A DNA stretch of 63,571 bases, from contig NCAP01000034.1 in NCBI GenBank assembly GCA_002255495.1, positions 1-63,571 of the forward strand. The letters run 5' to 3'. Below the pieces are notes generated by a model, which had not been told where the DNA came from, did not search any database, and was given only the letters and a program-made list of their open reading frames with translations. How positions within the stretch are numbered: position 1 is the stretch's first letter; every line of letters starts with the position of its first letter. This stretch comes from Rhodospirillales bacterium 20-60-12 (GTDB lineage Bacteria > Pseudomonadota > Alphaproteobacteria > Acetobacterales > Acetobacteraceae). The translations under genes were made by a program, and so were the position numbers. Of the stretch, positions 1 through 63,571 are shown piece by piece.

Positions 1-50
1 CGGATCGCCGGCAATTGCTCATCCCAGCGCGGCATTTGCGGCGCGGCCAT
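1..50 (-). CDS. murB: MurB, UDP-N-acetylenolpyruvoylglucosamine reductase (N-terminal fragment)
   Basis: Only the first codons lie in the window. They read [16 protein letters not shown], starting at an ATG (48-50) that shares a base with the murC stop (50-52); a second ATG one codon upstream is also possible. The assignment rests on position, since murB normally follows murC in the dcw order, and on overlap with murC. The fragment is too short for motif evidence. MurB reduces the enolpyruvyl group to make UDP-MurNAc in the cytoplasm. Confidence 0.6.
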   Translation of the reverse strand, partial: MAAPQMPRWDEQLPAI

Positions 51-1498
51 CATCGCCCGCCACCCATGAAACTCACCGGCCGGCGAGCCTGACCTTGCAA
101 AATCTGCAATTGCGCGGGCAGCGCATTCGCCCAATTGGTAATGCTGCCCGCGCCTAGGCAAATCACGAAATCCCCTTGCCTTGCTATGGCATGTACCATT
201 TCCGCCAGATGATCCGGGCTGGTCAGCGGCACCACCGAACGATGCCCGCGGGCACGCAAGCCCTCGACCAGCGCATCCCGATCAATCCCCTCGATCGGCT
301 CCTCACCGGCGGCATACACATCAGCCACAATAACCGTCCCCGCATCATTCATGCAGGTACAGAATTCCTCGAACAGCGTATTCAAACGCGAATAACGATG
401 CGGCTGCACCACCGCGATCACATCGCGCGCACCGGCCTGCCGTGCGGCCTTCAACACAGCGGCAATCTCAACCGGATGATGACCATAATCATCGATGATC
501 GTAATGCCGCCGGCTTCCCCCACTTTGGTAAAGCGCCTCTTGACACCTGCAAATCCTGCCAGTGCCGCCCGCAGATTGACCTCTTCGATCTCCATCTCGA
601 TGCCGATCGCCAAGGCCGCCAGCGCATTCTGCACATTATGATTGCCCAGCATCGGCAGGCGGAACGGCCCCATCCGCCGCGCTTTGCCCGAAATCCGGTC
701 AGACACCCGCACCTCGAACGTCGCCCCATGCTTGTCGGAGATAATCCGCTCCGCACGAATATCCGCCTGCGGTGAAAAACCATAGGTAATCACCCGATGA
801 TCCGACATATCGGGAATCATCTGCTGCACCGCCTGATGGTCGATGCACAAAACCGCAAAACCATAAAACGGAATATTCGACACGAATTGCCGGTAGCCCG
901 CTTCCATCGCCTCGCGCGATCCCCAATGATCCAGATGTTCCGGATCCATGTTCGTCACTACGGCAATCACCGAAGGCAGACGCAAAAAAGACCCGTCGCT
1001 CTCATCCGCCTCGACCACCATCCAATCGCCCTGACCCAGCCGCGTATTCGTGCCATAGGCATTGATGATGCCGCCATTGATCACCGTGGGGTCAAACCCG
1101 GCACCTTCCAAAACCGCAGCCACCAGGCTCGTGGTTGTCGTTTTACCATGCGTGCCGCCAATAGCGACCGACCAGCGCAGCCGCATCAGTTCAGCGAGCA
1201 TCTCGGCCCGCCGCACCACGGGGATCAGTTTCTTACGCGCCGCCGCCACTTCCGGATTATCCCGCGGCACAGCAGTAGACACCACGACCACCTGCGCACC
1301 ACCCAAATTCGCCGCGTCATGACCGATGAAAATGGTAATGCCCGCTGCCCGCAACCGCGCGACATTGGCATTCTCGCTCATGTCACTACCCTGCACGGCA
1401 TAACCCAGATTATGCAGCACCTCGGCAATACCCGACATGCCAATGCCGCCAATGCCGACAAAATGAATAACACCGATGGTCAGCGGCAGCGCTCTCAT
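50..1498 (-). CDS. murC: UDP-N-acetylmuramate--L-alanine ligase
   Basis: MurC adds L-alanine to UDP-MurNAc with ATP, the first amino-acid step of peptidoglycan precursor synthesis, in the cytoplasm. The 482-residue product has the usual length. The N-terminal Rossmann start ([17 protein letters not shown]) is near residue 12, the ATP-binding loop [10 protein letters not shown] near residue 112, and the [11 protein letters not shown] and [10 protein letters not shown] signatures follow. Its ATG (1496-1498) overlaps the murG TGA in an ATGA arrangement, and its own stop overlaps the murB start. It is co-transcribed with the rest of the dcw cluster. The assignment is secure. Confidence 0.97.
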
Positions 1499-2604
1499 CG
1501 GCTTTTCACCAAGCTTGTCTGCACCAAGGCAGCCAGTTTTTCGGTCGCATCAGGCCGGCCGAAACGCTGAGCCGCTTGCGCACGCTGCACCAAATCCTCA
1601 GGATCGGACAGGCAAATCTCGATCTGCCTTGCCAATGTCTCAGCACTCAGCCCCGCCTGGTCAAGCCGCCATCCCCCACCGGCCGCGACCAGCGCATCCG
1701 CATTCGCGCGCTGATGATCATCGATGGCCGTGGGCAAGGGAATGAACAAAGCAGGCCGCCCGGCAGTCGCAATTTCCGCCACACTCGACGCACCGGCGCG
1801 TGCAATAATCAAATGCGCAGCCGCCAGTCTCCTCGCAACATCATCGAAAAACGGCGACAAGGTCGCATGCAGCCCGGCGGCCGCAAAAATGGCTCTGGCC
1901 TCATCCAACTCTGCCTCCCGGCATTGCTGCACGATATTCAGCCTGGCCCGCATGGTCGGCGACAACAACGCCAAAGCCTGCGGGATCAATGTGCCGAAAA
2001 TTTTCGCACCCAGCGAACCGCCCAGTACGAGAAGTTGAATTTGATCGCCTTGATGCGGATAGCCCTTGCCCGCCAATTCCACAATCATCGGCCGGACCGG
2101 ATTGCCGGTCACCGTGGTTGCAACCGATGCAGGAACAGCCGATGTTTTCTCAAAACTCAGAGCCAAATAATCAGCCATGCGTGCCAGCAGCCGATTGGCC
2201 CGGCCCAGCACGGCATTTTGTTCATGCAGAAAAATCATCGGCCGATTGGCCATCAAGCGCGCCGCCATAATCGGCGCCACTGACGGGTAGCCGCCGAAAC
2301 CAATAATCGCCTTCGGGCGCAATGCCATGAGCAACCGCCGCGCCCGCACAACACCGCGCAGCATCGCAGCACCACCCTGCGCCGCCCGAAAAATTGAGCG
2401 TCCCGACAATCCAGCGCCTTCGATCACATAACGCTCACAGGCGGTGAACACCGGCGAGGCAAGCCCACCCGATCGCTGGTCGGTGAACAACACCACCCGC
2501 TCGCCATGTTTCATCAACGCCCCCGCCAGCGCTTCAGCCGGGAAAAAATGCCCCCCCGTACCGCCGGCGGCAATGACGATCGGTTGCACCACAGGCCCCC
2601 TCAT
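1495..2604 (-). CDS. murG: UDP-GlcNAc:MurNAc-(pentapeptide)-PP-undecaprenol GlcNAc transferase
   Basis: MurG is the membrane-associated GT28 enzyme that converts lipid I to lipid II on the inner face of the cytoplasmic membrane. The 369-residue product carries the glycine loop [17 protein letters not shown] near the N-terminus, a second G-rich loop ([13 protein letters not shown]) in the middle, and the donor-site region [20 protein letters not shown] followed by a short [10 protein letters not shown] stretch. Start and stop both overlap their neighbours by four bases (ftsW upstream, murC downstream). Length and motif order are normal for the family. Confidence 0.97.
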
Positions 2605-3722
2605 TTGAATTCACCTTGATGCCGTCTGCGAGTCAGCGCGAGCAATAATCCCATTTGCAGTGAAATCGCCAACACCGATGACCCGCCATAAGAAATGAAC
2701 GGCAATGTCATGCCCTTCGTCGGAATCAACGATAACGACGACGCCATATTGACAAAAGCCTGCAGACCAAAACTGGCCAGCAGCCCGCCCGCCGCCAGCG
2801 CGACAAACAGATCATTCTCCGCCACCAGCCTGAGCATGCCGCGCAGAACGATCGCCGCAAATACCAAAATCGTCGCCAGGCACATGAATAATCCGAATTC
2901 CTCACCCGCGACGGCAAACACAAAATCAGCCCTTGCGTCGGGCAGATAATGCTTCACCTGGCCTTCGCCCGGCCCCCGGCCAAACATGCCGCCATTGCCG
3001 AATGCCGACAAAGCTGTGATCGCCTGATAGGCGCTGTTCTTGTTGGGATGCAAAAACAGCATCACCCGCGTATGGACATGGGCGATGAATTCAAACGCAC
3101 CAAATCCCGCCAGCACGAAAACACCAAGTGCCACAATCACCCAAAGCAGATTCAACCCATCGAGAAATAATTGCAGGAAAAACACCGCCGACACCAAGGC
3201 CGTGGTGCCGATGTCGGGCTGCATTTTGAGCAATATGAAAATCACCGCGAACAGCCCGAAGGCAATCTGCCGTCCCGGAAAACCGGGCGTCCGCCGATGC
3301 TCGGCCAGCAGCCAGGCCGCAATGATGATGAAAGCCGGTTTGAGAAATTCGCTCGGCTGAATGGTAAAGCCCGGCAGCGCAATCCAGCGCCGCCCGCCAT
3401 CCACCGTCGTGCCATGGATCAAGGTAAACGCCGTCAGCAGCAGAAACACAATGCCGATGCCCAACGACGCCAGTTTGATTTGATGCAGGCTGAGCATGGA
3501 CAAAGCCACCATCACCGCACCGCCCGCCGCCAGAAACATGACCTGCTTGACCATCGCAACCGTGTGCGGATCATGCAGCGACCAGGTCACCGACGGCATG
3601 GCGGCAAGCGCCAGAACATAGCCAAACCCGACCAAAATCGCCAGTGCCAGCAATGAGAGCCGATCCACACTCCACCACCAGCGGCCGATCATCGACATGT
3701 CAGCCCGTGAGAGCACCGGCAT
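2601..3722 (-). CDS. ftsW: SEDS peptidoglycan glycosyltransferase FtsW
   Basis: FtsW polymerises lipid II into septal glycan strands as the partner of the PBP encoded upstream (ftsI). The 373-residue protein has about ten hydrophobic segments and the SEDS signatures FTIQPSEFLKPAFIIIAAW (near residue 130), AFGNGGMFGRGPGEGQ and the C-terminal LPFISYGGSSVLA. It lies between murD (one shared base) and murG (ATGA overlap). The alternative, the elongation paralogue RodA, is unlikely because of its dcw position. Confidence 0.95.
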   Translation of the reverse strand: MPVLSRADMSMIGRWWWSVDRLSLLALAILVGFGYVLALAAMPSVTWSLHDPHTVAMVKQVMFLAAGGAVMVALSMLSLHQIKLASLGIGIVFLLLTAFTLIHGTTVDGGRRWIALPGFTIQPSEFLKPAFIIIAAWLLAEHRRTPGFPGRQIAFGLFAVIFILLKMQPDIGTTALVSAVFFLQLFLDGLNLLWVIVALGVFVLAGFGAFEFIAHVHTRVMLFLHPNKNSAYQAITALSAFGNGGMFGRGPGEGQVKHYLPDARADFVFAVAGEEFGLFMCLATILVFAAIVLRGMLRLVAENDLFVALAAGGLLASFGLQAFVNMASSLSLIPTKGMTLPFISYGGSSVLAISLQMGLLLALTRRRHQGEFK

Positions 3723-5086
3723 CAGGCGGCCCTCCCGTCATGCGCCAATTGATCCGCCAGAGCGGCAAATCTCCGCCCGCGCTCTTCAAAGCCGCTGAAC
3801 TGGTCGAAACTCGCACAAGCCGGCGAGAGCAGAACCACTGAGGCGCCAAGCTCACGCGCCGCGGCGAAACCCCTCGTCACCGCGATATCGAGCACATCCA
3901 CAATCTCATGAGGCACGCCCCGCTCGGCAAGCGTCGCCGCCAACAGCTTCGCATCGCGGCCGATCAGAAAAACCTTGGCCAAACGCGGAAAAAATCGCAC
4001 CAGCGATTCGATGCCCCCATCCTTGGCAATACCGCCGGCAATCCAGATGATCCGCTCATAGCAACCCAGCGCATGCGATGCCGCATCGGCATTCGTCGCC
4101 TTGCTGTCATCGATGAAGCGCACCCCATCAATCATCGCGACCTGCAATTGCCGGTGCGGCAAACCCGGATAGCTCTCGATACCGCGCGCAATCTCCTCGC
4201 GTGACAAACCCAAGGCCGTGGCGAGCGCAAAACAAGCCGACGCATTTTGCGCATTATGCGCACCGGGCAACGCATCCGCCGCGCGCAAATCCAAAATCAC
4301 GCCATCACGGTCGCGCAGCATCGTGCCATCAGCCCAAATATCGGCCTTCTGGTGGCCCGATATCGTCACGCAACCCGGCATCGCGGCGGCCATATCGCGC
4401 GAGAATTTATCATCAATGCCGATCACCGCGACATCATGGCCGCTCTGGCGCGCGAAAATAGCCCGCTTGGCAGCCGCATAACCCGCCATATCGCCGTGGC
4501 GGTCCAGATGATCGGGTGACAGATTCAACATCGCCGCTGCATGGAAGCCGATGTCAGCGATTCGCTCCAAGCTGTAGCTGGACATTTCGAGCACATAAAT
4601 GCCCTCATCGCCCAAAATCGGCAAAGAAAGTGCAGCCGGGCCCAAATTCGCCCCCGCCGCAACCTGCCGGCCCGCAGCGCTCAGGCAATGCGCCAGCAGC
4701 GCAGTCGTCGTCGATTTGCCATTGGTGCCGGTAATGCCGACGAATTTTGCCGCACTCCCCGCCGCATGAACGGCCCGGTACAGCAGATCCATATCGGTGA
4801 GAATCGGGATATGATGGGCGATCGCAAAGGCCGCCTCGCGGTGCGGCGCGGGCAGCCGATGCGCAATGCCCGGCGAGAGCAGCAACCCATCGAGCCGTCC
4901 GGCAAAACCGCTCGGTAACTGCACCGCAATCCCCATCGCCGCCGCCGCCGCACGCGCTGCTTCGGAATCATCCCAGGCGATGATGTCAGCACCCATGTCG
5001 CCCAGCGCCCGGGCCGCCGGCAATCCCGCGCGGCCCAGCCCCAGCACGGCAAAACGCAACCCGGCAAAGGGGCGAAAAGCGCTCAT
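3722..5086 (-). CDS. murD: UDP-N-acetylmuramoyl-L-alanine--D-glutamate ligase
   Basis: MurD adds D-glutamate to UDP-MurNAc-L-Ala. The start is the ATG at 5084-5086 ([18 protein letters not shown]). It overlaps the mraY stop as ATGA, as at most junctions here, and gives 454 residues; an in-frame upstream extension to 5170 runs inside mraY and is not needed. Visible are the ATP loop [18 protein letters not shown] (near residue 110), the Mur-ligase [10 protein letters not shown] segment and the C-terminal [17 protein letters not shown] region. Confidence 0.96.
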
Positions 5087-6171
5087 CGAATTTTCAGGGT
5101 AGCCAACCCTGCCAGCGCGAGAATCATCGCAATAATCCAGAACCGGATCACAATGGTCGGCTCCGCCCAACCCTTTTTCTCAAAATGATGATGCAACGGC
5201 GCCATCAGAAAAACGCGCCTGCCGGTGCGCTTATACCAAAACACCTGAATGATCACCGATACCGTCTCAACCACGAATAAGCCGCCCACAATCGCCAGCA
5301 CCAGTTCGTTCTTCGTAGCCACAGCGACAGCACCGAGCGCGCCGCCCAGCGACAGGCTGCCGGTATCGCCCATGAACACGGCCGCCGGCGGCGCGTTGAA
5401 CCATAAAAACCCCAACCCCGCGCCAATCAACGCCGAGCAGAAAATCACCAATTCGCCAGTGCCGGAAATGAAATGGATCTGCAAATATCCGGCAAAAATC
5501 CGATTCCCCACAAGATAGGCAATCAAGCCGAACACACCGGCCGCAATAATCGTCGGCACGATGGCAAGCCCATCCAGACCATCCGTCAGATTGACCGCGT
5601 TGGATGCCCCCATCATCACGAACATGCCGAAAATCGGAAAGAACGGACCGAAGGGAATCAGCACCGTCTTGAACATCGGCACCGCCAGCGAATCGGCAAT
5701 CGGCGCCGGCATCAACATCGTCATCCAGAACGCCGCCGCCAACCCCAGCCCGGCCTGCACCACCAGCTTCACCCGCCCTGGTACACCCTTGCTGCTGCGT
5801 TTGGTCAACTTGACGAAATCATCGGCGAATCCAAGCGCGCCATAGCCGAGCGTGATCATCAAAATCGCCCACACATAGCCATTCGCTAGGTCCGCCCACA
5901 GCAATGTCGAAACCGCCAATGCAATGAGAATCAGCACCCCGCCCATCGTGGGTGTGCCTTTTTTCTCGATCAAATGCCGCTCAGGACCGTCCAGACGAAT
6001 CGGCTGGCCTTGCTTTTGCAACGATTTCAGCAAACGGATAATGCGCGGGCCGAGCCAGAAACTGACAATCAACGATGTCATGCAAGCGCCACCGGCACGA
6101 AACGTGATGTAATGGATCAGGTTGAGCGCATGAAACCGGTCAACAAAGGGCAGCAGCAACGCATAAAGCAT
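5083..6171 (-). CDS. mraY: Phospho-N-acetylmuramoyl-pentapeptide transferase
   Basis: MraY is the integral membrane enzyme that moves phospho-MurNAc-pentapeptide to undecaprenyl phosphate, making lipid I. The 362-residue product has about ten membrane segments. It shows the family signatures [13 protein letters not shown], the aspartate pair in [30 protein letters not shown] and the cytoplasmic [13 protein letters not shown], ending in [13 protein letters not shown] (the HHH loop). The start shares one base with the murF stop (TAATG), and the stop overlaps murD. It is related in fold to the WecA-like protein at 55524-56597. Confidence 0.97.
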
Positions 6172-7541
6172 TATGCACCCTCCTCAATGAGGGCGATCAG
6201 CCGGGCCATGTTGCTGCCCAAACTCCCTTTCACCAGCAACGCGTCACCCGCGCGCAACTCGGCCTTCAATAACGGCGCCAAACTCTGCGAGTCGGGCTCC
6301 CATGCGCCACGCAAATGCGCCGGCAAATCGGCAAACATCAGCCGCATCATCGGGCCGCAGGCAAAGACCAAATCCGCCGATTGCGCGACGATTTCCGCCA
6401 AGGCGCGATGTTCCGATTCCGCCTCGTCGCCCAATTCCAGCATATCACCCAAAGCCGCCAGATGGCGCCCAGGCTGCAACCGCAAAACCTCAAGCGCCGC
6501 GCGCACCGAAGCGCCCGAGGCGTTATAGCTTTCGTCAAGCAGCAAAGCTGTTCCATCAAATGTCGCAATCCGCCTCTGCGCGCCGCGCCCGGCGACCGGC
6601 TGAAACCCATCCAGCGCGCGCGCTGCCTGATCAATATCCAAATCAAGCCCAGCACATGCCGCAAGTGCGGCGAGCGCATTCATGGCCATATGCCGCCCAG
6701 GCGCCTGCAACCGCAACCGCACAACCCGCCCGGCATAATGCGCCGTGACATCGCAGCCCGTGGCATCGCTCTCGGCCTCGACCAGGCGCAAATCAGCCAG
6801 CCCGCCTTCGCCAAACGTGAGCCGCCGCACCGCCTTGCGCACATGCGCCGACAAAATCGGCAGAAACGGCGAATCACGCGGCATCACAGCCACGCCATCG
6901 GCTTCGAGCGGGGCGAATATATTTGCCTTTTCCTCAGCGATCGCCTCAATACTTCCCATATGCCCCAGATGGGCTGCCGCAATACTGGTCACGATAGAGA
7001 CATGCGGGCGAGCCATCCGCGCCAGAGGTTCGATTTCACCGCGATGATTCATCCCAATCTCGATCACCGCAAATTGCGCCTCGCGCGGAATCCGCGCCAA
7101 TGTCAGCGGCACACCCAGATGATTATTGAACGAGGCCTGCGCCGCATGAACCGGCCCGAAGGCGGCAAGGCATCGGCCGAGCATTTGCTTGGTCGTCGTT
7201 TTGCCAACACTGCCGGTCACAGCTATGATTTTGGCCCGCGTCCGCGCGCGGGCGAATTCGCCAAGCCTGCCCAAGGCCGCCAGCGTGTCGGCCACCCGCA
7301 AAACCGGCGCTGCCGGATCAAGCCCCGGCACGTCCCGGTCGATCAGCGCGCCCGCCGCCCCCTTGGCCAACGCCGCCGCCACGAAATCATGCCCATCCCG
7401 CACCTCGCCATGCAGAGCGATGAACAAATCTCCAGGCACCACCTGCCTCGTATCGAACGCAATGCCCGAGACGTCAAACCGACCATGCATCGCGCCACCG
7501 GTTGCGATGATCAGCTCATCGGCGGTCCATAACGCACTCAC
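6171..7541 (-). CDS. murF: UDP-MurNAc-tripeptide--D-alanyl-D-alanine ligase
   Basis: MurF attaches D-Ala-D-Ala to complete the UDP-MurNAc-pentapeptide. The 456-residue product is of family length. Visible are the N-terminal substrate domain ([19 protein letters not shown]), the ATP loop [16 protein letters not shown] near residue 107, [14 protein letters not shown], and the C-terminal [18 protein letters not shown] and [13 protein letters not shown] segments. It sits directly after murE with a four-base overlap, the standard order. Confidence 0.96.
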
Positions 7542-9025
7542 GAGGCCGCCAGAATGTCACGAATCACCGCCGCATCGTCGAACGGCAAGGTCTGATCACC
7601 GATCATCTGCCCCTGTTCATGGCCTTTGCCGGCCACCACCAGCACATCGCCCGCACGCAGCGCATCAAGCCCCGCCGCAATCGCCGTGCGCCGGTCACCG
7701 ATTTCGATCATGCCATCACTCACGCTGCCGGCCATGATTTCCGCGCGGATATCGCCCGGCATTTCACCGCGCGGATTATCATCCGTCACGATCGCCAGAT
7801 CAGCCAGATGCGAGGCGATATATCCCATCAAAGGCCGCTTGCCGCGATCGCGATTGCCGCCGGCTCCGAACACAATCACCAGCCGCCCCGCCGTATGCGG
7901 CCGCAACGCCTGCAGCACCCGCTCGATGGCATCAGGCGTATGCGCGTAATCAACATACACCGCCGCATCACCGGCCGTACTCGCGACAAATTCCAACCGC
8001 CCACGCACGCCGACAAGATCAGGAATATAATCGAACGCATCGGCCACACCGGCAGCACGCGCCAATGCCGCCGCTAACAGCGCGTTATCGGCCTGAAACC
8101 GGCCCGCCAAATTCACTCTGATGTCCCGCTCCACGCCATCCAGCACCAGGGTCAGAATCTGCCCGCCCGGCACCGGCGCGATCGCCCTGATCTCAACCCG
8201 TGAACTGGCATCGCCGATAATCTCTAAATCCAGCCCGCGCTCTTGCGCGATGCCGCGCAGCGCCTGCAATGTTTCGGTCTCCATATCCGCCATCACGGCG
8301 GCAAAGCCGCCGCGCGGCATCACCTCGCCGAACAGCCGCAATTTCGCCGCCCGATAAGCGGCAAGCCCGCCATGATAATCCAAATGATCGCGCGTCAAAT
8401 TCGAAAACCCGGCAACCCGGATCGCCAGCCCATCAAGCCGAAATTGATCAAGCCCGTGGGAGGACGCTTCAAGCGCCACATGCTCAATGCCCGCGCGTTT
8501 CACATCGGCCAGCATCGCCACCAACGTCTCGGCGTCCGGCGTGGTCAATGTCTCGCTCGGCGCAAACCCGGGTGCCACCAACCCCAAAGTGCCCAGGCTC
8601 GCCGCTCTCAGCCCGGCACGGCTGAATATCTGCCGGATGAAATCCACCGTACTCGTCTTGCCGTTGGTGCCCGTCACGGCGACCACATGCCGCGGCAAAG
8701 GCCCGGCCAGCTTGGCCGCGAGCCGGGCCAGCAGCCGGCGCGGTTCCGCATCGATCAGCAAAGCCCGCGGCGGCACGCCCACCGGCCATGTTGTGCCCGG
8801 CGGTGCCAGCACCGCCACAGCACCCCGCGCCACCGCATCGGCAATGAAATTCCGGCCATCCACCGCCGCCCCGGGCAGGGCCGCGAAAATCATGCCGGGT
8901 CGAATTTTCCGGCTATCGGCGCTGATCCCGGCAATATCATGATCGGCCGCCTCGGATGATAATTTGCGGTCCGAACCGCCACCGCCCGCATCGTACGGTC
9001 CTGAAGATTGCGACATGACATTCAT
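7538..9025 (-). CDS. murE: UDP-MurNAc-L-alanyl-D-glutamate--2,6-diaminopimelate ligase
   Basis: MurE adds meso-diaminopimelate as the third stem residue. The 495-residue product has the ATP loop VAVTGTNGKTSTVDFIRQ near residue 120 and the carbamylated-lysine region. It also has the DNPRGEMP stretch, which in MurE families marks meso-DAP rather than lysine use, consistent with a Gram-negative. The first ~20 residues are low in complexity, so an internal start is possible, but the start at 9025 lies just four bases after the ftsI stop. The 3' end overlaps murF by four bases. Confidence 0.96.
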   Translation of the reverse strand: MNVMSQSSGPYDAGGGGSDRKLSSEAADHDIAGISADSRKIRPGMIFAALPGAAVDGRNFIADAVARGAVAVLAPPGTTWPVGVPPRALLIDAEPRRLLARLAAKLAGPLPRHVVAVTGTNGKTSTVDFIRQIFSRAGLRAASLGTLGLVAPGFAPSETLTTPDAETLVAMLADVKRAGIEHVALEASSHGLDQFRLDGLAIRVAGFSNLTRDHLDYHGGLAAYRAAKLRLFGEVMPRGGFAAVMADMETETLQALRGIAQERGLDLEIIGDASSRVEIRAIAPVPGGQILTLVLDGVERDIRVNLAGRFQADNALLAAALARAAGVADAFDYIPDLVGVRGRLEFVASTAGDAAVYVDYAHTPDAIERVLQALRPHTAGRLVIVFGAGGNRDRGKRPLMGYIASHLADLAIVTDDNPRGEMPGDIRAEIMAGSVSDGMIEIGDRRTAIAAGLDALRAGDVLVVAGKGHEQGQMIGDQTLPFDDAAVIRDILAAS

Positions 9026-9029
9026 CTTT

Positions 9030-11162
9030 TCATCGTCCTGCCAGCTGCATGGCAGGCTCTAATTGCGGCAACGGCGTCAGCATCGTCTCGTGGCGGATCG
9101 CCTGCGCGCCCGGCAATTTCACCACCGGCGCCATCACCTCGCCCGGCCGCCTGGCCAGGCTATGCACGCTCGATAATGTCGCCGTCGGGCCGCCGCGCAA
9201 TGGTGCGCCGTGGCGGGCCGGATGCGCGGGATCACCGCCGCCGGGCAGTTTTTCGCCGGCTAACTCATAAGCCAGCCGATTGGCGCCCGGCGGAAATGGC
9301 CGCCCCGGCCCAAGCGCGATCTGCCCGGGCGGCACCGCGGGATCAAGGGGAATCGTCAAAGCCTGCGCCGCATCCGCCAGCGCCTGACCCGACATCGGCA
9401 TAATCCCGAGCATCGGCCCGATGCGCGCAATAATCTGCGCGACCGCCGGTGCCGCGACATAACCGCCCGTCGTATAGCCATGGGTAAAGGGCAAAGTCTC
9501 AGGCGTGTTGTGCGGTTTCAGCACCACCACATAAATCACGTAGCGCGGATCATTCATCGGAAACGCCGCCATGAACGAGGCATTGTTCAAATGTTTCTCG
9601 TAGGTGCCGTTCGGCCCGACCACCTGGGCGGTGCCGGTTTTACCGCCGACCAGATAACCCGGCACCCGCGCATTCGCCCCGGTGCCCGACATCACCACAC
9701 CGCGCATCAATGCGCGCATGATATCCGATGTCTGCGGGCTCATCACCCGCTCGCCCTGCGGCGGCGGCGCACCGGTGTCAGCTGCCAGCAAAGTCGGATG
9801 ATACCGGATCCCGCCATTGACGATCGGCACCACCCCGGTGACCAGATGCAAAGGCGTCACCGAAATGCCGTTGCCGAACGACACGGTCATCGTCGTCGTC
9901 AGGCCCCAATTGGATTCCGGGTGATACAAAGTCGGCTGGGCTTCGGGCAGCTGCACACCGAGCTTGCGGAAAAATCCCATTTTGCGCAGCCAGTCGCGCT
10001 GAATCTGCGGCCCCAAAATCGTCGCGATGCGCGACGCGCCGATATTCGAGGACACCGCCAAAATCTCAGGCACAGCCAGCCATTTATGCGTCGGCTCGAA
10101 ATCCGTCACGGTAAACCGCCCGACCCGCAGCGGGTGCGTCGTGTCGAACCGGTCCCAATAATGGATCAAGCCGGAATTCAACGCCATCGAAATGGTCTGC
10201 AATTTGAACACGCTGCCCGGCTCGTAATCACCCGTGACGCAGCGATTAAACCGCTCATCCGCCGGCGCGTTGCCCAGATTGCCCGCATCATAATCGGGCA
10301 GGCTGACCATCGCCAAAATCCGCCCCGATGTCGCACTCATCACAATGCCGCAAGCGCCCGATGCCTCAAACGCCTTGAACGGCTTCTCAACCTCCTGGCG
10401 GACAATCCCCTCGATGCCGATATCGATCGACAGCCGCAACGGCGCCGGATCGCTCTGCAAACGCTGATCGAAATACCCCTCAACACCGGCAATCCCGTGA
10501 TTACCGACCGTCACCCCGCCCAGAATATGCGCGGCCAGATCACCCTCCGGATAATGCCGCTTTTCGGTATTCTCGAAATACAGCCCCGGAATACCCAGCC
10601 GATTGACCGCGAGCTCCTGTGCCGCCGTCATATTCCGATCGATATAGACGAATTTCTTGCCCGGCACCGACAAATCGGCAATCACCTTGGCCTGATCGAG
10701 CTTGGGCAGCACGCCCGCCAGCTTGGCCGCAATCGCGGTCGGATCACCGACCTGCGAAGGGTCGGCATAAAGCTCCGCACTCGGCAGGGACACCGCCAGG
10801 ATCACCCCGTTCCGATCGACGATATCGGCCCGACCGGGCGATGGCGGCGCGAGCGACGTCGCCGGTTTCATCGCCGCCAACACTGCCGGATCGGGCATGA
10901 TCGGATGGATCACCGTGACATCGACCAACCGCCCCGCCAGCACCGCGAAAAGCAGGCAAAACCCGATCGCCCCATAAATCAGTCGCTTGTGCAGCGTCTC
11001 CACCACCGCCCGCCGCGCAAGATCGGGGGCGGTGACCCGCACATGCTCCATCCGCGGCGTCGCGCCACGATCAGGCGTGCCCGGCCTGCGCGCGGCAAAG
11101 CGGTTGCGGCTGCCGGCCAGGCTCGAACGCGGCGTGGAATCGGGTGGCGGCGCGTCGGTCAC
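9030..11162 (-). CDS. ftsI: Division transpeptidase FtsI (class B penicillin-binding protein 3)
   Basis: FtsI is the septal D,D-transpeptidase working with FtsW. Order in the 710-residue protein: a cytoplasmic Pro/Arg-rich tail (1-55), one membrane anchor (about 60-85), a dimerisation domain with the conserved RADIVDRNG near 111, then the transpeptidase domain. The three penicillin-binding motifs are S317-V-F-K320, S371-S-N373 and KTG within GGKTGTAQVV. The protein is about 100 residues longer than usual. The excess is a Pro/Gly/Ala-rich C-terminal tail after about residue 600 with no recognised domain. The start overlaps the ftsL-like stop by four bases; murE follows after a four-base gap. 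Confidence 0.95.
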   Translation of the reverse strand: MTDAPPPDSTPRSSLAGSRNRFAARRPGTPDRGATPRMEHVRVTAPDLARRAVVETLHKRLIYGAIGFCLLFAVLAGRLVDVTVIHPIMPDPAVLAAMKPATSLAPPSPGRADIVDRNGVILAVSLPSAELYADPSQVGDPTAIAAKLAGVLPKLDQAKVIADLSVPGKKFVYIDRNMTAAQELAVNRLGIPGLYFENTEKRHYPEGDLAAHILGGVTVGNHGIAGVEGYFDQRLQSDPAPLRLSIDIGIEGIVRQEVEKPFKAFEASGACGIVMSATSGRILAMVSLPDYDAGNLGNAPADERFNRCVTGDYEPGSVFKLQTISMALNSGLIHYWDRFDTTHPLRVGRFTVTDFEPTHKWLAVPEILAVSSNIGASRIATILGPQIQRDWLRKMGFFRKLGVQLPEAQPTLYHPESNWGLTTTMTVSFGNGISVTPLHLVTGVVPIVNGGIRYHPTLLAADTGAPPPQGERVMSPQTSDIMRALMRGVVMSGTGANARVPGYLVGGKTGTAQVVGPNGTYEKHLNNASFMAAFPMNDPRYVIYVVVLKPHNTPETLPFTHGYTTGGYVAAPAVAQIIARIGPMLGIMPMSGQALADAAQALTIPLDPAVPPGQIALGPGRPFPPGANRLAYELAGEKLPGGGDPAHPARHGAPLRGGPTATLSSVHSLARRPGEVMAPVVKLPGAQAIRHETMLTPLPQLEPAMQLAGR

Positions 11163-11827
11163 GGCGCTTCACCACGCGCCATAATGGGCATCGGCGGCGG
11201 CAAATTCGCAGCCCCACCCCCCAATGCCGACAGGCTCTGCCGACTGATCACCGGGGCCGGACGCGCGAGATTCGGCCGCACCGCCGTGGCACTGACCGAC
11301 ATCAGACTGGCGCCAAGCGGTTGCGCCAGCCGAGGCGGCTCACGCTGCTGCATATGCGGGGATAATTGCGCAACGCGCGGCCGCGCCACCATCGTCGCCC
11401 GCGCCAGAACCGGTCGCTTGGCGGCTTGCGGGGCCGGCGCATGATAACTGGCGACAAACCCGCCCCCCGCAGCGCCCGGCGGCCCGGGTGGCGCAGGCGG
11501 CGGCAAAGGCAAAACCGGCCCCTGATCGGGCGTGGGGCTACCCGGCTGCGGCAAAATCTCGGCCAGATGCTGCAGGCTGGTCAATTGATCCGGCTGCATC
11601 GGCCTGAGATTGGTGAACTGGCCCGCCAGACGGCTCAACCGCGTCGGATCATTCTCCAGCGACCATTCAGCCTTGAGCACCCGAATCCGCTCTTCAGCCA
11701 GCCGCGTCTGATGCGTCGCCTGATCCAATTGCTGGTCCAGCGTCTGCGCCTGATGCTTGATGGCAAACATATAAAAGCCCGACCCGCAGGCCATGGCGAT
11801 GGTCAATAAAGTGACCGGCCGGATCAT
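11159..11827 (-). CDS. ftsL: FtsL-like bitopic division protein with long proline-rich tail
   Basis: FtsL is a small divisome scaffold that pairs with FtsB and helps activate FtsWI. The protein begins with one membrane segment (about residues 4-24). A heptad-like coiled-coil follows ([20 protein letters not shown] and onward to about 65), then a short region resembling the FtsL/DUF3971-type [13 protein letters not shown] stretch. After about residue 95 it becomes low-complexity Pro/Ala/Gly/Gln sequence to residue 222, roughly doubling the usual length of ~100. Identity rests mainly on position between rsmH and ftsI and on topology, since FtsL diverges quickly. Confidence 0.8.
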
Positions 11828-12753
11828 GCCGCGAGCCTTTCCATGGCGCGCAATTTCGCGCTGCGCGCCCGTGGATTGGCTTTCAGTTCAGCCGCCCCCG
11901 CCGCCACGGTGCCGGTCGTCAGCAACCGGAACGCCGCCCGCTCGCGCGGCGCGAAACCGGCCGGATCATGGCGCGAAACCCCCGGCGCCCGCCCCGCCGC
12001 CTGCAGCATGAACCGCTTGACGATCCGATCTTCCAGCGAATGAAACGACACCACAACAAGCCGCCCGCCCGGGGCGAGCATGGCCGCCGACTGCGCCAAC
12101 GCCGCCTCGATATCGCCCAGCTCGTCATTCACCTTGATCCGCAAGGCCTGAAAACTGCGCGTCGCCGGATCGATGCCGGATTTATCCTTGCGCACATTGG
12201 CGCGAATAAGGTCGGCCAGGTCGGCCGTATTGGTGAAGGCCCGCTCGGCCCGGCGCGCGACGATGGCGGCCGCAATCCGGCGCGATTTCTTCTCCTCGCC
12301 GAATTGATACAAAATATCGGCGAGCTCCGCCTCCGGCAACCCATTCACCAAATCCGCCGCCGTCGGCCCGCTATTGCCCATCCGCATATCGAGCGGCCCA
12401 TCGGCGCGAAAACTGAACCCCCGCGCCGGATCATCGATCTGAAACGACGACACGCCCAAATCAAACACCGCCCCATCGAGCCGCGCGACACCCGCCGCAT
12501 CAAGCAAAGCCAGCAGCGCGCCGATCCGCCCCTCGATCAGATGCAGCCGCCCCGGATAGGACGCAGCCATCACCGCCCCACGCGCAATCGCCGCCGGATC
12601 ACGGTCGATCGCCCAAACCTGGCACGGCGCCGCATCGAGCAAAGCCCGCGCATAACCCCCGCCGCCGAAGGTTCCATCGAGATACACGCCACCCTCGCGC
12701 GGGTCGACCAGCGCAATCGCCTCGTCGCGCAAAACCGGAATATGCCCGCTCAT
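11824..12753 (-). CDS. rsmH: 16S rRNA (cytosine(1402)-N4)-methyltransferase
   Basis: RsmH (MraW) methylates N4 of C1402 in the 16S rRNA decoding region using S-adenosylmethionine. The 309-residue product has the N-terminal [13 protein letters not shown], the SAM loop [16 protein letters not shown] near residue 28, the [19 protein letters not shown] signature and the C-terminal [17 protein letters not shown] segment. This is a textbook match in length and motif order. It overlaps mraZ upstream and ftsL downstream by four bases each. Confidence 0.97.
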
Positions 12754-13223
12754 CCGCCACCTGCCGCGGCAGGTAGGGTCAAGCCACGGGCGCGGGCCCG
12801 CTCGCGCGCCTCAGCCCGGCGCCGCTCGGCCGCCGCCGGCTCCCAAATCTGGAAAATCCGCCCCAACCCCATGAACACCACAGCATCGCTCAGCCCGGCA
12901 AATTCCACCAAAGCCCCGGGCAGCAAAATCCGCCCCTCTTTGTCCGGCTCGGTCGGAAACGCATCGGCATACAAAGTCGCCGCCAAATCGTCATGGGCTT
13001 CGCTGAACAGATCAATCCCGGTCAGGCCGGTCGCCAGCGCCTCGAACACCCCAACCGGCCAAACCTCGATGCAAGGATGCTTATGCGAGGGGCGCAGGAT
13101 CAGGCTGGCCTGACCAGCCCCGGAATCCAGCCCGGATTTCAGCACGCTGCGGAACGAAGCAGGCACGGAAACCCTGCCTTTCGAATCCAGCCTGTTCTGG
13201 TGCGTGCCGAGGAATTGGCTCAT
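12750..13223 (-). CDS. mraZ: Transcriptional regulator MraZ
   Basis: MraZ is a ring-forming DNA-binding protein with a duplicated AbrB/SpoVT-like fold that represses its own dcw promoter in other bacteria. Both copies of the DxxxR signature are visible: [14 protein letters not shown] near residue 13 and [19 protein letters not shown] near residue 92. The protein has 157 residues, and its C-terminus is arginine/glutamate-rich and low in complexity. It is the first gene of the operon, and its likely operator array lies 85-138 bases upstream. The start is the ATG at 13221-13223. Confidence 0.95.
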
Positions 13224-13307
13224 CCGATGTGACTGCGATCCCTTCGCCTCGCTCGTTGCTGCACCTCACGGCACGGGGCCCGGACAAGCGACGATTCGAC
13301 TGTCTCA

Positions 13308-13361
13308 TGGGCTGCCATGGGATAACATGGGCCAATATGGGCGTCAAAGGGATTTAGTGGG
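13308..13361. promoter_or_regulatory. MraZ operator: six direct TGGG-type boxes at 10-bp spacing
   Basis: On the plus strand TGGG occurs at 13308, 13318, 13328, 13338 and 13358, with a one-base variant AGGG at 13348, so six units fall in exact 10-bp register. MraZ is known to bind direct TGGGN repeats separated by five bases upstream of mraZ. The period here is identical, and the array overlaps the candidate -35/-10 elements of the mraZ promoter. The boxes read TGGG on the strand opposite to mraZ. Autorepression is the expected role (inference). Confidence 0.85.
13319..13347 (-). promoter_or_regulatory. Candidate sigma-70 promoter of the dcw operon
   Basis: Read on the minus strand, TTGACG (13342-13347) is followed after 17 bases by TATCCC (13319-13324). 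The -35 is near consensus and the -10 is weak. The element lies inside the TGGG array, so MraZ bound there would block RNA polymerase. It would give a 5' leader of roughly 90 bases before mraZ. Confidence 0.5.
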
Positions 13362-13481
13362 TTTGTCTCAGGATTCTGTCAACAGGATCAAATGGTTAAC
13401 ATCTCGCGCTTGTTTCAGGAAAATGTTGTCGATTTGTTCCAATCCACGCCACCCTTGCCGCAGCAACCAGCAGCGCAAAAT

Positions 13482-13886
13482 GTCAGACGGTCTGTAAGCC
13501 GGGTTCTGTCCACGCCGTCACGCTCACGCGCTGGCGCTGGACGGCCATTCCTCTGGGACACGCGTTGCCGCGTGCCTCGCGCGACCAACCCGGGCGACAG
13601 GTCGAAAATACCCTCGCTGCCCTGCGCGAACGCAGGCAGCCGGCCGCCCCTATTCGGTCTTGCTCCCGGTGGGGTTTACCCTGCCGCCGCTGTTACCAGA
13701 AGCGCGGTGCGCTTTTACCGCACCGTTTCACCCGTTCCTTTGGGCCGAGGCGCAAAGGTGGTTTGGTTTCTGTGGCACTTTCCCTGGGGTCGCCCCCGCC
13801 GGCCGTTAGCCGGCACCGTATTTCCGTGGAGCCCGGACTTTCCTCCACCACCCTTGCGAGCGGCAGCGGCCGTCCAACCGTCTGAC
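13482..13886 (-). ncRNA. rnpB: RNase P RNA (class A)
   Basis: This is the catalytic RNA that trims the 5' leaders of tRNA precursors. The ends pair as helix P1: GTCAGACGG at the 5' end (13878-13886) with CCGTCTGAC at the 3' end (13482-13490). The conserved core is present on the minus strand: GAGGAAAGTCCGGGCTCC, GGGAAAGTGCCACAGAAA, a GGTAAACCCCACC-type segment followed by GAGCAAGACCGAATAGG, and the 3' ACAGAACCCGGCTTA. Length is about 405 nt, typical for alphaproteobacterial type A. The exact ends are inferred from P1. It reads toward mraZ; no clear terminator separates them. Confidence 0.95.
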
Positions 13887-13910
13887 AAATCTGCTCCTGC
13901 GCCGCCCTCA

Positions 13911-13938
13911 GCCGCCCGTCAACAGCCGCCCGTCAACA
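13911..13938. repeat. 14-bp tandem duplication across an amidase stop codon
   Basis: Two exact copies of GCCGCCCGTCAACA lie side by side (13911-13924 and 13925-13938). They span the end of the amidase gene. With one copy the protein would end LLTGG; with two it ends LLTGGC, so the effect is a single extra residue. Confidence 0.9.
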
Positions 13939-14578
13939 GCGCCGCCACGGCGCGCGCGCGGGCCGCAGTCCGCTCATCTTCCACCCCATCAACCCGGTGC
14001 GGCGCAAACCGGCGCTGAAAGGCGGCGATCACCAAGGGCATCGGCAATGTCACATCATACCCGATCGCACCCAGATCATCCCTTACATCCCCCGCCACCC
14101 CAAGCGCATCGCTCCATAACCCCACCCGCTGCGCCGCCAGCCACGCCCAGGGGAATAACTCGCCCGGATCCTGCTTGCGATCGGGTGCGATATCGCTATG
14201 CGCCACGATATTGCGCGCCGGAATGGCATGGCGCGCCAAAATACCCTGACACACCTCCAGCACCGCCTGCATCTGCACCGGCGGAAACGGCCGATACCCG
14301 AATTCATGACCAGGATTGACGATTTCAATACCGATCGAGCGATCATTCAGCGCCCGCACCCCGCGCCAATAACTCACCCCGGCATGCCAGGCGCGCATCC
14401 GCTCATCGACCAGACAATGCACCGCGCCATCCTCATCGATCACGTAATGCGCCGACACGTTCGACGCCGCATCGCACAGCCGCGCAATCGCCGCCTCAGC
14501 CGATGTCATGCCGGTATAATGCAGCACCAGATGATCGATCAGCCCGGCCTGCCGCGCGTCGCAATTGGGCGACATCAA
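13919..14578 (-). CDS. N-acetylmuramoyl-L-alanine amidase (AmpD/AmiD family)
   Basis: This is a zinc amidase of the Amidase_2 family that cleaves the MurNAc-L-Ala bond in peptidoglycan or muropeptides. Zinc ligands are suggested by the histidine in HLVLHYTGM (near residue 17), the histidine in IVAHSDIAP (near residue 140) and the aspartate of RKQDPGELF. The NDRSIGIEIVNPGHEFGY segment is also typical. There is no signal peptide, which favours a cytoplasmic, AmpD-like recycling role, although the 219-residue length and motif spacing resemble AmiD. The stop lies within a 14-bp tandem duplication. The ATG overlaps the djlA-like stop by four bases. Confidence 0.88.
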   Translation of the reverse strand: MMSPNCDARQAGLIDHLVLHYTGMTSAEAAIARLCDAASNVSAHYVIDEDGAVHCLVDERMRAWHAGVSYWRGVRALNDRSIGIEIVNPGHEFGYRPFPPVQMQAVLEVCQGILARHAIPARNIVAHSDIAPDRKQDPGELFPWAWLAAQRVGLWSDALGVAGDVRDDLGAIGYDVTLPMPLVIAAFQRRFAPHRVDGVEDERTAARARAVAALLTGGC

Positions 14579-15333
14579 ATGCCGCGCTCTTTCCTGATCT
14601 GGTCATAAGCCGCATTGATCCGCGCCACCCGATCCGTCGCCCGGGCGATGAATTCCGGCGGCACACCGCGCGCCGCCAGGCCATCGGGGTGGTTCTCGCG
14701 CATCAATTGCTTCCAGCGGGCGCGCAATTCATCCGCCGCCAACCCGCGCGGCACACCCAGCACCTCATAAGGATCATCCGCGCCATTCTGGCTCATCGCC
14801 CGCCCGGCGCGCTGGGCGGCATCCAAATCGACGCCGAATTCATGCGCCACGCGCGCCAGAAAATCCGCCTCGGCGCCATTGATCGGCCCATCGGCGCGCG
14901 CCACCGCCGAAAGCGCGGTCAGCACGGTCTCCAAAATCGCCCGATTATCGGCAAACGCCTCGCCCAATTGCCGCGCATAGGGCACGAAGCCGCCCGCATC
15001 GGCCCGCGCCTGATCGAATAATACGCCAATCTGCTGCACCGCAGCACCCTCGATTCGGAATTGCCGCTTGAAGGCATCCACCTCGGCCCGGCTCACCACG
15101 CCGTCGCATTTCGCGAGCTTGGCCGCCAGCACCGTGACATTGACCGCAAAAAGCTGATCCTTGCGGCCGAGCATCGCGGCCAGACGCGCCGAATCGAACG
15201 GCAAAGCCCGCTTCATGCCCGCCAGATTGCCGTTATCCGCCGCATGCCCCAATGCCGCGCCGAACAACGCCCCGACCGGGCCGCCCATCGCAAAACCGGC
15301 GACCCCGCCGATCAATTTACCCCACACACTCAT
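14575..15333 (-). CDS. DjlA-like co-chaperone (TerB domain plus C-terminal J domain)
   Basis: The N-terminal ~30 residues are Gly/Ala-rich (GGVAGFAMGGPVGALFGAAL) and could associate with the membrane. Residues ~45-170 form a TerB-like helical domain (VTVLAAKLAKCDGVVSRAEV, VARADGPINGAEADFL with acidic loops). The last ~65 residues are a J domain with DPYEVLGVPRGLAADELRA and the HPD tripeptide in MRENHPDGLAARG, which activates DnaK-type ATPases. The domain order matches DjlA. It is probably co-transcribed with the amidase, sharing a four-base overlap. Confidence 0.88.
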   Translation of the reverse strand: MSVWGKLIGGVAGFAMGGPVGALFGAALGHAADNGNLAGMKRALPFDSARLAAMLGRKDQLFAVNVTVLAAKLAKCDGVVSRAEVDAFKRQFRIEGAAVQQIGVLFDQARADAGGFVPYARQLGEAFADNRAILETVLTALSAVARADGPINGAEADFLARVAHEFGVDLDAAQRAGRAMSQNGADDPYEVLGVPRGLAADELRARWKQLMRENHPDGLAARGVPPEFIARATDRVARINAAYDQIRKERGI

Positions 15334-15381
15334 CTCACTGATATAGCACGGGCGGCGCGGAACAGAAGCAAGCCACCCCGA

Positions 15382-16509
15382 TTATTGCCGCGCCAGCCAA
15401 CGCCTGACATGCGCGAGGGACTGATTGATCACCTGATCCATGTCCAGATATTGATAAGTGCCGCACCGTCCGATGAAGGCGATGCGCGCGGCTTGCGCCT
15501 CCGCCAGCGCCCGATAGCGATCATAAATCGCCTGATACCGGCCATCAGCGGTCTTCACCGGATAATAGCGCTCCATCGCGTTATCGCGATAATCGCACGG
15601 CTCCTCGGCGGTGATGGTCCGCCGTCCTGTCTCGCGCACGACGTGATGCGGCAGCGCATCCCAGCGCGTCGCCCGGGTCAGCTTGCCGGTATCGGTATAA
15701 TTGGTCGTGCACCAGCCCGGTTGCGCGGTATCATCGCTGGTGGCGTGATGAAACCGGATCGAGCGATAGGGCAATTCGCCCTCGGCGAAATCGAAATACG
15801 CATCGATCGGCATGGCGTTGAAACAAAAATCATATCCCGCCAGCATGGCTTTATCGAAGGCGGTGCTCAGCGAGATGGCAATCGCCGGATGATCGAACAG
15901 CGCCTGGAACAACGCCGTATAGCCATCGCGCGGCATCATTTGCAGCTCATCATCGGCGAAATACGTATCGGTGCGGTCACTGCGCAGCGGAATCCGCTTG
16001 ACCACGGCAGCCGACATATCCTCCAAATCGAGCACCCACATTTTTTTCGTGTAAGGCCGGAAAAACAAATCGGTCAAATCCCGGCCGATTTTCGAATATA
16101 AATGCTCCGCCGCATTGGCCGGCTCAGCGATCGGCAAGGCAACGCGCGCCAGATGGGCCGCGACCTGCGCGGCGTCGGTGAAATCCGTGCCGAACACCAT
16201 ATTCACCGTATCCAGATTGATCGGCATCGGCGCGAACTGCCCATCGGGCAATCGCGCACGCACTTTATGCGTGTACGGCACGAACACGCCAAACTGCCTG
16301 ATCCAATCAGCCACTTCGGTATTCTTGGTGTGAAACAGATGCGGCCCATAGGCATGCACGCGCATGCCGTTATCATCGACATAATCATAGACATTGCCGG
16401 CAATATGCGGCCGCTGATCGATCACCTGAACCCGATACCCCGCCTCGGCCAAACACCGCGCATGCACCGCCCCGGCAAAACCCGCACCGACAATCAGAAT
16501 CGATTTCAT
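15382..16509 (-). CDS. glf: UDP-galactopyranose mutase
   Basis: Glf is the flavoenzyme that interconverts UDP-galactopyranose and UDP-galactofuranose, supplying Galf for surface polysaccharides. The start at the ATG 16507-16509 gives MKSILIVGAGFAGAVHARCL, placing the FAD-binding GxGxxG at the N-terminus; the 24-residue upstream extension has no merit. Other marks are HIAGNVYDYVDDNG, the histidine loop YGPHLFHTKN, and LTDLFFRPYTKKMWVLDLED. The product has 375 residues, normal for the family. It lies just downstream of two other glycan-type genes on the same strand, which suggests a Galf-containing glycan (inference). Confidence 0.95.
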   Translation of the reverse strand: MKSILIVGAGFAGAVHARCLAEAGYRVQVIDQRPHIAGNVYDYVDDNGMRVHAYGPHLFHTKNTEVADWIRQFGVFVPYTHKVRARLPDGQFAPMPINLDTVNMVFGTDFTDAAQVAAHLARVALPIAEPANAAEHLYSKIGRDLTDLFFRPYTKKMWVLDLEDMSAAVVKRIPLRSDRTDTYFADDELQMMPRDGYTALFQALFDHPAIAISLSTAFDKAMLAGYDFCFNAMPIDAYFDFAEGELPYRSIRFHHATSDDTAQPGWCTTNYTDTGKLTRATRWDALPHHVVRETGRRTITAEEPCDYRDNAMERYYPVKTADGRYQAIYDRYRALAEAQAARIAFIGRCGTYQYLDMDQVINQSLAHVRRWLARQ

Positions 16510-16519
16510 GACGTCTGTT

Positions 16520-17896
16520 TCATGGAGTTTGGGGCCGCCCGAAAATCTCGATCTGATCGAGATGCAACATCCCCTCGCCAATCATGGCAATCCGCACATA
16601 GCGCGCGACAAACGGCGTGCCGAACTTGAAAACATAAGGATGCCCGTCAGCGCCCCCAAACAGCGCATCATCAATTTTTGCGCCCTGCAAATGCCAATCC
16701 TGCCCATCCATCGACGCCAAAACCGCAACACGCGTGCAACGCTCGCGCTGGTCGAGGCGATTATACAAAACGACGCTTTCAACAAAATAGTTGTCCTGCA
16801 AATCGACCTGCCACCACGGGTCAGTCTGATGATCCGTGTGAAACCCGAAATCACCAACGATCTCGCCATTATTGCCGCCGCTCGCCTCCTGGGCCGCATC
16901 TTGAAAATAAGACCATTGGCTCACCGATGACACCAAGGCAGGCTTGCCCATGGCAATGCTTGGTTTCAAACCTTGGCTGCGCCAACCTAACAGAATCGCC
17001 AGATCATTGAAGCGCGCCGTCATCTCAGGCGATTTGCGGCGCCTGACCGCCAGGGTCAGCCTATCGATAAAATCGGCCGGATCGGCAAAGGATAATTGCC
17101 GGCGCAAAGGCGATTCAGCATCAAATACGGCATTAATGTCCTCAAACAAAACACGCTTATCGATAAAGCGCCCGCCGCCCAGAACAGGATGAACGATAGA
17201 ACCCGGCTGATTAACGATCGGATCGGCAATGCTGCGTGCGTCGGAGAAAGAATAATGCGGCAATTTGGCATGATCGCGAATATCCTCCATCCGAAAATCG
17301 GGCAATGCGAGCAAAACCGACGGAATAAAAGCCTCGCAAAATGGCCAATGCGCATTTTCATTTGGCGGCATGCGCTTCGCCATGTCCTGCCGGGCTTTGA
17401 GCATATGATCAATCGCACGACCCGATAAAACCAGGAGTGGAATTAAGGATTGCATAGGCCGCGCGAAATGATCCTTGATCCAATTATACCAATACCAATC
17501 ATGCGGCGCATCACGGACTTCATGGGCGATCAGATCGATATGGCCATCGACCGCATGGCGCATCATCGCCGTTAAATCGGCAGTGACCGACACATCATAT
17601 TCCACCATCGCGTAACAGGCAGCCTTGGGAAAGGCCCGCCTTAAAACATAAAGCGGGTAATCGGCATTATACCACAATACTTGCCCGGCTGGAAAATGGG
17701 GCAGATCAAATAACGAAAAATCATCGGTATGTGAAATCTTCTCAAATGGCGCTGTATCCAACACACCCTTTGTCTCATCCGCAACAACAACAAACCGTGC
17801 GCCGATGGATGCCGCATAAAGCCTGCGGGCCATCAATTCTATATGCTCATCCCAGATATGTGTGCGAAAGGCGACAATCAGCGACTCATCCATCAT
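16520..17896 (-). CDS. Glycosyltransferase-like protein with C-terminal discoidin (F5/8 type C) domain
   Basis: The 458-residue protein has two parts. Residues ~1-300 resemble a GT-A-type glycosyltransferase-like domain. The region VLWYNADYPLYVLRRAFPKA is followed by YAMVEYDVSVT, where the E-Y-D could be the metal/sugar-binding acidic motif; this part is only suggestive. Residues ~315-455 look like a discoidin/fucolectin-type domain: GKPALVSSVSQWS, FHTDHQTDPWWQVDLQ, VESVVLYNRLDQRERCT and ARYVRIAMIGEGMLHLDQIE. There is no signal peptide. The start overlaps the methyltransferase stop by four bases, and glf follows. A role in making or binding a surface glycan is likely, but substrate and reaction are unknown. 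Confidence 0.72.
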   Translation of the reverse strand: MMDESLIVAFRTHIWDEHIELMARRLYAASIGARFVVVADETKGVLDTAPFEKISHTDDFSLFDLPHFPAGQVLWYNADYPLYVLRRAFPKAACYAMVEYDVSVTADLTAMMRHAVDGHIDLIAHEVRDAPHDWYWYNWIKDHFARPMQSLIPLLVLSGRAIDHMLKARQDMAKRMPPNENAHWPFCEAFIPSVLLALPDFRMEDIRDHAKLPHYSFSDARSIADPIVNQPGSIVHPVLGGGRFIDKRVLFEDINAVFDAESPLRRQLSFADPADFIDRLTLAVRRRKSPEMTARFNDLAILLGWRSQGLKPSIAMGKPALVSSVSQWSYFQDAAQEASGGNNGEIVGDFGFHTDHQTDPWWQVDLQDNYFVESVVLYNRLDQRERCTRVAVLASMDGQDWHLQGAKIDDALFGGADGHPYVFKFGTPFVARYVRIAMIGEGMLHLDQIEIFGRPQTP

Positions 17897-18591
17897 TTAA
17901 TAATCACACCAACCTGTTGATGAGACGGCACCATACCGAAATATTCATATTTCAAACCATATGATCCGACAAATTCCATGAACGCCTTAAATTCATGAAT
18001 CCGCCAACCGGGATAATTGAAAAACTCATCGAAAACGATCACCGTGCCGCTCCTGATGCGCGGTCCCAGCAGATCAAAAATCGTCTTCGTCGAAGAATAT
18101 AAATCGCAATCGACATGCATGAACGACACAGGGCCAGTATGGGTGTCCAAGAAGCGCGGCAGGCTCTGATTGAACCAGCCGATCACAAGCTCAACATTGG
18201 CAGCCACCGCAGGCGGTGTCTGCGCGAACGCTCCAGTTGGAAATCCCGGCCGCCAATCCTCAGGCAAGCCCTCAAACCCATCAAACCCATAAATCTTACC
18301 CGCCAACTGGCCGGCCATGTGATTGATGGTGGTCCCGCTCGCCACACCAAATTCCAAAAACAGACCATCGGGATTAGCCCGCGCGATCGCCTGGCTGAGC
18401 AGCTGAAACGCATTGCCGTAGCGCGTCACATTATTCATGCAGGTCGCCGCGAAATTTGCCGAATCGATTCCGGCGGCCAGCATAATCAGCCGATCGACAT
18501 CGAAACCATCAACGCCCCGCCCGAGCAGCCTGTCCGATACCATTGGCACCAGATTATTGAGAAGCGCCGCCACGTCGAACGGTCCATCCAT
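17893..18591 (-). CDS. TylF/macrocin-type SAM-dependent methyltransferase
   Basis: This is a class I methyltransferase of the TylF (macrocin O-methyltransferase) type, which commonly methylates sugar hydroxyls. Visible are the SAM loop GLFLEFGVASGTTINHMA near residue 92, the acidic KIYGFDGFEGLPEDW, and the metal-site aspartates in SFMHVDCDLYSSTK and VIVFDEFFNYPGW. The 232-residue length is typical. It overlaps the discoidin/GT gene by four bases, so both are likely translated together. The most economical reading is methylation of a Galf-containing or related glycan (inference). The local base composition is less GC-biased than the dcw genes. Confidence 0.82.
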   Translation of the reverse strand: MDGPFDVAALLNNLVPMVSDRLLGRGVDGFDVDRLIMLAAGIDSANFAATCMNNVTRYGNAFQLLSQAIARANPDGLFLEFGVASGTTINHMAGQLAGKIYGFDGFEGLPEDWRPGFPTGAFAQTPPAVAANVELVIGWFNQSLPRFLDTHTGPVSFMHVDCDLYSSTKTIFDLLGPRIRSGTVIVFDEFFNYPGWRIHEFKAFMEFVGSYGLKYEYFGMVPSHQQVGVIIK

Positions 18592-18666
18592 CGCAAGGTA
18601 TCCTCTTCGATTAATCGCTCATCTCATTACGCCGGATGCAAGGCGCATGACCACGCCATTGTCACT

Positions 18667-19650
18667 TCACAACCCATCAAACAACGACGTCGTAATATAA
18701 CGCTCCGCAAATGACGGAATAATGACAACAATCCGCTTGCCCGACATCGCCGGCCGCAGCCCCACCTGCAAAGCCGCATGCAACGCCGCCCCCGATGATA
18801 TGCCCCCCGGTACCCCCTCGCTGCGCGCCAGACGGCGCGACGTCGCGAACGAATCCTCATTGGAAATCGTGATGATCTCGTCAATCAAATGCGTGTCCAA
18901 AATCGCCGGCACAAATCCCGCACCCAGCCCCTGAATCGCGTGCGGCCCGGCCTTGCCGCCCGAAAGCACCGGGCTGCTCTGCGGCTCCACCGCCACCACA
19001 TAAAGCGCCGGATTGCGCGCTTTGAGCACCTGCGCGCAGCCGGTCAGCGTCCCGCCGGTCCCCACTCCCGACACCAGCACGTCAATCTGCCCCGCCGTAT
19101 CATGCCAGATCTCCTCCGCCGTCGTCGCCCGATGGATGGCGGGATTGGCCGCATTGGCGAATTGATTGGGCATGACAGAGCCCGGCATCGCCGCCAAAAG
19201 CTCCTCCGCGCGCGCAATCGAGCCGGCAATGCCGCGCTCACGCGGCGTCAATTCCACCTCCGCGCCGAGAAATTTCAACATCTTGCGCCGCTCGATCGAA
19301 ACCGATTCAGGCATCGTCAGGATCAGTTTATAACCCCGCGCGGCGCATACGAACGCAAGCCCAATCCCGGTATTGCCCGATGTCGGCTCAATAATCGTCG
19401 CCCCCGCTTGCAGCACGCCCGCCTGCTCCATGGTGAGAATCATGTTCACACCAATCCGGTCCTTCACGCTGGCAATCGGATTGAAGAATTCCAGCTTCAG
19501 GCAAATATCCGCCAGTACCCCTTCTTCCTTGGAAATCCGCGGAATCCGAACCAGCGGCGTGTTGCCGATCGTCTCCAGAATGCTGTCGTAAATCCTGCCG
19601 CGAAACGGCTTGTCAAAGCGAATTTCGGGGTGTTCATCGGCTTTTTCCAT
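18667..19650 (-). CDS. cysK: Cysteine synthase A (O-acetylserine sulfhydrylase)
   Basis: CysK uses pyridoxal phosphate to make L-cysteine from O-acetylserine and sulfide. The PLP lysine lies in [11 protein letters not shown] (near residue 52), followed by the substrate loop [13 protein letters not shown] and the phosphate loop [12 protein letters not shown]. The start is the ATG at 19648-19650, preceded by a good GGAGGG seven bases upstream, giving 327 residues; a TTG eight codons earlier is less convincing. It is transcribed divergently from the cold-shock gene. CysM or cystathionine synthase are less likely because the match is over the full length. Confidence 0.93.
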
Positions 19651-19780
19651 CGTGCATCCCTCCGGGTCCGCCAACCATGGCGCGGGCGAAAGCCGATTGC
19701 AATTGCACCAGGACGGCCCGTTTGGTCAGAATCTGTGTTCTTTATGTCGCTTTGTGGTGTCGCGTGGCTGCATTTTGCGC

Positions 19781-19786
19781 TATAAT
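19781..19786 (+). promoter_or_regulatory. Consensus -10 box (TATAAT) upstream of the cold-shock gene
   Basis: A perfect TATAAT lies on the plus strand in the cysK/cold-shock divergent region. No good -35 is visible at 16-18 bases. Transcription from here would leave a leader of about 135 bases before the GTG at 19929, a length seen in cold-shock mRNAs. The leader also contains a GAGCGTGACGCTC hairpin near 19866-19878. Confidence 0.45.
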
Positions 19787-19928
19787 GCAATCTAAGGCTT
19801 GGGTTATCAGCCGCTTCATTCTACAAGCCTGTCTGCCACGACACTGCTGCCTGATAAACCATCCTGAGCGTGACGCTCGACCGGCGTCATTTATTTCGAC
19901 CGACCGCCCATATGAGGATAAGCCTAAC

Positions 19929-20558
19929 GTGAGACCGCCAAAAAACGACCGCCAGCGCCAGCCCCGCCGTCGCGGCTTTGACGACGATAATTTCTTCGGC
20001 AACACCCCACCCCCCCCACCGTCCTTTGCCGGCTTTACATCGTCATCTTCAGCCCCCGAGCTGAAAGCGACCGTCAAATGGTTCAACTCTGAAAAAGGCT
20101 TCGGCTTCGTCGAACTCTCAGATGGCACCGGAGACGTGTTTCTCCACGCCAACACATTGCAGGCCGCCGGGCACCAAACCGTCAATCCCGGCGCCACCAT
20201 GACCATCCGCGTCGGCCAAGGCCAGAAAGGCCGCCAGGTCGATGCCGTGCTCTCGGTCGACAACTCCTCCGCCGAAGCGCCCTCGCGCGGTGCGCCCGCC
20301 GCCCGCGCCCCGCGCCCGCCGCGCGATTCCGGCCGCGATGCCGGGCCGGGCGTCGAGAAAACCGGCAACGTGAAATGGTACAACCCCGATAAAGGCTTCG
20401 GCTTCATCGCCCCGCAGGATGGCGGCAAGGACGTGTTCGTTCACGCCACCGCCCTCGAACAAGCCGGCCTGCCGCCCCTCCAGGAAGGCCAGACCGTCCG
20501 CATGACCGTCGTGCAAGGCGCCAAAGGCCCCGAAGCCCGCTCCGTCAGCGTCGAATAA
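19929..20558 (+). CDS. Two-domain cold-shock protein
   Basis: This RNA/ssDNA-binding protein has two cold-shock domains. The first is near residues 43-110 ([29 protein letters not shown]) and the second is near 140-209 ([34 protein letters not shown]). Both keep RNP1 (KGFGF) and RNP2 (DVFxH). They are joined by an Ala/Pro/Arg-rich linker, and the N-terminus is basic with a proline run. I chose the GTG at 19929 because sequence before it lacks conserved content and GAGGA lies upstream. The tandem-CSD layout is common in alphaproteobacteria. A hairpin follows the stop. Confidence 0.9.
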
Positions 20559-20567
20559 TTCTGCGCC

Positions 20568-20591
20568 CACCGGCCCGTCCGCGGGCCGGTG
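20568..20591 (+). terminator. Strong GC hairpin after the cold-shock gene
   Basis: CACCGGCCCG (20568-20577) pairs perfectly with CGGGCCGGTG (20582-20591) around a TCCG loop, ten bases after the stop. There is no T-run, so it may be an mRNA-stabilising stem or a Rho-assisted end rather than a classic intrinsic terminator. Confidence 0.45.
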
Positions 20592-20731
20592 GCCGCCGCC
20601 TGCGGGGTGTTGCCCAACCCGGCCATCTCGCAGCCTTCACACCCCAGCGTCATCGAAACTTCACACATCCCATCTTCCCCGCGACAAGCCACTTCGCCAT
20701 GGTGCGGCCAGCCCCACATGGTAGGTTTGTC

Positions 20732-22687
20732 ATGTCATTCACGCGCCGCGCACTCTCGCTTTGCCTCTCCACCTCGCTCGCCGCCGCCCCGTGCGGCGCA
20801 GCCGGCACCGCGTTCGCCCAACCCGCCCCGGCGCAACCCAATTTGCCGAACATCGCGCAATACCAAGTGCCCGCCCACGCCGAGCCGCATCTCTCGCCCG
20901 CGCAAATGGCCAGCCTGATCCGCCATCACATCAAATATGTATTCGTACTCTATCAGGAAAATCGCTCCTTCGATTCCTATTTCGGCACCTTCCCCGGCGC
21001 CGACGGCCTCTATTCCCAACCAGCCGATCAAACCCCCGGCTTCACCCAGCCGATCATGAATACCGACGGCACAATGGGCACAATCCAGCCCTTCCGCATC
21101 GGCCCAGATCAATTCGCCGCCGACACCGACGACATCGACCATTCCCACCCGCTCACCGTCGCCAAAATGGACGTCGTCGATAATCAGCCCAAAATGGATC
21201 ATTACGCCCTCACCGAAGAGAAAAAATATTCCCCCACCGGCAACCCTTCGCTGAAAGCCAAGCAATTCGGCGAACTCGCCATGGCTTATGAGGATTGCGA
21301 TACAGTGCCCCTGCTCTGGGCCTATGCCGACCGCTTCACATTGATGGACCATGTCTTCGAGGACATGTCAGGCCCCTCCACCCCGGGCAATCTCTCCATC
21401 TTCGCCGCCCAAACCGGCGTCACCCAATGGGCGCTGCACCCCGCCGAGGGCTTCAAAACCGCCTCCGGCCCCGGCGCCCCGGCGATCAACGATGCCGACC
21501 CCTATTGGGGCTCCCCGCGCGATCCCAACGGCCATAAGAACGTCCCCGTCAACCCGGCCGATTTCGCCGGCAAACACGCCCTCGAAGCGCCGCAACTCAA
21601 CCAGACCTACGCCTCCCTCGCCCTGACCACCGCCGGCGGCGACATCAAATCACGCACCAGCCACGATGCGGACGCGAAAACCGACCTCGCCGATGTCGAT
21701 GACGATATCGGCTTCATCCAGCATCTCGATCATCACAAAATCGCCTGGCGCTGGTTCGAAGAAGGCTATTCATCCAAACCCCAACCCGATAATCAAGGCC
21801 CAACCGACGCTGTCGGCCTGCACGCCTCCTACATCGCCCACCATAACGGCCCGCAATATTTCGGCTATGTCTCTAACAATCCCGAAATGCGCGCCGACAT
21901 GCACGGGCTGCACGCGTTCTTCACCGCCATCAAATCAAACGCCCTGCCCAGCGAAGGCGGCGTGTTCTACGTCAAAGGCGGCTATAAAAACGAATTCGGC
22001 ATGAAACCCGCCGACCCCGATCCCGCCGTACAGAAAAAATTCATCGGCGATGACGATCATCCCGCCTACTCAGACTCCCAAATCAGCGAAAGCCTCATCG
22101 CCCGCGCCGTCAACGCCATCGCCGCCAGCAAATATTGGAGCCAATCGGCCATCATCATCACCTGGGATGATTCCGAAGGCGATTACGACCATGTCCCGCC
22201 ACCCATCCTGATCCACGGCCCCGATGGCAGCCCGATCAGCGACGGACCCCGCGTGCCCATGCTCGTCATCTCACCCTTCGCCCGCGCCCACTATGTCTCG
22301 CACGAAATCGGCAACCAGGCCTCGGTCGTCAAATTCGTCGATGCCGTCTTCGCCCTCCCCCCGCTCGCCACCCTGCCCGACGAAGAAAAAGGCCGCACGC
22401 TGGGCGAAAGCGAATTCCACCAGAAAAATATCGGCCCGCTCGACGCCATCACCCCCGATGTCGGAAATCTCTTCAACGCCTTCGACCCCGCACGCCTCGA
22501 TGGCCGCGCCAAACCCCTGCCCGCCAGCTACGCCACACTCCCCGCCAACTGGGTCACCACACTACCCAGCCAATCCGGCGCCAGCTGCAAAGCCCTCAAC
22601 ATCACCCCCGTCACACCCCCAACCCCCAGCCAAATCCCCGCCGACTTCAACCCCCGCCCGAAAACCAACCCGTCCAAAACCGAGTAA
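20732..22687 (+). CDS. Secreted phosphoesterase (phospholipase C / acid phosphatase family)
   Basis: The 651-residue protein belongs to the alkaline-phosphatase-superfamily phosphoesterases (PF04185 type: bacterial phospholipase C and acid phosphatase AcpA). It has a signal peptide (MSFTRRALSLCLSTSL, with probable cleavage after AFA near residue 29). The family start motif YQENRSFDSYFGTFPGADG is near residue 75, EDMSGPSTPGN is in the middle, and the second metal-site region IIITWDDSEGDYDHVPPP is near residue 475. The ATG at 20732 places the signal sequence at the N-terminus; the upstream in-frame ATG adds only 11 residues. It is expected in the periplasm or outside the cell, hydrolysing phosphomonoesters or phospholipids; which one cannot be read from sequence. 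Confidence 0.88.
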   Translation: MSFTRRALSLCLSTSLAAAPCGAAGTAFAQPAPAQPNLPNIAQYQVPAHAEPHLSPAQMASLIRHHIKYVFVLYQENRSFDSYFGTFPGADGLYSQPADQTPGFTQPIMNTDGTMGTIQPFRIGPDQFAADTDDIDHSHPLTVAKMDVVDNQPKMDHYALTEEKKYSPTGNPSLKAKQFGELAMAYEDCDTVPLLWAYADRFTLMDHVFEDMSGPSTPGNLSIFAAQTGVTQWALHPAEGFKTASGPGAPAINDADPYWGSPRDPNGHKNVPVNPADFAGKHALEAPQLNQTYASLALTTAGGDIKSRTSHDADAKTDLADVDDDIGFIQHLDHHKIAWRWFEEGYSSKPQPDNQGPTDAVGLHASYIAHHNGPQYFGYVSNNPEMRADMHGLHAFFTAIKSNALPSEGGVFYVKGGYKNEFGMKPADPDPAVQKKFIGDDDHPAYSDSQISESLIARAVNAIAASKYWSQSAIIITWDDSEGDYDHVPPPILIHGPDGSPISDGPRVPMLVISPFARAHYVSHEIGNQASVVKFVDAVFALPPLATLPDEEKGRTLGESEFHQKNIGPLDAITPDVGNLFNAFDPARLDGRAKPLPASYATLPANWVTTLPSQSGASCKALNITPVTPPTPSQIPADFNPRPKTNPSKTE

Positions 22688-22706
22688 CGCCGGAGCAAGA
22701 CAGAAA

Positions 22707-22746
22707 GGCCAGGGGACGCTGTCCCCTGGACCCCTGCCTCTGGCCG
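22707..22746. repeat. Solo stem of family-1 palindromic element (copy D)
   Basis: CCAGGGGAC (22709-22717) and GTCCCCTGG (22721-22729) form a perfect nine-base stem, embedded in flanks (GGCC before, ACCCC after) that match stem 1 of the larger elements at 32320, 37268 and 57413. It sits in the gap between the convergent phosphoesterase and TauE genes and could act as a transcriptional barrier for both. Confidence 0.75.
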
Positions 22747-22800
22747 TCGCTCAGCTTTGGATGAACAGGCCGATGGTCAGCAGGATGCCGATGGTGATCA

Positions 22801-22886
22801 CGGCGATGCGCAGGATCTTTTCGTTAATCCGGCGGAGCAGCACCGGCGATGCGCAGGATCTTTTCGTTAATCCGGCGGAGCAGCAC
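22801..22886. repeat. 43-bp perfect tandem duplication at the end of the TauE gene
   Basis: Positions 22801-22843 are repeated exactly at 22844-22886. Since 43 is not a multiple of three, the minus-strand TauE frame is shifted after the first copy read, and the protein ends early (at 22824). Confidence 0.95.
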
Positions 22887-23552
22887 GACGCCGAGCTGTC
22901 CACCGGCGATGGCGCCGACGGCGGCGAGGCTGACGAGTTTCCAATGGATCGAGGTTTCCGCGAGAAAGACCAGCACGGCGGAGGTATTCATCACCCCGGC
23001 GAGGACATTTTTGGTCGCACCCGCGCCGCGCACGGCGAGGCCTGCGGCGGTCAGTGCGGCGATCATCAATATGCCGATTCCGCCGCCGAAATACCCGCCG
23101 TAAATGGCGATCAGGAATTGCAGAAATATCGCCACGCGCGGGCTGATGGATCGCGCCCGGGCGGCGGAGGACCGGCGAAAAAAACTGCCCCAGGCGAACA
23201 CCGCCGTCGCGAACAGCACCAGATAGGGCACCAACTTGGCAAAAATGCTCGAGGGTGTGGCGAGCAGCAGAAACGCGCCGAACGTGCCGCCGATCAGGCT
23301 GATCGCGAACAATGTCCGAAAGCTGAGCCCCGCCGCCCCTTCGACCATTTTGCGCCCGGCGAGACCGGTGGTGATCTGGCCGGGAAACAGCGCGATGGTC
23401 GAGGTGATATTGGCCGCCCGCGGGTCGAGCCCGGCGAGCAGCAAGGCGGGAAAAGTCAGGAACGAGCCGCCGCCCGCCACCGCATTCTGCGCCCCGGCCG
23501 CGAACGCAACCAGAACCAGCATGATATCCAGCAAAATCGGCGGAAGCTGCAT
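22824..23552 (-). CDS. TauE/SafE-family membrane transporter, C-terminus lost by tandem duplication
   Basis: This is a sulfite-exporter/TSUP-type permease, with hydrophobic segments throughout, the N-terminal AQNAVAGGGSFLTFPALL motif and the repeated IYGGYFGGGIGILMIAAL motif. The ATG at 23552 gives MQLPPILLDIML and 242 residues. The protein now ends ILRIAGAAPPD. If one copy of the 43-bp duplication (22801-22886) is removed, the frame continues as ILRIAVITIGILLTIGLFIQS to a stop at 22751. That is a normal last membrane helix, so the present protein lacks it. The start shares a base with the asmA stop (TAATG). Function may be impaired; the substrate is unknown. Confidence 0.85.
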   Translation of the reverse strand: MQLPPILLDIMLVLVAFAAGAQNAVAGGGSFLTFPALLLAGLDPRAANITSTIALFPGQITTGLAGRKMVEGAAGLSFRTLFAISLIGGTFGAFLLLATPSSIFAKLVPYLVLFATAVFAWGSFFRRSSAARARSISPRVAIFLQFLIAIYGGYFGGGIGILMIAALTAAGLAVRGAGATKNVLAGVMNTSAVLVFLAETSIHWKLVSLAAVGAIAGGQLGVVLLRRINEKILRIAGAAPPD

Positions 23553-26536
23553 TAAGGGGTCGTCCCGGTTTGATGTTTTTGCGCGGCAATCCAGGCCAGC
23601 AATGGCTGGGTTGCGATCATCCGGCGCGGCGCCGCCCACGGCCCGGCCAGCGCCAGCCCAATCGCCGGGACATCCCCCCGCCCGCTCACCATCGGCTGGA
23701 TCGCTATTTTGAGTGCCAGACTATGCTCGACCAGATCGATATCCCCCGCGGCCTGCGCGCGGCCGGCCGGGCTGGTCATCGTCGCCTGATTGAGCGTGAC
23801 CGCGCCATTGGCAATGGTCCCGGTGGCCGACAGGCTACTCACCGGCGACACCCCGCCCGCCACCGCGGCGCGCAACGCGATGCTGGCCGCCGGATGGGCA
23901 GGCGGGCGCGCCAGCGCGCCGGCCAGCGCCGCCGCCGCCGCGGGCAAATCAAACCCGGCCACACTCCCCTGATCGAGACTCATATTCGCCTGCCCAGACA
24001 AAGTGGCAATCCAGGATTTCAGCGAAAAACCCTGCGCCGCGACATCGGCTTTCAGCGCCATCTGCCCGCTGGCAAACGCCCCCAGCAATGGCACAGCGGC
24101 GGCATCGGCATGGGTCAATGCCCATTTGGCGGTCAGGGCCGGCGGTGTCGCACCGGCCGGCAATGCGGCGCGCGCCGCCAAGGTCAAATCACCCCCGGCG
24201 AATTGCGCATGATCGATCGCGATGTTCAGCGCTTTGCCATCCAGCATGACACTCCCGGTCAACCCACCGGCCCAGGATTGCCCATCAACCACCACCTGAT
24301 CCGCCGCCACCGCGACATGCGCGTCGAGCCCGCCCAGCCCATCCCATGGCAAAGGCTGCGCCAAATCCGGCAAGGCCAGGCTCAATGTCGAGGCATCGAT
24401 CTGACCGATCAAATGCAATGGCCCACCAATCCCGCTCAGCGCCAGACTGCCATTTGCGTCCATATCGCCGTAGGACAGAACAAAATCGGGCAATGTCACG
24501 GTGCTGCCGCCCGCGGCAAAGGCCGCGCGCAACCCCACCGATCCCGGCCCCGGCCAATCCAGCCCGGCCTTTTTCAGCCCAAGCCCCTGGGTCAGCGCAA
24601 TGGCGTTCGGATAGCGGAAACTCAACGCCCCGGCCGCGGTCCGCGCCGGCAGATCGATCACCGGGCTCGCGGTGAATTCCGCCGCGCCTATTTTGGCGCC
24701 GATCGACGCAGCCAGAGCCCCCGGCTTGCCCGATGCCAGGATTTCCAGCGCAATCGGCGCTTCGAGCAATTTACGATGCTGCAAGCCCGTCGCCACGCCC
24801 CAGCCGGCGGGCAGGTTGGCAGCCAATGTCCCGATCAAGGCGCTCGCCTGATTGGCGCTCAGCACCGCGCGGGCGAACCGCAGCGTGCCGTCACGCTCCC
24901 GCGTGCCGCTCGCCGTCAGCAGGGCGTTGCCCAGCGTCAAACTCAGCCTGCGCAACACCATCGCCCGGCCAAACCCCGCATCGAGCAGGAAATGCAGCGC
25001 CTCCACGCCACCGATGCGCGCATGGTCCGCGGTCAATTGCAGGTCGGCCTGCGCCTCATCGCGCGCCGGCGCCACATCCACCCCGGCCAGGTAGCGCGCC
25101 AGCTCAGGCCCGAACGGCGTCAGATCGATGGTCTTGAAATTCAGCCCGGCGGCAAGCGCGTAGGCGGCATGAACCCGCCGCAGACTGATCGCGCCGGCGA
25201 AATGATGCGGCCCCAGCGTGCCGGTCAGCGCGCTGAGCACGATGCTCCGCCCGCCCGCCGGCGCGTCGATCTGCCCGCTCAGCCCGATCGCCGGAATCGC
25301 ATCGGGCAAGACCGGCAATCCCGGCGCCAGCGACCCGCCGAGCGCGTCACTCAGCGCCCCGGGCTTGGCCGATGTCAGGCCGATCACGCCGCTCAGCCCG
25401 CCATCCGCGCCGATCTGGCCGGTCAAATGCATCTTGCTCTGGCCCGGCAGCATTGCCTGCACCGCAACCTGCCCGGCCGCCCCGGCCGCATCGCTGAACA
25501 TGGCCGTAACCTGCGCCACCGGCAAACCCCGAAACGTCAAATCCGTGCCGCTGACATGCAAATCCAGCGCCGGCAGAGCAGGCCACCAGGATGGCCGATC
25601 CGGCAGCGAGGCGATCATCAGATGGCTCGCCTGAAGTTCCGCGCTGATCCGCGGCACAGCGCCCTCGTCAACCGCCAAATCACCGCTCACCGCCCCCGCC
25701 CCGAGCGTGACATTGAGATGCTGCACATTGATCGTCCGGCCGTCGGCCGCGAGGTCCGCCTCGGCGTGCACGGGCTGGGTTGCATCCGGCAGCAGCCCGG
25801 CCAAATCCGTCGCCTGCGCGCTCACCCGGCCGATCAGCGCGCTGCTGTGATCCAGGCTGCCGGCAAAATCGAGCGAAAACCCCGGCGCCTGATGCACCCC
25901 CTGAACCGGCTGGCTGACATGCACCCGCAAATGATTGCGCCCCACACCGTCCGCCCCGCCGATATTCAGCGTCACATCCAGCGCCAGACCGGCAAATTGC
26001 GCCGTGCCTCCCGCCGCCAGAATCCCGCTCGCACCACCGGTAAAAATATCCGCGTCGATATGGTTGAGCGTGAGCCCGCCGATCACCAAAGTGCCGTCCT
26101 CGATGCTGGCTTTCAACGAGGCAAGCCAAGGCGGCGGCAACAAAGCCTGGCTGCCGCCGGGCAACGGCCAGGGCAGCAATATATGCGGCTGATGCAAGGT
26201 CAGCCGCGTCGCGCGCAACCGCCCGGTCAGCAAAGCCCCCGGCGCCAAATCCAGCCGCAACGAGGCCGCACTCACCTCCCCGCCTTCATCAGGGCCGCCA
26301 CCCGCACCGCCGATCCGCACATGATCGGCCACCAATTGCGGCTCGGGCAGCAAAGTCAGCGTGATATTACCGCCGATCGTCACGTCCCGGCCGGTCAACC
26401 GGCTCGCCAAAGACTCGATCGCAGCTCGGTGATAGCTGCCGCTGAACACCGGCGGCAGCAGCAAAATACCCAGCACAACCAACGCCACGAGTGCCGGAAT
26501 CAGCCATAATAAGCGGCTGCGCCCTGTCAAGCGCAT
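23552..26536 (-). CDS. AsmA-family protein
   Basis: This large envelope protein (994 residues from the ATG at 26534-26536) has an N-terminal membrane anchor (LLWLIPALVALVVLGILLLP) followed by the AsmA-type start (YHRAAIESLASRLTGRDVTI, GNITLTLLPEPQLVADHVRIG). A long beta-rich repetitive region and a C-terminal AsmA_2-like segment (LSASLDQGSVAGFDL-type, here NMSLDQGSVAGFDLPAAAAAL) follow. AsmA-like proteins are thought to bridge the periplasm and move phospholipids to the outer membrane. The C-terminal tail QPLLAWIAAQKHQTG is typical of family ends. It is translationally coupled to the TauE gene. Confidence 0.87.
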   Translation of the reverse strand: MRLTGRSRLLWLIPALVALVVLGILLLPPVFSGSYHRAAIESLASRLTGRDVTIGGNITLTLLPEPQLVADHVRIGGAGGGPDEGGEVSAASLRLDLAPGALLTGRLRATRLTLHQPHILLPWPLPGGSQALLPPPWLASLKASIEDGTLVIGGLTLNHIDADIFTGGASGILAAGGTAQFAGLALDVTLNIGGADGVGRNHLRVHVSQPVQGVHQAPGFSLDFAGSLDHSSALIGRVSAQATDLAGLLPDATQPVHAEADLAADGRTINVQHLNVTLGAGAVSGDLAVDEGAVPRISAELQASHLMIASLPDRPSWWPALPALDLHVSGTDLTFRGLPVAQVTAMFSDAAGAAGQVAVQAMLPGQSKMHLTGQIGADGGLSGVIGLTSAKPGALSDALGGSLAPGLPVLPDAIPAIGLSGQIDAPAGGRSIVLSALTGTLGPHHFAGAISLRRVHAAYALAAGLNFKTIDLTPFGPELARYLAGVDVAPARDEAQADLQLTADHARIGGVEALHFLLDAGFGRAMVLRRLSLTLGNALLTASGTRERDGTLRFARAVLSANQASALIGTLAANLPAGWGVATGLQHRKLLEAPIALEILASGKPGALAASIGAKIGAAEFTASPVIDLPARTAAGALSFRYPNAIALTQGLGLKKAGLDWPGPGSVGLRAAFAAGGSTVTLPDFVLSYGDMDANGSLALSGIGGPLHLIGQIDASTLSLALPDLAQPLPWDGLGGLDAHVAVAADQVVVDGQSWAGGLTGSVMLDGKALNIAIDHAQFAGGDLTLAARAALPAGATPPALTAKWALTHADAAAVPLLGAFASGQMALKADVAAQGFSLKSWIATLSGQANMSLDQGSVAGFDLPAAAAALAGALARPPAHPAASIALRAAVAGGVSPVSSLSATGTIANGAVTLNQATMTSPAGRAQAAGDIDLVEHSLALKIAIQPMVSGRGDVPAIGLALAGPWAAPRRMIATQPLLAWIAAQKHQTGTTP

Positions 26537-26630
26537 ACCACCCCCCCGCCGCCATAGCTCGCGCACCGCCAACCCGCCATACCAATCCCACCCGACCCCT
26601 CGATCAGGTGATGTCCGATTGCGCGCTCAC

Positions 26631-26685
26631 GTTCAAGTGCGGGGGGTCAAGTGCGGGAGTTCAAGCGGGGCGTTCAAGCGGGGGG
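26631..26685. repeat. Degenerate 13-16-bp tandem repeat (TCAAGNGCGGG)
   Basis: Four imperfect copies of a unit like TTCAAGTGCGGGG follow each other between asmA and the MaoC gene and run into the last codons of the latter. It looks like slippage-generated low-complexity DNA; no function is suggested. Confidence 0.6.
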
Positions 26686-27132
26686 ACGGCGCGGCACGAT
26701 GGCTTTGCTGATCATCACCTGCACCGGCTCGTCATGCTGGTTCAGCGTCGTCATCCGATTGGTAATAATCCCCCGATCCGGCTTGGAGGCACTCGGCGTC
26801 GCCTCCAGCAACTCCACATGCACCCGCAGCACATCCCCCGGCCGCACCGGCTTGAGCCATTTCAACGACTCGAACCCCAAACCGAGCGTGCCCGGCGCCA
26901 ACGGCGTCGTCCGCGAATCCAGCATCAAACGCATGGTCAGGCTCGCCGTATGCCAGCCGCTGGCAATCAACCCGCCGGTGATCGATTGCGCCGCCTCAGG
27001 ATCGACATGCATCGGCTGCGGATCGAATTGCCGGGCAAACTCAATCATCGCCGCTTCACTCACCTCAACCGGCGCCGATATCGTGAATTGACCGGCCTGA
27101 CCGACGAAATCATCAAAATACAAATAATCCAT
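26674..27132 (-). CDS. MaoC-like dehydratase
   Basis: This is a hotdog-fold enzyme of the MaoC type, acting on acyl-CoA or acyl thioesters. The active-site pattern D-x-x-P-x-H is visible in FARQFDPQPMHVDPEAA near residue 35, followed by GLIASGWHTASLTMRL and GLGFESLKWLKPVRPGDVL. The ATG at 27132 was chosen because GGAGGG precedes it; it gives 152 residues (MDYLYFDDFVGQ). Enoyl-CoA hydration is typical, but the exact substrate is unknown. The neighbours do not specify a pathway. Confidence 0.85.
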   Translation of the reverse strand: MDYLYFDDFVGQAGQFTISAPVEVSEAAMIEFARQFDPQPMHVDPEAAQSITGGLIASGWHTASLTMRLMLDSRTTPLAPGTLGLGFESLKWLKPVRPGDVLRVHVELLEATPSASKPDRGIITNRMTTLNQHDEPVQVMISKAIVPRRPPA

Positions 27133-27229
27133 GAACCCTCCCCCATCACCTGACCCCTCTCCATAGATCAAAAAGCGTTTTAGATTGAATCACAGGATTC
27201 CAGCTCAACCAATATTGACCTAAATCCCG

Positions 27230-27700
27230 TCAATCCGGCTTGCGATGCATGAGGAAATTCACCCCGCCATTCCAAAGGTAAATCGCCTTGTCGTGGCCAA
27301 GCAGCAATATATCGGCCGATTGAATGGCAACCGGGGCGGCGTTGCCGACACTGACAGGGCACTCCAACCGGGCCAGCGTGATGCCTGTCGCGGGCAAAGC
27401 ATAGATTGAGCGCGGCACGGCCAAATCACGTTGAGCGTCCGGCTCACTGATGCTCTGCAGGACGTATTTTGCCCCGGCCTGACAATTCAAATTATAGGGG
27501 TCATGGTAGGCATGTTCGTCGATCCGAATGGTCTGCCCGTCATCGGCACCGGAATACACGCCGCAATGATCGCAAATTTGCGAAGTCACCACCCAAGACC
27601 CGATCAAATCCGACACAGCCATCGTCGTGCCGCAGCGCGCCGACGCAAGACTGGCAAAAGTGAAGATGCACGCCAAACCAAAAATCCCCACGATTTTCAT
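27230..27700 (-). CDS. Exported protein of unknown function, possible immunity partner
   Basis: I do not recognise the family. The 156-residue protein begins with a clear signal peptide (MKIVGIFGLACIFTFASLAS, cut near residue 22). The mature part has a Cys-rich segment (SQICDHCGVYSG, later LNCQAG and LECPVS). Its ATG overlaps the stop of the upstream NlpC/P60-like gene by four bases, so the two are translated as a pair. A signal-less peptidoglycan peptidase followed by an exported small protein is the layout of type VI secretion amidase effectors with their immunity proteins. That is an inference from layout only. Alternatives are an envelope lipid- or metal-binding protein. Confidence 0.6.
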   Translation of the reverse strand: MKIVGIFGLACIFTFASLASARCGTTMAVSDLIGSWVVTSQICDHCGVYSGADDGQTIRIDEHAYHDPYNLNCQAGAKYVLQSISEPDAQRDLAVPRSIYALPATGITLARLECPVSVGNAAPVAIQSADILLLGHDKAIYLWNGGVNFLMHRKPD

Positions 27701-28140
27701 TTGCCGCTCACCGGGCCCACATACCTAAAAAACTGCGATGGTCTGGAGTTCCACCAAACATTGTGCAAATCCACCTGCTTGGGGCCAGGGCCGCTGGTTT
27801 GCATGCCAATAAAACTATGTGGCGACAACATGATGGCCACGTGCCCGGGATAAATTCGTTTGTCCCCGCGCTTGACCTGCCACTGCACCTGCGCGGGCGG
27901 AAAATAAATGATGTCGCCCGCCTGTGGCGGTCCAACGACCGGTTTGAATCGTAATGGATCGTTGGCAATTTCAGCCGAAGGCTCGCGCTTATAAAGCGGA
28001 TTTATTGTCTTGAGAACGAGCCAGACAAAATAGGAACAGTCGAACACGTGAATAGAAAAAGGCGGACCGCCGTATTTTGCATTGGACGTTGCAGCGGCGA
28101 CTGATATCGCGGCGCTGGCAATTCGATCGCCTGTTGTCAT
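27697..28140 (-). CDS. NlpC/P60-like cysteine peptidase, candidate amidase effector
   Basis: Visible are the nucleophile motif HVFDCSYFVWLV, a GDLVFF-type strand (QAGDIIYFPPAQVQW) and the histidine motif PGHVAIMLSPHSFIG, i.e. the Cys/His order of NlpC/P60 peptidoglycan peptidases. There is no signal peptide or membrane anchor. The start is uncertain: the ATG at 28138-28140 gives 147 residues, and in-frame TTG codons at 28170 and 28191 would add up to 17. It overlaps the downstream exported protein by four bases. The upstream 400 bases are AT-richer and carry a palindromic repeat, suggesting acquired DNA. A housekeeping hydrolase lacking its signal is the alternative. Confidence 0.7.
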   Translation of the reverse strand: MTTGDRIASAAISVAAATSNAKYGGPPFSIHVFDCSYFVWLVLKTINPLYKREPSAEIANDPLRFKPVVGPPQAGDIIYFPPAQVQWQVKRGDKRIYPGHVAIMLSPHSFIGMQTSGPGPKQVDLHNVWWNSRPSQFFRYVGPVSGK

Positions 28141-28362
28141 TATAATTTGTTTGTTCGGGTCCCCTGGCAACGGACGCTTCCTTTCGTTCAAAACTCGTAT
28201 TCTATTAGGGGTTAATCAATCTCTACCCGATAAGCCGTCCACCTACTCATTTCGGTGAAACAATAATCCGTTTTGAACGCGCCGGAAAGGCAAATCCGCT
28301 AAGTCAGTCTCTCATTAGCGAGTCGATGATCATTGTTGCTCTTTGACAGATCAACGCCGAAA

Positions 28363-28476
28363 ATTGAGTTCGTAGACTTATATAATTTCAGGTGTAGTCG
28401 CTTGGCGCTAGCTAAACCAACGAAATTGATCCACAGCAAATGACCAGAGCGTGTCGTTGTTAAACGATCACGCTCC
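28363..28476. repeat. Family-2 palindromic element, diverged copy
   Basis: This stretch aligns with 36050-36158. Shared landmarks are an AGGTGNAGTCG block, the GCTAAACCAA block and GAAATTGAT, followed by a closing stem GAGCGTG...CACGCTC (28447-28475). It sits alone in the roughly 370-base gap between the NlpC/P60-like gene and the CHRD remnant. I see no gene in that gap; a 73-codon open frame there is created by the repeat itself. Confidence 0.7.
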
Positions 28477-28560
28477 GGAAACTTGCCATCAACCAATGTC
28501 AGCACCTGATACGGTATCAAGCCACCCCATCAAAAGCCGCATTGATCAATGGCCCGAAAA

Positions 28561-28997
28561 TTACTTGCCTTCGGTGATCTGCGCGCGCGCTTCGCCGGCC
28601 GGGTTGGCCGCCGTGTGCAGGTTGACATAGGTCATGCCGGTCAACACGTCTTCGCCTCAGCGCTGGTCAGTTTCACCTTGCCGGTCATGCCCGACATATA
28701 GGGTTTGGGGATCGCCACCAGAACGCCGGCCTGTTCGCCAGGCTTCGCCGGGCCATGGAAATGCGCCGCCATCACCGGACCCGACAGGCCGGCATAGGTG
28801 ATCGTGTATTTCAGCATATGGGTCTTGGTGCTGTAGCTGCCCATCACATCGCCGGTCGGCGTCGTGGTGGCACTACCTTCAGTGGCAAACGTCCCGTGAA
28901 CCGGGATCACCTTGGCCATGGCAACACCGGTGAACGCAAGAAAAGCCGCTGCGGTGAGCGGTAGCAATTTGGTTGTGAGAGCGTGCATCGTTTTCAT
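28561..28997 (-). pseudogene. CHRD-domain exported protein, frameshifted near its C-terminus
   Basis: The N-terminus has a signal peptide (MKTMHALTTKLLPLTAAAFL, cleavage after AMA). A CHRD-like fold follows (PTGDVMGSYSTKTHMLKYTI, VMAAHFHGPAKPGEQAGVLV), ending abruptly at KLTSAEAKTC (stop at 28641). Restoring one base in the GCGAAGAC stretch (about 28652) lets the frame continue as DVLTGMTYVNLHTAANPAGE and QITEGK to a TAA at 28561-28563. That is the usual CHRD end (YVNLHT, P-x-GEIR-like). A one-base deletion is therefore the simplest reading; a sequencing error cannot be excluded. It is otherwise a 145-residue protein. Confidence 0.82.
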
Positions 28998-29146
28998 CCC
29001 AGTATTTAAGGGCGGCCCATCGCCGCCACCCGCATATGGTCACAAGGCTGCGGCTAAAAAGAGGCATATTCTGGCCCAAACGGTTGCAGCGCCCGGCGGA
29101 TCGGCGCAAAACCCGAGCAGGATCATCGAAAGCCGGAACCATCCCC

Positions 29147-29554
29147 ATGGATCAATCACGCCTGGCCGACGCCACACGCGCGCTGCGGCACATGTTCATC
29201 CGCGATCTGGTTCTTCCAGCCAGCATCGGCGTCTATCCGCACGAGCACCAAGCGCGCCAAAGGGTGCGCATCAATCTCGATCTCGCGATCGAGGATGATT
29301 CCGGACAAACCATGTCACGCCCCGCCATCGGCCGCGACGAGCTTGACCGCGTGGTCGATTATGAAGCGATTGTGATCGCCGTGCGCGCACTCGTCGCCGG
29401 CGGCCATGTCCAACTCGTCGAAACCCTGGCCGAACGCCTCGCCGAACTCTGCCTCATGCCGCCGAAAGTCAGGATCGCCCGGGTCAGGGTCGAAAAACTC
29501 GATGTCTTCCCCGATGCCTTCTCCGCCGGCATCGAGGTCGAACGCCGCCGTTAG
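29147..29554 (+). CDS. folB: Dihydroneopterin aldolase
   Basis: FolB converts 7,8-dihydroneopterin to 6-hydroxymethyl-dihydropterin plus glycolaldehyde in folate synthesis. The 135-residue product from the ATG at 29147 shows the family pattern: MFIRDLVLPASIGVYPHEHQ, VDYEAIVIAVRALV with the conserved Tyr/Glu, VQLVETLAERLAELC, and RVRVEKLDVFPDA with the catalytic lysine. Length matches. folC, a later enzyme of the same pathway, is far away at 58352-59722. Confidence 0.92.
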   Translation: MDQSRLADATRALRHMFIRDLVLPASIGVYPHEHQARQRVRINLDLAIEDDSGQTMSRPAIGRDELDRVVDYEAIVIAVRALVAGGHVQLVETLAERLAELCLMPPKVRIARVRVEKLDVFPDAFSAGIEVERRR

Positions 29555-29795
29555 TTGTCCACTCCTGCAAAACACACAGAGTCAAGGGCCAAACAGCCGT
29601 CTTTGTGTCATTTTAATGACATCCTGTTAATTGTAACAATCAACCTTTTCAATAACTTAGCAAAAATGTCCGCTTTCGGACCCAGTTTCGCAAGACCCTT
29701 ATATGACACTGGATTATCGCCTCTATGCCGATCTTTCCCACACACTTATCCACAACCACGACGTAACAAATTAAATATTGCATGAGCCCGCGCCG

Positions 29796-31670
29796 ATGAT
29801 CGCAGAACCAGCCTCGCACGGCGTCGCCCTCATCGAGACAGCCCTGCTGACCCTGCCCGACAACCCCGGCGTCTACCGGATGCTCGATGGCAAAGGCGAC
29901 GCACTCTATGTCGGCAAAGCCCGCAGCCTGAAAAAACGCGTCGCCTCCTACACGCAAATCGCCCGCCTGCCCGAGCGCCTGCGCCGCATGGTCAGCGAAA
30001 CCCGCAGCTTCGAAATCATCACCACCCACACCGAAGCCGAAGCCCTGCTGCTCGAAGCCAATCTGATCAAAAAACTCAAGCCGCGCTTCAACATCGTCCT
30101 GCGCGATGACAAATCCTACCCCTGGGTCATGCTCACCGAGGATCATGATTTCCCGCAAATCACCAAACATCGCGGCGCACAAACCCGCAAAGCAAGCTAC
30201 TGGGGCCCGTTCGCCTCCGCCTGGGCGGTCAACCAAACCGTCCAGGCCCTGCAGCGCGTCTTCCTGCTCCGCTCCTGCGCCGATACCGTCTTCGCCAACC
30301 GCTCGCGCCCCTGCCTGCTCTACCAAATCCGCCGCTGCTCCGCCCCCTGCGTCGGCCGCATCAGCCAAACCGACTACAACGAACTCGTCAGCCAGGCGAA
30401 AGCCTTCCTCACCGGCAAATCCGGCACCGTGCAACGCCAACTCGCCGCCGAAATGGAACAAGCCGCGCAAGACCTCGCCTTCGAACGCGCCGCCTTCCTG
30501 CGTGACCGCATCCGCGGCCTCACCCACATCCAAGGCAATGCCGTCATCAACCCGGAATCCATCGGCGACGCCGATGTCATCGCCCTGCACCAGGAAGCCG
30601 GCCAAAGCTGCGTCCAGGTGTTCTTCATTCGCGGCGGCCGCAATAACGGCAATCGCAGCTTCTTCCCCAGCCACGCCAAAACCGACGACGCCGCGGAAAT
30701 CCTCGCCGCCTTCGTGGTCCAATTCTACGACGACAAACCCCCGCCGCGCACCATCCTGCTCAACCAAAACCTTGCCGAACAAAGCCTCATCGCCGAAGCC
30801 CTCAGCCTCAAATCCGGCCGCCGCACCGAATTGCTCATCCCCCAGCGCGGCGAAAAACACGACGTCGTGCAACACGCCGCCACCAACGCCCGCGAAGCCC
30901 TCGAACGCAAACTCGCCGAAACCGCCGGCCAGGCCAAACTCCTCGCCGCCACCGCCGAAATCTTCGCCCTGCCTGAAACCCCCAAACGCATCGAAACCTA
31001 CGATAACTCCCACATCATGGGCACCAACGCCTACGGCGTCATGGTCGTCGCCGGACCCGACGGACCCCTGAAATCCGCCTACCGCAAATTCGCCATCAAA
31101 GGCCCGCTCACCCCCGGCGATGATTTCGCCATGATGCGCGAAGTCCTCACCCGCCGCTTCGCCCGCGCCCAATCCGAACACCCCGACCGCGATGACCCGC
31201 ATTGGCCCGACCTCGTCCTCATCGATGGCGGCGCCGGCCAACTCTCCGCCGCGCAAACCGTGCTCGAAGAACTCGGCATCACCGACCTGCCGCTCGTCGC
31301 CATCGCCAAAGGCCCCGACCGCGATGCCGGCCGCGAATGGTTCCACATGCCCGGCCGCGCCCCCTTCCAACTCCCCCCGCGCGACCCTGTGCTGTATTTC
31401 CTGCAACGCCTGCGCGACGAAGCCCACCGCTTCGCCATCACCACCCACCGCGCGGGCCGCAGCAAAAAACTCGTCACCTCCGAACTCGATGAAATCCCCG
31501 GCATCGGCGCCGCCCGCAAACGCGCGCTGCTGCTGCATTTCGGCTCAGCCCGCGGCGTCAAACAAGCCGGCCTCCGCGACCTGCAAGCCGTCAAAGGCAT
31601 CAACACCGACAGCGCGCAAAAAATCTACGAATTTTTCCACCCCGGCCACCGCCCAGCCCAGAATCCTTGA
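29796..31670 (+). CDS. uvrC: Excinuclease ABC subunit C
   Basis: UvrC makes both incisions around lesions in nucleotide excision repair with UvrA and UvrB. The order of parts in the 624-residue product is: GIY-YIG nuclease ([20 protein letters not shown], near residue 25), the Cys cluster of [15 protein letters not shown], the UVR helix pair ([20 protein letters not shown]), the RNase H-like nuclease ([12 protein letters not shown] and [14 protein letters not shown]) and C-terminal helix-hairpin-helix repeats ([19 protein letters not shown]). The ATG at 29796 is used; a TTG six codons earlier is possible. It is very rich in C at third positions. Confidence 0.97.
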
Positions 31671-31715
31671 TCTGCCGCATTCCCACGGGCACGCCATGCG
31701 GCTAAACAACCATCA

Positions 31716-32294
31716 ATGCTGACCGATCTGCCCAATATCCTGACCCTCTCACGCATCGCCGCCATCCCGGTGCTGGTGCTGCTCGTCGCCCTGCGCACCC
31801 CGGTCACCGATCTGCTCGCCGCCCTCGTCTTCACCGCCGCCGGCATCACCGACTGGCTCGACGGCAAACTCGCCCGCGATCACGCCATGGCCTCCAATCT
31901 CGGCCGCATGCTCGACCCCATCGCCGATAAACTCCTGGTCGGCGCGACCCTCATGCTGCTCGTCGGCTTCGCCCGCCTGCCCTACGCCGGACTCTACCCC
32001 GCCATCGTCATCATGCTGCGCGAAATCCTGGTCAGCGGTCTGCGCGAATATCTCGCCGAAGTCCGCGTCGGACTGCCCGTCACACGCCTCGCCAAATGGA
32101 AAACCGCCGCCCAAATGGGCGCCCTCGGATTCCTCGTCCTCGGCCAATCCGGCGCCGGCATCCTCAGCCTCCAACATCTCCCCATCACCGCAATCGGCGG
32201 CACACTCCTCTGGTTCGCAGCACTCCTCACCCTCCTCACCGGTTACGATTACCTCACCACCGGCCTGCGCCACGTCACCAACCCACAATCTTGA
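31716..32294 (+). CDS. pgsA: CDP-diacylglycerol--glycerol-3-phosphate 3-phosphatidyltransferase
   Basis: PgsA makes phosphatidylglycerol phosphate in the inner membrane. The CDP-alcohol phosphotransferase motif is intact near residue 48 (DWLDGKLARD, then ASNLGRMLDPIADKLL, i.e. DxxDGxxAR...GxxxDxxxD). Several hydrophobic helices surround it, and the 192-residue length is typical. It begins 45 bases after uvrC on the same strand, a common pairing in proteobacteria. Confidence 0.94.
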   Translation: MLTDLPNILTLSRIAAIPVLVLLVALRTPVTDLLAALVFTAAGITDWLDGKLARDHAMASNLGRMLDPIADKLLVGATLMLLVGFARLPYAGLYPAIVIMLREILVSGLREYLAEVRVGLPVTRLAKWKTAAQMGALGFLVLGQSGAGILSLQHLPITAIGGTLLWFAALLTLLTGYDYLTTGLRHVTNPQS

Positions 32295-32319
32295 CCAGGA
32301 TCAGGGCGATGATGGCGGC

Positions 32320-32628
32320 AAGCAAGATCAGGGGGCGTCGCCCCCCGAACCCCCGACTAAGGGCGCGGCCCCTGGAGTGTTTTTCACTCGATGAAAAACG
32401 CTCCAGCTCTATTTTGGCGAGCAAATTCATTCACATGAACAGAACCTCTGGTTCAATTTAGGTGAATTTTGCTCTAGAACCCTTGAGTCTGGTTTCTGAG
32501 CGGCGGGGGCCAGCACGCGCGCGTCACGATCAAAGCCCCCCGCCGCTCAGAAACCAGATTATTGGATTCCAAAGGCTCAGCCTTCGGTGGGGTCCAGGGG
32601 CAAAGCCCCTGGCCTTGCCTGCCTCCGC
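32320..32628 (-). repeat. Family-1 mosaic palindromic element, copy C (interrupted)
   Basis: Read on the minus strand it has the same order of stems as copies A (37268) and B (57413): stem 1 (32596-32613 region, arms AGGGGC/GCCCCT), stem 2 (CCAAAGGCT/AGCCTTCGG), and the long central stem. The central arms are 32488-32510 and 32535-32558, 23 paired bases with one bulge. The two end stems lie near 32328-32375. A family-2 palindrome (32374-32476) is inserted between the central stem and the end stems. The whole element fills the gap between pgsA and mobB; no gene is visible in that gap. Confidence 0.8.
32374..32476 (-). repeat. Family-2 palindromic element nested inside copy C
   Basis: It has two stems. 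The first is GGAGTGTTTTTCA/TGAAAAACGCTCC (32374-32404, one wobble). The second is bounded by GAGCAAA and TTTGCTC (32419-32474) with a long inner stem around TTCA...TGAA. The flank CTATTTTGGCGAGCAA is shared with the element after the porin gene. Confidence 0.75.
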
Positions 32629-32649
32629 CATAGCGTCCCGGCGCCGGTC

Positions 32650-33165
32650 ATGATGCGGGTTTTGGGGGTTGTCGGCTGGTCGGGCAGTGGCAAGACGACG
32701 TTGCTGGAGGCTTTGATCCCGTTATTGCGTGGGTCTGGCGTGCGTGTGTCGACGATCAAGCATGCGCATCACCGGGTTGATCCGGATCAGGTGGGCAAGG
32801 ACAGTTTTCGTCATCGTGTTGCCGGCGCTGAGGAGGTTGTTTTGGCCAATGCGGCCCGGTTTGTGATTTTTCATGAAAACCGGGGCGGGGCGGAGCCTGA
32901 TTTGGCTGCTTTATTGGCGCGCATGGCGAAGGTCGATTTGGTTTTGGTTGAGGGTTTCAAGGGCGAGGCTTTACCGAAAATCGAGATATTCCGCCCTGCT
33001 GTCGGCAAACCGCCGATCTGGCCGGGCATGGCGGATATTATTGCGGTGGCGAGTGACGGCATGGTGGCGGATTGTCATCTGCCGGTGCTGGATTTGAATG
33101 ATCCTGCCTCAATATGTGGATTCATCCTCCGCTGGCTTGAGCAACAGCCTCAAGCCGGGGCATAA
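32650..33165 (+). CDS. mobB: Molybdopterin-guanine dinucleotide biosynthesis adaptor MobB
   Basis: MobB is a GTP-binding protein that assists MobA in making the MGD form of molybdenum cofactor. The Walker A loop GVVGWSGSGKTTLLEALIP is at the N-terminus, followed by STIKHAHHRVDPDQVGKDSF and VEGFKGEALPKIEIFR, all family marks. The ATG at 32650 gives 171 residues. The gene uses G and T far more at third positions than its C-rich neighbour pgsA, a switch that coincides with the repeat element immediately upstream. moaD and moaE are nearby on the same strand, supporting a cofactor cluster. Confidence 0.92.
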   Translation: MMRVLGVVGWSGSGKTTLLEALIPLLRGSGVRVSTIKHAHHRVDPDQVGKDSFRHRVAGAEEVVLANAARFVIFHENRGGAEPDLAALLARMAKVDLVLVEGFKGEALPKIEIFRPAVGKPPIWPGMADIIAVASDGMVADCHLPVLDLNDPASICGFILRWLEQQPQAGA

Positions 33166-33192
33166 GTGGCTTTGCATGATCGGGAGTTTCAT

Positions 33193-33858
33193 ATGCGCCG
33201 GCTGAGTTTTGTTGCGCTGACCTTGCTTTTGGGCGGCTGTTCCGGCCTGGGCCATTATATGGGCGACACAGCCTGGCCGTTCGGCAACCCGAATTCACCC
33301 GCGAATGAAGCCCATGAAGCGACCCCGATGGGCCAGTCATTAACGATGCAGCGTGCTCTGGGTCATGACGTGCCGGTGGCGACCATTACCCCGCAGCCCG
33401 GCGATGTCTGGCCGGGTCCGGTCAAGCCGATCCCGACCTTGAGCGAGGTGCAGCAGAACATGAACACCCCGCTCGGCCAGATGTATGAGCAAACCCCAAC
33501 GCCGCCGGCAGCATCCGGTGTGCCCTTGACGGTGCCGACCTATACCGTGCCGTCGGGTGCCGTGGCACGCCCCGCCGGGCCGGATCAGAGCGACATCGAT
33601 TTCAAGGCGCCCACCCAGCCAGCGCCCGCACCGGGTGCCACGCAAGGGCAGGCGGATATCGGCCGGGTCTTGATCGGCCCTGCCGGCCCGATCGGCATCA
33701 TCACCGGCGGCACGCCCAGCGCGCAGCAGGTGGCGCCGATTGATGGCAAAGGCGGCGGCATCTTGATGCCGAACGGCGACGGCACAGCGACTCTGGTCGA
33801 AGCCAACGGCCATATCATCACCATGCCGTTCCGCGCGCCCCCGCCGAACGGGCGCTGA
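33193..33858 (+). CDS. Proline-rich lipoprotein of unknown function
   Basis: The product from the ATG at 33193 (GGGAG upstream) starts with a lipoprotein signal, MRRLSFVALTLLLGGCSGLG, with the lipobox cysteine at residue 16. The rest (221 residues in total) is Pro/Gly/Ala-rich with no domain I recognise; it has a repeated style such as PTQPAPAPGATQGQ and ends VEANGHIITMPFRAPPPNGR. It lies between mobB and moaD, so it may be co-transcribed with cofactor genes, but no functional link is evident. It is expected at the inner face of the outer membrane. Confidence 0.75.
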   Translation: MRRLSFVALTLLLGGCSGLGHYMGDTAWPFGNPNSPANEAHEATPMGQSLTMQRALGHDVPVATITPQPGDVWPGPVKPIPTLSEVQQNMNTPLGQMYEQTPTPPAASGVPLTVPTYTVPSGAVARPAGPDQSDIDFKAPTQPAPAPGATQGQADIGRVLIGPAGPIGIITGGTPSAQQVAPIDGKGGGILMPNGDGTATLVEANGHIITMPFRAPPPNGR

Positions 33859-33865
33859 ACATACG

Positions 33866-34117
33866 ATGAAAATACTCTATTTCGCCTGGCTGCGTGAGCG
33901 TGTCGGCCTCGCCGAGGAGGATGTCACCTTGCCCGCGCACATCACCGACATTGCCGGCCTGATCACGTGGCAGCGCGATCGCGGGCCCGGCTTTGCCGCC
34001 GCCTTTGCGCCCGGCGGCCAGGTGCGCTGCGCGGTGGATCAGGAATTCGCCGGCCACGACACATCGATCGCGGGTGCGCGGGAAGTGGCGTTTTTCCCCC
34101 CCGTCACCGGCGGCTGA
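33866..34117 (+). CDS. moaD: Molybdopterin synthase sulfur-carrier subunit
   Basis: MoaD is a ubiquitin-like carrier whose C-terminal Gly-Gly is thiocarboxylated and donates sulfur to precursor Z. The 83-residue product begins MKILYFAWLRERVGLAEEDV and ends FFPPVTGG, with the required terminal GG. Only eight bases separate it from the lipoprotein gene. moaE, its partner subunit, follows after nine bases. Confidence 0.94.
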   Translation: MKILYFAWLRERVGLAEEDVTLPAHITDIAGLITWQRDRGPGFAAAFAPGGQVRCAVDQEFAGHDTSIAGAREVAFFPPVTGG

Positions 34118-34126
34118 GCCGGGTTG

Positions 34127-34591
34127 ATGAGCAGCACGATCATGCGCCGCATCCTGGTCCAGACCGCCGATTTCGACACCGGTGCCCAGTTGGCGTGCCT
34201 TGAGGCACGACCGGGCGTCGGCGGCATTGCCAGCTTCGTCGGCACGGTGCGCGGCCAGACAGGCGGCAAAACCCTGACCGCGCTGACCCTGGAACATTAT
34301 CCCGGCATGACCGAGCGCGCTCTGACCGGCATTGCCCAGCAGGCCGAGGCGCGCTGGCCGTTGCTTGGCTGCATCATCATCCATCGGGTCGGCACATTGC
34401 CCCCCGGCGCGCGCATTGTGCTGGCTGCCGCCGCCAGCGCCCACCGCCAGGCGGCCTTGGAGGCCACCGGATTTTTGATCGACTGGCTGAAAACCAACGC
34501 GCCGTTCTGGAAGCGCGAGGATTTCACCGACCACACCACAAACTGGGTCGAAGCGCGTGCCGCCGACCACGAGGCCGCCTCACGCTGGTAG
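34127..34591 (+). CDS. moaE: Molybdopterin synthase catalytic subunit
   Basis: MoaE forms a heterotetramer with MoaD and inserts the dithiolene sulfurs of molybdopterin. Visible are the GGIASFVGTVRGQTGGKTL loop, LTLEHYPGMTERAL, CIIIHRVGTLPPGA, and the catalytic-lysine region WLKTNAPFWKREDF. The ATG at 34127 gives 154 residues; a TTG immediately upstream is also possible. It is the last gene of the molybdenum-cofactor cluster here. Confidence 0.95.
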   Translation: MSSTIMRRILVQTADFDTGAQLACLEARPGVGGIASFVGTVRGQTGGKTLTALTLEHYPGMTERALTGIAQQAEARWPLLGCIIIHRVGTLPPGARIVLAAAASAHRQAALEATGFLIDWLKTNAPFWKREDFTDHTTNWVEARAADHEAASRW

Positions 34592-34820
34592 CCTCTTGCT
34601 TAAGCACTAAGCCATGTCCGGTTAATGTGACAATTCAGCAACAGCCATTTGTGAAGATGCTTTGTAAGGCGATTAGTCGTTGTGGCGCGCTGATTTGGCA
34701 TGTCACTTGCCAATTGGATGGCGTTATATGTCGCTATGCCGCGGATGTTCAGTCAGCAGCGTGGCGCCTAGATTAAAATTTATGCAATCGCCTACGTGAT
34801 GAGAACAAAAAGGAGGCTCT

Positions 34821-35984
34821 ATGGTTAAGTTAAAAGGACGGCTACTGGGATTCGGCGTTGTAGCCGGCGTGTCATTGATGGCGATGCATGCTGCGTATGC
34901 GTTCAATGGCCCATCGCAAATCCAGATCGACGGCGGCCCGCTCGGCCCGCTGCAAATCAGCGGCGGCGTGGACGGTTATTTCTATGGCCTGTCCGGCACC
35001 GGTGACAGCTTCAATCCCGGCCTGCTCGGCACCAACAAATCGCTCGGCGCCGATGTCGCCAACGCCCTGATCGAAATTCAGAAAAGCTCCGGCACGCTGC
35101 AATTCACCATCGAAGTCGGCAGCAATGGCGGCGCCGTCTCGCTCGGCACGAAACCCGGCCAAACCTCGATCACCACTTTCACAACCGGCCCGCTTTATGC
35201 CGGCTACATCACCATCGCCCCGCCGAACTCGCCGGTCACCGTCTCGATCGGCCAGCTCGGCTCGCTCGAAGGCTATGAATCGGGCGTCGAGTGGAACAAC
35301 GCCAACCAGCTCACCACCGACATCTTCGCGGTGCAGAACTCGCAAAGCCGCGGCGTCTCGCTCGCTTATACCCAAGGCCCGGTCTCCGCGACCGTGACCT
35401 TCGGTGACGGCTTCGACACCGGCGTCTTCAACTTCCTGCAATTCCTCGGCACCTACACCTTCAACGCCACCAACAATCTGAACATCTACGCCGCCGGCAA
35501 CCTCGGCAAAACCGGCCCGCTGGCCTATGCCTACGGCGGCAACAACACCACCAGCTACGGTGCGAACTACGTCAACTCGAACATGATCGGCGCCTTCTAC
35601 AGCTACACCATGGGCAATCTGAACATCGTCCCCGAAGTGCAGTATGTGTATGCCAAAGCCGACCAATCGGTTGGCCTGTCGAAATTCTCCAGCAATTTCG
35701 GCGCCGCCGTCTTTGCCGACTACGCCTTCGGCACCTCGCCTTACTCGATCGGCGCCTGGGCTGAATATTTCTCGTCCAACGGCCCGGATTTCTGGTTCAT
35801 CGCCCCCAAAGCCACCGGCGAAGGCATCTCCGTGTCCCCCACCTATCAATACAAGGACATTTTCGCCCGCGCCGATCTCGGCCTGATCCATATCTCCAAC
35901 GTGCCATACGGCGCGCGCTATGGCTCCGATGGCCGTGGCAGCAACCAGTTCACCGGCCTGCTCGAAGCCGGCTTGCTGTTCTAG
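34821..35984 (+). CDS. Outer-membrane porin (BBP2-like beta-barrel)
   Basis: This is a 387-residue barrel protein with a signal peptide (MVKLKGRLLGFGVVAGVSLM to AYA, residue 27). Alternating hydrophobic strands rich in Gly, Asn, Ser and Tyr follow (NNLNIYAAGNLGKTGPLAYA), and the protein ends in phenylalanine (LLEAGLLF), the usual barrel-assembly signal. A strong AAGGAGG lies eight bases before the ATG, and a long 229-base upstream region fits a highly expressed gene; no confident -35/-10 pair was identified there. It likely allows diffusion of small solutes. A palindromic repeat begins at the stop codon. Confidence 0.88.
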   Translation: MVKLKGRLLGFGVVAGVSLMAMHAAYAFNGPSQIQIDGGPLGPLQISGGVDGYFYGLSGTGDSFNPGLLGTNKSLGADVANALIEIQKSSGTLQFTIEVGSNGGAVSLGTKPGQTSITTFTTGPLYAGYITIAPPNSPVTVSIGQLGSLEGYESGVEWNNANQLTTDIFAVQNSQSRGVSLAYTQGPVSATVTFGDGFDTGVFNFLQFLGTYTFNATNNLNIYAAGNLGKTGPLAYAYGGNNTTSYGANYVNSNMIGAFYSYTMGNLNIVPEVQYVYAKADQSVGLSKFSSNFGAAVFADYAFGTSPYSIGAWAEYFSSNGPDFWFIAPKATGEGISVSPTYQYKDIFARADLGLIHISNVPYGARYGSDGRGSNQFTGLLEAGLLF

Positions 35985-36158
35985 AGCAACATCCGATCAG
36001 GTTGAATCGTAGAGTCAACCTGATCGGATAAAGTTGCTCGCCAAAATATAAGCTAGATCAATATTGCTTTAGGTGGAGTCGGTTGACTCCAGCTAAACCA
36101 ATGAAATTGATCGACAAAATCAACATAGAGCGTTTCCGATTGAGCGGAAAACGCTCTA
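35984..36158 (+). repeat. Family-2 palindromic element after the porin gene
   Basis: The first stem is GAGCAAC (35984-35990) pairing with GTTGCTC (36033-36039), and inside it ATCCGATCAGGTTGA (35991-36005) pairs perfectly with TCAACCTGATCGGAT (36015-36029). After a linker with the GGAGTCGGTTGACTCC palindrome comes a second stem, AGAGCGTTTCCG (36127-36138) with CGGAAAACGCTCT (36145-36157). It starts at the last base of the porin stop and may also stabilise or end that mRNA. Related copies lie at 28363 and 32374. Confidence 0.8.
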
Positions 36159-36173
36159 ACAAGCAACGCCTCA

Positions 36174-36205
36174 AAAAGCCGCCTTGGGCAACCAAGGCGG
36201 CTTTT
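36174..36205. terminator. Bidirectional intrinsic terminator between porin region and trpS
   Basis: AAAAGCCGCCTTGG (36174-36187) pairs perfectly with CCAAGGCGGCTTTT (36192-36205) around a GCAA loop. The flanking A/T runs give a T-tail on both strands. It ends trpS on the minus strand and any read-through from the porin side. Confidence 0.92.
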
Positions 36206-36211
36206 CGTTTG

Positions 36212-37213
36212 TCAAATCCCCGGCAAAAACCCGACAATCCGCTCAACCTCGCGCATGATCGGCTCGGCCAAAGCCTGCGCCCGCATCGCCCCGCGATGCA
36301 ACACCGCCTCAACATGCCCGGGCTCGGCCCGCAACCGCGCCGCCTCATCACGGATCGGCGCCAATTTCTCGATCAACAACGTCGCAAGCGCATCCTTGAA
36401 CGGACCAAATCCGCGCCCGCCATGCAGACGCAACACATCATTCACCGTCATGTCGGCAATCGCCGCATAAATCACCACCAGATTGCGCGCCTCAGGCCGC
36501 CCCTCAAAACCCTCCGCACTCTCCGGCAATGGCTGCGGATCAGTCTTCGCACGCTTGATCTTCTGCGCGATCACATCATCCTTGTCAGTCAAATTAACCC
36601 TGCTCTGATCCGACGGATCCGATTTCGACATCTTCTGATAACCATTGCGCAAACTCATCACCCGCGCCGCCGGCCCCAATATCAACGGCTCGATCACCGG
36701 AAAAAAATCCACCCCATAATCATGGTTGAATTTCTGCGCGATGTCGTTTGCCAACTCCAAATGCTGCCGCTGATCATCACCCACCGGCACATGACTGGCC
36801 CGATACGCCAAAATATCAGCCGCCATCAAATTCGGATAAACAAACAAACCCGTCGACACAGCCTCACTATTCTTCCCAGCCTTGTCCTTGAACTGCGTCA
36901 TCCGGTTCAACCAGCCCATGCGCGCCACACAATTGAAAATCCACGCCAGCCGCGCATGCGCCGATACCGCGGATTGATGAAACAAAATCCCCCGCTCCGC
37001 ATCAATCCCACACGCCAAAAACAACGCCGCATTCTCTAACGTCTGCGCCCGCAATAAAACCGGATCCTGAAACACCGTAATCGCATGCAAATCCACCAGA
37101 CACCACAAACATTCATGCTGCGCCTGCAAACTCACCCAGTTCTGAATCGCCCCCAAATAATTGCCGATATGCGCAATACCCGTCGGCTGAATGCCCGAAA
37201 AAATCCGCGCCAT
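36212..37213 (-). CDS. trpS: Tryptophanyl-tRNA synthetase
   Basis: TrpS charges tRNA-Trp. The class I synthetase signatures are present: [17 protein letters not shown] near residue 6 (the HIGH-like element) and [20 protein letters not shown] near residue 192 (the KMSKS loop). The start is the ATG at 37211-37213 (MARIFSG) with AGGGGA just upstream, giving 333 residues; the longer upstream frame runs into a repeat element. The gene is followed by a strong bidirectional terminator. Confidence 0.96.
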
Positions 37214-37267
37214 GTTATCCCCTGCCCCTGAAATCCGTGAACGCGAACGCGCAACGATGAGTGAAGG

Positions 37268-37464
37268 AAGGCCAAAGGGCGCCGCCCTTTGGAAACCCGC
37301 CGGGGCCTGAGGCCCCAGACCCCCTTGAGTGTACAGGCTCTGGCTGAAAAGAGGGCCGAGCACGCTGCTTGCCACAGCACACACAGCCCTCTTTTCAGCC
37401 AGAGCCAGTCCCAGGGTCCAGGGCATTATGCCCTGGCGGGGGTTCAGGGGGCAGAGCCCCCTGC
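37268..37464 (+). repeat. Family-1 mosaic palindromic element, copy A
   Basis: Five stem-loops in order. Stem 1 is CCAAAGGGC/GCCCTTTGG (37272-37292 region); stem 2 is GGGGCC/GGCCCC (37302-37316). The central stem is a perfect 21-bp inverted repeat (37336-37356 with 37386-37406) around a 29-base loop. Stem 4 is CAGGGC-ATTAT-GCCCTG (near 37419-37435), and stem 5 is CAGGGGGC/GCCCCCTG (37445-37463). It fills the gap between trpS and murJ, both on the minus strand; no gene is visible there. Confidence 0.88.
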
Positions 37465-37504
37465 GCTTACTTCACTCACCGTTCCGCATCCACATTCACC
37501 GCTA

Positions 37505-39022
37505 TTACGCCGATTTGCGGCGGCGGCGAAAGAGTTGCAAATCGGCGGGCTGATAGGCGCCGAGCATCAGCCCCAATCCGCCGAACAATGCCATGCCGAC
37601 AATCACCAGAATCACCAGGCCGATGACATGCGGCAGATAAGGCCGCAGCACCAGCAGCACGGCCGCCATGGCGGCACTTGCGGCAGCGATGCGAATGGCC
37701 CGGCGGATCAGCCTTGCGTCGGGCGCGAAATCCCCCCGCCTGTGCAGAAAATAGCACAGCATCCCGCCATTGAACCAGGCCGCCAGCGTGGTCGACAACG
37801 CGATTCCCACCTGCTGCAACGGGTGCATGAGCAGCAGATTGAGCCCCAGATTCAGCGCCACCGCCGCCAGCCCGATTTCCACCGGCGTCTTGGTATCACC
37901 GCGGGCAAAGAATCCGGGCGCGAATATCTTCACCAGCACAAACGCCGGCAGCCCGCACGCATAGGCCACCAGCGCGCCGGCGCTGCGCGTTGCATCCTGG
38001 GTCGAAAACGCGCCATGCCCGAACAAATTAAGCATGATCGGCAGCGCAATCACCCCCAGCGCCGCCGCCCCCGGCAAGGTCAGCAGCAGCCCCGCCTCCA
38101 CCGCCCGGTTCAGCGTGCCATGCGCCTCCGCCCGCGCCCCGCTGCGCAATTGCCGCGACAGCAGCGGCAGCAACGCGGTCGACAGCGCCGCCCCGATCAC
38201 CCCGAGCGGCAATTGGTTCACCCGATCGGCGTAATACAGCACCGAAACCGTCCCCGCCGGCAGCAGGCTGGCAATGATCGTATCGATCGTCAGGTTCAGC
38301 TGCGTCACCCCCGCCCCGATCAGCCCCGGCCCCAACCGCCGCAGCACCACCGCCACCCCGGGCGACAGCCGCGGCCGGTGCAGCCGCAACGGCACGCCGG
38401 CTCGCTTGAGCGCCCAGCCCAGCATCCCCAGTTGCGCCACCCCCGACAGCGCCACCCCATAAGCCAGCGCAAACCCGGTCGAGGGCACAAACCGCCGCAG
38501 CACCACCAACGCCCCGATAATGCAGATATTGAACAATAACGGCGCCGCCGCCGCCGCCGAAAACCGCCCGCGCGCGTTCAAAATGCCCGAGAGCAGCGCG
38601 CACAGACAAATCAGCCACAAATACGGAAACGTAATCCGCGACAACGCCACCGCCAGCGCGAATTTCGCCGGCACGGCCCGAAACCCCGGCGCCAGCACAT
38701 CAATCAATTGCGGCATGAACAAAATACCCAGCAGCGTCAGCCCGGCCAGCCACACCACCATGATCGAGCTGACATCCTCGGCCAGCCGCGCCGCCCCCGC
38801 CTCGTCATGCCCCAGCCGCCCGGCATATTCCGGCACGAACGCGGCATTGAACGCGCCCTCGCCAAACAACCGGCGGAACAAATTGGGTAGCCGCAGCGCC
38901 ACGAAAAACGCATCCGCCTGCAATCCCGCCCCGAGCAGCGCCGCAATCATGATATCGCGCACAAACCCAAGAACCCGGCTCGCCATCGTCCAGGCGCCGA
39001 TATTTATCGCTTGTCTGATCAT
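37505..39022 (-). CDS. murJ: Lipid II flippase MurJ
   Basis: MurJ is a MOP-superfamily membrane protein that flips lipid II across the inner membrane. The ATG at 39020-39022 gives MIRQAINIGAWTMASRVLGF and 505 residues with about 14 helices. Family marks are VRDIMIAALLGAGLQADAFF, RLPNLFRRLFGEGAFNAAFV and FFARGDTKTPV. The start overlaps the CHAP-protein stop by four bases, making it the last gene of a DUF3429-LysR-CHAP-murJ operon. This places the flippase with another cell-wall gene, apart from the dcw cluster. Confidence 0.95.
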   Translation of the reverse strand: MIRQAINIGAWTMASRVLGFVRDIMIAALLGAGLQADAFFVALRLPNLFRRLFGEGAFNAAFVPEYAGRLGHDEAGAARLAEDVSSIMVVWLAGLTLLGILFMPQLIDVLAPGFRAVPAKFALAVALSRITFPYLWLICLCALLSGILNARGRFSAAAAAPLLFNICIIGALVVLRRFVPSTGFALAYGVALSGVAQLGMLGWALKRAGVPLRLHRPRLSPGVAVVLRRLGPGLIGAGVTQLNLTIDTIIASLLPAGTVSVLYYADRVNQLPLGVIGAALSTALLPLLSRQLRSGARAEAHGTLNRAVEAGLLLTLPGAAALGVIALPIMLNLFGHGAFSTQDATRSAGALVAYACGLPAFVLVKIFAPGFFARGDTKTPVEIGLAAVALNLGLNLLLMHPLQQVGIALSTTLAAWFNGGMLCYFLHRRGDFAPDARLIRRAIRIAAASAAMAAVLLVLRPYLPHVIGLVILVIVGMALFGGLGLMLGAYQPADLQLFRRRRKSA

Positions 39023-39513
39023 CGTGAGGCGGTCTGTGCCACCTGCGGCAGAATAAAGCCATCGGTCGGATATTCGCGCCGCCCCAGCGCCCCCACCGGC
39101 GGCCACCACACCCGCACCAATGACCAATCATGCGCCGCCGATACATCAACCACCGGCTGATCGCTATCAATCCGCCCGGGCAGCCAATTGGAATGCGTCA
39201 CCATAATCTCATCGGGCCGCACCACCCGGCTCACCACCGCCAGATGCCCATCGCGCATGTCGCCATGACGGCGAAACACCAGCACCGCCGCCGGCATCGG
39301 CCGGTCGGACCGCTCATACCGCCCCGCCGCCTCCGCCCACCATTCCCACGCATCGCCCTGCAACCTGATCCCCGACACCTCCCGCGCATACGGCACACAC
39401 GAAAGCGAGGTCCGCGTGCCATATTGCGCACCACCACCCGCACAGGCCGAAACCCCCAGCGCCAGCAGCACCACCGCGCGCCTCACAACGCGCATCGCCG
39501 CCTTGGGCCTCAC
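39019..39513 (-). CDS. CHAP-domain lipoprotein (putative peptidoglycan hydrolase)
   Basis: The 164-residue protein has a basic N-terminus and a lipobox-like end of signal (VVLLALGVSACAG, Cys near residue 24). A CHAP amidase/peptidase domain follows: catalytic cysteine in TSLSCVPYAREVSGI, then GDAWEWWAEAAGRYERS, and the histidine in DMRDGHLAVVSRVV followed by IMVTHSNWLPG. It is expected to be anchored in the envelope and to cut peptide stems or cross-bridges. It overlaps murJ and the LysR gene by four bases on either side. Confidence 0.82.
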   Translation of the reverse strand: MRPKAAMRVVRRAVVLLALGVSACAGGGAQYGTRTSLSCVPYAREVSGIRLQGDAWEWWAEAAGRYERSDRPMPAAVLVFRRHGDMRDGHLAVVSRVVRPDEIMVTHSNWLPGRIDSDQPVVDVSAAHDWSLVRVWWPPVGALGRREYPTDGFILPQVAQTASR

Positions 39514-40406
39514 ATATCCCCCTTCGCCGATCCCCTGATCAACGCCAGCAGCGCCGCCGCCGTGCGCGAGCGAAACCGGTCATTATGCTGCACGGCGTAA
39601 AAATCCCGCTTCGGCAGCACCACCGGCAATTCCTTCAACTGCCCGTTCGCCAGCGCATCCGCGCACACCATCGCCGACAGCAGCCCCACCCCGGCATTCT
39701 GAACCACCGCCGCCAGCACCGCCTCGTTCGCCGGCAGCTCGATCGAAATCCGCAACTGCTCGATATCCAGCCCCAAACTCGCCAATGACGGCCGCAACGC
39801 CGCCCGCGTCCCCGATCCCGCCTCCCGCACCACCCAATTGGCGCCCTGCAACTCCGCCACACTCAGCGTCTTGCGCCCCGCCCAAGCGTGAAACTTGCCC
39901 ACCACCAGCACCAGCCGATCCTCGCCGATCTTCTCCAACGCCAGCGATGGATCAGCCGTCGGCCCCTCGATGAACCCCAGCTCCACCACCCCATCCGCGA
40001 CCGACCGCGCCACCTGCGCCGTATTCCCCAACGACACTGCCAGCTCAATCCCCGGATAAGCATCGTGAAACTGCACCAGCAACCGGGGCAGCAAATAGCT
40101 GGCAATCGTCTGACTCGCCTGAATCGCAAGCCGCCCCCGCCCCAGCCCCAAAAACTCCGCCATCGCCGTCTCCGCCGCCGCCGCCCGGCTCAGCACCATC
40201 CGCGCCTCGCTCAGCAGCAACGTCCCCGCCTCGGTCAGCGTAATCCCCCGCCCCACCCGATGAAACAGCCTGGTCGAAAACCCCCGCTCCAACGACGCGA
40301 TCGCCGCCGACGCCGCCGATTGCGTCAAATTCAAATGCGCCGCCGCCCGCGTCATATGCTGACGCTCCGCCACCGCCACAAAAACCCGCAATTGCTCCAG
40401 CGTCAT
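39510..40406 (-). CDS. LysR-family transcriptional regulator
   Basis: The 298-residue protein has an N-terminal winged helix (MTLEQLRVFVAVAERQHMTR, LNLTQSAASAAIASLERGF, LFHRVGRGITLTEAG) and a periplasmic-binding-like effector domain. Unusually for LysR genes it is not divergent from a target; it is embedded in an operon, overlapping DUF3429 upstream and the CHAP gene downstream by four bases each. The overall look resembles the CysB/CbbR/YeiE branch. The ligand is unknown, but autoregulation of the operon is plausible. Confidence 0.9.
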   Translation of the reverse strand: MTLEQLRVFVAVAERQHMTRAAAHLNLTQSAASAAIASLERGFSTRLFHRVGRGITLTEAGTLLLSEARMVLSRAAAAETAMAEFLGLGRGRLAIQASQTIASYLLPRLLVQFHDAYPGIELAVSLGNTAQVARSVADGVVELGFIEGPTADPSLALEKIGEDRLVLVVGKFHAWAGRKTLSVAELQGANWVVREAGSGTRAALRPSLASLGLDIEQLRISIELPANEAVLAAVVQNAGVGLLSAMVCADALANGQLKELPVVLPKRDFYAVQHNDRFRSRTAAALLALIRGSAKGDM

Positions 40407-40897
40407 CCGAGCCGCATGCCGATCAAATCAAGCAAAAACACGCTCACCAGCACGAACAGCACAATCACCGAAATGCTCCAGCGCATCGCCAGATAATCCC
40501 CCGCCACCAGCCCCCGCCCGCGGCCGACCGTCTCCGCCACGACAGTCGCAAAAAACCCCGCAATCAACAACAGCAACGCGAGCTTCGCAGCACCCAGCAG
40601 CATCACGCACAACAACGCGACCCACGCGAGCAAAGCCGGCGCCACCCCAAACACCAGGCGCGAACGCTGCCCCGCCCCGCCAACCAACCCCGCAACCGGC
40701 GCAATCCCCTCGCTCAACGCAAAACCCCAATGCACCGCCCCCAGGAACGACAAAATCACCGCCCCATACGCAATCAGCGCCCGCGTCGCCCCCACCGCCC
40801 ATAACGGATGCAACATGATCACCACCGCACAGAGCAAAAACGGCAAAAGCCCCCCCAACCCCAACAGCCAGGCCAACCCCATCGGACGTTCCGTCAT
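40403..40897 (-). CDS. DUF3429 membrane protein
   Basis: This is a small integral membrane protein (164 residues, about five helices). The ALIAYGAVILSFLGAVHWGF segment is characteristic of DUF3429 proteins. No reaction is known for the family. It is the first gene of the overlapping DUF3429-LysR-CHAP-murJ set, so an envelope role is possible but not shown. Confidence 0.8.
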   Translation of the reverse strand: MTERPMGLAWLLGLGGLLPFLLCAVVIMLHPLWAVGATRALIAYGAVILSFLGAVHWGFALSEGIAPVAGLVGGAGQRSRLVFGVAPALLAWVALLCVMLLGAAKLALLLLIAGFFATVVAETVGRGRGLVAGDYLAMRWSISVIVLFVLVSVFLLDLIGMRLG

Positions 40898-40910
40898 CTC
40901 ACCCTCCCCC

Positions 40911-40990
40911 GATCAATCAACCGATCAATCAACCGATGAACCAATCGATCGATCAAACAATCAACCGCTCAACCGCTCAATCGCTGATCG
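40911..40990. repeat. Low-complexity tandem repeat (GATCAATCAACC unit)
   Basis: Two exact 12-bp units (40911-40934) followed by degenerate copies fill the gap between DUF3429 and arfB and extend over the arfB stop codon. It is likely slippage-derived. The last arfB codons lie within the degenerate part. Confidence 0.8.
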
Positions 40991-41396
40991 TGGAACGCAG
41001 CCGCTTGGTTGTCGAGCGCTGAGCCTTGCTCTCCAGCCGCCGCCTCTTCTCCGCCCGCGGCGTGCGCGTCTTAATCCGCCGCACCGGCGCCTCCGCCGCC
41101 GCCCGCACCAGCTCCACCAGCCGCGCCCGCGCATCCTGCCGATTCCGGTCCTGCGAAGCAAAACGCTGCGCCGCAATCACCAAAACCCCGGCCTGCGTCA
41201 TCCGCCGCCCCGCCAAAACCGCCAACCGCGCCTTCACCTCGGCCGGCAAAGTCGAGCAAGCCAGAACATCAAACCGCAACTGCACCGCAGTCGCCACCTT
41301 ATTCACATTCTGCCCCCCCGGACCCGAAGACGTGACAAAACTCTCACTCAACTCAGCCTCGTCAATGACCAAACCAGGGGCAATCTCAAGAACCAT
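40977..41396 (-). CDS. arfB: Alternative ribosome-rescue factor ArfB (peptidyl-tRNA hydrolase)
   Basis: ArfB (YaeJ) enters stalled ribosomes and hydrolyses peptidyl-tRNA. The GGQ motif is in FVTSSGPGGQNVNKVATAVQ near residue 23, and the C-terminal ~35 residues are strongly basic (RRIKTRTPRAEKRRRLESKA), the tail that probes the empty mRNA channel. The ATG at 41394-41396 gives 139 residues, the family length; the longer upstream frame crosses a hairpin repeat and is not coding. Confidence 0.93.
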   Translation of the reverse strand: MVLEIAPGLVIDEAELSESFVTSSGPGGQNVNKVATAVQLRFDVLACSTLPAEVKARLAVLAGRRMTQAGVLVIAAQRFASQDRNRQDARARLVELVRAAAEAPVRRIKTRTPRAEKRRRLESKAQRSTTKRLRSTISD

Positions 41397-41434
41397 GAAG
41401 CCGGTATAGCAAAACAAAAGAGAATTGTGACAGA

Positions 41435-41458
41435 GGTTCTTTTTTGCAAAAAAGAACC
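41435..41458. repeat. Perfect 24-base palindrome (family 3)
   Basis: GGTTCTTTTTTG (41435-41446) is followed directly by its exact complement CAAAAAAGAACC (41447-41458). A CAAAAAACTTTTGCTCC flank follows. The flank and stem plan match the hairpin at 45244-45267 in the opposite orientation. The remaining 41459-41673 shows no convincing gene. Confidence 0.8.
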
Positions 41459-41673
41459 AAAAAACTTTTGCTCCTGGGGGAGTTGAGGCGCATCGATGAC
41501 GGTGCAAAACTTTGTATTTGTCTGGCAATGGCAGCTTTGCGTCCAAGCCGGTCGTTACGGTCGCCCTAATCACGCCTAAAAGCAGACGTCGCCAAAGATA
41601 TGTGACGCGGGCAATGGCAGGCTGCCTTAAATTACCGGCATCCAACGGTTGTGCGAATGAGGACTTAGGCGAT

Positions 41674-42111
41674 TCAACCAATGGTCACCCCATGCTCGTT
41701 TTTGATCTGCTGCACGGCTGCATAGAGGTTGCCGACGCCCCAATGGTCGGTGATTTGACCGGCGCATACACGCATGGCGTCGACCGCCTCGAATCGTATA
41801 ACGCGGCCGGTAGGTGCCAGCCCAAGAAACGGGCCGAGATGCGTTCCCGAGTAAATTTTATAGGTCGTTACGAGATCGCCCTCCGCCGACTGCCATCCGA
41901 TATCACATTTAAAATCTGGAAAGGCAGCGCGTAGTCCTTTGTAGAGCATCCGTACGCCATCCTTATCAGCACTGACGCCAGGCTGGGGCGTATGGTCGAC
42001 GAAATCCTCCGCAAACAACACTTCAAACAGCGCGAAGTCGCCCCCGACCTGAACCTGCTCGGTGTTGCGGCGCACGATTGCTTTCGCGACTTCTTCAATT
42101 AATGTCGACAT
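41674..42111 (-). CDS. SnoaL-like / NTF2-fold protein
   Basis: The 145-residue protein has the SnoaL-type ester-cyclase pattern: FEVLFAEDFVDHTPQPG, VRMLYKGLRAAFPDFKCDI, DLVTTYKIYSGTHLGPFLG and VIRFEAVDAMRVCAGQITD. The family includes polyketide cyclases but also many small-molecule isomerases or carriers, so the reaction is open. It is the distal gene of a minus-strand set with a quinone oxidoreductase and an SDR enzyme, divergent from a LysR regulator. Codon use is less extreme than in the core genes. Confidence 0.8.
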   Translation of the reverse strand: MSTLIEEVAKAIVRRNTEQVQVGGDFALFEVLFAEDFVDHTPQPGVSADKDGVRMLYKGLRAAFPDFKCDIGWQSAEGDLVTTYKIYSGTHLGPFLGLAPTGRVIRFEAVDAMRVCAGQITDHWGVGNLYAAVQQIKNEHGVTIG

Positions 42112-42155
42112 AGCGTATTTGTCCTACTTCAATGGTATCAGCGAAATATGTTTGC

Positions 42156-43112
42156 TTAAGGCAGCAGGATCGGCAACCCTTCGACACGCCGTGCAGCGAT
42201 ATCCTCATGCACACGGGGAGCCTCGCCAAGCTTATAGCGTGCTGCTGGAATATCCGCGAACAAGCCGCCTTGGATTGCCGCGAAAAGCGCTGCCGATGCG
42301 CCGCCAACGGTTCCGGCATGAACGTGCTGCGGCGTGCCGCCACCCACTACCGTGACCCGGCGTTGCGCCAGTGCCTCCTGGTCGAAACCGGGCGGCCCGG
42401 ACGCGCCTCCGATGGCAACGATCTTGCCGCCATCGCGCACCGCCGCAACAGTCTGAGCAGCAACCGCCTTGCCGACCATGTCGTACACCACATCGACGCC
42501 CTTCGGCGCGATCGCCCGCATTTTGTCGAGCAATTGCGGATCGGTCGCATGAAAACCATGGTCGGCACCCGCAGTCACTTTCGCAAGCTTGGTTGCCGAC
42601 CCGGCTACCCCGATGACGGTTGCACCCAGCGCCTTCGCCCAGCGCGAGATTACGGTACCGACGCTGCCGGACGCACCCTGCACCAGCACAATCTCGCCAC
42701 GCCGCAGCGGGTGCAAAACATGCAGCCCCATCCAGGCGGTGAGACCTGCCGCAAGGAACATTGCGGCTTGCTCCGTGCTGATATCATCGGGAAGTGCGAT
42801 AAGATCGCTGGCCGAAATCAACCGCTCCGAGGCATAGCCGCCGGCGGAGAAAAAGTAACCTACGCGGTCGCCTACCGCGAAATCATCGACACTCTCGTCG
42901 ACCTCGGCGACCACACCCGCCCCCTCGAATCCAGGCACTAGCGGCAGCGGCAAAGCGAAGCGCCCATCGCGCACCATCGTGTCAACATAGTTGACGCCGA
43001 TCGCGTCTTGCACCAGGCGAACTTCGCCCGGTCCTGGTCTGCCGATCTCCACAGTTTCCAGGCGCAGCACCGAGGGTGCGCCATGTTTGGTCATTCTGAT
43101 AATCTGAGCCAT
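42156..43112 (-). CDS. NADPH:quinone oxidoreductase-like (zinc-free MDR family)
   Basis: This is a medium-chain reductase of the quinone-reductase/zeta-crystallin type. The ATG at 43110-43112 has AGGAG ten bases upstream and gives 318 residues (MAQIIRMTKHGAPSVL). Visible are GVNYVDTMVRDGRF, GFEGAGVVAEVDESV, and the nucleotide site VLVQGASGSVGTVISRWAKA (AxxGxxG type). Zinc-ligand cysteines are absent. It sits 31 bases after the SDR gene, so the two are likely one transcript. The substrate (quinone or enone) cannot be told. Confidence 0.88.
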   Translation of the reverse strand: MAQIIRMTKHGAPSVLRLETVEIGRPGPGEVRLVQDAIGVNYVDTMVRDGRFALPLPLVPGFEGAGVVAEVDESVDDFAVGDRVGYFFSAGGYASERLISASDLIALPDDISTEQAAMFLAAGLTAWMGLHVLHPLRRGEIVLVQGASGSVGTVISRWAKALGATVIGVAGSATKLAKVTAGADHGFHATDPQLLDKMRAIAPKGVDVVYDMVGKAVAAQTVAAVRDGGKIVAIGGASGPPGFDQEALAQRRVTVVGGGTPQHVHAGTVGGASAALFAAIQGGLFADIPAARYKLGEAPRVHEDIAARRVEGLPILLP

Positions 43113-43143
43113 TTTTATTCTCCTATTTGCTTCAAACTGCGGA

Positions 43144-43905
43144 TCAGGCGATCTGGCCGCCATCAACATTCAGCGTGGCGCCAGTGATGTAGCCGGCGTC
43201 CGGACCGGCCAGGAAGGCTACCGCAGCCGCGATATCCTCCGGCTGGCCGTAACGTCCGAGCGAGGCGAGCCCTTTCAAAACCTGAGCGAACGGGCCGGTC
43301 TCGGGGTTCATGTCGGTATTGATGGCACCTGGCTGGACGATATTGACGGTGATGTTGCGCGGCCCCAGATCGCGCGACCAGCCCCGCGTGTAGGCCGCCA
43401 CGGCTGCCTTGGTGGCGATGTAGTCGGCCGCACCGGGAAAGGCGATATGCACAGCCCCCGTGGTGCCAATAGACACGATACGGCCGCCGTCAGCCAGCAG
43501 CGGCACCGCAGCACGGACCGCTGCCGCCACGCCTTTCACGTTGATGTCGATCTGCCGGTCAAACGCCGTAATATCCGCCGCCGGATCGCCAACCATGCCG
43601 GTGACGAAAACGCCGGCGGAGTTGACCAATATGTCCAGCCGGCCGAACGCGGCATGCGCGTCGCGGACCAACCCTGCCACGTCGGCAGCAACAGCCTGGT
43701 CCGCCTTGATCGCCACCGCTTTATGCCCCTGCGCCTCGATCTCGCGCACAAGGTCGTCAGCGCGTTCCTGTGAGGCTGCATAACTGAAGACGACAGCGGC
43801 GCCGTCGCTGGCGAGGCGGCGGACAATCGCCGCACCAATACCCCGCGATCCGCCGGTTACGAGAGCCACCTTGCCATCAAGGGGTTTGGAAATCTGGGTC
43901 ATCAT
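43144..43905 (-). CDS. Short-chain dehydrogenase/reductase
   Basis: This classical SDR has the cofactor loop ALVTGGSRGIGAAIV near residue 16, the NSAGV strand, the active-site Ser (IVSIGTTGAV region) and the Tyr-x-x-x-Lys in ADYIATKAAVAAYTRG, and it ends ITGATLNVDGGQIA. The start at 43905 has GGAGCAAA just upstream and gives 253 residues. It is the first gene of the minus-strand set and faces the LysR gene across a 105-base gap with a dyad. The substrate is unknown. Confidence 0.9.
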   Translation of the reverse strand: MMTQISKPLDGKVALVTGGSRGIGAAIVRRLASDGAAVVFSYAASQERADDLVREIEAQGHKAVAIKADQAVAADVAGLVRDAHAAFGRLDILVNSAGVFVTGMVGDPAADITAFDRQIDINVKGVAAAVRAAVPLLADGGRIVSIGTTGAVHIAFPGAADYIATKAAVAAYTRGWSRDLGPRNITVNIVQPGAINTDMNPETGPFAQVLKGLASLGRYGQPEDIAAAVAFLAGPDAGYITGATLNVDGGQIA

Positions 43906-43948
43906 TTTGCTCCATGCCTGTTCGATGGTGCTTAGATGCCTCAAAGAA

Positions 43949-43972
43949 CTTGTTCTGATTAGTCTCAACAAG
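43949..43972. promoter_or_regulatory. Candidate LysR operator dyad in the SDR/LysR divergent gap
   Basis: CTTGTT (43949-43954) and AACAAG (43967-43972) form an inverted pair separated by 12 bases, midway between the divergent SDR and LysR starts. Size and position fit a LysR binding site of the T-N11-A type. Confidence 0.5.
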
Positions 43973-44010
43973 CTTTGCAATCTTTCAACGATTCATTGTA
44001 AATAGGTTCT

Positions 44011-44937
44011 ATGGAAACGCTTACCAATTTAGAATCTTTCGTCCGCAGCGCCGCCCATGGCAGCTTTTCCGAGGCCGCACGGCGGCTTGCCGTCACTCCT
44101 GCGGCAGTCAGCCGGAACGTCGCGATGTTGGAGCGCAACCTGGGTGTTCGGCTGTTTCACCGCTCCACCCGCAAGCTGACACTCACCGAGGCGGGAGAAG
44201 CCTTCCATCTGACGATCGCCGGCAATCTAGAGGGCATCCAGGCCGCCATCACCGGCCTGGCCATCGCAGGTGCTCCGGCCGGCACGCTGAAGGTCAGCAT
44301 GGCGCCAACCTTTGGCACAATGCATTTGCTACCCCTGCTGCCGAGTTTCCTCAAAAAATATCCGCAAATCCGTCCGGAGTGGCATTTCGAGAACCGCATG
44401 GTCGATCTCATCGCTGAAGGCTATGATGCCGCAATCGGCGGCAGCTTCGATCTGTCACCGGGCATCGTCTCGCGGGCACTGGCCCCGGCCCATATCATTG
44501 CCGTCGCTTCGCCAGCCTATATGCACGGTCGCACGCCACCGGACGATCCAACTGCGTTGCAGGCGCTGGATGGTATCATGATGCGCTCGCTACAGTCTGG
44601 CCGCCTGCGGCAGTGGATGCTGCGCGACGCGGCGGGAAACGAAGTACCGGCAGCGCTCACGACCTCCATCATCTTTAACGACCCGAGCGCGATGCGCGAG
44701 GCAGCTTTGCTCGGCCTGGGCGTCGCCATGCTGGCCGTGCCTGACGTGCTGCCCGCGTTGGAGGGGGGACAGTTGATCCGCCTGTTACCGCGCTGGCACG
44801 CGGATGCCGGCGCGATCTCGATCTACTACGCCTCGCGCACGCTCCTACCGGCAAAGACGCGCGCATTTGTCGATTGGGTCGTGGAGGCTTTCAAACAGCA
44901 ACAGCTTGCCGAACGTTTTGCGGGTGGTCTGAGCTAA
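44011..44937 (+). CDS. LysR-family regulator, divergent from the SDR gene
   Basis: The 308-residue protein has an N-terminal winged helix (LESFVRSAAHGSFSEAARRL, VTPAAVSRNVAMLERNLGV, LFHRSTRKLTLTEAGEAF) and a co-inducer domain (LKVSMAPTFGTMHLLPLLPS). It belongs to the branch that typically faces oxidoreductase genes (GcvA/DsdC-like look). It reads away from the SDR-quinone reductase-SnoaL genes, so it is probably their activator or repressor. Confidence 0.92.
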   Translation: METLTNLESFVRSAAHGSFSEAARRLAVTPAAVSRNVAMLERNLGVRLFHRSTRKLTLTEAGEAFHLTIAGNLEGIQAAITGLAIAGAPAGTLKVSMAPTFGTMHLLPLLPSFLKKYPQIRPEWHFENRMVDLIAEGYDAAIGGSFDLSPGIVSRALAPAHIIAVASPAYMHGRTPPDDPTALQALDGIMMRSLQSGRLRQWMLRDAAGNEVPAALTTSIIFNDPSAMREAALLGLGVAMLAVPDVLPALEGGQLIRLLPRWHADAGAISIYYASRTLLPAKTRAFVDWVVEAFKQQQLAERFAGGLS

Positions 44938-45111
44938 CGGCTAGAGGAGTGGGGCCCTTCGGCAAACCCGTCAGGCAATCGTAACCAACTGCTTTTGTCC
45001 GCTAAAGATGGGCTTCCATCTAAAAGCGGAACTTCCGCTTTCGGCCAAAAAGAGACCCAAACAGGAAATAGCCGCCTACCTACGCTTTCCACTCACTCTA
45101 TAAAGCCCATC

Positions 45112-45144
45112 TTCATCCTCATCCTCATCCTCATCCTCATCCTC
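45112..45144. repeat. Hexanucleotide microsatellite (TCATCC)n
   Basis: Five perfect TCATCC units plus a partial one lie in the 424-base gap between the LysR gene and the next minus-strand gene. I see no convincing gene in this gap: open frames there are short and low in complexity. Confidence 0.9.
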
Positions 45145-45243
45145 ACCGCCACCCAACCCAAAGCCCGCGCCAACACCGTCCAACCCGCTTTGGAAGCACA
45201 CTACCCAATCCCAATCCCGCCAAACGGCCAAAAAGTTTTTTTG

Positions 45244-45267
45244 CTCCTTTTTGTCCACAAAAAGGAG
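45244..45267. repeat. Family-3 hairpin, second copy
   Basis: CTCCTTTTTGT (45244-45254) pairs with ACAAAAAGGAG (45257-45267) around CC, preceded by CCAAAAAGTTTTTTTG. The layout is that of the 41435 palindrome read in reverse, but both arms differ in matching ways. Confidence 0.7.
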
Positions 45268-45361
45268 GCCTTCCGCCGCCCCACCCGCCGCCACGCCAAC
45301 GCGCACAGCAACCCGGCCACGTCACCCAGAACGGCATCAACCCAGGCAGTCAGGGCGCAAA

Positions 45362-46066
45362 TCAATGCGGCAGGTGCAAAATAATCCCCACAAACAGCCT
45401 GTTTTCATCCAGCGCCATCAAGCCGGCAACGATCGGTTTCAGGCTGGCCAAGAACACCACCATCACAATAACAATCATGATGGCCAATTTGAAATCGGTA
45501 TTGTGCGGCGGCAGGTTCCGCACGCTGGGTGTGGCCCCGGCGGCGCGGGCGCGGTGTTCCAGGCTGCGGGCCAGGGTTTCGGGGGCCACGCCGAAGGCCG
45601 GGCCGAATCTCAGTTTTTGCCGCCCGCCCCGTATGCTCGTCAGGGTCTGGCTCGTGCTGCCATACCGGCCCAACTGAATGCGCGGTTGCAACGCAATGTC
45701 GGATATATCGCCCCAGCCGATCGATGTCGTAAACCCGCGCGCCTGATAGCGCAGCCCCGCCTCATCCAATGTTAGTCTGCGCGGAAAAATCAATCCAGCG
45801 AGCACATAAGGCACCGCCGGAATCGCGAACAGCCCGGCAATCCCGAATGCGAGAAACAAAGCCTTGAATCCCGGCCCCGCTTGCGCAGGCAAGGGCCCAT
45901 CGACGTAAAAATGCACCCAGCATAGCGCGCTCAGCACCGCCACACTCAGAATCGGCACCGCACCCAGGCTGTCCAGGATATAAATCCTGTTGGATTCCAC
46001 GAGATCAATCCGGCCATGATCATCTTCAGCCGGTAACGGCCCGGTCGGGTCAGTATTGCGGATCAA
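45362..46066 (-). CDS. Membrane protein of unknown function with a PH-like middle
   Basis: The 234-residue protein has two N-terminal membrane helices (around residues 36-55 and 68-92), a cytoplasmic middle that reads like a bacterial PH-type domain (RRLTLDEAGLRYQARGFTTS, IGWGDISDIALQ), and a C-terminal helix (FKLAIMIVIVMVVFLASLKP). I cannot name a family. It is isolated, with a low-complexity gap on one side and a divergent gene on the other. Confidence 0.65.
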   Translation of the reverse strand: MIRNTDPTGPLPAEDDHGRIDLVESNRIYILDSLGAVPILSVAVLSALCWVHFYVDGPLPAQAGPGFKALFLAFGIAGLFAIPAVPYVLAGLIFPRRLTLDEAGLRYQARGFTTSIGWGDISDIALQPRIQLGRYGSTSQTLTSIRGGRQKLRFGPAFGVAPETLARSLEHRARAAGATPSVRNLPPHNTDFKLAIMIVIVMVVFLASLKPIVAGLMALDENRLFVGIILHLPH

Positions 46067-46227
46067 GTCTGCCTCATCAATTGCTGCAAACCCTAGCTAA
46101 CATAACAACAACATCACCGCTCACTTTTCCCTTTCTCACCCCCCGCCTCTTATGCTTAATAACGGAAGTGTTCGCCCGCACCCAATCCAACCCCCTCGCC
46201 CCGATCATCCACATCCTGGCGTCCCTC

Positions 46228-46743
46228 ATGGCCCCCATCGCGCGCCCGCGCGCAGACCATACCATGCCGGAAAACCTGCGCGCCCTCGTCATCTGGCATC
46301 TCACCTATTTTCTCCGCCGCCTCGCGCGCGCTTGCATCGCAACAGTCCCCTCCAAACCCCGCATCCGCACGCACCACACCCGCACAGCGGGGATGATGAT
46401 GCGCTGCGCCGGCTGGCTCGCGCACCTCGCCCCGTTCTGGCTGGCCGACATCGCGCCCGACATCAAAGCCGCCCGCGCGGCGCTCACCTTGCTCATCGAA
46501 AGCGAACAGTTCGAGGCGCTGCTCACCGAAGACCCGAAAATCGGCCGCACCCTGCGCCCGCTCTGCCGCATGTTCGCCATCAAGCAGCCCCCATGCCTGC
46601 GCCTGCCCCAAACCCCGCGCACACCCAAGCCAACCCAACCCAAAAGCCCGCACCCACCCCACCGGCGCGGCTTCACCCTCGCAGGCTTCCACCCCATCCT
46701 GCCGCATCTCGCAGCAACACCCACGCCGAAAAAACCTGCCTGA
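46228..46743 (+). CDS. Hypothetical basic, Pro/Arg-rich protein
   Basis: An open frame runs from about 46081; the start is uncertain, and the ATG at 46228 (171 residues) or 46264 is plausible. The central part (IKAARAALTLLIESEQFEAL, EDPKIGRTLRPLCRMFAIK) looks like genuine helical protein, while the C-terminus is Pro/Lys/His-rich. Third positions are C-rich like the plus-strand genes nearby. I recall similar small proteins in Acetobacteraceae but cannot name a function. A non-coding open frame remains possible. Confidence 0.5.
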   Translation: MAPIARPRADHTMPENLRALVIWHLTYFLRRLARACIATVPSKPRIRTHHTRTAGMMMRCAGWLAHLAPFWLADIAPDIKAARAALTLLIESEQFEALLTEDPKIGRTLRPLCRMFAIKQPPCLRLPQTPRTPKPTQPKSPHPPHRRGFTLAGFHPILPHLAATPTPKKPA

Positions 46744-46821
46744 TGCCCATCACCTCTGCACGCCTATTTCATTACGATATCATAACAATATCAACAAAGC
46801 CCAAGGGAGGAGCAAAAAAAA

Positions 46822-49647
46822 TTACCCGAACGCGCCGACTTCATGGGTAATTGCCGTGCCGATCTCGCGCACCAAATCGAACAAAAATGCAATCGGCTCA
46901 AAAATCTCCTGATGCTCCCGCGCATAGGCCGAAGGTGCACGCGGCGCTTGCGGTTCGCCAAAATGCCGCCCGGCCGTCGGGTCGGCGGAGGCCGGAAACA
47001 CCTGATCGAGCCATTGCAGCGCCAGCGGAATATCCAGCCGCAAAATCCGCGCCTCCAGCATTTGCTTGGTCACCCCATGGCGCGGCGAAAAATCGGCAAT
47101 CGTGCTGGCCAGCAGCCAAATCCGATGAATCAGCGCCAGCCGCAGCGCATGCAGCAACATCTCCCGCCCGGCCATGCGCGGCGCATCGGGCCAAATCCCC
47201 CGCAACGCCAAATGATCCGCCTGAATCCGCCGAAACATCGCCTGCGCTGGCGCCCACAATGCCAATTGCTCAAGCGCGCGCGCCACTTTCACCAATGCAT
47301 CCTTGCGCCCCGGCATGCTCGTATGCCCCGCCCGGTCAAGCCATGAGCCAGGGTCAAGTGTCGCCACAATCGCCCGCAATACATCAATATCCGAATGCGC
47401 GAGCCCGTGCGCCGCAAAATCCAGCGCCCGGCGAAATCTCTTGCTGTTATGCCGAAAATCCTCGAACGGCTCAGGATGTTGCGAAGCCGCCTGGCCCAGC
47501 CCCTGCAACGTATTCGCACACCAGCCAAGCTGTTGCAGAATCGCATTGTTCGGAATCGCCCGCAATTCACGCGGATGCCGCAACATCCCCGATCCCGCAA
47601 TCCCATCAACCTGCCGCGCCACAGGGCGCGATCCGGTGCGGTCGATCAAAGCCGGGCCAAACGCACCGAGCAAAGCGGCATACCCCGGGTCTTCCACCAA
47701 TTCGGCCATGCCGCTGCGAATCGTGCCGAAAAAATCCGCCGCGAAATCCGGATCTTCATAGATCGGATCAGCATTTTTATCGACCGCCCCCAGCGTATGC
47801 TCGGCGATCCGCGCAATCGTCGCCGCCGCCAGTTCGGGTGCGCCGAACAACAAATACCCATCGCCCCCCTGAAACGCCGATTCCTCGCGCACCTTTATCC
47901 CCGCCTGATCGAACGCAAGGCGCGAGGCCGCAGGCGAAAGATAAGCCAGCCGATCCGCGAGCGACCCCGGATGCCCGCCCCGGCCAATGCTCTCGCCATG
48001 CGTATCGAACAGCACAAGCTCCACATCACTTAAGCCCTGCAATTGCATCAATTCGCAAATCTTCAGGCGCAGCCGCTCAATTTGATAACTCGCCGCAATC
48101 TGCCCAACATAACGGCCCGAATCCGAATAGCCGAACTGCACGCAAAGCCGCCCCGTCGCCCGCAAATAAGCCCGCCAATGCGGGCTGCGCAACGCTTCCT
48201 CAATCACCCGCCCGCCATGCGTCAGCGCCTCGGGTGTTTCGAAAAGTGGGCTTATTTCAATGGATTTTTCAATCCCGAACAACCGCGCCAGCCACAATGC
48301 CGCAAGCAACGTATAGCCCGTTTCGGTCTCGGCAATCAAAAACCGGATCGGTGTCGTATTATCAATATGCTTGACCATCTGGGCCGCAATCATCATCAGC
48401 CGCACCGCGGAGGCCTGTTCAGCGAGCACTGCGCCGAAATCCACCTGCTGCGGCACCACCACCGCCAGCGCATCATTGATCGCCGAAATCAGCACCCGGC
48501 GGCGCGAAGGGTCAGCCGGCGGGTCCTGCAATCCCAAACGCTGCCGGGCGGCATTGTGAATCTGCGAGGAATTCAGCCGCATATGCGTATGCGCCAACCC
48601 CAGCCCATGCGCCGCAAGCCCTGCGCGTGCAATGCACAAAAGCCGCTTGCCATCCCCCTCCGCCGACGCAATGGCAGGGATGAACATGGTCATCAGCGGC
48701 GCCGGCGAAATCAGCGCCGCTTCGCGCGTCTCCATCACGACCAATGCAAAGCGCTCTGTTTCATCAGGGTCACCACCCACCGGGCAAGCGGCAATCTGCC
48801 GATCAGTCGCAGCCAGTGCCTCAGCCACCCGGCCATGCAGCGCCTCATGCCCCGCGGTCTGTTCCGCCAGCCGGGCGAGTTGCAATGATTTCATCCGCAA
48901 CCGCAGCCCAATCGTATCCCACCAACCCAAATCCGTCCGGCCGTCAGTGTCATACCCCACCCAGCTGGTCAGGATCACCGGCTTGGGCACAATATCCGCC
49001 CAGCGATCCGCCCAGCATCGGCGCGCTTCATCGAGCAACGCGCCGCAGAGCAAATCGATCGCATCTCGCCCGCGGGCAATCGCCGCCGCCGCCTGCTCAA
49101 ATTCCTCACCCAGCGTAATCACCGGCGGCCGATGGCTGCTGAAACTTGTCTCACCCATCCGCCCGCAGGCCGCTTCCGCGAGCGCATGGCCGATGGCCGC
49201 CGGCAGCGAAAATGTCGGATGTGCGGTAAACACGGCGGCAAAAGCCGTGCGTTCCACCAGGCTGCGAAAACGCGCGAGCGGGATCGGGCTGTCATCAGGG
49301 TCAGGGCGCACCAGCCGGGCGGCGAGCCTCGCCATGGCCGCCTCATTGCCGGTCACGCCGCCGACATATGCCGCAATCCGGGCCGCACGATCGGCAAAGG
49401 CGATGTCGCGCAAATGACTGATCAAAGCGACCAACTGGCGATCATCGAGCTGATGCTGATCAACCCGCCTGGTAATCGCCAGCGCGACCGAGAGCACCGG
49501 GTTACCGAACGGGTCTTCCGCACCCCGCAACCTGGCGGCATCGGCCATGGCGAGCAATTCATCGGCGATCTCAACGATCGGCCTGTGGTTCGGTGTTTCA
49601 TGATCCATGACGCCATTTGTGCACTGCCGCATCAATCTGGCAATCAT
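46822..49647 (-). CDS. Phosphoenolpyruvate carboxylase homologue with altered catalytic motifs
   Basis: The 941-residue protein is collinear with PEP carboxylase, which makes oxaloacetate from PEP and bicarbonate. The first histidine motif is AVFTAHPTFSLPAA near residue 143. A GYSDSGRYVG segment stands where the family has GYSDSxKDxG, and FDTHGESIGRGG (about residue 550) stands where the family has FHGRGGxxGRGG. So the catalytic His and Arg of that loop, and the lysine after SDS, are all changed. It may be a distinct subfamily or may have lost activity. The start is uncertain: no good ribosome site precedes 49647, and an ATG at 49608 is an alternative. It lies 20 bases after the channel gene. 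Confidence 0.8.
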   Translation of the reverse strand: MIARLMRQCTNGVMDHETPNHRPIVEIADELLAMADAARLRGAEDPFGNPVLSVALAITRRVDQHQLDDRQLVALISHLRDIAFADRAARIAAYVGGVTGNEAAMARLAARLVRPDPDDSPIPLARFRSLVERTAFAAVFTAHPTFSLPAAIGHALAEAACGRMGETSFSSHRPPVITLGEEFEQAAAAIARGRDAIDLLCGALLDEARRCWADRWADIVPKPVILTSWVGYDTDGRTDLGWWDTIGLRLRMKSLQLARLAEQTAGHEALHGRVAEALAATDRQIAACPVGGDPDETERFALVVMETREAALISPAPLMTMFIPAIASAEGDGKRLLCIARAGLAAHGLGLAHTHMRLNSSQIHNAARQRLGLQDPPADPSRRRVLISAINDALAVVVPQQVDFGAVLAEQASAVRLMMIAAQMVKHIDNTTPIRFLIAETETGYTLLAALWLARLFGIEKSIEISPLFETPEALTHGGRVIEEALRSPHWRAYLRATGRLCVQFGYSDSGRYVGQIAASYQIERLRLKICELMQLQGLSDVELVLFDTHGESIGRGGHPGSLADRLAYLSPAASRLAFDQAGIKVREESAFQGGDGYLLFGAPELAAATIARIAEHTLGAVDKNADPIYEDPDFAADFFGTIRSGMAELVEDPGYAALLGAFGPALIDRTGSRPVARQVDGIAGSGMLRHPRELRAIPNNAILQQLGWCANTLQGLGQAASQHPEPFEDFRHNSKRFRRALDFAAHGLAHSDIDVLRAIVATLDPGSWLDRAGHTSMPGRKDALVKVARALEQLALWAPAQAMFRRIQADHLALRGIWPDAPRMAGREMLLHALRLALIHRIWLLASTIADFSPRHGVTKQMLEARILRLDIPLALQWLDQVFPASADPTAGRHFGEPQAPRAPSAYAREHQEIFEPIAFLFDLVREIGTAITHEVGAFG

Positions 49648-49667
49648 TCAGTTGACTTATGGCGGTG

Positions 49668-50702
49668 TTAAGTTTGCGAAAATCCGCTCACCGCCCGCGC
49701 CCGACCCGAGCGGCCAATGATCATCACCCCATCGCCAGGCTGCACGATGGTGCGTGGCTGCGGCCGCTCAGCGGCATCGCTGCCCGGCGGCTCGACCGCG
49801 ACGATCATGAAAGCAAGCTCGGCCGCCTGTTCGATCTCCTCGACGCTGCGGCCGGCAAAAGCGCTGCCGGCGGCGGCCACCACCACTTCAATTTCCAACC
49901 CCAGCCGGTGCAATTCATGCTCCATCTGCTTCATCGTCGCCGAGCGCCGCATGATCCGCGCCGTGCCCTGATACAATATCATCTCCGCCACCCGCTCGGC
50001 GCCGATATGAGCCGGCAGGACCACTTCATTGGCACCGGCCTGCAGCAATTTCGATTCCGTCGAGGGCGATTCACCGCGCGCGATGATCATAAGCCCCCGA
50101 TTCAAGCTCCGCGCCGAAAGTGTAATGAACACATTGGCCGCATCGTTCGGCAGCACTGTGGCCAGTGCCCGTGCCTTGCCGACATTGGCCAAACTGAGCG
50201 TCGATTCCTCGGTCGCGTCACCTTCAACAACCAGATAATTCAAGGCGCGCGCTTCATTAAGCCGGGATTCGCTGCGCTCGATGACAATGAACCCAACCCG
50301 CGCCGCACTCAATTCCCGCGCCAGCATATTGCCGATGCGCCCGAAGCCGCAAATGATCACATGGTCCGACAATTTGGCGATCTGGTTTTGCATGCGTTTT
50401 GTCCCGAGCACTTTCTGGATTTCGGATATGGTAATGAATTGCACCAACGCGCCGGTGAGGAAAATCATCCCCGTGCAACCCAGCACCACCAGCATCATCG
50501 TGACATCGCGCAAGCCCGGCGTGTCGATCGGCCGGACCTCCTCGTAGCCCACGGTGAAAATGGTGATCACGACCATGTAAAGCGAGTCAGCGAGGCTCCA
50601 GCCATACATCATATAGGCGCCGATGGCGAACAGCCCGACGACCAGGACAAAAATCACCCCGCCGATCAGATAGCGCGCCGAGGAATTCCAAACCCGGTTC
50701 AT
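49668..50702 (-). CDS. Two-helix potassium channel with RCK/TrkA-N domain
   Basis: The 344-residue protein has a short N-terminus and a first helix (YLIGGVIFVLVVGLFAIGAY). A pore loop with the filter-like TIFTVGYEEVRP is near residue 50, followed by a second helix (VTMMLVVLGCTGMIFLTGAL). A cytoplasmic RCK domain contains the dinucleotide loop VIICGFGRIGNMLARELS near residue 114 and VEGDATEESTL. A C-terminal TrkA-C-like part may follow. The filter lacks the usual second glycine (TVGYG becomes TVGYE). It probably conducts K+ under nucleotide control. Confidence 0.87.
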   Translation of the reverse strand: MNRVWNSSARYLIGGVIFVLVVGLFAIGAYMMYGWSLADSLYMVVITIFTVGYEEVRPIDTPGLRDVTMMLVVLGCTGMIFLTGALVQFITISEIQKVLGTKRMQNQIAKLSDHVIICGFGRIGNMLARELSAARVGFIVIERSESRLNEARALNYLVVEGDATEESTLSLANVGKARALATVLPNDAANVFITLSARSLNRGLMIIARGESPSTESKLLQAGANEVVLPAHIGAERVAEMILYQGTARIMRRSATMKQMEHELHRLGLEIEVVVAAAGSAFAGRSVEEIEQAAELAFMIVAVEPPGSDAAERPQPRTIVQPGDGVMIIGRSGRARAVSGFSQT

Positions 50703-50733
50703 CAGCGCGCGCCGGGGCCGGTCGGCAAATCAG

Positions 50734-51138
50734 TTAACGCGGTGCTGCGAGCGGTTGCGCCTGAATCGCCTGGGTCGGCGCGGCAGTGCTATAATTGCTG
50801 CCCGGATCGTTGGCGTTCAATGGCTGCGGCGGCGGCATGGACGCACCATTGGACGATAAAACTGAACTGCCCTGGGCCTGATTACCCATGAAAGGCGGAT
50901 TGCCCAAATCAAGCTGCTTGGGCGTGGTGTTGGAGGCCGTGAGTGCGCCAACCCCGCCGCCGATTGCGCCGCCGAGCAAAACCCCGATCGGCCCACCGAT
51001 CAACCCGATTGTCGCCCCCGTCGCCGCCCCCCCCGCAGTGCCACCGCCGAGTCGCCCCGGCTCGCTCGACCCGCAACCGGCCAGCAGGAGCAATAATCCC
51101 ATCGGCAGGACCAAAGCGGGCTTGATGTGGATTGTCAT
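50734..51138 (-). CDS. Glycine-zipper lipoprotein
   Basis: From the ATG at 51136-51138 the 134-residue product starts MTIHIKPALVLPMGLLLLLA followed by the lipobox cysteine (LLAGCGSS). A glycine-zipper stretch comes next (GGTAGGAATGATIGLIGG to IGGGVGALTA) and then a Gln/Pro/Asn-rich tail. Such proteins sit in the outer membrane and often help envelope stability, but no precise role is readable. The gene lies between putA and the channel gene on the same strand. Confidence 0.8.
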   Translation of the reverse strand: MTIHIKPALVLPMGLLLLLAGCGSSEPGRLGGGTAGGAATGATIGLIGGPIGVLLGGAIGGGVGALTASNTTPKQLDLGNPPFMGNQAQGSSVLSSNGASMPPPQPLNANDPGSNYSTAAPTQAIQAQPLAAPR

Positions 51139-51323
51139 AATCTCTGCGACTCCATCTAATTTCTCATACAATAGAATATTCAAACGGGTTAGGATATCGC
51201 TATCCATCATTGAGCGAAGGCGCACCCGAACCGGACCTGCGCAGGAAAATTGCCGCTCGTTGTCAGATCATCATCAATTGCGCATTGCCGCCGGCGGCGG
51301 CGATGTTGGTGCTGATCGAGCGC

Positions 51324-54300
51324 TCATGCACCAGGCCATCGATGCAAATGCACCAGGCCATCGATGCAATGCGGACTGGCACTTGTATAAATTGGAATAA
51401 TCGGACCGGGCCGCGCGGCGATGTGACGTTGGAAATCGAGCAATGCAGCACCCTGCAGATCGACCAGGGCGACATCGAACGCGGCGTTCAGATCATCCGT
51501 CACATGTATTTTTTCACCCCATGATGGCGGCAAGCCGGCGGGCAGCGCACGCGCATAAATCAAAACCTGATTGCCGGTCGCCCATGCATATTCCACTTGC
51601 CGGCGGAGCAATGCATCATCGCCCGCGGCACACAGCACAATGCCGCGCGGTATGGTCATATAACGATTCTGCTCACCAACCGGGCCCGGCAGATCGATGC
51701 ACAGACCCACCGGCGGCGCCGGCAATCCAGGACAGGCGGCGAGCAACCGGCGCAGCAGCAATGGCCCGCCGGCCTTTGGTCCGGTGCCCGAAAGCTCGTG
51801 ACCACCGAAGGGTTGAACGCCGACAACGGCGCCGATGATATTGCGATTAATATAGATATTACCAGCAACCGATCGGTCGGATAAATGCGCAATCGTCTCA
51901 TCGATGCGGCTATGGATGCCAAATGTCAGGCCAAATCCGCCGGCCGCGATGTCATCCATCAGCCGATCCAGACTTTGCCTGGCAAAAATTTTGACATGCA
52001 GGACCGGGCCAAATATTTCCCTGCTCAGCGATGCTATATCATCGATTTCAATCATCGTCGGGGCAATGAAAAAGCCATCCCGTGCCGCCGGCGGCAAATC
52101 GACTTGATGGATTTTATGTCCAGCCGCACGCATGGTTTCAATATAGGCGGCGATCCCATCCCGCGCCTCTGCACTAATGACCGGACCGACATCTGTTGCC
52201 AGACGATCAGGATTGCCGATGGATAATTCTGCCATCGCACCACGCAACATAGCCAGGGTATGCGCTGCGACGTCATCCTGCAGACACAGCACGCGCAAGG
52301 CCGAGCAGCGTTGGCCGGCACTATCGAAAGCAGAGGTCAGAACATCGGCGACGACCTGCTCGGTCAGCGCCGATGAATCGACAATCATCGCGTTCTGCCC
52401 GCCAGTTTCGGCAATCAGGGGAACCGTCTGCCCGGCCGCGTCCACTCGTTTGGCGAGTTCGCGCTGGATCAATCGCGCCACATCGGTCGAACCGGTGAAC
52501 ATCACCGCCTGCACCCGTGCATCGGCGACCAGAGCCGCCCCAACATCACCGGCGCCGGGCAAGCATTGCGCGGCATCCGCAGGCACACCCGCTTGATGCA
52601 ATATCTCCATCGCCTGGGCGGCAATCAAGGGCGTCTCTTCTGCCGGTTTGGCAATGACGCTATTGCCCGCCGCCAGTGCCGCCGCGACCTGCCCCAAAAA
52701 GATCGCCAATGGAAAATTCCACGGGCTGATGCAAAGGACCGGCCCACGCGGCAGATGCGTCTCATCGTCAAATTGCGCACTGATCTGGGCCGCATAATAG
52801 CGCAGAAAATCAACCGCCTCGCGGATCTCGCCAACCGCGTTGGGCAAGGATTTACCCGCCTCGCGGACAATCAGACCGAGCAATTCATCACGCCGCGATT
52901 CAAGAATTTCGGCTGCACGTTTCAGGATTTCCGCACGCCTTTGCACTGGTGTCGCGCGCCAATCGGCAAAGCCTTTCACCGCGCGCGCCATGGCCTGATC
53001 AATCTGCGTGGGTGTGGCAAAGGCCGCGTGCCCGACAATGTCGTGCAGATCGGCCGGATTGCGAACGTCCCCCACCATATCAGCGTTTGCACCATCGATC
53101 ATTGCAGACCATGACAGATATTGCGAACGACGCAATACGACTGCGAGGCCTTCGAGAACCGATTGATCGCTCAGATCGAGTCCCGCGGAATTAACCCGCG
53201 CGGCGCCATATAATGAGGCCGGTAGGGGAATTTTCGGATGCCCCGCACCGACCAGCACGCTCTGCGCGACCAGGCGCGCTGGATCGGTGGCGAGTGTTGC
53301 GATGGGAATGGCTTCATCGCGAATTTGATTGACGAAGCTGCTATTCGCGCCGTTTTCCAGCAAGCGCCTGACCAGATAGGCCAGCAAGGTTTCATGTGTG
53401 CCGACAGGCGCATAAATCCGGCAGGGCCGGTTGAGTTTGGCTGTGCCCACCACCTCGCCATAAAGCGGCTCGCCCATGCCGTGCAGACACTGAAACTCGT
53501 AGTCGCCGATCGCGAAGTCCGGCCCGGCCATGGTGTAAATCGCAGCCACCGTATGGGCATTGTGGCTGGCGAATTGGGGAAATATATCATTGCGCGCATC
53601 GAGCATTTTGCGTGCACACGCCAGATAGGACACATCCGTATGGGCTTTGCGGGTGAATACCGGATAGCCCGCGAGGCCCTCGATCTGCGCACGCTTGATC
53701 TCGCTGTCCCAATAAGCGCCTTTGACCAGCCGGATCATCAGACGGTGCTCGCTGCGCCGCGCCAGATCGATGATGAAATCGAGCACGAACGGCGCGCGCT
53801 TCTGGTAGGCCTGGACCACAAACCCGATGCCGTCCCAGCCGGCCAGAGCCGGCTCGAAACAAATTTCTTCAAGCAGATCAAGCGAGATGTCCAGCCGGTC
53901 AGTTTCCTCGGCATCGATATTCAGGCCGATATTCTGCGCCCGGGCCAGCAATGCCAGCGCCCGCAGACGGGGCAACAATTGGGTCATCACGCGGTCACGC
54001 TGGGACCATGAAAAACGTGGATGCAAGGCGGATAATTTCACCGAAATGCCAGGCCCCGCATACAGGCCGCGCCCTGCTGAAGCGCGCCCGATCGCCAGAA
54101 TCGCCTGCTCATAGGCGCTATAATAGCGTGCCGCATCCGCGGCCGTCGTCGCGGCTTCGCCCAGCATGTCGTAGGAATAGCCAAAACCCCGCGCCTCCAG
54201 TCGCCTGGCATTGGCCAATGCGCGCTCGATCGTCTCGCCGGTGACGAATTGCTCGCCCATCATCCGCATCGCCATATCGACGCCGCGTCGGATCAAAGGC

Positions 54301-54818
54301 TCGCCGCCGCGGCTGATCAAGCGGCTCAGCGCGGAACCCAGCCCTGTTTCATTGGCGGTCGCGGTCAGCTTGCCGGTCACCACCAGCCCCCAAGTCGCGG
54401 CATTGACGAACAAGGACGGCGAATGACCCAGATGCGCGCGCCAATCGCCGCCGCCGATCTTATCGCGGATCAGCGCATCGCGCGTGGCATGATCGGGAAT
54501 GCGCAGCAAAGCCTCGGCGAGGCACATCAGCGCCACCCCCTCCTGGCTCGACAGATCATATTCACGGATCAGCCCGTCCACAGCGCCCTTGGTTCCCTGC
54601 GCCCGCAGCGCGCCGATCAGCCGGCCGGCAAGTGCTTCGATTGCATCATTGGTCTGGGTCGGCAGAGTACAGGCGGCGAGCAATCGGGCGACACATTCTG
54701 CCTCATCGGCTCGATAGGCAGCTGTGATGGCCTGGCGAAGGGCGCTTCGAGCCGGCAAAGCAGCGGCGAAGGTATCAAAGGGCGAGGCGGCAGGGCGAAG
54801 CGGATCAATGTCGTGCAT
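51324..54818 (-). CDS. putA: PutA, proline dehydrogenase / P5C dehydrogenase, with frameshifted C-terminus
   Basis: PutA oxidises proline to glutamate in two steps. In 1164 residues the parts are an N-terminal helical region, the FAD-barrel PRODH domain (ISVKLSALHPRFSWSQRDRV, GIGFVVQAYQKRAPFVLDFI, RLVKGAYWDSEIKRAQIEG), then the aldehyde dehydrogenase domain (LCISPWNFPLAIFLGQVAAA near 700; catalytic Cys near 838 in FDSAGQRCSALRVL). There is no N-terminal ribbon-helix-helix, so it is not a DNA-binding PutA. The current end is CIDGLVHLHRWPGA. Removing one copy of a 22-bp tandem duplication restores VHERSISTNIAAAGGNAQL plus MMI, the usual family tail, with a stop at 51263. Confidence 0.93.
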   Translation of the reverse strand: MHDIDPLRPAASPFDTFAAALPARSALRQAITAAYRADEAECVARLLAACTLPTQTNDAIEALAGRLIGALRAQGTKGAVDGLIREYDLSSQEGVALMCLAEALLRIPDHATRDALIRDKIGGGDWRAHLGHSPSLFVNAATWGLVVTGKLTATANETGLGSALSRLISRGGEPLIRRGVDMAMRMMGEQFVTGETIERALANARRLEARGFGYSYDMLGEAATTAADAARYYSAYEQAILAIGRASAGRGLYAGPGISVKLSALHPRFSWSQRDRVMTQLLPRLRALALLARAQNIGLNIDAEETDRLDISLDLLEEICFEPALAGWDGIGFVVQAYQKRAPFVLDFIIDLARRSEHRLMIRLVKGAYWDSEIKRAQIEGLAGYPVFTRKAHTDVSYLACARKMLDARNDIFPQFASHNAHTVAAIYTMAGPDFAIGDYEFQCLHGMGEPLYGEVVGTAKLNRPCRIYAPVGTHETLLAYLVRRLLENGANSSFVNQIRDEAIPIATLATDPARLVAQSVLVGAGHPKIPLPASLYGAARVNSAGLDLSDQSVLEGLAVVLRRSQYLSWSAMIDGANADMVGDVRNPADLHDIVGHAAFATPTQIDQAMARAVKGFADWRATPVQRRAEILKRAAEILESRRDELLGLIVREAGKSLPNAVGEIREAVDFLRYYAAQISAQFDDETHLPRGPVLCISPWNFPLAIFLGQVAAALAAGNSVIAKPAEETPLIAAQAMEILHQAGVPADAAQCLPGAGDVGAALVADARVQAVMFTGSTDVARLIQRELAKRVDAAGQTVPLIAETGGQNAMIVDSSALTEQVVADVLTSAFDSAGQRCSALRVLCLQDDVAAHTLAMLRGAMAELSIGNPDRLATDVGPVISAEARDGIAAYIETMRAAGHKIHQVDLPPAARDGFFIAPTMIEIDDIASLSREIFGPVLHVKIFARQSLDRLMDDIAAGGFGLTFGIHSRIDETIAHLSDRSVAGNIYINRNIIGAVVGVQPFGGHELSGTGPKAGGPLLLRRLLAACPGLPAPPVGLCIDLPGPVGEQNRYMTIPRGIVLCAAGDDALLRRQVEYAWATGNQVLIYARALPAGLPPSWGEKIHVTDDLNAAFDVALVDLQGAALLDFQRHIAARPGPIIPIYTSASPHCIDGLVHLHRWPGA
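51327..51370. repeat. 22-bp tandem duplication near the 3' end of putA
   Basis: Positions 51327-51348 and 51349-51370 are the same 22-base unit (TGCACCAGGCCATCGATGCA plus two bases) apart from the last base. Twenty-two is not a multiple of three, so the putA frame shifts and stops at 51324. Confidence 0.95.
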
Positions 54819-54992
54819 GCGTTATCGTGCCGCGAAACGGCATGGACGGGCAAGAGACATTTACGGATGCGGTGAAGAGGCTGTTGGGTTTAGGACTAAA
54901 TTCATATGTTACAATAAAAAAAGGGCCGATCTAAAAAGACCGGCCAGCACCATTTCGGTGCGTTCTGAAGAGGCTCCCTAAACTTGGCGGCT

Positions 54993-55023
54993 GGCTGGTC
55001 GACCCAGTCAAAGTCGACCAGCC
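54993..55023. repeat. Perfect 11-bp inverted repeat upstream of putA
   Basis: GGCTGGTCGAC (54993-55003) pairs with GTCGACCAGCC (55013-55023) around nine bases. It lies about 175 bases before putA in a 348-base gap that holds no visible gene (54819-55166). A second weaker hairpin (GGCCGATC...GACCGGCC) is near 54927-54944. Either could be a terminator remnant or an operator; neither has a clear T-run. Confidence 0.6.
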
Positions 55024-55166
55024 ACGTTCTCTATTTGACGGATAAAACTTAACGACGCAAGACCCTTTCGCATGCCAGAGGGCTTTTGAAAGAAAAAATG
55101 TATTACAAAATTTAGCGTCGCCGTGAAATTTTGATGCATTTGATCACGGGCGCGCGATCATCCGGC

Positions 55167-55535
55167 TCATGGTGCGCTGCCCGAAGCGCTGCCGAGGGGC
55201 TTAGTGGCGCGAAAAGCGCGTTGGGCTGCCGGCATGTCAGCGGCCCGGCCGACCACAGTCGGCCCCGATTCGTTGTTATGGGTGAAGATTTTAGCAATCG
55301 AGGCCGCGACCCCCGCCAAAGCCGGATCTTTCTCGGCCCCGGTGATGAAACTATGGGTTTGCGGCAGCTGGCCGGGTGCGGTGGGCGCATCGTCGAATAA
55401 ATGGATCACGATGCCCGAGGGCGGCGGTTGCACCATCCGGGCGGCCATGCCTGGCACAGGGGCGAACAGACACGCAGCGGCGAAGATTGCTGCGATGAAA
55501 AAACTCGGCCATGGATCACCGCCATGACGCCCCAC
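55167..55535 (-). CDS. Small exported protein of unknown function
   Basis: The open frame has a hydrophobic segment (PSFFIAAIFAAACLFAPVPG) that looks like a signal peptide, then a Pro/Ala-rich mature part with FTHNNESGPTVVGRAADMPA. The GTG at 55535 gives 122 residues and would overlap the first codons of the divergent WecA-like gene by 12 bases; starts inside the hydrophobic region are unlikely. I do not recognise the family. Coding status is uncertain. Confidence 0.45.
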   Translation of the reverse strand: MGRHGGDPWPSFFIAAIFAAACLFAPVPGMAARMVQPPPSGIVIHLFDDAPTAPGQLPQTHSFITGAEKDPALAGVAASIAKIFTHNNESGPTVVGRAADMPAAQRAFRATKPLGSASGSAP

Positions 55536-56597
55536 CCGATCGCCTATCTCGCATTGCCGCGCCATCTTGCCCTCCTGGCCGGTCTCGCCCTGTTTTCCGG
55601 CATCATCGTCCGCATCATGATCTCAATCGGCGTGCCAGACCACCCCGACCCTCGTAAAGCCCACAGCAAAACCACGCCCAAATCAGGCGGCGTCGGCATC
55701 GTTGCCGCGTTTCTACTCGGCTTTGTGCTGCTCTATCTTTATGGTCGGGTGTCACGCATCGCCGAGCCTTATTTCCTCGGTGTCATCGCCGCCGCCTGCC
55801 TGATCGCCATCGTCGCCTTTCTCGATGACCTTTACGATTTCCCTTTCATCGTCAAACTAGCCGCCCAATTACTGGCCGCCGCAGCCGCCGTCGGCGCCGG
55901 GCTGACCGCACGGCGCTTCGCTATACCCTATGTCGGCACGATCGATCTGGGCATCGCTGGACCGGCGCTGACCATGGGCTGGATCGTTTTTGTCACCAAC
56001 GCGATGAATTTCATCGACGGCATGAACGGCCTGGCCGCCGGCACCGCCCTCGTCGCCTGCCTGTTCCTCTCGTTCATCGCCGCCCTGCATGGCAGTTTTT
56101 TCGTCTATACCGCCTCGCTGCTGCTGGCCGGCGGGCTGATCGGCTTCCTGCCGTTCAACTACCCGCAGGCACGGATTTTCATGGGCGATGTCGGCAGCCA
56201 GTTCTGCGGCTTCATGCTCGCTCTGCTTGGCATCGCCGCCACCCATTACGAAACCACCCCCCTCTCCTTCCTGATCGTCCCGCTGCTGCTCTGCGGCGTG
56301 CTGTTCGATGTCAGCTTCACTTTGCTGCGGCGCCTGCTCAATGGCGAGAATATTGCCCGGCCGCATCGCAGCCATCTCTATCAAATCGCCGCGCGCGCGG
56401 GCATGGACCCACGCCTCGTCGCGGCCCTCTATTGGGGCTTCGCCCTGATCGGCGGGCTGACGTCACTGGCATTCATCGCCGCCCCCTCACCCGCCAAACC
56501 CTTCATCATCTTCGCCCCGCTGATCCCTCTGCTCGCCTGGCTGGTCATCGTCCTTGTCCGCGCCCGCCGGGCCAGGCTTACCGATTGGTCATCGTGA
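55524..56597 (+). CDS. WecA-like polyprenyl-phosphate sugar-1-phosphate transferase
   Basis: This is a membrane transferase of the MraY/WecA family that starts O-antigen or exopolysaccharide repeat units by moving HexNAc-1-phosphate onto undecaprenyl phosphate. The ATG at 55524 gives 357 residues and about ten helices. Marks are HPDPRKAHSKTTPKSGGVGI, LDDLYDFPFIVKLAAQL, NAMNFIDGMNGLAAGTALVA, ARIFMGDVGSQFCGFML and the histidine loop ARPHRSHLYQIAARAG, which places it with WecA/WbpL rather than MraY. It could supply the glycan served by the glf module far upstream (inference). Confidence 0.9.
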   Translation: MTPHPIAYLALPRHLALLAGLALFSGIIVRIMISIGVPDHPDPRKAHSKTTPKSGGVGIVAAFLLGFVLLYLYGRVSRIAEPYFLGVIAAACLIAIVAFLDDLYDFPFIVKLAAQLLAAAAAVGAGLTARRFAIPYVGTIDLGIAGPALTMGWIVFVTNAMNFIDGMNGLAAGTALVACLFLSFIAALHGSFFVYTASLLLAGGLIGFLPFNYPQARIFMGDVGSQFCGFMLALLGIAATHYETTPLSFLIVPLLLCGVLFDVSFTLLRRLLNGENIARPHRSHLYQIAARAGMDPRLVAALYWGFALIGGLTSLAFIAAPSPAKPFIIFAPLIPLLAWLVIVLVRARRARLTDWSS

Positions 56598-56667
56598 TGC
56601 CCCTTGGCAACGCACCCAAATAGCGCGACAGTTTAATCAGCCAATAAATCAACGGGAGGACTATCAA

Positions 56668-57390
56668 ATGGCACGCATTGCTCTAGTTACCGGCGGCACA
56701 CGCGGCATTGGTGCTGCCATCAGCGTCGGGCTGAAAAACGCCGGACGCCACGTTATCGCAACCTATGCCGGCAACGAAGCCGCGGCAGCTTCTTTCTCGA
56801 AAGAAACCGGCATCGAAACAGTGCGCTTTGATGCCGGCGATTACGATCAATGTGCCACCGCCGTGGCCGCCGTTGCGGCCAATCACGGCCCGGTTGAAAT
56901 CCTGGTCAATAATGCCGGCATCACTCGAGATACCACCATCGCCAAAATGAGCCGCGATATGTGGGACGCGGTGATCGATACCAATCTCGGCTCCTGCTTC
57001 AACCTGTCCAAATCATGCTTCGATGGCATGCGCGCGGGAAAATTCGGCCGTATCGTCAATATCGGCTCGATCAACGGCCAGGCCGGGCAATATGGCCAGG
57101 TGAATTATGCCGCCGCCAAATCCGGCATCCATGGCTTCACCAAAGCCCTCGCCCAGGAAGGTGCGCGCTTTGGTATCACCGTCAATGCGATCGCACCGGG
57201 CTATGTCGATACCGAAATGGTGCGCGCCGTGCCGGCCGACGTGCTGGAAAAAATCATCGCCCGCATCCCGCGCGGACGCCTGGGCACCGCCGAAGATATC
57301 GCCCGCGGTGTCGTCTTCCTCACCTCTGACAATGCCGACTTCATCACCGGTTCAACCCTGTCCATCAACGGCGGCCAACATATGTATTGA
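56668..57390 (+). CDS. phaB: Acetoacetyl-CoA reductase (PhaB/PhbB)
   Basis: PhaB is the NADPH-dependent SDR that makes (R)-3-hydroxybutyryl-CoA for polyhydroxybutyrate. The cofactor loop ALVTGGTRGIGAAISVGL is at the N-terminus. The active-site block NIGSINGQAGQYGQVNYAAA with KSGIHGFTKALAQEGA and the end STLSINGGQHMY resemble PhaB more than FabG. The ATG at 56668 has GGGAGGA nine bases upstream; the product has 240 residues. No PHA synthase is in the window, so FabG-type use cannot be fully excluded. Confidence 0.88.
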   Translation: MARIALVTGGTRGIGAAISVGLKNAGRHVIATYAGNEAAAASFSKETGIETVRFDAGDYDQCATAVAAVAANHGPVEILVNNAGITRDTTIAKMSRDMWDAVIDTNLGSCFNLSKSCFDGMRAGKFGRIVNIGSINGQAGQYGQVNYAAAKSGIHGFTKALAQEGARFGITVNAIAPGYVDTEMVRAVPADVLEKIIARIPRGRLGTAEDIARGVVFLTSDNADFITGSTLSINGGQHMY

Positions 57391-57412
57391 TGCGGGGTTG
57401 AGATTGGCAAGC

Positions 57413-57607
57413 AAGGCCAAGGGGCTTTGCCCCTTGGAACCCCACCAAAGGCTAAGCCTTTGGAAACTTTGATTCTGGCTCTGGCCGAAAGGGGGCTGAG
57501 CATGCTGGTTCAAACAACGCGATTGGCCCCCTTTCGGCCAGAGCCGGCTCCCAAGGTCCAGGGGATTATCCCCTGGCGGGGGTTCAGGGGGCAGGGCCCC
57601 CTGATCT
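57413..57607 (+). repeat. Family-1 mosaic palindromic element, copy B
   Basis: It has the same five-stem order as copy A. Stem 1 is CCAAGGGGC/GCCCCTTGG (57417-57437 region); stem 2 is CCAAAGGC/GCCTTTGG (57444-57462). The central stem is a perfect 20-bp inverted repeat (57477-57496 with 57526-57545) and again has a 29-base loop. Stem 4 is CAGGGG-ATTAT-CCCCTG (57559-57575 region), and stem 5 is CAGGGGGC/GCCCCCTG (near 57585-57603). It fills the gap between phaB and the EamA gene. Confidence 0.88.
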
Positions 57608-57638
57608 TACTCACCACCCCACCTCCCGCATTACTGTC

Positions 57639-58505
57639 ATGAGGGCGACATGGGTTGGGGCGGGGGCGATATTGTTATGGGCATTTTTGGCGGTGTTGGG
57701 GCGGGTTGCAGCTGCGGTGCCGCCGTTGGAGCTTGTGGCTCTGGGGTTTTGTTTATCGGGTTGTGTCGGTGTGGGTTGGCTTACGGCGCGTGGTGAGTTG
57801 GCTGTGTTGCGGCAATCGGGGTGGGCGTGGGCTCATGGGGTTGGCGGGTTGTTTTTATATCATGCGCTATTTTTCTATGCTTTGGCCCATGCGCCGGCGG
57901 CGGTGGCGAATTTGCTGAATTATTTATGGCCGTTGTTGATTGTGGTTTTTGCGGCGCCGATTTTGGGCCTGCGGCTGGGCGCGCGGCATATCGCCGGGAT
58001 GGGCTTGGCGGTGACGGGATGTGTGTTGTTGTTGGGCGGACCTGTGACGTTTCAATCGGGTGCGGTTGTGGGTTATGCTGCGGCGGTGAGTGCGGCAGTG
58101 GTGTGGGCGCTGTATTCGGTGTTGGCGCGGCGATATTTCGCGGCCGTGCCATCGAGCTGTCTGGCGGGATTTTGTCTTGTAACGGGGGTGCTCGCCGGAT
58201 TGGGGCATTTCATGTTTGAGACGAATGTCGTGCCGGGATTTGCCGCGTCAGGTGCGCTGATATTGTTGGGTTTGGGGCCGTTGGGCGCGGCTTTCATGTT
58301 ATGGGATTGGGGCATGAAGCGCGGTGACCCCAGGCTGCTCGGCACGTTGGCTTATATCACGCCTGTCGCATCGACTGGGTTGCTCGTGGCGTTTGGCTTT
58401 GTTGCAGCGTCAGGCTGGTTGTTCATCGCGGCGGGCCTGGTGGCGTTGGGTGGATTGCTGGCGGCGAGCACGCCGTCGCGCTTGAGCACGACACCGGCGA
58501 GATAG
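57639..58505 (+). CDS. EamA-family (DMT) transporter
   Basis: The 288-residue protein has about ten hydrophobic helices in two EamA halves (LLWAFLAVLGRVAAAVPPLE and ALYSVLARRYFAA), resembling aromatic-amino-acid exporters of the YddG type (LGPLGAAFMLWDWGMKRGD). Substrate is unknown; proximity to trp genes is suggestive only. Codon use is rich in G and T at third positions, unlike C-rich phaB just upstream, and the change falls at the repeat element between them. Its last 154 bases overlap the convergent folC. Confidence 0.85.
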   Translation: MRATWVGAGAILLWAFLAVLGRVAAAVPPLELVALGFCLSGCVGVGWLTARGELAVLRQSGWAWAHGVGGLFLYHALFFYALAHAPAAVANLLNYLWPLLIVVFAAPILGLRLGARHIAGMGLAVTGCVLLLGGPVTFQSGAVVGYAAAVSAAVVWALYSVLARRYFAAVPSSCLAGFCLVTGVLAGLGHFMFETNVVPGFAASGALILLGLGPLGAAFMLWDWGMKRGDPRLLGTLAYITPVASTGLLVAFGFVAASGWLFIAAGLVALGGLLAASTPSRLSTTPAR

Positions 58506-59722
58506 AGGCTGCCGCAAATCAGCACGCGGGTTGGCGTGGTGATCTGGCGCAAGGCGCCCGCGAGATCGGGGCCGGGGATGGCACGATGCGCGGAGGCCGC
58601 GATGATATCGGCAATGGGCAATGCGAGATGCTGGTCGGGCTCGGCGATGGCATAGAGCGTTTTGGCAAAAGGCATGATGCGGGCGAGGAATTCACCGACA
58701 TCCTTGGATTGTTTCATGCCGATGATGAGCGTGGTCGGGCCGCTCCAGTTTTGCAATTGCACGGCAAGTGCGTCAGCACCACCGGGATTATGGGCGCCAT
58801 CGAGCCAGAGTTCAGATCCGGCAGGTAGTAAATGATGCAGCGCGCCATTGAGCTTTTGCAGACGTGCCGGCCATTCCGCGCGCGCGAGGCCGGTTTGGTA
58901 AACCGCGTCGGGCCAGTGACATCCGGCTGCTTTGAGGGTTTGAATGGCGATGCCGGCATTTTCAATCTGATGCGCGCCGGGCAGGGAGGGTTGTGGCAAG
59001 GGCAGGTTGCGCGTGGCGTCGCTGAAGCGCAACCCGGATTCTGTTGGCTCGATATGCCAGTCCCGATCACGTATCGATAAAGGCGCGTTTTGGGTTGCGG
59101 CAAATGTTTCGAGCACGCGCATGACGGCAGGGGTTTGCCGGCCGGTGACGACGGGCACGCCGGGCTTGATGATGCCGGCCTTCTCGCCGGCGATGGATTC
59201 GATATCGTCGCCGAGAAAATCCATGTGATCCATGGAAATTGATGTAATGGCGCAGGCGGCGGGATTGGGCAGGACGTTGGTCGCGTCGAATTTTCCGCCT
59301 AGCCCGACTTCAAGTATGCACAGATCGGCCGGCACGCGGGCGAATAATATGAAGCCCACGGCGGTGATGGCCTCGAACACGGTGATCGGCGCGCCGCCAT
59401 TGGCGGCTTCCATTTCGGCGAACGCCGATTCGAGCGCGGCATCGGTGGCCAAGACCCCGGCCAGGCGGATGCGCTCGTTGAATGACACCAGATGCGGCGA
59501 GGTATAGACATGCACGCGCAGGCCGGCTGCTTCGGCGATGGCGCGGGCAAAAGCGCAGACGCTGCCTTTACCGTTGGTGCCCGCGACATGAATGACCGGC
59601 GGCAATTTCCGCTCCGGATTGCCCAGTTTGGCGAGCAGGCTGGTCAACCGCTCCAGGCTGAGATCGATCAGCTTGGGATAGAGATGGTGCAGCCGCCCGA
59701 TATGATCCTCGACCCGGCTCAA
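58352..59722 (-). CDS. folC: Folylpolyglutamate synthase / dihydrofolate synthase
   Basis: FolC makes dihydrofolate and adds glutamate tails. The 456-residue product has the ATP loop [20 protein letters not shown] near residue 43, [55 protein letters not shown] and the end-domain [16 protein letters not shown]. Family members usually end soon after the [15 protein letters not shown] motif; here about 38 more residues of low complexity ([20 protein letters not shown]) follow, lying antisense to the EamA gene. The start overlaps accD by four bases. Confidence 0.95.
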
Positions 59723-60588
59723 GCGGCTTTGGGCTCCGCGCGATGATAACCGAGCATATTGATCAACATGCCCAGTTTGGCGGCCATGTCGCCGCGTTTG
59801 ACGACCATATCGACGATGCCGTGTTCGAGCAGATATTCCGCGCGTTGGAATCCCTCGGGCAGTTTTTCGCGCACGGTTTGTTCGATCACGCGTGCTCCGG
59901 CGAAGCCGATCAGCGCGCCGGGTTCGGCGATTTGAATATCGCCGAGCATGGCGAAGGACGCCGTGACGCCGCCGGTCGTCGGGTCGGTCAGAACAACGAT
60001 GTAGGGCAGACCTGCCTCTTTGACCATTTGCGTGGCGATGATGCTGCGCGGCATCTGCATCAGGCTCACTGCACCTTCCTGCATGCGCGCACCACCCGAG
60101 GCGGTGAAGACGATCAGCGGGGCATGCTGCAATACCGCAAGCCGTGCCGCGGTGACCAGGCCCTCGCCGACAGCCGCACCCATCGATCCCGCCATGAAGG
60201 CGAAATCCATCGCCGCCACCACCGCTTTCGCGCCGCCGATCAGCCCGTGCGCAACCAGCAGCGCATCATCATGCTTGGTTGCCTCGCGGGCTTCTTTCAG
60301 GCGATCGGCATAGCGTTTGGAATCGCGGAATTTCAAAGGATCAAGCGGCACTTTCGGCAAATCGATGCGCTGGAACGTCGCGTCATCGAAGGTCCAGGTC
60401 AGGCGCTCGGCTGCGGTGGCGCGCATGTGAAAGCCGCAATGCGGGCAGACTTTTTTCGCCGCCTCCAGCTCACGATGAAAAATCATTTGCTGGCAGGATG
60501 GGCATTGATGCCACAGATTATCCGGCACATCCGTCCGGCCCAGCAATGTGCGGATTTTCGGTCGCACATATTCGGTCAGCCAATTCAT
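59719..60588 (-). CDS. accD: Acetyl-CoA carboxylase carboxyltransferase subunit beta
   Basis: AccD is the zinc-finger half of the carboxyltransferase making malonyl-CoA. The four-cysteine finger ([12 protein letters not shown] and [11 protein letters not shown]) is in the first 60 residues. The crotonase-like core follows, with [39 protein letters not shown] and [17 protein letters not shown]. The ATG at 60586-60588 has AAGGAG upstream and gives 289 residues. It sits ten bases after trpA and overlaps folC by four, an operon seen in many alphaproteobacteria. Confidence 0.97.
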
Positions 60589-60598
60589 TTTATGCTCC

Positions 60599-61429
60599 TT
60601 ACGCGGCGACGCGCGCGTCGCGCATGGCGCGCGCGAGCGCGCCCACATCATCGAGAATTTTATCGATCGTCGCCTCGCCGACGCGGCCTTGGGCGTCCAA
60701 ATCCGCTGCCAGCCGGTCGATCAACGCGGAGGCGACCACGGCGGCATCGGCATGCCGCGCCACGACACTCGCCTGCGCCGGCGTGCGCACACCGAACCCG
60801 ACCGCGATCGGCAGATCGGTCATGCGCCGGATGCGCGGGATATCACGCGCCAGATCCTCCGCCGAGGCGGTGCGCGTGCCGGTGATGCCGGTGATTGAGA
60901 CATAATAGACAAATCCCGAGGAGCCCGCGAGCACATACGGCAACCGCTCGTCGGAGGTGGTCGGGGCGACCAGCCGGATCAGGTCGATCTGGTGTGCGGC
61001 CAGAGTCGGCAGCAGGACATCCGCCTCCTCGGTCGGCAGATCGACGATGATCACGCCATCGACACCGATCCGCGCCGCATCGGCGGCGAAGCGCGCGACA
61101 CCGTAAGCGAGAAACGGATTGAGATAGCCCATCAGCACAATCGGCGTGTGATCATTATCGCGGCGAAATTCCTCGACCAGCCCGAGCACGCCCGCCAATG
61201 TCGCGCCGGCGTTCAGCGCGCGCCGCCCGGCGGCCTGGATGGTCGGGCCATCGGCCATCGGATCGGTGAAGGGCACGCCGACCTCGATGATGTCAGCGCC
61301 TTGCGCCACCATGCCGCGCAGCAAAGCCAGCGAGGTCGCGCGGTCGGGGTCATAGGCTTCGACGAAGGTGATCAGGCCGGCGCGTTCGGCGGCTTTGAGG
61401 GCGGCAAAGCGGGCGGCGATGCGGCTCAT
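60599..61429 (-). CDS. trpA: Tryptophan synthase alpha chain
   Basis: TrpA splits indole-3-glycerol phosphate, and indole is channelled to TrpB. The 276-residue product has the catalytic-glutamate motif [19 protein letters not shown] near residue 46, [14 protein letters not shown] and [13 protein letters not shown]. The segment usually reading T-A-G-D-P here reads [11 protein letters not shown], a local variant. The start overlaps trpB by four bases, as expected for subunits made in equal amount. Confidence 0.96.
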
Positions 61430-62643
61430 AGCCGCACCCCCAGATGCGCGGCGATGGTCGCCAAGTCCTTATCGCCCCGGCCGCAGAGATTCATCAGCAC
61501 GATGGAGTCCGGGTTCATCGCGGGGGCGATTTTAGCAACATGGGCCAGCGCGTGGGCGGGTTCCAGGGCGGGAATGATGCCCTCGCAGCCGGTGCATAAT
61601 TGCACCGCGTGCAGTGCCTCGGTATCGGTTGCGGCGACATATTCAACCCGGCCGATATCATGCAGCCAGGCATGTTCGGGGCCGATGCCCGGATAATCCA
61701 AGCCGGCGGAAATCGAATGGGCTTCGATGATCTGGCCGTCCGCGTCCTGCAGCAAGTAGGTGCGGTTGCCGTGCAGCACGCCGGGCCGCCCGCGGGCGAG
61801 AGAGGCGGCGTGTTCGCCTGAATCGAGCCCATGTCCGGCGGCTTCGACGCCGATCAGCCGCACTGTGGGATCATCGAGGAAGGGGTGAAACAGGCCGATT
61901 GCGTTGGAGCCGCCGCCGATTGCGGCGACGGCGACATCCGGCAGCCGGCCTTCGGCTTCGAGCATCTGTGCGCGCGCTTCAACACCGATGACCGATTGGA
62001 AATCACGCACCATGGCGGGATAGGGATGCGGCCCGGCGGCGGTGCCGATGATGTAGAACGTGTCCCGCACATTCGCGACCCAGTCGCGCATGGCGTCATT
62101 CATGGCATCCTTCAGCGTCGCTGCGCCCGAGGTGACGGCTTGCACTTCCGCGCCGAGCAATTTCATGCGGAACACGTTGGGTTGCTGGCGCTCGATATCC
62201 ACCGCCCCCATGTAAATAGTGCAGGGCAGGCCGAATAAAGCACACACGGTCGCGGTGGCCACGCCGTGCTGGCCGGCACCGGTTTCGGCAATGATCCGGG
62301 TTTTGCCCATGCGCCGGGCGAGCAAAATCTGGCCGATGCAATTATTGATTTTATGCGCGCCGGTATGATTGAGCTCGTCGCGCTTGAAATAGATTTTTGC
62401 GCCGCCGAGCTTGCGGGTGAGGCGTTCGGCGAACCACATGGCGCTCGGTCGGCCGACATAATGTTTCAGATAATAATCGATATCGCGCTGAAAACTCGGG
62501 TCGGCCTTGGCGGCCTCGTAAGCGGCCTCCAGCTCCAGGATCAGGGGCATCAGGGTTTCGGCGACAAACCGGCCGCCAAACTCACCAAACCGGCCCCGGC
62601 CATCCGGCCCCAGGCGCAGCGAATTCTTCAACATCTCGTTCAT
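61426..62643 (-). CDS. trpB: Tryptophan synthase beta chain
   Basis: TrpB condenses indole and serine using PLP. The PLP lysine is in [20 protein letters not shown] near residue 96. The phosphate-binding [13 protein letters not shown] and the [18 protein letters not shown]-terminal motif are also clear. The 405-residue length is normal. It is the first gene of trpB-trpA-accD-folC; trpF, often directly upstream, is not adjacent here because a divergent exported-protein gene begins 177 bases away. Confidence 0.97.
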
Positions 62644-62819
62644 CCTTCCTCCTTAACCCAGCTGCCCGGCCCGGTCACGCCCCCCGTGCGGCGATCGGCC
62701 CATGACCCCGTCGATTGTAACAGCCGGCTACATCTTGACATTGTTTCTCACCAGTCCCGCCACATTTAAGCCTTGGGTGCGGCGCTTTTATGCACGACTG
62801 AAATTCCCCGGAGGCTGTC

Positions 62820-63571
62820 ATGCGTATCCGCCTGTTTCTGGCTCTCACCACTGCACTGGTCACCGCTGCCGGGCCGTTTGCGCGCGCGCAGGAGGCGGAT
62901 AACGCCCCGGCCCCGCCCTCGCGCGTCGGCCAGATTGCCCAGGTGCAAGGCGGCGTGTCCTTCAATGGCGGCGGCACTGACGGCTGGACGGCGGCGAGCT
63001 TGAATTATCCCGTCAGCACCGGCGACTCCCTCTATACCCAGCCCGACGCCAGCACGACCATGACGGTCGATTCCAGCCGCATCGCGCTGGCCGGCGGCAC
63101 CGAGCTGCAAATCACCCAGCTCGATGACAGCACTCTGGCCGCGACCGAAAGCCAAGGCGAGGCGTGGCTTGATTTGCGATATTTGCAGGCGGGTCAGCAA
63201 TTCATCATCGCAACCCCGCGCGGCAATGTGACCATCACCCGCGCCGGCCGCTACGACCTGATCGCCGGTGACGCCAACACCCCGACGCAGGTGACGGTGC
63301 TGTACGGCGCGGCGAGCATTGCCAATTCCGACGAACAATTGAACATCGCCGCCGGCCAGACCGCCACGTTGTCGGGCAGCGCGCCGGTGAGCGCCTCGGT
63401 CGGCGGGGCGATCCGCGATGGCTTCATCGATCAGCAAATCGCCGCCGCCGAGCCAGCGCCGCCGAGCTATGCGCCGCCCGCCGTGCAGCAAATGACCGGC
63501 GCCTATGAGCTGTCCAATTACGGTCAATGGTCGCAAACGCCGCAATATGGCGCGGTCTGGTATCCGCAGGT
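62820..63571 (+). CDS. FecR/DUF6600-like exported protein (3' end outside window)
   Basis: The open frame runs off the end of the window. It starts at the ATG 62820 with CGGAGG eight bases upstream and has a signal peptide (MRIRLFLALTTALVTAAGPF, cut after ARA). A FecR-type beta domain follows (VGQIAQVQGGVSFNG, YPVSTGDSLYTQPDASTTMT, LDLRYLQAGQQFIIATPRGN). The last visible part (YELSNYGQWSQTPQYGAVWY) looks like the start of the Tyr/Trp-rich DUF6600 region. The role is unknown; periplasmic or surface location is expected. Confidence 0.8.
   Translation, partial: MRIRLFLALTTALVTAAGPFARAQEADNAPAPPSRVGQIAQVQGGVSFNGGGTDGWTAASLNYPVSTGDSLYTQPDASTTMTVDSSRIALAGGTELQITQLDDSTLAATESQGEAWLDLRYLQAGQQFIIATPRGNVTITRAGRYDLIAGDANTPTQVTVLYGAASIANSDEQLNIAAGQTATLSGSAPVSASVGGAIRDGFIDQQIAAAEPAPPSYAPPAVQQMTGAYELSNYGQWSQTPQYGAVWYPQ

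Follow-up and report, generated by a model that had tools for sequence, protein, structure and literature searches.

When both arms of a DNA hairpin change in step, does this reflect selection on the fold or a mutation process that copies one arm into the other? This long-standing question is raised by positions 57413–57607 (copy B) of the window, that is, the whole stretch of 63,571 nucleotides analyzed here. A first-pass annotation had described B and a second copy, A, as sharing five hairpins in the same order, with perfect central arms of 20 bp (B) and 21 bp (A) around 29-base loops and with matched changes in stems 1 and 4, and had attributed such changes either to selection on the fold or to a copy mechanism that keeps the arms matched. 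The sequence confirms the positions, the hairpin order, the arm and loop lengths and the quoted changes. Of the two explanations we favor the copy mechanism, with some fold selection possible, because unique flanks are inverted at many loci, many double changes are transversions, single-step intermediates are few and the stems show no clear excess of G-T over A-C.

The element is a DNA repeat of about 200 bases with five nested hairpins (HP1–HP5), located between genes at about 40 places in this Acetobacteraceae genome. In copies A and B its parts are arranged as AAGYAAGG, HP1, a CCCC linker, HP2, the long HP3, HP4, a GGGG linker, HP5 and CCTTRCTT, of which the inverted termini are an addition to the first description. 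The whole is approximately its own reverse complement, a nested palindrome, and genome searches match it on both strands. It consists of two inverted “end units” (AAGYAAGG, HP1, the CCCC linker and HP2) flanking the long central hairpin. The central segment first described as a loop does have a length of 29 nt, but its sequence (GAGCAnnCTGTTTnAAACAGnnTGCTC in many copies) is palindromic too, in worn form, and extends the central palindrome. Copy B is bordered on the left by an acetoacetyl-CoA-reductase-like gene, which ends at 57390, and on the right by a transporter-like gene, from 57639; both are on the plus strand and were named by inspection of their translations. The features are compiled in Table 1.

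Table 1. Features of the element in the window.
Feature	Position	Strand	Remarks
Left inverted terminus of B, AAGCAAGG	57409..57416	+	Seen in the sequence; AAGYAAGG recurs across copies and genera
HP1, stem 9 bp	57417..57437	+	Helix 1: 97.9% paired, 5 pairs changed on both sides
HP2, stem 8 bp	57445..57463	+	Helix 2: 7 pairs changed on both sides
HP3, central; 20-bp perfect arms (57477–57496/57526–57545), 29-nt loop (worn palindrome)	57477..57545	+	Helix 3: 13 pairs changed on both sides
HP4, stem 7–8 bp	57558..57576	+	Helix 4
HP5, stem 8 bp	57585..57603	+	Helix 5
Right inverted terminus of B, CTTACT (AGTAAG on the minus strand)	57606..57611	-	Seen in the sequence
Left flank arm at B	57390..57407	+	Weakly complementary to 57614–57631; not significant by itself
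Right flank arm at B	57614..57631	+	Pairs with 57390–57407; not significant by itself
Copy A; 21-bp perfect central arms (37336–37356/37386–37406), 29-nt loop	37268..37464	+	Architecture as in B; neighbors murJ and trpS, both on the minus strand
Left flank arm at A	37237..37267	+	Inverted copy of 37470–37499; significant
Right flank arm at A	37470..37499	+	Inverted copy of 37237–37267
Copy C	32314..32626	-	Ends and core as in the other copies; a second repeat (CTAGAGC...-type) interrupts it

A covariance model built on the end unit (HP1, linker and HP2) was searched against the genome at E<=1e-3, and 82 end units were obtained, mostly in facing pairs that correspond to about 40–45 loci. The further copies that the first-pass annotation expected from such a search therefore exist, and its term “mosaic” is apt: full copies are 71–87% identical to B and combine different types of HP1, HP2, core and HP4/HP5. 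The copy counts are lower bounds, since draft assemblies break at the element; contigs L031, L036 and L042 terminate at or near the centre of its hairpins. These 82 units and the single-strand folding z scores of -8.1 for B and -14.2 for A with its flanks place the structure of both copies far from chance. No coding sequence was present between the paired ends in the copies inspected. Partial copies (L031, L032, L036, L038, L041 and L042) were considered as ends of a larger transposon and rejected as such: most of them run only as far as a contig end or the palindrome centre, the one in L041 is interrupted by a second repeat, and no transposase was seen.

Several single copies have features of their own. 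The HP4 loop at L039 (1376–1616) is enlarged by extra nested hairpins, and near position 1934 of L178 (genome G048) the AGTAAGG terminus apparently provides the upstream gene with its stop codon, TAA. The second repeat is short and palindromic, of the TCTAGAGC...GCTCTAG and GGTTTAGNTGGAGTC...AGCTAAAC types, and is found at 35975–36165, 28373–28435 and 32370–32480 of the window and at 1–200 of L041. Dozens of copies of it are present in the genome (94 matches over the two strands), and it interrupts copies of the main element; in L041 it is inserted at a TA in the HP2 loop, with TA on either side, and resembles a MITE of the Tc1/mariner type.

At E<=1e-7, 41 of 90 Acetobacteraceae genera, counting the present one, contain end units; the 74 genera sampled from other families of the class gave none. 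As far as sampled, the element is thus restricted to Acetobacteraceae. Cultured members of the family carry it too, for instance Neoroseomonas oryzicola, whose end units in L078 follow directly downstream of trpS. The plasmid and phage collections gave no match to it. The first-pass annotation knew no published name for the element, and we likewise found no Rfam family at the gathering score (at E<=1 there were only miRNA-like chance matches far below threshold) and no description of the architecture in the literature searched, a scope that leaves out most subscription journals.

The matched changes seen between A and B extend to the whole set. Among 27 aligned copies, with 51 pairs in five helices, 96.9% of the pairs are standard; the 1372 cells comprise 1308 Watson-Crick, 21 G·T, 16 A·C and 27 other combinations. 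Changes on both sides affect 36 pairs, compared with 15±2 in shuffles (0/500), and 166 cells, compared with 45±6 in shuffles (0/500) and 9–21 in slid controls. These results support the claim that such changes imply fold selection or arm-matching copying. Double changes include 113 transitions and 53 transversions. The rare intermediates and the lack of a clear wobble preference suit copying better than stepwise RNA compensation; by itself this substitution pattern is not decisive, because both strands may be transcribed. Covariation alone, even this strong, is no proof of a functional RNA.

The palindrome also runs on beyond the element, into locus-specific flanks, a feature absent from the first description. 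The unique DNA just outside the element forms an inverted repeat whose sequence is different at each locus. Each 50-nt left flank was scored against the reverse-complemented right flank of the same locus, and mismatched loci served as the null. The mean inverted score is 32.9, against 15.6 for flanks of different loci, and 19 of 29 loci lie above the 99th percentile; direct similarity in the same 50-nt windows is at chance (0/29 above the null). The inverted signal is absent at 50–100 nt and so ends about 50 nt out. In anchored alignments 17 of 30 loci exceed the 99th percentile and several matches extend 70–80 nt; long gapped alignments were set aside, as their scoring is too permissive. A minority of loci, B among them, have no significant flank repeat, and A passes. 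In a second genus (G048 and relatives) 25 of 63 loci are inverted and 0 of 63 direct, with orthologous loci of sister species counted separately and thus not all independent. With mirror symmetry in unique, locus-specific DNA, descent can be used to tell copying from selection. Flanks at different loci have no common ancestor, so their complementarity implies either that one side has been copied into the other or that the target was already an inverted repeat.

We consider it probable that fold-back template switching at the DNA level, rather than RNA selection alone, produced this pattern, because flanks that came to match independently at many loci require arm-to-arm copying. The single-stranded element would fold at the replication fork, and the growing strand would switch template inside the hairpin and copy one arm into the other; the arms would thereby stay complementary while their sequence drifts. 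Such switching could also invert the segment between the arms, and copying that overran the base of the palindrome would turn the unique flanks into inverted copies as well. Template switching between inverted-repeat arms is reported to homogenize the arms and invert spacers (PMC8604942), and to create and maintain hairpins (PMC8794818). We infer that template switching is the cause, in preference to other ways of copying one arm into the other, and the flanks were presumably made with or after insertion. More tentatively, the element, on arrival or by growth, may make an inverted duplication of about 50 nt of its target by fold-back copying; if so, inverted flanks replace the direct target repeat of ordinary transposons.

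The arm-copying pattern is seen both at the arms and at the unique flanks, and no copying event was itself observed. One genus has nine sequenced species, each with 81–144 end units; with so many copies in each genome, the element offers a natural assay of how palindromes grow, convert their arms and invert. Orthologous sites of G048, G164 and G170 nearly always share the element, and the sites are therefore old. Between L193 and L196 the HP2-HP3-HP4 block is reversed with HP1 and HP5 unmoved, and between L188 and L200 the two arms are exchanged with the direction of the core loop kept. These differences could represent in-place inversion, ectopic conversion from another copy, which can mimic inner inversions, or draft-assembly error; several of the assemblies are short-read drafts, which may scramble near-identical palindromes. 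The 60-bp perfect cores of G014 were not relied on, since perfect palindromes of 120 bp in such drafts may be artifacts of assembly. Sister species show 18 parallel changes that affect both flank arms, against about 8 expected under a uniform rate, an excess that rate variation could explain.

Three other readings were weighed; they partly overlap with the favored one, and our confidences in all four are not meant to sum to one. The first differs from fold-back switching mainly in timing: the copying would occur at insertion, when a strand that has copied the element would fold back on itself and use its flank as template for an inverted copy of about 50 nt, instead of a direct target repeat. 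It is consistent with the limit of the flank signal near 50 nt in two genera. At L152 the left arm contains the rplS stop and a Shine-Dalgarno-like GGGGAGG and the right arm is their inverse, and the unoccupied relative L169 has a single GGGGAGG before leuC. Against this, the mirrored stretch at L039 and L034 lies within the coding ends of both neighbors, which replacement explains better; at L039 it is a block of 16–17 bp within the 3' coding ends of convergent, unrelated ABC1 kinase and M3 peptidase genes. No recent insertion among the data allows the junctions to be read, and we regard duplication confined to the moment of insertion as rather unlikely.

The second reading places selection on RNA: the element would be part of transcripts, either at mRNA 3' ends or in the spacer of co-transcribed genes, and its hairpins, which would stabilize or terminate the message, would be kept intact by compensatory mutations. 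The strong covariation agrees with this, and so does the location of the copies: most lie no more than about 60 nt from a gene end, and few separate divergent genes (from crude gene calls with some strands mislabelled). Copy A with its flanks moreover has a computed fold of one hairpin of -191 kcal/mol, on the sense strand of murJ-trpS. Compensatory point changes could account for matched arms in sequence that descends from one ancestral element; such changes in a shared ancestor cannot, however, yield independent complementary flanks of 30–50 nt at many loci. G-T is hardly commoner than A-C in the stems, wobble-compatible mismatches in the flanks number about 54 sense and 56 antisense (a hand count on crude gene strands) and give no RNA signal, and B has no T-tract terminator. 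RNA selection as the source of the pattern is therefore improbable in our judgment; it may act as a second force beside copying.

In the third reading, also unlikely, a site-targeted MITE- or REP-like transposable element enters the loops of long inverted repeats that already existed, for example bidirectional terminators, and the flanks are the old targets. The inverted AAGYAAGG termini and the dispersal in the genome agree with it, and known insertion sequences target REP palindromes (PMC1525189). Many flanks match best about 15–40 nt out rather than innermost, as in an old loop; such poorly matched innermost positions would likewise result if the element had entered a hairpin loop already present, which counts against copying. 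Unoccupied intergenic inverted repeats of this strength are nevertheless almost absent: scores of at least 34 occur at about 4 of 29,784 background positions, compared with 16 of 31 element loci, and of three background sites inspected, two are hairpins of the second repeat and one is coding. Empty sites in relatives are also mostly without such inverted repeats. Of the rplS-leuC spacers in 30 Acetobacteraceae genera, about five carry a hairpin-ladder element and most others are short (a few tens of nucleotides) and without it, while some longer ones contain other hairpins. At 41 alphaproteobacterial murJ-trpS loci without the element, most inverted-repeat scores do not rise above the chance range; a few are moderate, and some of these come from spacers of several hundred nt. 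The flank repeats look derived; the compared relatives belong to other genera, so the repeat may predate the element in this lineage. The murJ-trpS spacers of L066, L073 and L075 hold unrelated long palindromic insertions (CACAGAGAACACAGAGG- and GGAGACGGAGAGACGGAG-type), and this spacer, the home of copy A, looks like an insertion hotspot. Direct target duplication was not found, and the REP-associated Y1 transposase (Y1_Tnp) is missing from this genome (94% complete) and from 35 of the 40 other element-bearing genera, being present in 8 of the 90 genera of the family. The reading as a RAYT-driven REP was rejected; no RAYT was found in this genome.

The element shares with the REP/BIME/REPIN sequences of the GTAG and CGTC superfamilies an extragenic position, dispersal in tens of copies, palindromic form, head-to-head inverted pairs and proximity to gene ends. 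In contrast to them, it has AAGYAAGG before HP1 and no GTAG or CGTC tag conserved at the hairpin feet in the alignments, and its hairpins number five, against one or two in REPs. According to PMC3733652, Acetobacteraceae lack CGTC repeats. Like bacterial MITEs, it is small and non-coding, with inverted termini (AAGYAAGG/CCTTRCTT) and many copies. Unlike them, it has no direct target-site duplication (0/29 and 0/63 in a test that duplications of 2–3 bp would escape), its flanks are inverted repeats, and no parent transposon was seen among the copies inspected. Some of the REPs predicted by RepRanger in Lichenicola cladoniae, which we take to be a member of Acetobacteraceae, could be this element; that survey gives 1,369 predicted REPs for the species, as hairpin counts and not as element architecture (PMC12306157). 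Copy B also differs from an intrinsic terminator, in lacking a GC-rich hairpin with a T-tract after it. The pattern also resembles that of quasipalindromes corrected by template switching, in which imperfect inverted repeats are perfected by fold-back copying and spacers are inverted; mutation at quasipalindromes is known to be limited by single-strand exonucleases. To our knowledge, such correction has been described for isolated hairpins, each as an individual mutation; in the present case the pattern recurs at many loci, in a nested element that is dispersed through the genome and in the unique DNA beside it.
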